A stretch of 35,105 nt of DNA from Bacteroidota bacterium. Its GTDB lineage: Bacteria; Bacteroidota; Bacteroidia; Flavobacteriales_F; PHOS-HE28. This document shows, piece by piece, positions 1 through 35,105 of this stretch (its first letter is position 1; each line of letters starts with the position of its first letter). The stretch lies in the NCBI GenBank assembly GCA_018267055.1, contig JAFDZF010000193.1, positions 1-35,105 on the forward strand. The letters run 5' to 3'. Position numbers and translations under genes: made by a program. The notes under the pieces were generated by a model. It was not told the origin of the DNA, made no database searches, and saw only the letters and a program-made list of their open reading frames with translations.

Positions 1-2041
<2,041 letters not shown>

Positions 2042-2069
2042 GGTTGAATGCGGTCTCTGGGAAGGGCCG

Positions 2070-2077
2070 CAAAGATA
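2070..2077 (-). promoter_or_regulatory. Predicted -7 box of the gcvP promoter
   Basis: The minus strand reads TATCTTTG, a perfect match to the Bacteroidota -7 consensus TAnnTTTG, 28 nt before the gcvP ATG. No clear -33 TTG was found at the usual 19-21 nt distance. Transcription would start roughly 20 nt before the start codon. Confidence 0.6.
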
Positions 2078-2189
2078 GGATCGGGGGCATGGCCCATCCC
2101 CACGCACGGACCATCGCTCGCGGTCGGCCCGTGCGGCCCGCCCCGGGAAGGGCCATCGTCCCGTTTTCCGATCCATCTTCGCGGCAACG

Positions 2190-2816
2190 ATGCGCCTCCC
2201 CCTTGTCGCCCTGCTCGCCGCGCTGGTGGGCTCCTGCTCCGCGCAGGACAAGATCAGCCTGATGAACGGCCAGGAGTTCCAGGCGAAGGTGATCGCGCAG
2301 AGCACCCTGGAGATCCGCTACCTGCTGCCCAAGGGCCGGCGGATGGTGGAGCGGTCCGAGCCCACCGAGAGCGTGTTCAGCGTTACCGACAGCACGGGCA
2401 ACGAACGGATCTGGTATTTCATGGACCCCGCGTTCGGCAATGAGTACACCATCCCCGAGATGCGCTGGTTCATGAACGGGGAGCGCGACGCCCGCAAGGG
2501 GTACAAGCCCCTCCTGCCGATGATCGGCGGCTTCGTGCTCGGCGCAGGCCTCGTCATCGGGCTCGACCTGGAGGTGAACTCGCTGCTGATCCCGCCGGTG
2601 TATGCCGGGGCCATGGCCTGGCCCCGCGTGAACGTGACGCGCGGGTCGATCACCGACCCCAACATGGAGGGCGACCCCATCTATGCCACGGGTTACAGCG
2701 CGGCGGCGCGCCCCAAGCGCGTGGTGCGCTGCCTGCTCTCGGCTGCGGCGGGTGTCGCGGTGGGGCTGGCGGTGCGCCAGCTCATCATCAACCCGAACAA
2801 CCCGGACACGTACTGA
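2190..2816 (+). CDS. Exported hypothetical membrane protein, 208 aa
   Basis: I do not recognise a named family. The N-terminus MRLPLVALLAALVGSCSAQ is a signal peptide; VGSC could serve as a lipobox (Cys16), or signal peptidase I could cut before Gln19, as is common in this phylum. A short region (about residues 20-75: DKISLMNGQEFQAKVIAQS and following) looks like the small beta-rich module of Bacteroidota exported proteins that starts with a 'dkI.l.nG....kV' pattern. Two hydrophobic, glycine-rich segments follow (about 110-130 and 172-192) and could span a membrane. The ATG at 2190 is chosen because it gives the signal peptide directly. The next gene begins 3 nt after the stop, so the two are probably co-transcribed. 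Function is unknown; an envelope location is inferred. Confidence 0.75.
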   Translation: MRLPLVALLAALVGSCSAQDKISLMNGQEFQAKVIAQSTLEIRYLLPKGRRMVERSEPTESVFSVTDSTGNERIWYFMDPAFGNEYTIPEMRWFMNGERDARKGYKPLLPMIGGFVLGAGLVIGLDLEVNSLLIPPVYAGAMAWPRVNVTRGSITDPNMEGDPIYATGYSAAARPKRVVRCLLSAAAGVAVGLAVRQLIINPNNPDTY

Positions 2817-2819
2817 CCG

Positions 2820-3686
2820 ATGACCGGTCCGATCCGCCACCCCGCGCTGCGCTGGCTGATCTACGGCCACCTCTGGCTCGCCCTGGCGGTGGCGGCGCAG
2901 ACGCTGTGGACGGGCCTCTTCCTGCATGAAGGCACGCCGGTGGGCCGCTATGCCCTGGCGGCCGCCCTCGGCGCGTACGCCGCCTATGGCGTGATGCGGC
3001 TGGCCCGTGCGCGCGGCCCGGAGCACGTGCGCTATCCCAACCTGCAGTGGTACCACCGCCACCGCGGGCTGCTCACCGTGCTGGTGGGCGTTGCGGGCGT
3101 GGCGGCCTTCGTGCTGCTGTGGCCGCTGTGGCCCGTGGCCTGGCCGTGGCTGGTGCCCGCCATCGTGCTCGCCTTCTTCTATGTCACGCCCTTCACCACG
3201 GCGAAGGGCACCGGCATCGGCCTGCGCTCCATCCCGTTCGTCAAGGCCTTCCTCATCGCGGTGCTGTGGGCGGTGGTCACCGTGGCGGTGCCGGTGCGGC
3301 TGGACCCCTACGGGCACACCGACCTCACCGTGGCCGCCATGGCCTGCATGCGCGTGCCGCTGATCCTGGCGCTGGCGATCACGTTCGACATCCGCGACCA
3401 GGCCAGCGATGCGCCCGCCCTGCGTACGGTGCCCCTGGTCTTCGGCATCCGCGGGGCCAAGGCCATCGCGCTGCTGCTGCTGGCCTGCTCGGCCCTGTTC
3501 GAGCTCGTCTTCCTGCAGCGCCTGGGGTACGTGGAGGGCAAATGGCTCCTCCTCATCGGCTATGCCTATGCGGCCGTTCTCGTCGTGCGGGCGCGGCCGG
3601 TGCGCGACCCGATCTACTACGCCCTGCTCGTGGACGGGGCGATGGTGGTGGTGCCGCTGTGCGCGTGGGCCGCCACGCTGGTGTAG
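2820..3686 (+). CDS. UbiA-like integral membrane protein (prenyltransferase superfamily), 288 aa
   Basis: UbiA enzymes transfer prenyl chains to aromatic or other acceptors in the membrane, using two Asp-rich motifs. This protein has about eight hydrophobic segments and a clear second motif, TFDIRDQASDAPALRTVP (about residues 189-206), followed by the FGIRGAKAIA segment typical of the superfamily. The first motif (NDxxDxxxD), expected near residues 60-75, is absent; that position reads YAAYGVMRLARARG and is followed by LQWYHRHRGLL. The gene starts 3 nt after the preceding hypothetical protein and converges on hemL with only 2 nt between the stops. Fold assignment is moderately confident from the second motif and topology; substrate is unknown, and loss of the first motif argues against ordinary prenyl transfer. 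Confidence 0.7.
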   Translation: MTGPIRHPALRWLIYGHLWLALAVAAQTLWTGLFLHEGTPVGRYALAAALGAYAAYGVMRLARARGPEHVRYPNLQWYHRHRGLLTVLVGVAGVAAFVLLWPLWPVAWPWLVPAIVLAFFYVTPFTTAKGTGIGLRSIPFVKAFLIAVLWAVVTVAVPVRLDPYGHTDLTVAAMACMRVPLILALAITFDIRDQASDAPALRTVPLVFGIRGAKAIALLLLACSALFELVFLQRLGYVEGKWLLLIGYAYAAVLVVRARPVRDPIYYALLVDGAMVVVPLCAWAATLV

Positions 3687-3688
3687 CC

Positions 3689-5002
3689 TCAGCCCAGCAC
3701 CGCGTCCAGCGCCGAGCGGAACGCCTCGACGAGGCGCGTGACGTGCGCATCGGTGTGCGCGTCGGAGAGGAAGCCCACTTCATAGCCCGAGGGCGCCGCG
3801 TACACCCCGCGTTCCAACAGCGCCGCGTGCAGCTTCCCGTAGGTGCGCATGCTGCCGGGCCGGATGGCGTCGGCGCGCTGGACGTGCGCGCTGCGCGCAT
3901 CGGCCGACCGCGCCTGGAAGAAGCCCCAGAAGATGGAACCCACGTGGTCGATGGCATAGGCGTAGCCCTTCTGCCGGGCATGGGCGTTCACGCCTTCGCA
4001 GAGCGTGCGCGTGCGGGCCTCCAGGTCCGTATAGAACCCGGGGCGCAGGCAGGCCGTCAGCTGGGCATGGCCGGCCGCCATGGCCACCGGGTTGCCGCTG
4101 AGGGTGCCGGCCTGGTACACCGGCCCGTCGGGCGCGATCAGCTTCATCAGCGCGGCGGGCCCGCCGTAGGCGCCCACGGGCATGCCCCCGCCGATGATCT
4201 TGCCGTAGGTCACCAGGTCGGGCACGATGCCGTAGAGCATGGACGCGCCGCCGAAGCCCACGCGGAACCCGCTGATCACCTCGTCGAAGATCAGCAGGGC
4301 GCCGTGGCGCGAACAGAGTTCGCGCAGCTGCAGCAGGAAGGAACGGTCCTGCAGCAGCAGGCCGTTGTTCGCGGGCACCGGCTCGATGATGGCGCAGGCG
4401 AGGCGGTCGCCGTGCGTGGCGAACGCCTGCTCGAGGGCCGCCGGGTCGTTGAGCGGCACCACCACGGTGAGCTCCGCCAGGGCTTGCGGCACGCCGGCCG
4501 AGGAGGAGGTGCCCAAGGTGGCGAGGCCGCTGCCGGCGTTCACCAGCAGGCTGTCGAAGTGGCCGTGGTAGCAGCCGTCGAACTTCAGCACGAGGTCGCG
4601 CCGGGTGGCGCCGCGCGCGAGGCGGATGGCGCTCATCACCGCCTCGGTGCCGCTGCTCATGAACCGGATGCGCTCCACGAAGGGCACGTGGTCCACGATC
4701 AGCCGGCCGAGCGTGTTCTCCTCCTCGGTGGGGGCGCCGAACGAGGAGCCCTTGGCGGCCGTGCGCGTGATGGCCTCCACCACCGCGGGGTGCGCGTGGC
4801 CGAGGATCAGCGGGCCCCAGCTCCCGCAGAGGTCGATGAAGCGGTTGCCGTCCGCATCCACCACCTCCGCGCCTTCGCCGCGTTGGAAGAAGAGGGGTGT
4901 GCCGCCCACCGAGCGGAAGGCTCGCACGGGCGAGTTCACCCCGCCGGGGAAGAGGTGCAGGGCTTCCTGGTACAGGGCTTCGGATCGTTCGCGTCGCAGC
5001 AT
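3689..5002 (-). CDS. hemL: Glutamate-1-semialdehyde 2,1-aminomutase
   Basis: HemL converts glutamate-1-semialdehyde to 5-aminolevulinate, the last step of the C5 route to tetrapyrroles, using pyridoxamine/pyridoxal phosphate. The 437-residue product matches the family length. It opens with LFPGGVNSPVRAFRSVGGTP (about 18-37), carries LIFDEVISGFRVG with the cofactor Asp240, and then LVTYGKIIGGGMPVGAYGG with the PLP lysine at about 268. GSWGPLILGHAHP (61-72) and FMSSGTEAVMSAIRLAR are also typical. The gene is convergent with the UbiA-like gene and divergent from kynU across 60 nt. hemH lies 27 kb away in this window, so haem genes are dispersed. No clear -7 box was identified for this gene. Confidence 0.97.
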   Translation of the reverse strand: MLRRERSEALYQEALHLFPGGVNSPVRAFRSVGGTPLFFQRGEGAEVVDADGNRFIDLCGSWGPLILGHAHPAVVEAITRTAAKGSSFGAPTEEENTLGRLIVDHVPFVERIRFMSSGTEAVMSAIRLARGATRRDLVLKFDGCYHGHFDSLLVNAGSGLATLGTSSSAGVPQALAELTVVVPLNDPAALEQAFATHGDRLACAIIEPVPANNGLLLQDRSFLLQLRELCSRHGALLIFDEVISGFRVGFGGASMLYGIVPDLVTYGKIIGGGMPVGAYGGPAALMKLIAPDGPVYQAGTLSGNPVAMAAGHAQLTACLRPGFYTDLEARTRTLCEGVNAHARQKGYAYAIDHVGSIFWGFFQARSADARSAHVQRADAIRPGSMRTYGKLHAALLERGVYAAPSGYEVGFLSDAHTDAHVTRLVEAFRSALDAVLG

Positions 5003-5036
5003 GTCGGAGGTCGTTCGCTCGGGGTGGCGAAGCTCC

Positions 5037-5044
5037 TACTTTTG
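5037..5044 (+). promoter_or_regulatory. Predicted -7 box of the kynU-kmo operon
   Basis: TACTTTTG fits TAnnTTTG exactly and sits 18 nt before the kynU ATG, within the 60-nt divergent gap to hemL. The -33 region has TTC rather than TTG at about 20 nt spacing. It also helps decide the kynU start: translation upstream of this box is not expected. Confidence 0.6.
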
Positions 5045-5062
5045 GCGCGCTTCACCGGTCAC

Positions 5063-6358
5063 ATGTCCGCAACATTCCAGCACACGGCGGAATATGCCCG
5101 CCGCATGGACGAGCAGGACCCCCTGCGCGCGTTCCGCGATGAGTTCCTGTTCCCCCAGCACGACGGCCGCCCGGCGATCTACTTCACCGGCAATTCGCTC
5201 GGCCTCCAGCCGAAGGCCGCGGCCGCCGCGCTGAAGCAGGAGCTCGACGACTGGGCCGCCTTCGGGGTGGAAGGGCATTTCCAGGCGAAGCACCCCTGGT
5301 ACAGCTACCACGAGGAGCTCACCGCCGGCACCGCTCGCCTGGTGGGCGCGCTGCCCGAGGAGGTGGTGGTGATGAACCAGCTCACCAGCAACCTCCACTT
5401 CCTGCTGGTCTCGTTCTACCGCCCCGCCGGCAAGCGCGTGAAGATCCTGTGCGAGCAGCGGCCGTTCCCCAGCGACACCTACGCCCTGGCCTCCCAGATC
5501 CGCTTCCACGGCCTCGACCCGAAGGATGCGCTGGTGGAGATGACGCCCCGCGCCGGTGAGCACACGCTGCGGACCACCGACATCCTGGACCGGATCGCGG
5601 AGCTGGACGACACCCTGGCCCTGGTGCTCTTCGGCGGCGTCAACTTCTACACCGGCCAGGCCTTCGACATGCGGCGCATCACGGAGGAAGCGCATCGCGT
5701 GGGCGCGCTCGCCGGCTATGACCTGGCGCATGCCGCGGGCAACCTGCACCTGCAGCTGCATGCGTGGGAGGCCGACTTCGCCTGCTGGTGCAGCTACAAG
5801 TACCTGAACAGCGGCCCGGGCGGCGTGGCGGGGGCCTTCGTGCACCAGCGCCACTTGAAGGCCGACCTGCCACGGTTCGCCGGCTGGTGGGGGCACGACA
5901 AGGCCACGCGTTTCCGGATGGCCCCCGAGTTCTCCCCGATGCCCACCGCCGAAGGCTGGCAGGTGAGCAACGCCCCGGTGCTGCCCATGGCCGTGCACCG
6001 CGTGGCCCTGGAGCAGTTCGACCGCGCGGGCATCGAGCGGCTGCGCGCGAAGAGCGAACAGCTCACCGCCTACCTGGAGGCCACCGTCCGCCACGTCGGC
6101 GCCAAGCACGACGTCCGCCTGGAGGTGATCACGCCCAGCGACACCGCCCAGCGCGGCTGCCAGCTTTCCATCCTCGCGCACGGCATGGGCCGCGGCCTTT
6201 TCGACCAGCTGACGGCCCGCGGCGTCTTCGTGGACTGGCGCGAGCCCAATGTGATCCGCATGGCACCGGTGCCGCTGTACAACAGCTTCGAGGACGTCTT
6301 CCGCTGCGGGGAGATCCTTTCGGCGTGCGTGGCCTTGAACGTGGGCATGAACGCATGA
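5063..6358 (+). CDS. kynU: Kynureninase
   Basis: Kynureninase is a PLP enzyme that cleaves kynurenine or 3-hydroxykynurenine to (3-hydroxy)anthranilate and alanine. The 431-residue protein has normal family length. Visible landmarks are IYFTGNSLGLQPKA (39-52), GHFQAKHPWYSYHE (71-84), VVMNQLTSNLHFLL (102-115), the cofactor-binding YDLAHAAGN (Asp220, His223) and the Schiff-base lysine in WCSYKYLNSGPGG (Lys246). The frame stays open far upstream, but the ATG at 5063 is chosen because homology begins there and a TACTTTTG promoter box precedes it. Its stop overlaps the start of kmo (ATGA), so the two are translationally coupled. Coupling to a 3-monooxygenase suggests that 3-hydroxykynurenine is the physiological substrate. 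Confidence 0.96.
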   Translation: MSATFQHTAEYARRMDEQDPLRAFRDEFLFPQHDGRPAIYFTGNSLGLQPKAAAAALKQELDDWAAFGVEGHFQAKHPWYSYHEELTAGTARLVGALPEEVVVMNQLTSNLHFLLVSFYRPAGKRVKILCEQRPFPSDTYALASQIRFHGLDPKDALVEMTPRAGEHTLRTTDILDRIAELDDTLALVLFGGVNFYTGQAFDMRRITEEAHRVGALAGYDLAHAAGNLHLQLHAWEADFACWCSYKYLNSGPGGVAGAFVHQRHLKADLPRFAGWWGHDKATRFRMAPEFSPMPTAEGWQVSNAPVLPMAVHRVALEQFDRAGIERLRAKSEQLTAYLEATVRHVGAKHDVRLEVITPSDTAQRGCQLSILAHGMGRGLFDQLTARGVFVDWREPNVIRMAPVPLYNSFEDVFRCGEILSACVALNVGMNA

Positions 6359-7704
6359 AGAACATCACCATCGTCGGCGGCGGGCTGGTGGGCAGCCTCC
6401 TGGCCGTCTTCCTCGGCAGACGCGGGCACACGGTGAACGTGTTCGAGCGCCGTCCCGATCCCCGCACCACCGATGTGTACGCGGGACGCTCCATCAACCT
6501 GGTGGTGAGCCACCGCGGCTGGACCGCCCTGCGCGCGGCCGGGCTGGAGGAGAGCGTGCGCAGCATCACGGTGCCGGTGTACGCCCGCATGACGCACGAC
6601 CGCGACGGCCGCACCACGCGCCTGCCGTACAGCATCGACGACAAGGCCATCTATTCCGTCTCGCGCGGTGAGCTGAACCGCCGCCTGCTGAGCGAGGCCG
6701 AGCGCTCGCCGAACGTCACCCTGCACTTCGACCGGCGCTGCGTGGACGTGGACCTCGGGACGGCCACCTGCCTCTTCCGCGAGAGCGACGGCGCCGCCCA
6801 CAGCGTGAAGGCCGACCTGGTGATCGGCAGCGATGGCGCCTTCAGCGCGGTGCGCGCCAAGATGATGTACGGCCGCTTCAACTACAGCCAGGAGTACATC
6901 GAGCACGACTACAAGGAGATCGCCATCCCCGCCCACGCCGACGGCACACCCAAGCTCGATCCGCAGTGCCTGCACATCTGGCCCCGCCGCTGGTTCATGA
7001 TGATGGGCCTGGCCAACCAGGACGGCGGCTTCACCGGCACCCTCTTCATGCCCAACACCGCCACGCCCCAGGCGCCCGGCTTCGATACGGTGCGGGAGGA
7101 GGCGCAGGTGCGGAAGTTCTTCGCCGAGCAGTTCCCCGACGCGGTGCAGCTGGTGCCCGATATCGCGGAGCAGTACCTGCGCAACCCGCAGAGCTCCCTG
7201 GTGATCGTGCGCTGCGACCCCTGGGTGCATGCCGACAAGGTGGCCCTCATCGGTGACGCGGCCCACGCCATCGTGCCGTTCTACGGTGAGGGCATGAACG
7301 CTGGCTTCGAGGATTGCCGCGTGTTCGCCGAGCTGCTGGACGAGCTGGGCGATGAGGACATGGGCGAGGTGCTGCGCCGCTACAACGCCGCGCGCAAGCC
7401 CAACGGGGACGCCATCGCCGACCTCAGCTTGCGCAACTTCGTCGAGATGCGCGACCTGGTGGCCGACCCCCGCTTCATCCTGCGGAAGAAGATCGAGGGG
7501 CGTCTGCAGGCCCGGCATCCGGACCAGTGGCTGCCGCTCTACAGCCAGGTGAAGTTCAGCGACATCGCCTACAAGGACGCGCTGCGCGAAGGCCAACGCC
7601 ACGACCGCATCATGGAGCAGGTGCTGGCCCTGCCGGACATCGAAGCGCGGTGGGAGAGCGAGGAGGTGGAGCGCACGGCGCTCGCGCTCCTCGATCGGAG
7701 CTGA
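6355..7704 (+). CDS. kmo: Kynurenine 3-monooxygenase (FAD-dependent)
   Basis: KMO hydroxylates L-kynurenine to 3-hydroxykynurenine with NADPH and O2. The 449-residue protein begins MKNITIVGGGLVGSLLAVF, the Rossmann GxGxxG loop for FAD, followed by VNVFERRPDPR, whose Glu would bind the FAD ribose. AGRSINLVVSHRGWTALR (residues 43-60) and the second FAD motif LIGDAAHAIVPFYGEGMNAG are diagnostic of the KMO group within class A flavin hydroxylases. The ATG overlaps the kynU TGA. With kynU it makes 3-hydroxyanthranilate; tryptophan 2,3-dioxygenase, formamidase and 3-hydroxyanthranilate dioxygenase are not in the window. In bacteria this set usually feeds quinolinate and NAD synthesis. The C-terminus (about 400-449) looks soluble rather than membrane-spanning. 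Confidence 0.96.
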   Translation: MKNITIVGGGLVGSLLAVFLGRRGHTVNVFERRPDPRTTDVYAGRSINLVVSHRGWTALRAAGLEESVRSITVPVYARMTHDRDGRTTRLPYSIDDKAIYSVSRGELNRRLLSEAERSPNVTLHFDRRCVDVDLGTATCLFRESDGAAHSVKADLVIGSDGAFSAVRAKMMYGRFNYSQEYIEHDYKEIAIPAHADGTPKLDPQCLHIWPRRWFMMMGLANQDGGFTGTLFMPNTATPQAPGFDTVREEAQVRKFFAEQFPDAVQLVPDIAEQYLRNPQSSLVIVRCDPWVHADKVALIGDAAHAIVPFYGEGMNAGFEDCRVFAELLDELGDEDMGEVLRRYNAARKPNGDAIADLSLRNFVEMRDLVADPRFILRKKIEGRLQARHPDQWLPLYSQVKFSDIAYKDALREGQRHDRIMEQVLALPDIEARWESEEVERTALALLDRS

Positions 7705-7711
7705 AGCCGGA

Positions 7712-9283
7712 TCAATTCACCACGACGCGCGTGACGCGTGTGCCCTGCCCGTCGGTCAGGCGGAGCAGGTAGGTGCCGGTGGCCAGGGCCGGCAGGGCGA
7801 AGGTCTCGCGCTGCGGTCCGGCGCTCCGGGACACGACGCTCAGCGGACGGTCCACCACATGGCCCACGGCATCCACCAGTTCCAGGGACAGGGGGCCGTT
7901 CCCGCGGAGGTCGTACTCCACCGTGAGGTGATCGGTGGCCGGGTTGGGGAAGACGTGGAGGTCCGGGGCCGGGGCCACCGAAGCCACGGACGTGGTGGAT
8001 TCCGTGAGGTAGCGCGCCAGCGCCAGCTCGGTGCGGCCGTCGGACACGGCGAAGCCGATGAGCACCACGCGCCCATCGGGCTGCACGGCCACGGCCCGCG
8101 CCTCGGCCAGCCCGTCGGTGCCCATCGGGGTGATCAGGTGGCCGTTGGTGCCGAAGGCCGGATCCACGCCGCACTGCGCGTCCATGCGCACCAGGCCGAA
8201 GTGGTGGCCGCCCCCGTCGTCGATGGTGCCCGAGAGGTACATCCGGCCGTCGCCGTCGATCGCCACGTCATGGCCCACGCTGGTGTGCGGGCCCTGGTCC
8301 ATCATCATCAGCGCACCGCTCTGCTGCTGGTCGCCGTCCTCCTGCAGGTGCATGTAGGTCATCTGCGGACCGTCGTTGGTGCCGCGCCCCACCACCATGT
8401 AATCGCCATCGGGCGTGCGGACCACGTTGTTCGCCCAGTTGGGGCCGTCGGTCCAGGAGAAGTAGCTGCCGCCGAAGCCGTCGAGGTCGCCATCGCTGCG
8501 CACCTTCATCTTGAAGGCCGATGCGCCGGGCGCATTGGGGATGAGGCAGCCGCCCACCGCGATGATGTCGCCGCCCTCGGTGACCGCGATGCCCTGGACC
8601 TGCTCGCGGAAATAGCCCGCGCCCATGAAGCCCAGGCCGAATTTCGCATAGCCGTTGCCGCTGAAGGTCCCGTCGAGCTCGCCCGAGGTCTGGTAGCGGG
8701 CCACCAGGGCCTGGGTGTCGCCCCCGGTGAGCTCGGCCGTGCCGCCCACGATCAGCTTGCCGTTCGGGGCCAGCAGCAGCGTGTTCGCCGCCGCGGACCA
8801 GCCGGTGGGCAGGCTGGTGACCACCACGCCGTCGTTCCCGAAATCGGGGTCGGGAGCGCCGGTGGCATCATACCGCACCAGCACGATGCTGCCCGTGCCC
8901 TGCGGGGACGTGGAGCGCGTGCCCGCCACCACGATATGGCCGTCGGGTTGCAGGGCCAGGCCGTGGGCGTCCTCGTGCAGGCCGCCGCCATCGCTGAGCA
9001 CCACGCCGTTGTTCCCGAAATCCATGTCGGGGGTGCCGTCGGCATGGAAGCGCAGGAGCGCGAAACGATCGATGCCGCCGACCATCGCCGTGGCGGCCAC
9101 CAGCAGGGCGCCGTCGGGCTGCACCGCCAGATCCACGCCCGAGAGGTATTCGGCGCCGGGCAGGGAGACGGTGAAACGGCCGTTGCCCGGGAAGGTGGGG
9201 TCGAGCTCGCCCTGCTGCGATCGGGCGGTGCCGCATAACAGGAAGGCAGCGAACGCGACGATGTATGCCTGCTGACGATCCAC
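7712..9283 (-). CDS. Secreted delta-60 repeat protein with T9SS type A sorting domain
   Basis: Probable extracellular or surface beta-propeller-like protein of unknown ligand. After a signal peptide (MDRQQAYIVAFAAFLLCGTA) the chain is built from delta-60-type repeats of about 55-60 residues, e.g. LAVQPDGALLVAATA, LRFHADGTPDMDFGNNGVV, LALQPDGHIVVAGT and VRYDATGAPDPDFGNDGVV. The last 80 or so residues carry LHVFPNPATDHLTVEY and end GTYLLRLTDGQGTRVTRVVV, a T9SS type A C-terminal signal. The frame is open to an ATG at 9358, but the GTG at 9283 is preferred: it puts the signal peptide at the N-terminus and lies downstream of a TACCTTCG box, whereas the upstream ATG would precede the promoter. Product is then 523 residues. 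It converges on kmo with 7 nt between stops. Confidence 0.88.
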   Translation of the reverse strand: MDRQQAYIVAFAAFLLCGTARSQQGELDPTFPGNGRFTVSLPGAEYLSGVDLAVQPDGALLVAATAMVGGIDRFALLRFHADGTPDMDFGNNGVVLSDGGGLHEDAHGLALQPDGHIVVAGTRSTSPQGTGSIVLVRYDATGAPDPDFGNDGVVVTSLPTGWSAAANTLLLAPNGKLIVGGTAELTGGDTQALVARYQTSGELDGTFSGNGYAKFGLGFMGAGYFREQVQGIAVTEGGDIIAVGGCLIPNAPGASAFKMKVRSDGDLDGFGGSYFSWTDGPNWANNVVRTPDGDYMVVGRGTNDGPQMTYMHLQEDGDQQQSGALMMMDQGPHTSVGHDVAIDGDGRMYLSGTIDDGGGHHFGLVRMDAQCGVDPAFGTNGHLITPMGTDGLAEARAVAVQPDGRVVLIGFAVSDGRTELALARYLTESTTSVASVAPAPDLHVFPNPATDHLTVEYDLRGNGPLSLELVDAVGHVVDRPLSVVSRSAGPQRETFALPALATGTYLLRLTDGQGTRVTRVVVN

Positions 9284-9303
9284 GGATCGAGGATGACCTA
9301 CGA

Positions 9304-9311
9304 CGAAGGTA
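9304..9311 (-). promoter_or_regulatory. Predicted -7 box of the delta-60 repeat gene
   Basis: The minus strand reads TACCTTCG, TAnnTTTG with one change (TTCG), 20 nt before the GTG start at 9283. Upstream, 9317-9332 is a perfect 6-bp inverted repeat (CCCCGG / CCGGGG, 4-nt loop) in the place where a -33 contact or operator would lie. Confidence 0.45.
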
Positions 9312-9410
9312 ATGCTCCCCGGACGCCCGGGGGGAATCCCACGAACGAACGTTGACACTTCCGGACGCGTTCGACCGTTCTAAGGTGGCCTGCCGCCGTT
9401 GTTTTGGCCC

Positions 9411-10259
9411 ATGGTCCGCGCCTGCACCCTCCTGTTCGCCGTGCTGCTCGCCTGTTCAGCGGTGGCCCAGAAGCTCTACGACCGGAAGCGGCCCGAGATC
9501 TTCCCCACGGACAACCGCATGCGGCTCAGCGGGTTCTACTTCGCGCCGGGCCTCACCTACACGCTGCCGCGCTTCAACGACAAGGAGGAAGAGGTCTTCC
9601 GCAACGCGGACACCACCTACACGGCCGTCTTCGACCCCGATGGCGCCCTGGGCCTCTACCTGGAGGCGGGCTGGTTCATCGCCACCGGCGACCCGGTGAT
9701 CCTGGATTACTGGGACTTCGGGATCGCCTACAAGCAGCTGAAGGGCAAGGAAGGCTTCACCAGCAAGCTGGTCCGGGGCGACAGCATCGGGGAGCTGATG
9801 GGGGAGGGGCGCTTCAACGACCAGCACCTCACGGCACACGTGAACGCCAACAAGCTCTTCCAGGTCAAGGACTACCAGTTCATCCAGCTGAGCCTGGGCG
9901 CCAACCTGGACTACCGTTTCGGCACCTCGCGCAGCTATACGGCCGGCGTGGGGACCTTGAACCGGCAGGACTTCCCGCCGGAGCTGATCGGCCAGGTGCA
10001 CGCCAAGCTGGGCTATGGTTTCAAGGTGACGCAGCGGCTCCTGATCATCCCCGCGCTGGAGACGCCCATCTTCAGCATCGCGCCGGGCGACGACGGCCGC
10101 TTCGGGGCCCTGCAATGGTTCAGCAGCGACTACCGCCCCATCATCCTCAGTGTGCGCTTCCTGTTCCTGCGCTACCCCACGGGCTTCAAGTGCGTGCCGG
10201 TACGCAACAACGAGTTCGAGAAGCACAAGGTGCTGAACCCGAGCTACGAGCGCAGGTAG
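9411..10259 (+). CDS. Probable outer-membrane beta-barrel protein, 282 aa
   Basis: No family recognised. MVRACTLLFAVLLACSAVAQ is a signal peptide ending in AQ, typical for this phylum. The mature part alternates short hydrophobic strands and polar loops (GFYFAPGLTYTLPRF, LGLYLEAGWFIATG, DFGIAYKQLKG, FIQLSLGANLDYRFG, VHAKLGYGFKV, PIILSVRFLFLRY), as in 8- to 12-stranded outer-membrane barrels, but the C-terminus continues about 30 residues past the last strand (to NPSYERR) instead of ending in an aromatic residue. The ATG at 9411 is used rather than the in-frame TTG at 9399, because the latter overlaps a possible -7 box (TTGTTTTG, 9399-9406). Its stop codon forms part of a 7-bp repeat array. 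Function unknown. Confidence 0.75.
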   Translation: MVRACTLLFAVLLACSAVAQKLYDRKRPEIFPTDNRMRLSGFYFAPGLTYTLPRFNDKEEEVFRNADTTYTAVFDPDGALGLYLEAGWFIATGDPVILDYWDFGIAYKQLKGKEGFTSKLVRGDSIGELMGEGRFNDQHLTAHVNANKLFQVKDYQFIQLSLGANLDYRFGTSRSYTAGVGTLNRQDFPPELIGQVHAKLGYGFKVTQRLLIIPALETPIFSIAPGDDGRFGALQWFSSDYRPIILSVRFLFLRYPTGFKCVPVRNNEFEKHKVLNPSYERR

Positions 10260-10313
10260 TTGCCCATTGGTGGTCGCCAATTGGCAGTTGCCCATTGCCG
10301 GTTGCCCGTTGGC
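10258..10313. repeat. Degenerate tandem heptamer array (8 units) between convergent stop codons
   Basis: Eight successive 7-mers follow the pattern nRTTGSC with few deviations: AGTTGCC, CATTGGT, GGTCGCC, AATTGGC, AGTTGCC, CATTGCC, GGTTGCC, CGTTGGC. Units alternate between TTGCC-like and TTGGC-like, giving a 14-bp super-period and a 10-bp palindrome GCCAATTGGC at 10276-10285. The array starts inside the TAG of the upstream gene and ends 3 nt before the stop of the convergent hydrolase gene, filling the whole intergenic space. Confidence 0.8.
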
Positions 10314-10316
10314 AGC

Positions 10317-10952
10317 TTACCGCAGGAACGGGTTCGCCCGCTTCTCCTCGCCGATGGTGGTCTCGGGGCCGTGGCCGCAATACACCACCGTATCGTCCGG
10401 CAGGGGGAAAAGCTGCGTGCGGATGCTGTGCAGGAGCGTATCCAGGTCGCCGCCGGGCAGGTCGGTGCGCCCGATGCTGTGGTGGAAGAGCACATCGCCA
10501 TCGATCACGAACCGCTGCTCCGCGCAGTGGAAGGCCACGTGGCCCGGAGCGTGGCCGGGAACGAAAAGCACGTCCAACCGGGCATCCCCAAGCCGGATGG
10601 TATCGCCTTCGGCCAGGAAGGCGGCCGGCTCGGGCACGGGGTCGCAGTGGGTGCCGTACAGGCGTCCCACCTGGGGGGCGCCCCGCAGCATCGGGAGGTC
10701 GGCCCGATGGACCTCGGGCCGCAGGCCGTAGCGCTTCTCCAGCCAGGCGCAGCCGAACACGTGGTCGATGTGGGCGTGCGTGAGCACAAGACGCACCGGG
10801 GTGATGCCGTTCTCCGTCAGCCACTGCTCCAGCTCGTGCTCTTCGCCCGCGTTCCAGCATCCCGGATCGATGATGAGGCCTTCCCGACCTGAGTGGAGCA
10901 CGTACGTGTTCTCCTGGAACGGGTTGAAGGTGAACTTGGCGATGTGGACCAC
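10317..10952 (-). CDS. MBL-fold metallo-hydrolase, YcbL/glyoxalase II-like
   Basis: A 211-residue metallo-beta-lactamase-fold hydrolase. It shows NTYVLHSGREGLIIDPGC, the metal motif LTHAHIDHVFG (residues 57-67), then FVPGHAPGHVAFH, FVIDGDVLFHHSIGRTDLPGG and VVYCGHGPETTIGEEKR, supplying the His/Asp ligands for two metals. The FHHSIGRTDLPGGD and TTIGEEKRANPF stretches are typical of the short YcbL-type group of hydroxyacylglutathione hydrolase relatives, which lack the roughly 50-residue C-terminal domain of full glyoxalase II. Substrate unknown, probably a thioester or lactone. Start is GTG at 10952. A TACCTTTCG sequence at 10984-10992 on this strand is a possible -7 box. The gene is divergent from the large propeller/barrel gene and convergent with the barrel protein through a repeat array. 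Confidence 0.9.
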   Translation of the reverse strand: MVHIAKFTFNPFQENTYVLHSGREGLIIDPGCWNAGEEHELEQWLTENGITPVRLVLTHAHIDHVFGCAWLEKRYGLRPEVHRADLPMLRGAPQVGRLYGTHCDPVPEPAAFLAEGDTIRLGDARLDVLFVPGHAPGHVAFHCAEQRFVIDGDVLFHHSIGRTDLPGGDLDTLLHSIRTQLFPLPDDTVVYCGHGPETTIGEEKRANPFLR

Positions 10953-11007
10953 GGGGGAAAAGCTAGAACTTCGCGACGACGGCCGAAAGGTAGCCGTACC
11001 GCCCCCT

Positions 11008-14000
11008 GTGCGTCCCTGGATCCGAACCGCGCTCCTCCTGCTGGCCCTGTCCGTGCTGACGCCCCTGCGGGCCCAGTTCTACAATGGCAGCGAACAGGAG
11101 TTCGGCAAGAACCGTGTGCAGTACAAGGAATTCCTCTGGCAGTACTACCGCTTCCCCGAGATCGAGACCTACTTCTACAAGGGCGGGCGCGACCTGGCCC
11201 GCTACGTCTCCATCAGCGGCATGCGCCACAAGAAGGAGATGGAGAAGTTCTTCGACTACACCATCGACGACCGCATCCAGTTCGTGGTGTACAACTCGCT
11301 GAGCGACTTCCGCCAGAGCAACATCGGCGTCACGGGCGACGAGCAGTACAACGTGGGCGGGGTCACCCGCATCGTGGGCACCAAGGTGTTCGTGTACAAT
11401 GAGGGCGACCACGTACTGCTGGACCGCCAGGTGCGCTCCGGCGTGGCGCAGCTGGTGCTGGACCAGATGATGTTCGGCGGCAACTGGCGCGAGGTGTTGA
11501 AGAACAGCACGCTGATGAACCTGCCGGCCTGGTACACCAAGGGCCTAGTGGGCTACTGCGCCGGTCCCTGGGATGCCCGCTCGGAGGACCGCATCCGCGA
11601 CGGGGTGCTCAGCGGCCGCTTCCAGAAGTTCAACCGCCTGGAAGGCGACGATGCCGCGCTGGCCGGGCAGGCCATCTGGACCTACGTGGCCGATGTCTAC
11701 GGGCCCAGCGTGATCCCCAACATCCTGTACATGACCCGCGTGAGCCGCAACCCTGAGAGCGGCTTCCTCTACGTGCTGGGCGTATCGCTGAAGACCCTGA
11801 CGCAGGAGGCCCTGGACCATTACCGCGGCCGGTTCTCCGAAGAGGAGCGCACCCGGGAGGACGTGAAGCTGGAGGAGCTGCCGGTGAAGACCCGCCGCAC
11901 CCGCACCTATTCGCAGTTCAAGCTGAGCCCCGACGGCCGCTACGCCGCGTGGGTGAGCAATGAGCTGGGGCAGTACAAGGTGTGGCTCTACGACCGTGCG
12001 GAGAAGAAGGTGAAGAAGATCGCCAAGGGCGAGAAGAAGATCAACCGCATCATCGACGAGAGCTATCCCGTGCTGGCCTGGCACCCCACCGGGCGCGCCC
12101 TCACCTGGACCAGCGAGCGCAAAGGGGCCCTGCTGCTCAATACCTACACGCTGGACGACCGGAAGGTCCTCCGCAAGCCGGTGTTCCTGCTGGAGAAGGT
12201 GCTGAGCATGGCCTACAGCGATGACGGGCAGCACATGGTGTTCAGCGGCGTGCGTGAAGGGCGCACCGACCTCTACCTGTACTACACCGTGGGCAACCGC
12301 CAGGAGCAGTTGACCGACGACCAGTTCGACGACCTGGACCCCGCCTTCGTCAACAACGGCCGGTCCATCATCTTCAGCAGCGACCGCACCGACGATACCC
12401 TGCGCGCCAACGCCGAAGTGGCCTGGGTGAACGGGAAGAAGGACCTCTTCCTGTACGACCTCGCTTCGCGGTCCCCACTGCTCACGCGCCTCTCCGACAC
12501 GCCCGGGGTGGACGAGCGCCAGCCCGCCCAGTACGACAGCGCCAGCTACACCTACCTGAGCGATGCGCAGCACCTGGTGGACCGCTGGGCGGCCCGGTAC
12601 GACAGCGCGGTGAGCGCGGTGGACACCGTCATCCACTACCGCTACTTCACCACCGAGCAGCGCCTCACCGACTACAAGCGCGGGATCCTGGAGCAGAACG
12701 TGGTGGCCAAGCGGGGCTGGTACGCGCAGCTGATGTACATCAACGGCCGCTACCGCTTCTTCACCGGCCGCACCAGCGACGCGCGCTCCGCGCAGGAGGC
12801 CGAGCCCCGTCCCGGCGTGCCGGGGCATCAGGAAAGCGCCACCGGCGGGGCCGTCACCGATGACATGAGCACCGTGGTGAAGGTGGACCCCTGGCAGCCG
12901 CGCGACACCGCCGACGCCGTGGACATCCACAACTACCGGTTCGCCGATGAAGCACCCGGTACCACGTCCCCCGCGGGCTCCGCGGAAGCCCGGCCCGAGG
13001 TGCCCGTGATCGGCCTGCCCGCGCCGCCGGTGGACACCGCGCTGGTGACGTCGCTCACGTTCCCCGAGCAGCGCAACTACAACGTGAACTTCGCCACCGA
13101 CGAAGTGCTCACCCAGCTGGACAACAGCTACGACTCGCAGTTCTACCAGCCCCTCACCGGCCCAGGCACCCTGAACCCCGGCCTCAGCGGCCTGATGCGC
13201 ATGGCCGCCAGCGACCTCTTCGAGGACTACAAGATCGTGGGCGGCTTCCGGCTGGCGCTGGACCTGAACAACAACACCTACCTGCTCAAGTTCGCCGACC
13301 TGCGCAAGCGGCTCGACAAGGAGATCATCCTGCAGCGGCAGGGCATCCAGGGGCTCAGCGACCTCGGCGTGGTGAAGCTGCACACCCACCAGGCCACCTA
13401 TCGCCTCACCTATCCCTTCGACGAGCTCACCTGCCTGCGCGGCTCGGTCTTCTACCGCAACGACCGCTACGTGATGCAGAGCATCGACCAGTTCACCCTG
13501 GCCGTGCCGAACGCCTACGACCAGACCGTGGGCGCCCGCCTGGAGCTGGTGTACGACAGCAGCATCCCGCGCGGGCTCAACCTCTACACCGGCTGGAAGG
13601 CGAAGATCTTCGGCGAGTACTACAAGCAGCCCGACGGCGAGCGCACCGACATGCAGGTGCTGGGCCTGGACGTCCGGCATTCGCTGCGCATCCACCGCGA
13701 CCTCATCTGGGTGAACCGCCTGGCGGGCTCCACCTCGCTCGGCAGTCGCAAGGTGCTCTTCTTCATGGGCGGCGTGGACAACTGGCTCTTCGCCAAGGTG
13801 GACAACAGCGTGCCCATCGATTTCTCACAGAACTATTTCTACCAGTCGCTGGCGGTGCCCCTGCGCGGCTTCTACTACAACGCCCGCAACGGCAACTCCT
13901 TCGCGGTGCTGAACTCCGAGCTGCGCGTGCCCATCTTCCGCTACCTGCTGAACCGGCCCATCCGCAGCGATTTCTTCCAGAACTTCCAAGTGGTGGCCTT

Positions 14001-14253
14001 CGGCGACATGGGCACGGCATGGACGGGCAACGACCCGTACGCGGAGGACAACTTCTTCAACCGCCAGGTGATCAACAGGAACCCGCTCACCATCACCATC
14101 AAGAACCAGCGCGAGCCGATCATCGGCGGTTACGGCTTCGGCCTGCGCACGCGCCTGCTCGGCTACTTCGTCCGCGGCGACTGGGCCTGGGGGGTGGACG
14201 ACGGCGTGATCCAGAAAGGCGTGTTCCATTTCTCGCTCAGCCTTGATATCTGA
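11008..14253 (+). CDS. Large exported protein: degenerate peptidase-MA-like domain, TolB-like propeller and C-terminal barrel
   Basis: No experimentally defined family recognised; such proteins are often labelled TolB-like in Bacteroidota. With the GTG at 11008 the product is 1,081 residues and starts with a signal peptide ending LTPLRAQ. Residues about 30-280 resemble a gluzincin (peptidase MA) domain: LPAWYTKGLVGYCAG (172-186) matches its LPxWxxEGLaxY helix, but the expected HExxH about 30 residues earlier reads RSGVAQLVLDQM (143-154), so catalysis is not expected. Residues about 300-490 hold propeller blades (FKLSPDGRYAAWVSN, LAWHPTGRALTWTS, MAYSDDGQHMVFSGVREG, PAFVNNGRSIIFSSDR). After a linker rich in Pro and Ala (590-680), about 690-1081 has strand-like repeats ending in FHFSLSLDI, consistent with an outer-membrane barrel. 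The frame is open further upstream, but that part overlaps the divergent hydrolase gene and would precede the signal peptide. The TSUP gene follows 4 nt after the stop. Confidence 0.8.
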   Translation: MRPWIRTALLLLALSVLTPLRAQFYNGSEQEFGKNRVQYKEFLWQYYRFPEIETYFYKGGRDLARYVSISGMRHKKEMEKFFDYTIDDRIQFVVYNSLSDFRQSNIGVTGDEQYNVGGVTRIVGTKVFVYNEGDHVLLDRQVRSGVAQLVLDQMMFGGNWREVLKNSTLMNLPAWYTKGLVGYCAGPWDARSEDRIRDGVLSGRFQKFNRLEGDDAALAGQAIWTYVADVYGPSVIPNILYMTRVSRNPESGFLYVLGVSLKTLTQEALDHYRGRFSEEERTREDVKLEELPVKTRRTRTYSQFKLSPDGRYAAWVSNELGQYKVWLYDRAEKKVKKIAKGEKKINRIIDESYPVLAWHPTGRALTWTSERKGALLLNTYTLDDRKVLRKPVFLLEKVLSMAYSDDGQHMVFSGVREGRTDLYLYYTVGNRQEQLTDDQFDDLDPAFVNNGRSIIFSSDRTDDTLRANAEVAWVNGKKDLFLYDLASRSPLLTRLSDTPGVDERQPAQYDSASYTYLSDAQHLVDRWAARYDSAVSAVDTVIHYRYFTTEQRLTDYKRGILEQNVVAKRGWYAQLMYINGRYRFFTGRTSDARSAQEAEPRPGVPGHQESATGGAVTDDMSTVVKVDPWQPRDTADAVDIHNYRFADEAPGTTSPAGSAEARPEVPVIGLPAPPVDTALVTSLTFPEQRNYNVNFATDEVLTQLDNSYDSQFYQPLTGPGTLNPGLSGLMRMAASDLFEDYKIVGGFRLALDLNNNTYLLKFADLRKRLDKEIILQRQGIQGLSDLGVVKLHTHQATYRLTYPFDELTCLRGSVFYRNDRYVMQSIDQFTLAVPNAYDQTVGARLELVYDSSIPRGLNLYTGWKAKIFGEYYKQPDGERTDMQVLGLDVRHSLRIHRDLIWVNRLAGSTSLGSRKVLFFMGGVDNWLFAKVDNSVPIDFSQNYFYQSLAVPLRGFYYNARNGNSFAVLNSELRVPIFRYLLNRPIRSDFFQNFQVVAFGDMGTAWTGNDPYAEDNFFNRQVINRNPLTITIKNQREPIIGGYGFGLRTRLLGYFVRGDWAWGVDDGVIQKGVFHFSLSLDI

Positions 14254-14257
14254 CCGC

Positions 14258-14632
14258 ATGGCGATGTCGTTCACAACGCTGCTCCTGCTCGTGCTGATCG
14301 GCCTGTGCGCCGGGCTGCTCAGCGGCTTCGTGGGGGTGGGCGGCGGCATCATCATCGTGCCGGCACTGATGTGGCTGCTGGGCTTCACCCAGCACCAGGC
14401 CACGGGCACCAGCCTCGCCGTGCTGCTGCTGCCGGTGGGCATCCTCGCGGTGGTCAACTATTACCGGGCCGGCCACATCGACCTCAAGGCGGCGGCCATC
14501 ATCTCCCTCGCCTTCGTCCTCGGCGGCTGGTTCGGGAGCAAGGCTTCGCTGGCGTTGCCGGCGGACGTCGTGCGCAAGGTCTTCGGCGTGGTGATGATCA
14601 TCGCGGCCCTCAAACTGATCTTCGGCAAGTGA
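14258..14632 (+). CDS. Half-size TauE/SafE (TSUP) family membrane protein
   Basis: TSUP proteins move small anions or organosulfur compounds across the inner membrane. This 124-residue protein has four hydrophobic segments and the family signature GLLSGFVGVGGGIIIVPAL followed by LGFTQHQATGTSLAVLLLP; DLKAAAIISLAFVLGGWFGS is the second conserved block. Full-length members have two such halves (about 250 residues); this has one, so it presumably works as a dimer. Start is ATG at 14258; a second ATG at 14264 is nearly as good. It lies 4 nt after the propeller/barrel gene, and its TGA overlaps the GTG of the next gene (GTGA), so all three are likely one operon. Substrate cannot be told from sequence. 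Confidence 0.85.
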   Translation: MAMSFTTLLLLVLIGLCAGLLSGFVGVGGGIIIVPALMWLLGFTQHQATGTSLAVLLLPVGILAVVNYYRAGHIDLKAAAIISLAFVLGGWFGSKASLALPADVVRKVFGVVMIIAALKLIFGK

Positions 14633-15801
14633 TCGCCCGCATCCACGAGCTGGCGCACCAGGCCCGTGCGGAGGTGGTGCGGTTGCGCCGCCACCTGCAC
14701 GCCCACCCGGAGCTGAGCTACGAGGAGCATGCCACGGGCCGCTACATCGCCGAGCAGCTGCGGGCCATCGGCATCGCCGTGCGCGAAGGAGTGGCCGGCA
14801 CCGGCGTGATCGGCGTGGTGCAGGGCCTGCCGGGTGACGGCTGCATCTGCCTGCGCGCCGACATCGATGCGCTGCCCATCCACGAGCGCAACGACGCGCC
14901 CTACCGCTCGGTGAACGAGGGCGTGATGCACGCCTGCGGCCACGATGCCCATAGCGCCATGGTCCTCGGGGCCGGTGCCATCCTGCATGCGCTGCGCGCG
15001 GAATGGAAGGGCACGGTGCTGCTGCTCTTCCAGCCCGGCGAGGAGAAGATCCCCGGGGGTGCCACGCTGGTGCTGCAGGAGGACGCGCTGCGCGGGCCGC
15101 GCCCATCCGTCATCCTGGGCCAGCACGTGACGCCGGAACTGGCCGCGGGGAAGGTGGGCTTCCGCGAGGGTCCGTTCATGGCCAGCAGCGATGAGCTCTA
15201 CGTGACCGTGAAGGGCAGGGGAGGCCATGCCGCCGCACCGGACAAGCTGATCGACCCCATCCTGATCGCCGCGCGCCTGCTGCTCACCTTGAAGGAGGAC
15301 TTCGCCGCCTTCCGCCCGGAGGAACCGAAACTGCTCGGCTTCGGCCAGGTGATCGCCAACGGGGCCACCAACGTGGTGCCCGACGAGGTGCATATCGCCG
15401 GCACATTAAGGGCCTTCGATGAACCGCTGCGCGCCGAGCTGCACACGTGGCTGCCCCGCCGTGCGAACGAGATCTGTTCGGCTTTCGGCGGTTCCTGCGA
15501 CTTCGCGGTGCACCGGGGCTACCCGGTGCTGGTGAACGATGCGGCCGTGACCGCCCGGATGAAGGCCAACGCGGAGGCCTACCTGGGCGCGGAGAACGTG
15601 GTGCGCATGGACCGCCGCATGGGGAGCGAGGACTTCGCCTTCTACACCCACGCGATGCCGGGCTGCTTCTACCGGCTCGGTACCGGGATGCAGGAAGGCC
15701 ATGGCGGCCTGCACACGCCCACCTTCGAGCTGGACGAGGACGCGCTCCGCATCGGCAGCGGGCTGATGGCGTGGAATGCGATCAGCGAGCTGAAGGGTTA
15801 G
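14629..15801 (+). CDS. M20 family metallopeptidase / N-acyl amino acid amidohydrolase
   Basis: A dizinc amidohydrolase of the M20D (hippurate / N-acyl-amino acid / IAA-amino acid hydrolase) group, 390 residues. Seen are RRHLHAHPELSYEEH (21-35), LRADIDALPIHE (75-86), the metal motif MHACGHDAHSAMVLG (101-115), FQPGEEKIPGG (135-145) with the catalytic Glu pair, LGQHVTPELAAGKVG, the dimerisation-domain motif GRGGHAAAPDKLIDPI, and the C-terminal ligand region GSEDFAFY. The GTG at 14629 overlaps the upstream TGA and is the only start that preserves the N-terminal helix; no in-frame ATG is near. No signal peptide, so cytoplasmic. Exact substrate unknown. The preceding TSUP transporter may be functionally linked, but that is inference from coupling alone. 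Confidence 0.92.
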   Translation: MIARIHELAHQARAEVVRLRRHLHAHPELSYEEHATGRYIAEQLRAIGIAVREGVAGTGVIGVVQGLPGDGCICLRADIDALPIHERNDAPYRSVNEGVMHACGHDAHSAMVLGAGAILHALRAEWKGTVLLLFQPGEEKIPGGATLVLQEDALRGPRPSVILGQHVTPELAAGKVGFREGPFMASSDELYVTVKGRGGHAAAPDKLIDPILIAARLLLTLKEDFAAFRPEEPKLLGFGQVIANGATNVVPDEVHIAGTLRAFDEPLRAELHTWLPRRANEICSAFGGSCDFAVHRGYPVLVNDAAVTARMKANAEAYLGAENVVRMDRRMGSEDFAFYTHAMPGCFYRLGTGMQEGHGGLHTPTFELDEDALRIGSGLMAWNAISELKG

Positions 15802-15810
15802 CGAAGTTTA

Positions 15811-15826
15811 CGGGACCGATGTCCCG
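15811..15826. other. Short perfect hairpin after the M20 operon; possible terminator stem or intergenic repeat remnant
   Basis: CGGGAC (15811-15816) and GTCCCG (15821-15826) pair perfectly around a CGAT loop, 10 nt after the M20 stop. No T tract follows; the next bases are GCTCCGCTCGACGTGACC, which look like the arm of a dispersed intergenic palindrome seen in many genomes. Either a weak terminator or a degenerate REP-like element. Confidence 0.35.
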
Positions 15827-15892
15827 GCTCCGCTCGACGTGACCTATGCGGCTGGAACGTAATGGCTGTTCCACCCGCGAACGGTGCGGCCT

Positions 15893-16309
15893 TCATTTAA
15901 AGACGACCATCTTCCCGTATCCGGTGGCGATCGCGTGAAGCCCATTGTCGTTGCGGAGATGCCAGCATTCATACAGGGTCGAGAGGCGGATGAACTGGAT
16001 CCTTATGCCATTCTCCAGCGTGACCGTAAGATCGAGCGTGCCATCGTCCAGGTCGAGCATGGAGATCGAACGCCCGACGACCAGTTCCGATGCTTCGGCT
16101 GCTGCATCGATGACCGGCTTGCGTCCCCATTTCCTTCCGTGATCGTCCCTGGTCACGCACATGCCATCCGGTCCGATGATGCGCCAGGGGCATTCGACCT
16201 CGAACCACGCCCGATCACAGCGGAACTCCCATCCGGACCCGGTCATGCGTACCTGTAGGACCTTGGCGCCGATCACCCAAGCCAGGTCCTTGGTGGTGAA
16301 CGCGGACAT
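15893..16309 (-). CDS. Hypothetical protein, 138 aa, downstream of recQ
   Basis: Not recognised with confidence. The product is soluble and rich in Trp and charged residues, with two similar beta-rich halves: GAKVLQVRM, GWEFRCDRAWFEVECPWRI in the first, and GRSISMLDLDDGTLDLTVTL, ENGIRIQFI, YECWHLR in the second. This pattern (strand, Asp/Gly turn, 'ecPWR', later 'yE.W.l') recurs in small uncharacterised bacterial proteins of DUF6188-like appearance; that link is an impression, not a search result. The ATG at 16309 lies 15 nt after the recQ stop on the same strand, so it may be the tail of the recQ transcript. Its base composition is visibly less GC-rich, with less third-position bias than its neighbours, suggesting a recent arrival or relaxed selection. 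Confidence 0.6.
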   Translation of the reverse strand: MSAFTTKDLAWVIGAKVLQVRMTGSGWEFRCDRAWFEVECPWRIIGPDGMCVTRDDHGRKWGRKPVIDAAAEASELVVGRSISMLDLDDGTLDLTVTLENGIRIQFIRLSTLYECWHLRNDNGLHAIATGYGKMVVFK

Positions 16310-16324
16310 GGATCGTGCAGCGAA

Positions 16325-18514
<2,190 letters not shown>

Positions 18515-18556
18515 GAGAGGCGGCAGGGAGCGGCCGCGAGATGTGGATTGATCGCT

Positions 18557-18564
18557 TAAAAGTA
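18557..18564 (-). promoter_or_regulatory. Predicted -7 box of recQ
   Basis: The minus strand reads TACTTTTA, one base off TAnnTTTG, 42 nt before the recQ ATG at 18514. No well-spaced TTG was found. Confidence 0.45.
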
Positions 18565-18662
18565 GGATGAACGCAGGATCCGGCCGATCATTCTTAACAA
18601 GCCTTTGCGAACCTGAGCGCCAGGGGCTTGACAAGGGTTGAAAACTGCCGTAATGGCGGGGA

Positions 18663-18690
18663 GGTCCGCCCCGGACCCCGGCTATCTTTG
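18663..18690 (+). promoter_or_regulatory. tatC promoter: palindrome plus -7 box
   Basis: TATCTTTG at 18683-18690 is a perfect -7 box, 24 nt before the tatC ATG. Immediately upstream, GGTCCG-CCC-CGGACC (18663-18677) is a perfect 6-bp inverted repeat that would overlap the -15 to -30 region, so it could be an operator or simply a GC-rich hairpin. A canonical -33 TTG is missing at the right spacing. Confidence 0.5.
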
Positions 18691-18714
18691 GCCCTGCCCT
18701 TCTGGGCCCTGCGC

Positions 18715-19551
18715 ATGGCCGAGCCACGGAAGGAGATGACGTTCCTGGAGCATCTGGAAGAGCTGCGCTGGACCCTTGTCCGCTCTGCCCTGGCCATCGT
18801 GGTGGGCACCGTGCTGGCCTTCTGGTTCAAGGACGTGGTGTTCGACACCATCATCCTGGCCCCCCAGCGGCCCGATTTCATCACGTACCGGGCCTTTTGC
18901 TGGGCCGCGATCCGGCTTGGGCTGGACCGTTCATTTTGTGCTGATTCCACGGGTTTCACCCTGATGAACACCCAGATGGGGGGGCAGTTCATGACCCACC
19001 TCATGGTCTCCTTCGTGATGGGGGCCATCCTGGCCGTGCCCTATGTGCTGTGGGAGATCTGGCGCTTCGTGAAGCCCGCCCTGAAAGGCACCGAGCAGCG
19101 GGCGGTGAGCGGGGTGGTCTTCTTCAGTAGCCTGCTCTTCCTGCTGGGGGTGGTCTTCGGCTACTACGTGCTCACCCCCATGAGCATCCAGTTCCTGGGC
19201 ACTTACACGGTGAGCGCCTCCGTTCCCAACCTGGTGGACCTCAACAGCTACATCGGCACGGTGACCTCCCTGACCCTCTGGACCGGGGTGGTGTTCGAAC
19301 TGCCGCTGTTCGTGTACTTCTTCGCCCGGATGGGCCTGGTGGGGCCCACGTTCCTGCGCACCTACCGGAAGCATGCCTATGTGGTGATCCTGATCGTGGC
19401 CGCCATCATCACCCCGCCGGACGTCACCAGCCAGATCCTCGTCTCCCTGCCCCTCATCGCCCTCTACGAAGGCAGCATCCTGCTGGCGGCCCGCACCGAG
19501 CGGCGCCTGCAGCGGGCGAACCCCACAACCACTGTCGCCCAAGCCCGTTGA
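18715..19551 (+). CDS. tatC: Twin-arginine translocase subunit TatC
   Basis: TatC is the inner-membrane receptor for folded twin-arginine precursors. The 278-residue protein opens with MTFLEHLEELRWTLVRS (about residues 8-24), the cytoplasmic N-terminal signature. It has six hydrophobic segments, the conserved periplasmic/TM2 stretch MGGQFMTHLMVSFVMGAILA, the loop PYVLWEIWRFVKPALK with its functional Glu, and ITPPDVTSQILVSLPLIALY near the end. The first periplasmic loop is long (APQRPDFITYRAFCWAA and following), as usual for Bacteroidota TatC. The ATG at 18715 is chosen because an upstream in-frame start would precede the TATCTTTG box. tatA/tatB are not adjacent. The DUF5686 gene begins 8 nt after the stop. 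Confidence 0.95.
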   Translation: MAEPRKEMTFLEHLEELRWTLVRSALAIVVGTVLAFWFKDVVFDTIILAPQRPDFITYRAFCWAAIRLGLDRSFCADSTGFTLMNTQMGGQFMTHLMVSFVMGAILAVPYVLWEIWRFVKPALKGTEQRAVSGVVFFSSLLFLLGVVFGYYVLTPMSIQFLGTYTVSASVPNLVDLNSYIGTVTSLTLWTGVVFELPLFVYFFARMGLVGPTFLRTYRKHAYVVILIVAAIITPPDVTSQILVSLPLIALYEGSILLAARTERRLQRANPTTTVAQAR

Positions 19552-19559
19552 ACGCGCTG

Positions 19560-22064
19560 ATGGCCCGCCTGCCCCGTTCACGAACGCTGTGCCGCTGCGT
19601 GGCCTGGGTCGCCGTGCTGTTGCCGGCCGTGGTGCAGGCCCAGACCACCCGCATCTCCGGCAAGGTCACCGATGCGGCCACCGGCGAGCCCCTGCCCTTC
19701 GTCAACATCAGCTTCATCGACAGCCGCATCAGCACCAACACCGACTTCGACGGGCTGTACGGCTTCGACACCTATTACGCCACCGACAGCATCCGCGCCA
19801 GCTGCGTGGGCTACACCACCCGGACTTTCGCCGTGAAGCGCGATGCCGCCCAGGTGATCGACATCCGGCTGGACAACTCGGCCGCCGAGCTGGGCGACGT
19901 GGTGGTGACGGCCTCGGAGAACTCGGTGTTCACCATCCTCCGCCGGGTGATCGCCAACAAGCCGGTGAACAACCGCGAGAAGCTGGCCGCCTACGAGTAC
20001 GAGGCCTACAACAAGATCGAGTTCGACCTGAACAACATCACCGAGGAGTTCACGAAGAAGAAGCTCTTCAAGGACTTCGCGTTCATCTTCGATTACGTCG
20101 ACTCCACGGACAGCAAGCCCTACCTGCCCATCTTCATGACCGAGACGCTCAGCGACGTGTACTACCGGCAGACGCCGCGCACGCGCCGCGAGGTGATCAA
20201 GGGCACCAAGGTGAGCGGGGTGGAGAACGAGAGCGTGAGCCAGTTCATGGGCGACATGTACCAGAACGTGAACATCTACGACAACTTCCTGGTGGTCTTC
20301 GGGAAGAACTTCATCAGCCCCATCGCCGACGGCGGCAAGGGCTTCTACACCTACTTCGTGGTGGACAGCAACTGGGTGGGCCACAACTGGTGCTACAAGA
20401 TCACCTTCGCCCCCAAGCGGCCGCAGGAGCTGGCCTTCACCGGCGAGATGTGGATCAACGACACCACCTACGCCGTGCGCCGCGTGCGGGCCACCATCGC
20501 CCCCGGGGCCAACCTCAACTTCGTGCAGGGCTTCGAGGTGCGCCAGGAGTATGAGGAGGTGAAGAAGGAGGTGTGGATGCTCACCCGCGACGAGCTGGTG
20601 GTGGACCTGAACGTGATCCGCGACACCGGCGAGAAGAACAAGCATGCCGTGCAGGGCTTCTACGGCCGCCGTACCGCCACCTACCGCGACTTCACCATCA
20701 ACGCGCCGAAGGAGCCCGCCTTCTACGCCGGCGCCGACGAGGTGGTGATGGCCGTGGACCCGTTGAGCCTGGGCTCCGACTATTGGGACCAGCACCGCCA
20801 TGTGCAGCTGAGCGCCAAGGAGGCCGCCATCTACCACATGGTGGACACGATGAAGACGATCCCGAAGTTCCGCACCTATGTGGACATCATCTCCACCATC
20901 GTCACCGGCTACTACACCAAGGGCAAGGTGGACCTGGGCCCCTACTTCACCACCTACAGCTTCAATCCGGTGGAGGGGCACCGCTTCCGCCTGGGCGCCC
21001 GCACGAGCTCCAATTTCAGCAAGCGCGTGGAGTTCGAGGGCTACGCGGCCTACGGCACCAAGGACGGGCAGTTCAAGTTCGGCCTGGGCGGCCAGGGCTT
21101 CATCAGCCGCACCTCGCGGCAGATCCTGGGCGCCTACTACAAGAAGGACATCGAGCAGCTGGGCCAGAGCACCAGCGCCTTCCGGCAGGACAACATCCTG
21201 AGCTCCGCCTTCCGCCGGACCCCCAACACCAAGCTCACCCTCGTGGAGGAGTACAAGGTGCAGCTCGAGCGCGAGTGGTTCACCGGCTTCAGCAACACCT
21301 TCATGCTGCGGTACCGCAACCTCTTCCCGCGGGGGTCGCTGGAATACATCCGGCTCACCGGCCCCGAGCTGGTGCCGGTGACGGTGAACAACATCCGCAC
21401 CGCCGAGCTGAGCGTGAACACGCGCTTCGCCTACCGCGAGAAATACGTGAGCGGCGATTTCCGGCGCGTCAGCCTGGGCACCCGCTACCCCGCATTGGAG
21501 CTGCACCTGGCCTTCGGCGTGCCCCACCTGCTGAGGAGCGAGTATGCCTACCAGAAGGCCGTGGTGCACGTGTACCAGCGCCTGCAGCTGGGTGCCCTGG
21601 GCTGGATGCGCCTCAATGCCGAGGCCGGGCAGGTGTGGGGCGCCCTGCCGTACCCGCTGCTCATCATCCACAGCGGCAACGAGACCTTCTACCTCGACGA
21701 CGCGGCCTTCAACACGATGAACTTCTTCGAGTTCATCAGCGACCGCTACACCCAGCTCATCCTCGAGCACCACTTCGAAGGCCTCCTCTTCAACCGCATC
21801 CCCCTGTTCCGCCGCCTGAAATGGCGCGAGGTCTTCACCGCGCGTGCCGTGGCCGGCGACCTGGAGGACACCGACCACCAGGGCGAGATGCTCTTCCTGC
21901 CCGGCATGTACAAGCTGGACCACGGCCCCTACGTGGAAGTGAGCGCCGGCGTGGAGAACATCCTGAAGGTGCTCCGGGTGGACGCGTTCTGGCGGCTGCG
22001 CTACAACGACCACCCCAACACGTCGCCCTTCGCCCTACGTTTGAAGCTCTTCGTGAACTTCTAG
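19560..22064 (+). CDS. DUF5686 outer-membrane protein with carboxypeptidase regulatory-like domain
   Basis: An 834-residue exported protein of a family common in Bacteroidota with no settled function. A signal peptide ends PAVVQAQ. Residues about 31-115 form a carboxypeptidase D regulatory-like beta-sandwich (RISGKVTDAATGEPLPFVNI, then IDIRLDNSAAELGDVVVTAS), as also found at the N-terminus of TonB-dependent receptors, but no plug domain follows. The rest matches the DUF5686 layout: YEYEAYNKIEFDLNN near 140, YQNVNIYDNFLVVFGKNFISPI near 235, then membrane-strand-like repeats, closing with FALRLKLFVNF, a barrel-type terminal strand ending in Phe. ATG at 19560 gives the signal peptide. It lies 8 nt after tatC, and lptB starts with no gap after its stop, so the three look co-transcribed. 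Confidence 0.9.
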   Translation: MARLPRSRTLCRCVAWVAVLLPAVVQAQTTRISGKVTDAATGEPLPFVNISFIDSRISTNTDFDGLYGFDTYYATDSIRASCVGYTTRTFAVKRDAAQVIDIRLDNSAAELGDVVVTASENSVFTILRRVIANKPVNNREKLAAYEYEAYNKIEFDLNNITEEFTKKKLFKDFAFIFDYVDSTDSKPYLPIFMTETLSDVYYRQTPRTRREVIKGTKVSGVENESVSQFMGDMYQNVNIYDNFLVVFGKNFISPIADGGKGFYTYFVVDSNWVGHNWCYKITFAPKRPQELAFTGEMWINDTTYAVRRVRATIAPGANLNFVQGFEVRQEYEEVKKEVWMLTRDELVVDLNVIRDTGEKNKHAVQGFYGRRTATYRDFTINAPKEPAFYAGADEVVMAVDPLSLGSDYWDQHRHVQLSAKEAAIYHMVDTMKTIPKFRTYVDIISTIVTGYYTKGKVDLGPYFTTYSFNPVEGHRFRLGARTSSNFSKRVEFEGYAAYGTKDGQFKFGLGGQGFISRTSRQILGAYYKKDIEQLGQSTSAFRQDNILSSAFRRTPNTKLTLVEEYKVQLEREWFTGFSNTFMLRYRNLFPRGSLEYIRLTGPELVPVTVNNIRTAELSVNTRFAYREKYVSGDFRRVSLGTRYPALELHLAFGVPHLLRSEYAYQKAVVHVYQRLQLGALGWMRLNAEAGQVWGALPYPLLIIHSGNETFYLDDAAFNTMNFFEFISDRYTQLILEHHFEGLLFNRIPLFRRLKWREVFTARAVAGDLEDTDHQGEMLFLPGMYKLDHGPYVEVSAGVENILKVLRVDAFWRLRYNDHPNTSPFALRLKLFVNF

Positions 22065-22802
<738 letters not shown>

Positions 22803-22826
22803 GCCTCGGGGGCGTTCGCCTTCCGC

Positions 22827-23081
22827 TCAGGCCTCCTCCACCGAGAAGCTGTACTTCTCCATGATCAGGTTGGCGAGGAGCTTCTTGCAGGCCTCGTCCA
22901 CCTTGGCCTCCGCGGCCTTCTTGTCCTTCGCCTCCAGCTGCAGGGTGATGTGCTTGCCGATGCGCACGCCGGTGATCTCGGGCAGGCCGAGATTGCTCAT
23001 GCTGCCGGTGACCGCCTTGCCCTGGGGATCGAGCAGGTTATCGTGGGGCATCACATCGATGGAGGCGCGGAAGGTCTTCAT
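22827..23081 (-). CDS. purS: Phosphoribosylformylglycinamidine synthase subunit PurS
   Basis: PurS is the small bridging subunit of the three-part PurS/PurQ/PurL FGAM synthase, which makes the amidine intermediate of purine synthesis. The 84-residue product has the family length and pattern: an initial strand (MKTFRASIDVMPH), then LLDPQGKAVTGSMSNLGLPE, the conserved VRIGKHITLQLEA strand and a C-terminal helix (AKVDEACKKLLANLIMEKYSF). Start is the ATG at 23081; an in-frame start at 23114 would add 11 unrelated residues and precede the promoter-like CATCTTTG. No purQ or purL is adjacent. It faces lptB with 24 nt between stops and lies 51 nt downstream of pssA on the same strand. Confidence 0.9.
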   Translation of the reverse strand: MKTFRASIDVMPHDNLLDPQGKAVTGSMSNLGLPEITGVRIGKHITLQLEAKDKKAAEAKVDEACKKLLANLIMEKYSFSVEEA

Positions 23082-23085
23082 GGCG

Positions 23086-23093
23086 CAAAGATG
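23086..23093 (-). promoter_or_regulatory. Possible -7 box directly upstream of purS
   Basis: The minus strand reads CATCTTTG, one base off TAnnTTTG, only 4 nt before the purS ATG. If used, the mRNA would be leaderless or nearly so. Confidence 0.4.
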
Positions 23094-23132
23094 CCAAATG
23101 CAGCGAGGAGCCACCAGCCCCGGGCCCGATGC

Positions 23133-23894
23133 TCAAAGCGGGCGGCTCGACGCCGGAAAGAGCCTTCCCCAAAGCGGGCTGAGGAGGTAGAGCGCCAGGA
23201 GCAGCGGCACGGCCAGGATGCCATAGAGCGCCACCAGCACTGCGCCGAGGCCGAGGAGCAGGAAGATGACCTCGTTGCCCTTCCAGCCGCCGTGCTTGAA
23301 CTTGAGGGAGGGGAGGGGGAGCTCGGAGAGCATGAGCGCGCCCAGGACGACCGTGGTCATCAGCAGCAGGAAGGGGTGGGCGAACAAGGCGACCACCAGG
23401 CCGAAGGGGAGGTCCCTGCCCGGGGTATGGACCACCAGGTCCCCCGCCAGGATCAAGGGGATACTGGCCCAGAACAGCGCATTCGCCGGGGTGGGAAGGC
23501 CCAGGAAGCCTGAGGTCTGCCGGGGGTCGATGTTGAACTTGGCCAGGCGCCAGGCGGAAGCGATCGGGATCAGGAGGACCGCCAGGGCGACCACCCAGGC
23601 ATGGGCTTCGTTCCGCTGGTCCACGATGGACGTGGTGTGCAGCGACCAGACCGCGAACGCCGGCGCCATCCCGAACGTCACCATGTCGGCCAGGCTGTCC
23701 AGTTGCGCGCCCAGGGGGCTCCCACCGCCCAGGGCACGGGCCGCCAGCCCGTCGAACACGTCGAACAGCGCGCCCAGGAAGACCAGCCCACAGGCGATCG
23801 TTAGCTGTCCTTGGGAAGCCAGTAGCACGGACGAGACGCCACAGGCTAGGTTCGCGGTGGTCAGCAGGTCGGAAAGGCGGGGGGGACGGGGCAC
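23133..23894 (-). CDS. pssA: CDP-diacylglycerol--serine O-phosphatidyltransferase
   Basis: PssA joins CDP-diacylglycerol and serine to phosphatidylserine, the precursor of phosphatidylethanolamine. The CDP-alcohol phosphotransferase motif is intact: DGLAAR, then G and two Asp in GAQLDSLAD, fitting DGx2ARx8Gx3Dx3D. SLADMVTFGMAPAF, AWRLAKFNID and FLGLPTPANALF are typical of the serine-specific type. Several hydrophobic segments place it in the inner membrane. The start is uncertain: GTG at 23894 (VPRPPRLSDLLTTANLACG) places the family's first membrane helix near the N-terminus and gives 253 residues; a GTG at 23972 would add 26 polar residues and would lie upstream of the porV promoter box on the other strand. 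The last 60 residues are unusually hydrophobic, suggesting additional helices. Confidence 0.9.
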   Translation of the reverse strand: MPRPPRLSDLLTTANLACGVSSVLLASQGQLTIACGLVFLGALFDVFDGLAARALGGGSPLGAQLDSLADMVTFGMAPAFAVWSLHTTSIVDQRNEAHAWVVALAVLLIPIASAWRLAKFNIDPRQTSGFLGLPTPANALFWASIPLILAGDLVVHTPGRDLPFGLVVALFAHPFLLLMTTVVLGALMLSELPLPSLKFKHGGWKGNEVIFLLLGLGAVLVALYGILAVPLLLALYLLSPLWGRLFPASSRPL

Positions 23895-23945
23895 GTGCGC
23901 CCGCCGGGATCCCTTGGCGGACGCGGCGGCGGGCCGAAGTTGGGA

Positions 23946-23953
23946 TAATTTCG
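23946..23953 (+). promoter_or_regulatory. Predicted -7 box of the porV-like / C25 peptidase operon
   Basis: TAATTTCG, one base off TAnnTTTG, lies 52 nt before the ATG at 24006 in the gap between pssA and the porV-like gene. No TTG at standard spacing. Confidence 0.4.
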
Positions 23954-24005
23954 GGGCAATATCGGAGGCCACTCTCAGTTAGAAGCTGCGTCAATCCGCA
24001 TATCG

Positions 24006-25106
24006 ATGAAGACCACCGCACGGCAGGGGATGAGGAACATCGTCCTGGCAGGAGCCCTGCTGGCCGGACCGCTCGCGTTCGCCCAGGATGCCCCCAAGTA
24101 CAGCAACGAGTTCCTCACCATCGGCGTGGGCGCCCGCTCGCTCGGCATGGGCTATGCCTATGTGGGCAGCGCCAGCGACGTCACCGCCGGCTATTGGAAC
24201 CCCGCCGGGCTGCCGGGCGTGCGGGGCGACCTGCAGGTGGGCGCCATGCACAGCGAGTACTTCGCCGGCATCGCCAAGTACGACTACATCGGCATCGCCA
24301 AGCCCATCGACAGCGCCAGCGTCATCGGCATCTCCTTCATCCGCTTCGGGGTGGACGACATCCCCAACACCACCGAGCTGATCGACAACGACGGCAACCT
24401 GGACTATGACCGCATCACCAGCTTCTCCGCCGCGGACAATGCCTTCCTGATCAGCTACGCCCGCAAGATGAAGGTGCCCGGCCTGCGCCTGGGTGCCAAC
24501 GCCAAGGTGATCTACCGCAAGGTGGGGCCCTTCGCCCGGGCCTGGGGCTTCGGCCTCGATGCCGGCCTGCAGTACGACCGCGGGCCCTGGCGCTTCGCCG
24601 CGATGGGGCGTGACATCACCAGCACCTTCAACGCCTGGAGCTATACCCTGGACCAGAAGACGCAGGACGTGTTCGCACGCACCGGCAACGAGCTGCCCAC
24701 CAATGGTGTGGAGATCACCCTGCCGCGCATGGTGCTCGGCGTGGCCCGCCAGTTCCACCTCAGCGCCAAGCTGGACCTGCTGGCCGAGGCGGACCTGGAG
24801 AACACCTTCGACGGCAAGCGCAACACCCTCATCGCCTCCAACACCTGGAGCGCCGACCCGCGCCTGGGCATCGAGCTGGGCTATGCCCGCGTGGTGTACC
24901 TCCGCGCCGGGGTGAACAACTTCCAGTACGTCACCGACATCAACGACAAGAAGACCCTCAACTTCCAGCCGAACATCGGCCTGGGCCTGAAGATCAAGAG
25001 CGTTTCGCTGGACTACGCCCTGACGGACATCGGTGACAAGAGCGTCGCGCTCTATTCGAACGTCTTCTCCCTGCGCTTCGACCTCTTCAAGAAAGGCACG
25101 TCATGA
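24006..25106 (+). CDS. PorV-family outer-membrane protein (PorV2-like) of the type IX secretion/sorting system
   Basis: PorV is a FadL-like outer-membrane barrel that hands T9SS cargo to the sortase PorU. This 366-residue protein has a signal peptide ending GPLAFAQ, then YSNEFLTIGVGARSLGMGYA and VGSASDVTAGYWNPAGLPG, the N-terminal signature of PorV/PorQ proteins. Regular barrel strands follow, ending LFSLRFDLF-like (NVFSLRFDLFKKGTS). The start at 24006 is preferred over the ATG at 24030 because it keeps a basic n-region. Its TGA overlaps the ATG of the giant C25 peptidase, so the two are translationally coupled. In the canonical locus porU precedes porV; here the PorV-like gene is first, and the partner is much larger, which fits a PorV2-type paralogue. 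The assignment to PorV2 rather than PorV is inferred from order and partner. Confidence 0.85.
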   Translation: MKTTARQGMRNIVLAGALLAGPLAFAQDAPKYSNEFLTIGVGARSLGMGYAYVGSASDVTAGYWNPAGLPGVRGDLQVGAMHSEYFAGIAKYDYIGIAKPIDSASVIGISFIRFGVDDIPNTTELIDNDGNLDYDRITSFSAADNAFLISYARKMKVPGLRLGANAKVIYRKVGPFARAWGFGLDAGLQYDRGPWRFAAMGRDITSTFNAWSYTLDQKTQDVFARTGNELPTNGVEITLPRMVLGVARQFHLSAKLDLLAEADLENTFDGKRNTLIASNTWSADPRLGIELGYARVVYLRAGVNNFQYVTDINDKKTLNFQPNIGLGLKIKSVSLDYALTDIGDKSVALYSNVFSLRFDLFKKGTS

Positions 25107-28100
25107 GACGATCGCTACTGTCGGCACTATCGGTCCTGCTCGCCGGCTGGGCAATGGCCCAGAGCTATGGCAATGGATGGATCGATTACGACCGGCAGTA
25201 CTGGTCCTTCAAGATCTGGAAGGAGGGCATCTACCGCATCGATTCGCTTTCGCTGGCCAACGCCGGCTTCCCCATCGGTGACGTGGACGTGCGGGCGGTG
25301 CAGCTCTTCGGGCGCGAGCGCCAGGTCCCCCTCTATGTGCAGGGTGAAAGCGACGGCCAGCTGAACACGGGCGACTTCATCGAGTTCTACGCCAAGGGCA
25401 ACGACACCTGGCTGGACAGCCTGGCCTGGGACGACCCGGCGCACATCAACAACCCGTTCTATTCGGCCTTCAACGACACCATCCAGTACTTCCTCACCTG
25501 GGACGTGCCGGCCACCTCGGCCCGGATCCCCTTGGCGGCGAGCACCGGCTGGGAAAGCGTTCCCGCGCGCCCCTGGTGCTGGGGCTCCGCGATGATCGCC
25601 TTCCCCCATATCTACCAGGCGGGGAAGCGCACCTTCCACGATGCCTCCAACGCCCTGTTCAATGAAGCGGAGGGCTACTTCGCCTCCATCCCCCTGAACG
25701 CGATCGCCGCGGACGCATCGCAGCAGTTCGAAGTGCCCGCGTATGACCCCTACCAGGACGCGCAGGTGGCCACCGTGGGGCTGGACGTGGTGTCCGCCAG
25801 CATGAACGATGCCGGCAACGGGGCCTGTCCCAACCACCACCTCCGGGTGGCCGTGAACGGAACGCCCCTGACCGATACCACCTTCACGGGGTACCAGCTG
25901 AACAAGTTCCATTATGAGCTGCCCTGGAACGTCACCGCCGCCTCCAACGTGTCCATCGGCCTCACTGCGGTGCATGACCTGACCTGCACGGAGTTCCCTT
26001 CGGACTATCCCGACCGCCAGGTGATGAGCTGGGCCCGCCTCCGGTACCCGCGCAAGTTCCTGCTGGTCTACGACGAGTTCTCCTCCATCGAGGTGCCGTT
26101 CGACGGCACGAACGCCCCCGCCCACCTCGCCTTCCCCTATGCGCCGCCGGTCCTGTACGCCTGGGGCGACACGCTCCGCCGCGTGGACTGCATCCAGGAC
26201 AACAGCACGGGCCTCTGGCATGCCCTGGTCCCGGGAGGGACGGGGACCGATACCAAAGTGGTCATCTCGCGCGTCCTGTCCACCATCCCTGTCACCCAGT
26301 TCCAGCGGGTCAATGGCACAGGGTTCTTCCACGACCTCGGCCTCCAGCTCACGGACTCGGCGCTCATCATCGTCACCCACGCCACGCTGATGGAGGCGGC
26401 GCAGGCGTATGCGTCGTACCGGCACATCAGTCCCGTAGCGCCCTACAACACCATCGTGGCTGACGTGGACGAGCTGTACCAGCAGTTCGGCGGCGGCATC
26501 CCGAAGCATCCGCTGGCCATCCGGCGGTTCGTGAAGTACGTGCACGACCACGCGCCTACGCGTCCGCGGGCCCTCTTCCTCATCGGCAAGAGCGTGAAGG
26601 CCCCGCCCACCGGCGGCGGCGACCCGAACCGCGGCTACCGCCGCGATCCTCTGGCCTATGCCCGCTGCCTGGTGCCCACCATGGGCTTCCCGCCCAGCGA
26701 TGCCTTGTTCACCCTGGACCTCAACGGCACCCAGCCGAACGACCTGACCGTGCCCGTGGGGCGCCTGGCCGCGCGCACGCCCACCGACGTGTATCGCTAC
26801 CTGGACAAGGTGCAGGCGCTGGAAGGGCAGGCCCCGGCCAAGTGGATGAAGAACATCCTGCACTTCCGCGGCGGCTTCGAGCTGGCGGAATGGCAGGCCT
26901 TCGATGCGGCGCTCGAGAGCTATCGGGTGATCGCTGAGGACACCTGTTTCTCCGGCCGCGTCATCAAGTTCATCAAGGATGGCGGCGGGGTCATCGAGCA
27001 GGCGTCGGCCGATAGCGTGAACATGCTCATCGAGCAGGGGGTGACGCTGATGACCTTCTTCGCCCACGCCTTCGGCGGCGGCTTCGATATCACCATCGAC
27101 GAGCCGGCCAACTACGACTGGCATGGCAAGTACCCCACGGTGATCGGCAACTCGTGCTATTCGGGCAACATCCACCTTTACGACGCGGCGAGCGCCAGCG
27201 AGAAGTTCGTGCTGCCGGACCACGCGGGGGCCATCGCTTTCCTCTCCTCGGTGGACGTGGGCCTCTCGGGCTACCTCCAGAACTACACGCAGGACTTCTA
27301 CCGGAGCTTCGGCCAGTTGAACTACGGCAAGAGCATCGGCGACCACATGCGTTTCGCCGTGCACCAACAGCTGACCAATCCCTCGCTCGAAGCCCTCAAC
27401 AGTGCGCAGACGCTGGCCTTGCATGGCGACCCCACCATCGTGATGAACTCGCCCAAGGAGGTGGACCTGGAGATCGAGGACGCCGATGTGAGCATATCGC
27501 CCGAGCCGGTGACGGCCGATGCCGACTCGTTCCACGTGCAGGCCGTGGTGCGCAACATCGGACGCGGCACATACACGCCCTTCTCCGTTGCCGTGCAGCG
27601 CACCCAGCCGGGCCTCCCGGCCGGGCAACCCGTGATCCGGCAGATGGTGTTGCCGCACTTCCAGGACACCGTGTCGTTCACCCTGCCCACGGATCCCGGC
27701 ACGGGCGGCGGCCAGGGCCTCAATGACCTGGAGGTCCGCGTGGACCTGGACCCGAACGTGATCCCGGAGCTGGACGACCAGGGCAACAATGTGGCCCACC
27801 GCACCCTCCTGATCACCTCCGGCGACCTGCTCCCGGTGGACCCATACGACTTCGCCATCACGCCGGACCCTGCGCCGCTGCTGCAGGCCAGCACGGGCGA
27901 TCCCTTCGCGCCGGTGCGCCGCTACATCTTCCAGATCGACACCACGGACCTGTACAACAGCCCCCTGCGCGAGCAGGGCCAGGTAAGCGCCCCAGGTGGT
28001 GTGGTGAGCTGGCAGCCGCAGCAGATCTATGCGCTGAACAACACCCAGGACAGCGTGGTGTACTACTGGCGCTGCACCCTGGACAGCGCGGGCAACGGGG

Positions 28101-30184
28101 AGTACAACTGGCACGAGTTCTCCTTCCAGCACATCCCCGACCGGCGGGGCTGGGGCCAGGCGCACTACTTCCAGTTCAAGAACGACGGCTTCAACAACAT
28201 CACCTATGACCGTCCGGAGCGGGACTTCGACTATTACAGCGGCCTGCGCCAGATCGGTTGCCTCGTGGAAGGGAACAGCGTGAACAATGTGCGCTGGACC
28301 AAGGACCTCGAGACCCAGGAAGGCCAGGGTTGCAGCGATAAGCCCTCGCTCGTGGTGGGCGTGGTGGACCCGTTCGATTTCTCCACCTGGATGAGCCGCT
28401 ACAACGGGGTGGGGCGCTTCTATGGCAACGTGAACGACAACGGCAACTGCCGGTCCCGCCAGGAGAAGTACTTCATCTTCCGAGAGCGCTATCCCGAGCA
28501 GATGGCGGGCATGGCCAACATGCTCAACAATGAGATCCCCGACGGGCATTTCGTGCTGATCTACACCTACCTCACGCTGCTGCGCGACTACGTGGACACC
28601 TCGGTGGTGATGCCCGCCCTGCATGGCATCGGCGCGAACGCCCTGTACAACGGCCTGGTGCCCGACAGCGTGCCGTACATCTTCTTCTGCAAGAAGGGCG
28701 ATCCGTCCTCGGTGGTGGAGCTCTGGGGCCAGACCTTCACCTCGATCATCGACACCACCCTCTCCGTGGAGGTGAACGGTCACAGCGGTGCTGTCCATAC
28801 GCCGCAGTCCGGCAGCGCGCTGGAGTGGACCGGCCTCTCGTGGCGGGCGGTCCCGGTCGAGCCGTACGACAGCACGCGCATCAGCATCAGCGGAGTGACC
28901 CCGTCGGGTGCGGAGCAGCCGCTGCAGACCTATGGCGGCACCAGCGGCGACGCGGACCTGACGCCCCTGCTCTCCGCGGCCCAATACCCGCAACTGCGGC
29001 TGAGCGGTTCCTTCTGGAACGATTCGGTGGCCTCGCCCCGGCCCGCACAATTGCGCCGGTGGCAGCTGCTCGGCACACCGGCGCCGGAATGCGCCATCGA
29101 TCCGCCGCGGGGCTTCTACGAGCACCTCGACAGCCTCTTCCAAGGCCAGCCCGCCAGCGTGATGGTCGCCGTGCACAACATCAGCGACATGGCCATGGAC
29201 AGCCTGCTGATGGCGGCCTGGGTGGTGGACCAGAACAACCAGCGGCACCTGGTGCATTACAAGCGCAATGCCCCGCTCGCCGCGGGCGCCGTGCTGCAGG
29301 ACACCATCCGTTTCAGCACCGACGGCTTCCCGGGCACCAACACCCTGATCGTGGAAGCGAACCCGCACGACACCGCCACCGGCGTCTATGATCAGCCCGA
29401 GCAGTACCACTTCAACAACATCGCCACCCTCCGCTTCGTCACCCGGCAGGACAAGGAGAACCCCGTGCTGGACGTGACCTTCGATGGCATCCACATCCTC
29501 GATGGCGACATCGTGAGCGCCCGGCCGGAGATCCAGGTGACCCTCGACGATGAGAACCGGACCCTCCTGCTCGACAGTCCCGGGGACACCGTCTACTTCA
29601 AGTTCTTCCTCACCGATCCCAACGGCACCCTCCGTCGTATCTACTTCCGCCAGGGCGCGCAGGAGATCCTGCAGTTCATCCCGGCCACCGGGCCGGAGAA
29701 CCTGAGCAAGGTGATCTACCGTCCCACCTTCAGCCAGGACGGGGTGTACCAGCTGATGGCCAGGGCCACCGATGTGAGCCGCAACAACAGCGGCGACCGG
29801 GACTATGCCGTGCGGTTCGAGGTGATCAATCGCCCCACCATCACCGAGGTGCTCAACTACCCGAACCCTTTCACCACGAGCACGCGCTTCGTCTTCACCC
29901 TCACCGGCCATGAAGTGCCCACGGCCATGCGCATCCAGATCATGACGATCAGCGGGCGCGTGGTGCGCGAGGTCGGCATGACGGAGCTGGGCCCGATGCA
30001 CGTGGGGCGCAACATCACCGAGTTCGCTTGGGACGGCACCGATCAGTTCGGCGACCGCCTGGCACGCGGGGTCTACCTCTACCGGGTGATGGCCCAGCTG
30101 CACGGCGAGGACATCGAGTACCGCGAGACGAGCGCCGGCTCCTACTTCACCAAGGGGTTCGGCAAGATGTACCTGTTGCGCTAG
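25103..30184 (+). CDS. Giant C25 (gingipain-like) cysteine peptidase, PorU-like, 1,693 aa
   Basis: Signal peptide MRRSLLSALSVLLAGWAMAQ. The N-terminal domain (about 21-400) has SYGNGWIDYDRQYWSFKIWK and GIYRIDSLSLANAGFPI, as in PorU and related C25 proteins. The caspase-like catalytic domain (about 410-785) contains LIIVTHATLMEAAQAYASYR, RPRALFLIGKS, VPVGRLAARTPTDVYRYLDK, and a probable dyad: His655 in MTFFAHAFGGGFDI and Cys685 in VIGNSCYSGNIH. CARDB-like Ig modules follow near 787 and 1349; about 1070-1230 may be an ILEI-like domain (IPDGHFVLIYTY, PYIFFCKKG). The end (about 1580-1693) is a FlgD-like Ig module with LNYPNPFTTSTRF and WDGTDQFGDRLARGVYLYRV, as in PorU. Canonical PorU is about 1,150-1,300 residues, so this is probably a paralogue acting with the coupled PorV-like protein. 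Target cargo is unknown. Confidence 0.86.
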   Translation: MRRSLLSALSVLLAGWAMAQSYGNGWIDYDRQYWSFKIWKEGIYRIDSLSLANAGFPIGDVDVRAVQLFGRERQVPLYVQGESDGQLNTGDFIEFYAKGNDTWLDSLAWDDPAHINNPFYSAFNDTIQYFLTWDVPATSARIPLAASTGWESVPARPWCWGSAMIAFPHIYQAGKRTFHDASNALFNEAEGYFASIPLNAIAADASQQFEVPAYDPYQDAQVATVGLDVVSASMNDAGNGACPNHHLRVAVNGTPLTDTTFTGYQLNKFHYELPWNVTAASNVSIGLTAVHDLTCTEFPSDYPDRQVMSWARLRYPRKFLLVYDEFSSIEVPFDGTNAPAHLAFPYAPPVLYAWGDTLRRVDCIQDNSTGLWHALVPGGTGTDTKVVISRVLSTIPVTQFQRVNGTGFFHDLGLQLTDSALIIVTHATLMEAAQAYASYRHISPVAPYNTIVADVDELYQQFGGGIPKHPLAIRRFVKYVHDHAPTRPRALFLIGKSVKAPPTGGGDPNRGYRRDPLAYARCLVPTMGFPPSDALFTLDLNGTQPNDLTVPVGRLAARTPTDVYRYLDKVQALEGQAPAKWMKNILHFRGGFELAEWQAFDAALESYRVIAEDTCFSGRVIKFIKDGGGVIEQASADSVNMLIEQGVTLMTFFAHAFGGGFDITIDEPANYDWHGKYPTVIGNSCYSGNIHLYDAASASEKFVLPDHAGAIAFLSSVDVGLSGYLQNYTQDFYRSFGQLNYGKSIGDHMRFAVHQQLTNPSLEALNSAQTLALHGDPTIVMNSPKEVDLEIEDADVSISPEPVTADADSFHVQAVVRNIGRGTYTPFSVAVQRTQPGLPAGQPVIRQMVLPHFQDTVSFTLPTDPGTGGGQGLNDLEVRVDLDPNVIPELDDQGNNVAHRTLLITSGDLLPVDPYDFAITPDPAPLLQASTGDPFAPVRRYIFQIDTTDLYNSPLREQGQVSAPGGVVSWQPQQIYALNNTQDSVVYYWRCTLDSAGNGEYNWHEFSFQHIPDRRGWGQAHYFQFKNDGFNNITYDRPERDFDYYSGLRQIGCLVEGNSVNNVRWTKDLETQEGQGCSDKPSLVVGVVDPFDFSTWMSRYNGVGRFYGNVNDNGNCRSRQEKYFIFRERYPEQMAGMANMLNNEIPDGHFVLIYTYLTLLRDYVDTSVVMPALHGIGANALYNGLVPDSVPYIFFCKKGDPSSVVELWGQTFTSIIDTTLSVEVNGHSGAVHTPQSGSALEWTGLSWRAVPVEPYDSTRISISGVTPSGAEQPLQTYGGTSGDADLTPLLSAAQYPQLRLSGSFWNDSVASPRPAQLRRWQLLGTPAPECAIDPPRGFYEHLDSLFQGQPASVMVAVHNISDMAMDSLLMAAWVVDQNNQRHLVHYKRNAPLAAGAVLQDTIRFSTDGFPGTNTLIVEANPHDTATGVYDQPEQYHFNNIATLRFVTRQDKENPVLDVTFDGIHILDGDIVSARPEIQVTLDDENRTLLLDSPGDTVYFKFFLTDPNGTLRRIYFRQGAQEILQFIPATGPENLSKVIYRPTFSQDGVYQLMARATDVSRNNSGDRDYAVRFEVINRPTITEVLNYPNPFTTSTRFVFTLTGHEVPTAMRIQIMTISGRVVREVGMTELGPMHVGRNITEFAWDGTDQFGDRLARGVYLYRVMAQLHGEDIEYRETSAGSYFTKGFGKMYLLR

Positions 30185-30187
30185 GGC

Positions 30188-30195
30188 TACTTTCG
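30188..30195 (+). promoter_or_regulatory. Predicted -7 box of lnt
   Basis: TACTTTCG, one base off TAnnTTTG, begins 3 nt after the stop of the C25 peptidase gene and ends 6 nt before the lnt ATG. It implies a separate, leaderless or near-leaderless lnt transcript. Confidence 0.5.
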
Positions 30196-30201
30196 GCCCG
30201 C

Positions 30202-31896
30202 ATGCGCCTGCGCACCTTCCTGCTCCTTGCCTCGCTGGCCACGGGCGCGCTTTGGGCGCTGGCCTGGCCGGCCATCGGCGGCCTCACCCCGCTGGCGTTC
30301 ATCGCCTGGGTGCCCCTGCTGCTCGCGGAGGAGCGTTTCTCCCGCGCCGCGCCGTCCGAGCGTCCGCGCCGCTTCATGCGCTATGTGTTCCTCGCGCTCA
30401 CGGTGTGGAACGTGGCCACCACCTGGTGGCTGTTCTGTGTGAGCGAGCCCTTGACCACGCGCCTCTTCACCCTTATCGGTCCCAACGTCGGCAACGTCCT
30501 GCTGATGTCCCTGCCCTGGGTGGTGATGCGCGCGGTGCGCCGCTGGCGCGGCGGACGCTGGGCCCGTTGGGCGCTGGTGCTCTGCTGGACGGCCTTCGAG
30601 CGTTTCCACATGCATTGGGACCTGAGCTGGCCCTGGCTCACCCTGGGGAACGTCTTCGCGGAGCATCCGGCCTGGGTGCAGTGGTACGAGGTCACCGGCA
30701 CGCTCGGCGGCACGCTCTGGATCTGGCTGGTCTCCCTGGCGGTGTTCGACCTGGCACGGCCGCGGATGGTGGAAGGCCGGTGGGCTGCGCGCGCCGGCAT
30801 CACGCGCGCATCGCTCCTGGCCGCCGCCGTGATCGTTCTTCCGCTGTTCGCGTCGTTCGTGCGCTATGCGACGTTCACCGAGAAGGGCGATCCGGTGGAG
30901 GTGGTGGTGGTGCAGCCCAACATCGATCCCTACAACGAGAAGTTCGGCGTCGTGGACCCGCTGGAGCAGCTGGACCGGATGCTCGCGCAGGCCGCCCAGC
31001 TGATCACGCCGTCCACGGCCCTGGTGGTGTTGCCCGAGACCGCGCTCCAGGAGGCGTCCACGTTGAGCGACGACCAGGGCCGGCTCGTGTTCCATGGCCT
31101 GTGGGAGAACGACCTCGGGGCATCGCGCAGCATGGAGCGCATCCGGGCATTCCTGAAGGCGCACCCCGGCACCTCGCTCATCGCGGGCATGTCGTCCACC
31201 ATGCTCTACCCGGCCGGTGCGAAGGTGCCCTACACCGCCCGCCCGCTGGAAGGGACGGGCCGCGGCTTCGACGCGTTCAACGCAGCGGTGCTGGTGCGGC
31301 CCGACGGTTCCTTCGAGCCTTACCACAAATCCAAACTGGTGCCCGGCGTGGAGCTCATGCCCTTCGAGCAGGTGCTGGGCCCCCTCACGTCCTTCGCCAT
31401 CGACCTGGGCGGCACCACCGGCAGCCTGGGCACCCAGGAGGAACGGGAAGTGATGCGCACCGCGGACGGCCGCCTGCGGCTGGCACCGGTGATCTGCTAT
31501 GAAAGCATCTATGGCGACCATGTCGCGGCGCACGTACGCAATGGGGCCACCCTCATCGCCATCATGACGAACGACGGCTGGTGGTCCGACTCGCCGGGCT
31601 ACAAGCAGCACCTGGCCTATGGGCGGCTCCGTGCCGTGGAAACGCGTCGCTGCATCGCCCGCTCGGCCAACACCGGCATCTCCGGCTTCATCGATCAGCG
31701 TGGCGACCTCCACCAGTCGACCGGCTGGTGGGTGGACGCCACGGAGCGCGCCACCCTGCTGGCCCGCGGCGACCTCACCTTCTTCGTCCGCTATGGGGAC
31801 CTGATCGGGATGGCGGCGGAGGCTTTGGCCGCCCTGCTGATCGTGGTGTTGCTGGTGCGGTGGCCGGTGCGCCTGCTCGCGCGACGCCGGGCGTGA
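30202..31896 (+). CDS. lnt: Apolipoprotein N-acyltransferase
   Basis: Lnt adds the third acyl chain to the N-terminal cysteine of lipoproteins at the periplasmic face of the inner membrane. The 564-residue protein has about six N-terminal membrane segments (to about residue 220), a nitrilase-like periplasmic domain starting at VEVVVVQPNIDPYNEKF, and a last hydrophobic helix (EALAALLIVVLLVRWPVRLL). The catalytic triad is visible: Glu279 in VVLPETALQEA, Lys376 in YHKSKLVPGVELMPFE and Cys432 in APVICYESIYGDHV. The conserved IMTNDGWWSDSPGYKQHLAY and RRCIARSANTGISGFID follow. The length is slightly above the usual 500-540. The frame is open upstream, but the ATG at 30202 follows a TACTTTCG box and begins the first membrane helix. 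hemH starts 23 nt after the stop. Confidence 0.95.
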   Translation: MRLRTFLLLASLATGALWALAWPAIGGLTPLAFIAWVPLLLAEERFSRAAPSERPRRFMRYVFLALTVWNVATTWWLFCVSEPLTTRLFTLIGPNVGNVLLMSLPWVVMRAVRRWRGGRWARWALVLCWTAFERFHMHWDLSWPWLTLGNVFAEHPAWVQWYEVTGTLGGTLWIWLVSLAVFDLARPRMVEGRWAARAGITRASLLAAAVIVLPLFASFVRYATFTEKGDPVEVVVVQPNIDPYNEKFGVVDPLEQLDRMLAQAAQLITPSTALVVLPETALQEASTLSDDQGRLVFHGLWENDLGASRSMERIRAFLKAHPGTSLIAGMSSTMLYPAGAKVPYTARPLEGTGRGFDAFNAAVLVRPDGSFEPYHKSKLVPGVELMPFEQVLGPLTSFAIDLGGTTGSLGTQEEREVMRTADGRLRLAPVICYESIYGDHVAAHVRNGATLIAIMTNDGWWSDSPGYKQHLAYGRLRAVETRRCIARSANTGISGFIDQRGDLHQSTGWWVDATERATLLARGDLTFFVRYGDLIGMAAEALAALLIVVLLVRWPVRLLARRRA

Positions 31897-31903
31897 GGAC
31901 CCG

Positions 31904-31911
31904 TAGTTTCG
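31904..31911 (+). promoter_or_regulatory. Predicted -7 box of hemH
   Basis: TAGTTTCG, one base off TAnnTTTG, lies between the lnt stop and the hemH ATG and ends 8 nt before that ATG, the same arrangement as at lnt. Confidence 0.5.
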
Positions 31912-31919
31912 CGCCCCGC

Positions 31920-32975
31920 ATGGCCTCCGTATCCCGTCCCCGCACCGGTGTCCTCCTGCTCAACGTGGGCACACCGGACAGCCCCCGCGTGCCGGATGTC
32001 CGCCGCTACCTGGCGCAGTTCCTGGGCGATGGCCGCGTGATCGATCTGCCACCCGTACCGCGCAAGCTGCTGGTCAATGGGATCATCGTGCCGTTCCGGG
32101 CGCCGAAGAGCGCCAAGGCCTACGCCAAGCTGTGGACGGAGCAGGGGTCGCCGCTCATCGTGCATGGCACGGCCCTGCGGGACGGATTGCAGCGGCTGTT
32201 GGGCGAGGCCTACCGTGTGGCGCTCGCCATGCGGTACCAGCATCCGTCCATCGCGGCGGGGCTGGAGGAGCTGCGCAAGGCCGGTGTGCAGGAACTCCTG
32301 CTGGTGCCGCTCTATCCCCAGTATGCCTCTTCGTCGACCGGTTCGTCGGTGGAGGAGGTGTTCCGCCAGCTGGCCGCATGGAACGACATCCCGCCGGTGA
32401 AGGTGCTTCCGCCGTTCCATGCCGAGGAAGGCTATCTGCAGGCCTTCACGGAGCGCATCGCCGCTTGCGCACCCACGACGTACGATCACGTCCTGTTCAG
32501 CTTCCACGGCCTCCCGGAGCGCCACATCCAACGCTCCCACACGCCGGGTTCCGGCATGTTGCAACGGGACCTTCCGGCCACATCGATCGATGGTTGCCCC
32601 TGTGAGACCGCCGATCACGATGCGCATCCCACCTGCTACAAGGCCCAGTGCCATGCCACGGCCCGCGCCCTGGCGGCCCGCGTCGGCCTGCGCGCAGGTA
32701 CGTGGTCGGTCGGGTTCCAGTCCCGCCTCGACCAGCGATGGATCAAGCCGTTCTCGGACCAGCTGATCGAGGAGCTGGCCCGCAACGGATGCCGCCGCTT
32801 GCTGGTGGTGAGCCCCGCTTTCGTGGCGGATTGCCTGGAAACGGTGGTCGAGATCGGCGACGAGTACGCCGAGCTGTTCCGGGAGCATGGCGGGCAGGAA
32901 CTGCGGCTGGTGGAAAGCCTCAATGCCTCCCCCACTTGGGTGGACGCGCTCGCCGGCCTGTGCCGGCGGATGTGA
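31920..32975 (+). CDS. hemH: Ferrochelatase
   Basis: HemH inserts iron into a porphyrin at the end of haem synthesis. The 351-residue protein has RTGVLLLNVGTPDSPRVPDV (8-27), VLFSFHGLPERHIQRSH with the metal-site His196, WSVGFQSRLDQRWIKP and VVSPAFVADCLETVVEIGDE with the proton-accepting Glu307. A cysteine cluster, Cys226, Cys228, Cys239 and Cys244, lies within GCPCETADHDAHPTCYKAQC; equivalent internal cysteines bind a [2Fe-2S] cluster in some bacterial ferrochelatases, so a cluster is possible here. Start is ATG at 31920, after a TAGTTTCG box; upstream in-frame sequence overlaps lnt. Whether the substrate is protoporphyrin IX or coproporphyrin III cannot be told from this window. A perfect-stem terminator follows. 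Confidence 0.95.
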   Translation: MASVSRPRTGVLLLNVGTPDSPRVPDVRRYLAQFLGDGRVIDLPPVPRKLLVNGIIVPFRAPKSAKAYAKLWTEQGSPLIVHGTALRDGLQRLLGEAYRVALAMRYQHPSIAAGLEELRKAGVQELLLVPLYPQYASSSTGSSVEEVFRQLAAWNDIPPVKVLPPFHAEEGYLQAFTERIAACAPTTYDHVLFSFHGLPERHIQRSHTPGSGMLQRDLPATSIDGCPCETADHDAHPTCYKAQCHATARALAARVGLRAGTWSVGFQSRLDQRWIKPFSDQLIEELARNGCRRLLVVSPAFVADCLETVVEIGDEYAELFREHGGQELRLVESLNASPTWVDALAGLCRRM

Positions 32976-32989
32976 AGAGTGGATGAAGA

Positions 32990-33011
32990 AGGGCCGCCCG
33001 GAGGCGGCCCT
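32990..33011. terminator. Bidirectional intrinsic terminator-like hairpin between hemH and the T9SS cargo gene
   Basis: A perfect 9-bp stem, AGGGCCGCC (32990-32998) and GGCGGCCCT (33003-33011), encloses a CGGA loop in the 59-nt gap between two convergent stop codons. On the minus strand the stem is followed by TCTTCATCC, a moderately T-rich tail; on the plus strand the tail is poor. It can serve both genes. Confidence 0.75.
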
Positions 33012-33034
33012 GTCCATGTTCCGGATCGAGGCGG

Positions 33035-34333
33035 TCACCGTAGCATCACGCGCCGCGTCATCACGTTGGTGGTGTTCTGCAATTGCACCACGTACACGCC
33101 AGTGGCGATGGTGCCCTTGTTCACCTTCAAGGTGGTGGCGCCGGTGTTGATCACCTGGCTCGGACGCACGGTCATCACTTTGCCCTGGGCATCCAAGAGG
33201 GACAGGTCGTACATGCCGTCGAGCGTGGAGCTCACCACCACGTTCAGGTCATCGCCGTCGTCCCAGGCGTTCACGATCTCGATGCCGTCCGGCGCGCCGC
33301 AGCCGGCCGCGATCACGTCGAAGGTCGCGGTGGTGCCATCGAGGTCCGTCTGGCTGAGGCGATAGTAGGCGAGGCCCTTGCCGTCCTGGTCGATGAAGCT
33401 GTAGTGCAGCATGCCGCTGTGATTGCCGGCCCCCTCCACCTGGCCGATCTCCGTCCACGTAGCGGCATCGGCGCTCTTCTCGATGGTGAAATGGTCGTTG
33501 TCCTGCTCCGAGGCTGTGGTCCAGGCCAATTCCACCGTGCTGCCCTTGCAGGTCCCGTTCCAGGCGACCAACTGGATGGGGAGCGGCGTGGTCACGCTGG
33601 CGAGCGTCCACGAACGGAAGAAATCACCCGCTGCGATGGCCGCGCCTGCGACCTGACCGGCGCTCGCCGTGCCTTGCGGCATCATGTCACCCCATTGCTG
33701 GGTGGCGGTCTTGAACCGTTGCGCACCGATCGTCGCGGCAGTGGCGGTGTTGGGGGCGACCAGCTCGGCCGGATCGTAGCTGAACGTGAGGGTGACCGCT
33801 GGAAGGGTGGTGTAGTTGAAGGTCGCCTGCGAGGGATCGATGATCCAGAAACGGTCCACCGCATTGGCGGAATTGTTCACGGCCCCCGTGGGGAAATCGT
33901 TCATGTGCGTCACATCGCTCGGCTTGTACAGCAGGTTGTTCCAGGCATTGGCCGAGGTGGTGGTGCCCTTCCAGTTGTAGGTGGCGAAGACCATCGAGGA
34001 CGTGGCGGCCACGGCGCCTGCGGTGGTCTTTGTAACCACCAAGGGGATCTTCACGTTGGAACGGGTGGTGAAGGGGATGGTGTACGTGCCGGTGGTGGCC
34101 GCCTGGGTCCACCGGATGCGGTTCTTCTCCCGTTCGCTCACGATATTGCCCTGCCCCGCGGGGGTGGTGGTGATGGCGTCCGTCGCCGGGTTGTCGACCA
34201 CGATATAGGTCGTGGCCGTGGACGTCGTATCGAATACCACATAGGGATTGCCGTTCAGGACCAGCCGTGCTCCTTGCCCATGGAGGCAAGTGGTCATAAT
34301 GGATGCGAGAAGAACGGGTATGAGTTTCTTCAT
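33035..34333 (-). CDS. Secreted T9SS cargo protein of unknown function, 432 aa
   Basis: The signal peptide MKKLIPVLLASIMTTCLHGQ is followed by a Thr/Ala/Asn-rich region of about 230 residues (LVLNGNPYVVFDTTSTATTY, NKIRWTQ-like NRIRWTQAATTGTYTIPF) that I cannot place. Then comes a common Bacteroidota module: LPIQLVAWNGTCKGSTVELA, WTTASEQDNDHFTIEKSADA and YYRLSQTDLDGTTATFDVI (about 255-345). The last 75 or so residues (NAWDDGDDLNVVVSSTLDG to GVYVVQLQNTTNVMTRRVML) form a T9SS type A C-terminal signal ending in basic residues. It should cross the inner membrane by Sec and the outer membrane by T9SS. The first half may be a repeat-free adhesin or enzyme-less surface domain; I do not name it. Its promoter is the best in the window. 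Confidence 0.85.
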   Translation of the reverse strand: MKKLIPVLLASIMTTCLHGQGARLVLNGNPYVVFDTTSTATTYIVVDNPATDAITTTPAGQGNIVSEREKNRIRWTQAATTGTYTIPFTTRSNVKIPLVVTKTTAGAVAATSSMVFATYNWKGTTTSANAWNNLLYKPSDVTHMNDFPTGAVNNSANAVDRFWIIDPSQATFNYTTLPAVTLTFSYDPAELVAPNTATAATIGAQRFKTATQQWGDMMPQGTASAGQVAGAAIAAGDFFRSWTLASVTTPLPIQLVAWNGTCKGSTVELAWTTASEQDNDHFTIEKSADAATWTEIGQVEGAGNHSGMLHYSFIDQDGKGLAYYRLSQTDLDGTTATFDVIAAGCGAPDGIEIVNAWDDGDDLNVVVSSTLDGMYDLSLLDAQGKVMTVRPSQVINTGATTLKVNKGTIATGVYVVQLQNTTNVMTRRVMLR

Positions 34334-34341
34334 GGTATAAC

Positions 34342-34371
34342 CAAATTTAGGTCATACCCGTCCCGAATCAA
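34342..34371 (-). promoter_or_regulatory. Complete Bacteroidota promoter of the T9SS cargo gene
   Basis: On the minus strand a TTG (34371-34369) is followed by exactly 19 nt and then TAAATTTG (34349-34342), a full match to the -33/-7 architecture (TTG, 19-21 nt, TAnnTTTG). The box ends 8 nt before the ATG at 34333, so the transcript would be leaderless or have a leader of a few bases. Confidence 0.75.
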
Positions 34372-34574
34372 TAGTCCAACCCCACTTTTTGCTCGACGAA
34401 CGACGTTTTTTGCACAGGAGGATGTGTGGAACGTCGAAAGCCTTGCTGGATGTGGACTTGGACGAAGGTCAGGGCGGGTCGGGCACGGGTGGGTCGCCCG
34501 GCCATAAGTAGGACGGCCGGCTTCGGCAGCGGTTGCCCGGTTGCGGATAACTTGCCCGCAGCCTTCGCTTCACA
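34372..34574. other. Intergenic region upstream of pabB
   Basis: No gene is supported here. It is divergent regulatory space for the T9SS cargo gene and pabB. A 6-bp inverted repeat CCGGCC / GGCCGG (34498-34503 and 34515-34520, 11-nt loop) and a weak TAACTTGC at 34548-34555, 19 nt before the pabB ATG, are the only features I could pick out; neither is convincing. Composition is less GC-rich between 34372 and 34440. Confidence 0.35.
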
Positions 34575-35105
34575 ATGGTCCCTTCCGTCGAGCAGTCCTG
34601 GTCCGGAACCCTGGATTGGCATGCCTTGGCGCCTTATGACCGCTTTTTGGTGCGCCGGGTGGGCGACCGGGACGAATGGGTCATCGGCGTGGGGGAAGCG
34701 TCCGAGGGGAGCACGCATTTCCCTTCCCGCTCGGGAACGACCCTGTTCGGGTATCTGGCCTATGACCTCAAGGACGAACTGGAGGGGCTGACCAGCCGTC
34801 ATGCGGCGGCGGAAGGGGAGGGCCCCCTAAGCGCGTGGTGGGCCCCACGGTGGTGGGTGCTGCTTCGGCCTGGACGAGCCGCCCTGTTCCTGGGCCACGG
34901 TCCGATGGACGAGGGAAGGGCGTTCCTCCAGCGGTTGCTGGCTCCGCCCGCTGCGCTTCCGCCCGTTCCGCCCGCTCCTTGGACACGCCGGACCAGCCAG
35001 GCGGGTCACCTCGCCCATGTGCGGCTCCTGCTGGCGCACATCCAGCGGGGCGACATCTATGAGGTGAACTACTGCACCGAACGGACGGCCACGCTGGAGC
35101 GCTTC
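34575..35105 (+). CDS. pabB: Aminodeoxychorismate synthase component I / chorismate-binding enzyme, 3' end beyond window
   Basis: PabB aminates chorismate to 4-amino-4-deoxychorismate for folate synthesis. The first 177 residues are present from the ATG at 34575. The N-terminal part is poorly conserved, with TTLFGYLAYDLKDELEG (about 56-72) as the recognisable family strand pattern, and the window ends in HIQRGDIYEVNYCTER (about 155-170), the conserved start of the chorismate-binding domain. The PIPIA/PIKGT-type motif that would distinguish it from anthranilate or isochorismate synthase is off the edge, but FGYLAYDLKDELE and GDIYEVNYC strongly resemble Bacteroidota PabB rather than TrpE. A Pro/Ala-rich linker (about 129-141) joins the two parts. 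Confidence 0.88.
   Translation, partial: MVPSVEQSWSGTLDWHALAPYDRFLVRRVGDRDEWVIGVGEASEGSTHFPSRSGTTLFGYLAYDLKDELEGLTSRHAAAEGEGPLSAWWAPRWWVLLRPGRAALFLGHGPMDEGRAFLQRLLAPPAALPPVPPAPWTRRTSQAGHLAHVRLLLAHIQRGDIYEVNYCTERTATLERF

Follow-up and report, generated by a model that had tools for sequence, protein, structure and literature searches.

Four genes in a 35,105-nt stretch of DNA (the window) from a GC-rich Bacteroidota bacterium raise the question of whether their messages begin at, or almost at, the start codon. A first-pass annotation had read boxes resembling the -7 promoter element 6 nt before lnt, 8 nt before hemH, 8 nt before a T9SS cargo gene and 4 nt before purS and had proposed leaderless transcripts; all four boxes were found at those distances. 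The lnt box, TACTTTCG (30188-30195, plus strand; matrix score, 9.2), lies within the 17-nt porU-lnt spacer and precedes the apolipoprotein N-acyltransferase gene (30202-31896, plus strand, ATG at 30202; Pfam LNT_N and CN_hydrolase). The hemH box, TAGTTTCG (31904-31911, plus strand; score, 7.8), lies within the 23-nt lnt-hemH spacer before the ferrochelatase gene (31920-32975, plus strand, ATG at 31920; Pfam Ferrochelatase). On the minus strand, the box TAAATTTG (34349-34342; score, 8.4) precedes the gene of a predicted T9SS cargo protein (33035-34333, ATG at 34333), whose match to Pfam Por_Secre_tail (E = 0.00065) falls under the family's curated cut-off. The purS box, CATCTTTG (23093-23086, minus strand; score, 5.2), precedes a gene at 22827-23081 (minus strand, ATG at 23081; Pfam PurS, with residue 6 at profile position 2).

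A histogram of box-to-start distances, which had been suggested as a check, was computed from 22% of the host genome together with sampled sequence from four genus relatives, with start codons called motif-blind. In the own-genome sample, 645 of 698 genes were kept, leaving out those less than 100 nt from the end of a stretch or open at a contig edge, and 589 genes of the relatives brought the pooled set to 1234. The strict box, TAnnTTYG, stood at a near gap (3 to 8 nt before the start codon) in 59 of the 1234 genes, compared with a mean of 1.3 and a maximum of 5 in 100 dinucleotide shuffles and with 0 of 8408 internal in-frame ATGs; 120 letter arrangements served as a further control. The near count was 29 of 645 genes in the own-genome sample (expected, 0.42) and 30 of 589 in the relatives (expected, 0.40). 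Only lnt and hemH among the four window genes belong to the 59, since the motif-blind caller placed the cargo start at ATG 34297, 36 nt downstream of 34333, so that this gene was tallied with a distal box, and the purS box, with C in place of the first T, is not a strict match. A scoring matrix trained solely on distal boxes (15 to 90 nt away) gave, at scores of at least 5, a total of 2 hits at gaps 0 to 2 and then 5, 45, 33, 20, 17, 13, and 7 hits at gaps of 3, 4, 5, 6, 7, 8, and 9 nt, respectively. The peak was strong within 4 to 8 nt, was highest at 4 to 5 nt, and dropped off towards gaps of 9 to 15 nt; the matrix excess was 123 at gaps 3 to 8, 36 at 9 to 15, and 134 at 16 to 45. Among divergent or wider-spaced genes, near and distal boxes were almost mutually exclusive, with distal boxes in 1 of 50 genes with near boxes versus 167 of 695 others (p = 6e-5). 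The exclusion between the box and an A-rich motif was not counted as evidence, since the two cover identical positions. When the near genes of the own-genome sample were compared with Pfam, 24 of the 28 tested (L008:12151-12513 was left out of the 29) matched a family, and in 8 of these 24 the best domain began at most 8 residues from the called start.

The letters of the boxes were compared with known promoters. The fixed letters are those of the Bacteroidota sigma-ABfr/sigma-A promoters (TAnnTTTG; TAHHTTTG in Flavobacterium johnsoniae) except for one: in the own-genome sample TAnnTTCG outnumbered TAnnTTTG (71 versus 38 at gaps 3 to 52), and TAnnTTCG was itself enriched at the near gap (23 matches; expected, 0.26). 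The element of this family was found at three of the four genes: the cargo box is an exact TAnnTTTG, and in the lnt and hemH boxes the third T of TTTG is replaced by C. At purS, CATCTTTG does not have the TAnnTTTG element, as its first T is missing. At the free positions, near and distal boxes carry similar letters. G at the third position, which is reported as almost absent from F. johnsoniae promoters (PMC6847099), was present in 28% of near boxes and 16% of distal boxes, including the hemH box. At the first position, C or G was better tolerated in near boxes than in distal ones; the relaxed CA form had 20 matches at gaps 3 to 8 in the 1234 genes versus 17 in a 5.5 times wider control zone, and the GA form had 30 versus 18. 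Though these forms are enriched, the missing first T leaves the purS box as a weak candidate only. Inspection by eye of 29 near and 88 distal boxes showed no enriched letters of a -33 TTTG element; in F. johnsoniae likewise, the -33 motif is described as weak, with none clear (PMC6847099).

All four window genes begin with ATG, as do 59 of 59 strict near genes. Among genes with near boxes by the matrix, ATG was used in 82 of 84, compared with 843 of 1015 genes that had no box (p = 7e-5); the difference from genes with distal boxes (123 of 135) was nonsignificant (p = 0.09). The annotation had noticed no Shine-Dalgarno-like sequences before the four genes, and by eye there was none at a usable distance; the 'GAGGA' ahead of hemH shares bases with the stop codon of lnt and is located upstream of the box. 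Nor was such a sequence enriched in the 1234 genes at positions -20 to -5 relative to a control position: GGAGG was found in 14 genes versus 24, AAGGA in 18 versus 19, and GGAGAT in 4 versus 3. The anti-Shine-Dalgarno core was a changed one, UCUCC, in 13 of 13 16S ends of genus relatives, from which it was read, the host assembly having no 16S match.

Taken together, three features that mark leaderless genes were found: a near box at the distance of a transcription start, an AUG start, and no Shine-Dalgarno sequence. We consider it probable (roughly 0.78) that the boxes are -7 elements of the primary sigma factor and that transcription starts on the AUG or no more than some four bases away. 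The boxes would belong to ordinary Bacteroidota-type primary-sigma promoters, placed so near the start codon that RNA polymerase would initiate at the A of AUG or within ~4 bases, and translation would then follow the leaderless route, without Shine-Dalgarno pairing. The peak at 4 to 5 nt coincides with the box-to-start-of-transcription spacing of 4 to 5 nt published for F. johnsoniae (PMC6847099). By that spacing, a near-leaderless transcript with a leader of 1 to 2 nt is proposed for lnt, and leaders of 3 to 4 nt are proposed for hemH and for the cargo gene. A transcript that is leaderless or has a 1- to 4-nt leader is the best reading for lnt and a likely one for both hemH and the cargo gene, and leaderless status is doubtful for purS. 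The proposal of leaderless transcripts was supported: a histogram lacking enrichment at 4 to 8 nt had been named as a refutation, and the histogram instead peaks strongly in that range. Exactly leaderless messages are expected only for gaps of 4 to 5 nt, and purS is weakly supported.

The near-box architecture would require only about 12 nt upstream, which fits short spacers and would give lnt and hemH a promoter of their own within an apparent operon. For these closely packed genes on one strand, internal promoters had been suggested, and the suggestion gained support from the spacers: near boxes (matrix score of at least 6) occurred in 24 of 151 genes whose same-strand spacer measured 16 to 50 nt compared with 50 of 745 divergent or wider-spaced genes (p = 0.0005). 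Near boxes were rare at same-strand spacers of at most 15 nt (6 of 294 genes), a depletion that is partly forced because so short a spacer would push the box into the coding sequence of the gene upstream.

Next, conservation across the genus was examined. A box stood 4 to 10 nt from the lnt ATG in 21 of 30 genus loci, and a strict box stood at gaps 3 to 8 in 18 and at gaps 3 to 14 in 22 of the 30 (own included), among proteins with identities as low as about 50%; in the 22 loci with a box, the spacer between porU and lnt ranged from 17 to 283 nt. The other 8 loci had no strict box at 3 to 14 nt under an ATG-only rule. This rule mis-set the start in L157, where TATTTTCG was seen by eye 5 nt before a GTG and which was counted as box-less; in L162, the available stretch starts shortly upstream of lnt. 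A hemH match was present in only 4 of 45 genus genomes, and the three others carry TTTCG-type boxes further upstream, two of them identical to TAGTTTCG; thus, the short distance is not conserved. A wider contig scan for hemH (best 80 of 137 loci, with titles lacking Bacteroidota) was left out of the comparison. At purS, [CG]AnnTTTG was seen by eye at gaps of 4 to 5 nt in 8 of 30 genus loci (own included), and in 9 of 30 the preceding reading frame seems to reach purS without a box. Among 54 pairs of reciprocal-best orthologues, a box at gaps 3 to 11 was kept in 3 of the 4 in which the own gene has one versus 1 of 50 otherwise; of the three pairs that kept it, just one has its two boxes both at 3 to 8 nt.

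The same observations bear on other explanations. The boxes might be true promoters with another spacing to the start of transcription, or with a start codon further downstream, so that the messages carry ordinary short leaders. The gap of 8 nt at hemH and the cargo gene, off the 4- to 5-nt peak, points in this direction, as do the longer distances in the hemH relatives and the lnt gaps of 10 nt in three relatives and 14 nt in one. We nevertheless regard it as unlikely, given the genus-wide peak at 4 to 5 nt and its fall towards 9 to 15 nt. Later starts have little room, since the lnt protein matches in 12 genus relatives (one partial) all align from residue 1 and hemH residue 8 aligns with profile position 1 of Pfam Ferrochelatase.

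It is distinctly less probable that TTYG beside the AUG serves translation, on messages that begin upstream, and is no promoter at all. Genes with tight spacers could be read from an upstream promoter, and the freer use of C or G in place of the first T in near boxes would suit such a signal; however, distal boxes are missing from nearly all near genes, near boxes are scarce in tight operons although translation signals are required there too, and the free positions of the two kinds of box carry similar letters. Least probable of all is a set of chance matches chosen by eye. The purS box, without the first T and with a score of just 5.2, could by itself be a chance match, but the observed 59 genes far exceed both the shuffles and the internal ATGs, and the conservation at lnt already disfavours chance there.

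The preferred reading, initiation at or within about four bases of the AUG, follows the same logic as the leaderless genes predicted by Zheng et al. 2011 (PMC3160421), in which a box lies at the transcription-start distance from the start codon; their box was TANNNT, ~10 bp before the start, whereas here the -7 element of Bacteroidota takes its place. In their survey, Bacteroidetes were one of the clades rich in 'atypical' genes (PMC3160421). Leaderless genes are already known in Bacteroidota, which mostly do without Shine-Dalgarno pairing and in which adenines upstream of the start and a low degree of structure are known to help; the new details are the excess of TAnnTTCG over TAnnTTTG and the UCUCC core in this genus. 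How much leaderless messages contribute is disputed. Messages with no or very short leaders are a known minority among the mapped mRNAs of F. psychrophilum, Bacteroides thetaiotaomicron, and F. johnsoniae, and the mapping reports give shares for three Bacteroidota of 5.5%, 3.7% (leaders below 10 nt), and 13% (at most 10 nt), that is, from a few per cent to 13%; a comparative study, Nakagawa et al. 2017 (PMC5397173), in contrast cites earlier work in which the leaderless fraction of Bacteroidetes was high. Judged from the boxes, many messages here probably have their first base on the AUG or only a few bases before it, a known mode of initiation that may be unusually common here, and the share looks larger than in the three mapped species. 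Should this signal prove right, some lineages may use leaderless starts widely, and internal promoters would be overlooked in operon maps that rely solely on the spacing of genes. A bolder extension, which we hold tentatively and at less than even odds, is that leaderless initiation is a major mode in the genus (~1/3 of start-proximal promoters) with a C-variant -7 box, that the anti-Shine-Dalgarno sequence has drifted to UCUCC with this pairing abandoned for good, and that compact leaderless promoters split apparent operons.

Two other members of the class served as outgroups, the order being represented among the genomes compared by this genus alone. Near strict TTYG boxes numbered 8 in 129 genes and 7 in 133; as this share is similar, the idea that it is special to the genus was unsupported. 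In one outgroup (G136), one of 8 near starts was GTG.

The four -7 boxes that the first-pass annotation had read before lnt, hemH (31920-32975), a T9SS cargo gene and purS were all found exactly as described. Pfam confirmed three of the gene identities (Lnt, ferrochelatase and PurS); for the cargo gene, the only Pfam match was a sub-threshold one to Por_Secre_tail. The long reading frame before lnt, named C25 in that annotation, is presumably porU. The arrangement falls into an already described category, that of leaderless genes, in this case with a Bacteroidota -7 box.

The histogram of box-to-start distances proposed at that stage was computed with a simple, codon usage-based gene finder of our own, whose choice of start is blind to upstream sequence. 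The source assembly comprises 3.86 Mb in 203 contigs, the window being contig G000:C103; it was sampled in 61 stretches, the window among them, which totalled 847,549 bases (67% G+C in a 313-kb part) and held 698 genes, 645 of them usable. A peak was found: 29 of the 645 genes carried TAnnTTYG at a gap of 3 to 8 nt from the start codon, where the frequency of the motif across the sample would predict 0.42, with 2, 6, 7, 4, 5, and 5 matches at gaps 3 to 8, respectively. A further cluster of 24 matches lay at gaps 20 to 23. Samples from four genus relatives (589 genes) gave 30 such near boxes against 0.40 expected, with the maximum at 4 to 7 nt. The pooled count, 59 of 1,234 genes, compared with a mean of 1.33 and a maximum of 5 in 100 dinucleotide shuffles, and none of 8,408 internal in-frame ATGs had a near box. 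Among 120 arrangements of the motif letters, the real one ranked first (59, against a mean of 2.2 for the others), and the next three (24, 22, and 18) were words sharing TAnnTTTG with it. The gene finder makes errors (it mis-set the start of the cargo gene and shortened the reading frame before lnt), but start-calling errors blur a peak and do not create one.

A near box could be a promoter firing at the AUG or an element of translation. When a weight matrix was trained solely on boxes 15 to 90 nt from the start, its matches (score of at least 5) reproduced the same peak, with 45 at gap 4, 33 at gap 5, 13 at gap 8, 7 at gap 9, and 2 in total at gaps 0 to 2; the excess over the distal baseline was about 123 at gaps 3 to 8, 36 at 9 to 15, and 134 at 16 to 45. 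The peak at gap 4 to 5 equals the spacing of 4 or 5 nt between box and transcription start given in the F. johnsoniae study (PMC6847099). Near and distal boxes nearly excluded each other in genes that were divergent or had wider spacers, a distal box being present in 1 of 50 near-box genes versus 167 of 695 others. Near boxes were commonest in same-strand spacers of 16 to 50 nt (24/151), a class that includes lnt and hemH, and were depleted in genes packed within 15 nt (6/294), a depletion partly forced by overlap with upstream coding sequence. ATG was the start of 59/59 strict near-box genes and 82/84 matrix-near genes versus 843/1,015 box-free genes; matrix-near and distal-box genes (123/135) did not differ significantly in ATG use (P = 0.09). 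Taken together, the gap peak, the mutual exclusion, the spacer distribution and the ATG use are better explained by promoters firing at the AUG than by a translation element.

Next, we examined conservation of the box at lnt, which had a match in 43 of 45 genus genomes. Among the best 30 of these matches, our genome included, a strict box preceded the ATG at gap 3 to 8 in 18 and at gap 3 to 14 in 22. In the 22 loci, the distance between the stop codon of porU and the ATG of lnt varied from 17 to 283 nt, yet the box lay 4 to 10 nt from the ATG at all but one locus, where the gap was 14 nt. The porU C terminus was present at 28 of the 30 loci, mostly within 300 nt upstream of lnt. Of the eight loci scored as box-less, two had lnt more than 1.1 kb from porU, two had no porU match, one had a 10-nt spacer, one had a box 20 nt away, one had the box letters plus an extra T, and one had a box before GTG, missed by the ATG-only rule. 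At L153 (G016:C402:571-2238), a locus of a genus relative without a near box, the lnt match contained one in-frame TGA and lay about 1.2 kb from porU.

Comparison of the samples gave 54 pairs of reciprocal best matches; both members had a box at gap 3 to 11 in 3 of them, only our gene in 1, only the relative's gene in 1, and neither in 49 (P = 0.0006). Both boxes lay within 3 to 8 nt in only one of the three conserved pairs. Of the 45 genus genomes, only 4 had a match to hemH, which adjoined lnt in all four; among the 30 near-complete genomes, ours was the one with a match. In the other three genomes with hemH, the short box distance was not shared, and TTTCG-type boxes were present upstream. 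The best 80 of a longer list of named hemH matches were 34 to 42% identical and, by title, mostly from Proteobacteria with a few from Chloroflexi; the gene was possibly acquired or much diverged. At purS, a by-eye count gave a [CG]AnnTTTG box at gap 4 to 5 in 8 of 30 loci, and the reading frame before purS apparently extends up to it in another 9. Several relatives (L176-L179, L187, L192, and L193) had, by eye, a CCTTTGCG...GCGGTGAA-like stretch upstream of purS, which looks like a dispersed intergenic repeat. Overall, the leaderless interpretation offered in the first-pass annotation is supported strongly for lnt, well for hemH and the cargo gene, and weakly for purS.

The leaderless class looks prominent in this lineage, whose order was represented by one genus among the genomes compared. 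In two outgroups, class members of other families with 46% and 40% G+C, strict near boxes gave 8 matches in 129 genes and 7 in 133, with 14 and 22 boxes at gaps 9 to 60. Because the resulting near shares (8/22 and 7/29) resemble that of the genus (59/214, likewise from the counts at gaps 3 to 8 and 9 to 60), promoters close to the start may be a general feature of Bacteroidia. These box-based shares exceed those from mapped or predicted transcription starts: 5.5% leaderless in F. psychrophilum, 3.7% with a leader below 10 nt in B. thetaiotaomicron, and 13% with a leader of at most 10 nt in F. johnsoniae (PMC6847099). The other literature drawn on comprised PMC9723704, PMC7366714, PMC3160421, PMC8710568, PMC10783764, and PMC6107228. 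The lineage may be richer in leaderless starts, or the mapped values may be low through start annotation or conditions. A comparative study refers to earlier reports of a high leaderless fraction in Bacteroidetes (PMC5397173); among the matches listed in our search, judged by title and beginning of abstract, no paper mapped a Bacteroidota lineage with a high leaderless share. The seventh box letter varied with base composition: C:T was 71:38 in our sample at gaps 3 to 52, whereas over 100 nt the four relatives gave 16:12, 16:13, 10:18, and 9:14, and for the outgroups the ratios at gaps 3 to 8 plus 9 to 60 were 3:19 and 3:26. Within the literature covered by the search, no paper on a TTCG box variant was found.

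Shine-Dalgarno (SD) words were not enriched upstream of starts relative to a control position (GGAGG, 14 versus 24; AGGAG, 14 versus 26; AAGGA, 18 versus 19; GGAGAT, 4 versus 3). Distal-box genes had 33% A at each of positions -13 and -12, in agreement with the upstream A motif described for F. johnsoniae. Since a search of our assembly for 16S gave no match, its anti-SD was taken from genus relatives. In the genus, 13 copies of the 16S gene were followed through to the 3' end (L258, L267, and L295-L305); all ended in GGAACATCTCC, or GGAATATCTCC in one, with a TCTCC rather than CCTCC core, and the 28 other excised class loci had ACCTCC, i.e., the CCTCC core. The genus variant, UCUCC, differs from the UCUCA of Chryseobacterium and relatives, which is reported to accompany a matching change before rpsU (PMC9976891). 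A strong SD is reported for rpsU in many Flavobacteriales, unlike nearly all other genes. In the relative G033, rpsU (locus L225, about 11951-12109, minus strand) had an A-rich leader, with a gap of 24 nt between the box TATATTTG and its ATG; no SD-like word was seen by eye in this single leader, and bS21 kept tyrosine 54 by count. When the pooled genus genes were profiled in six classes, every class had C at position -1 in 58 to 77% of its members.
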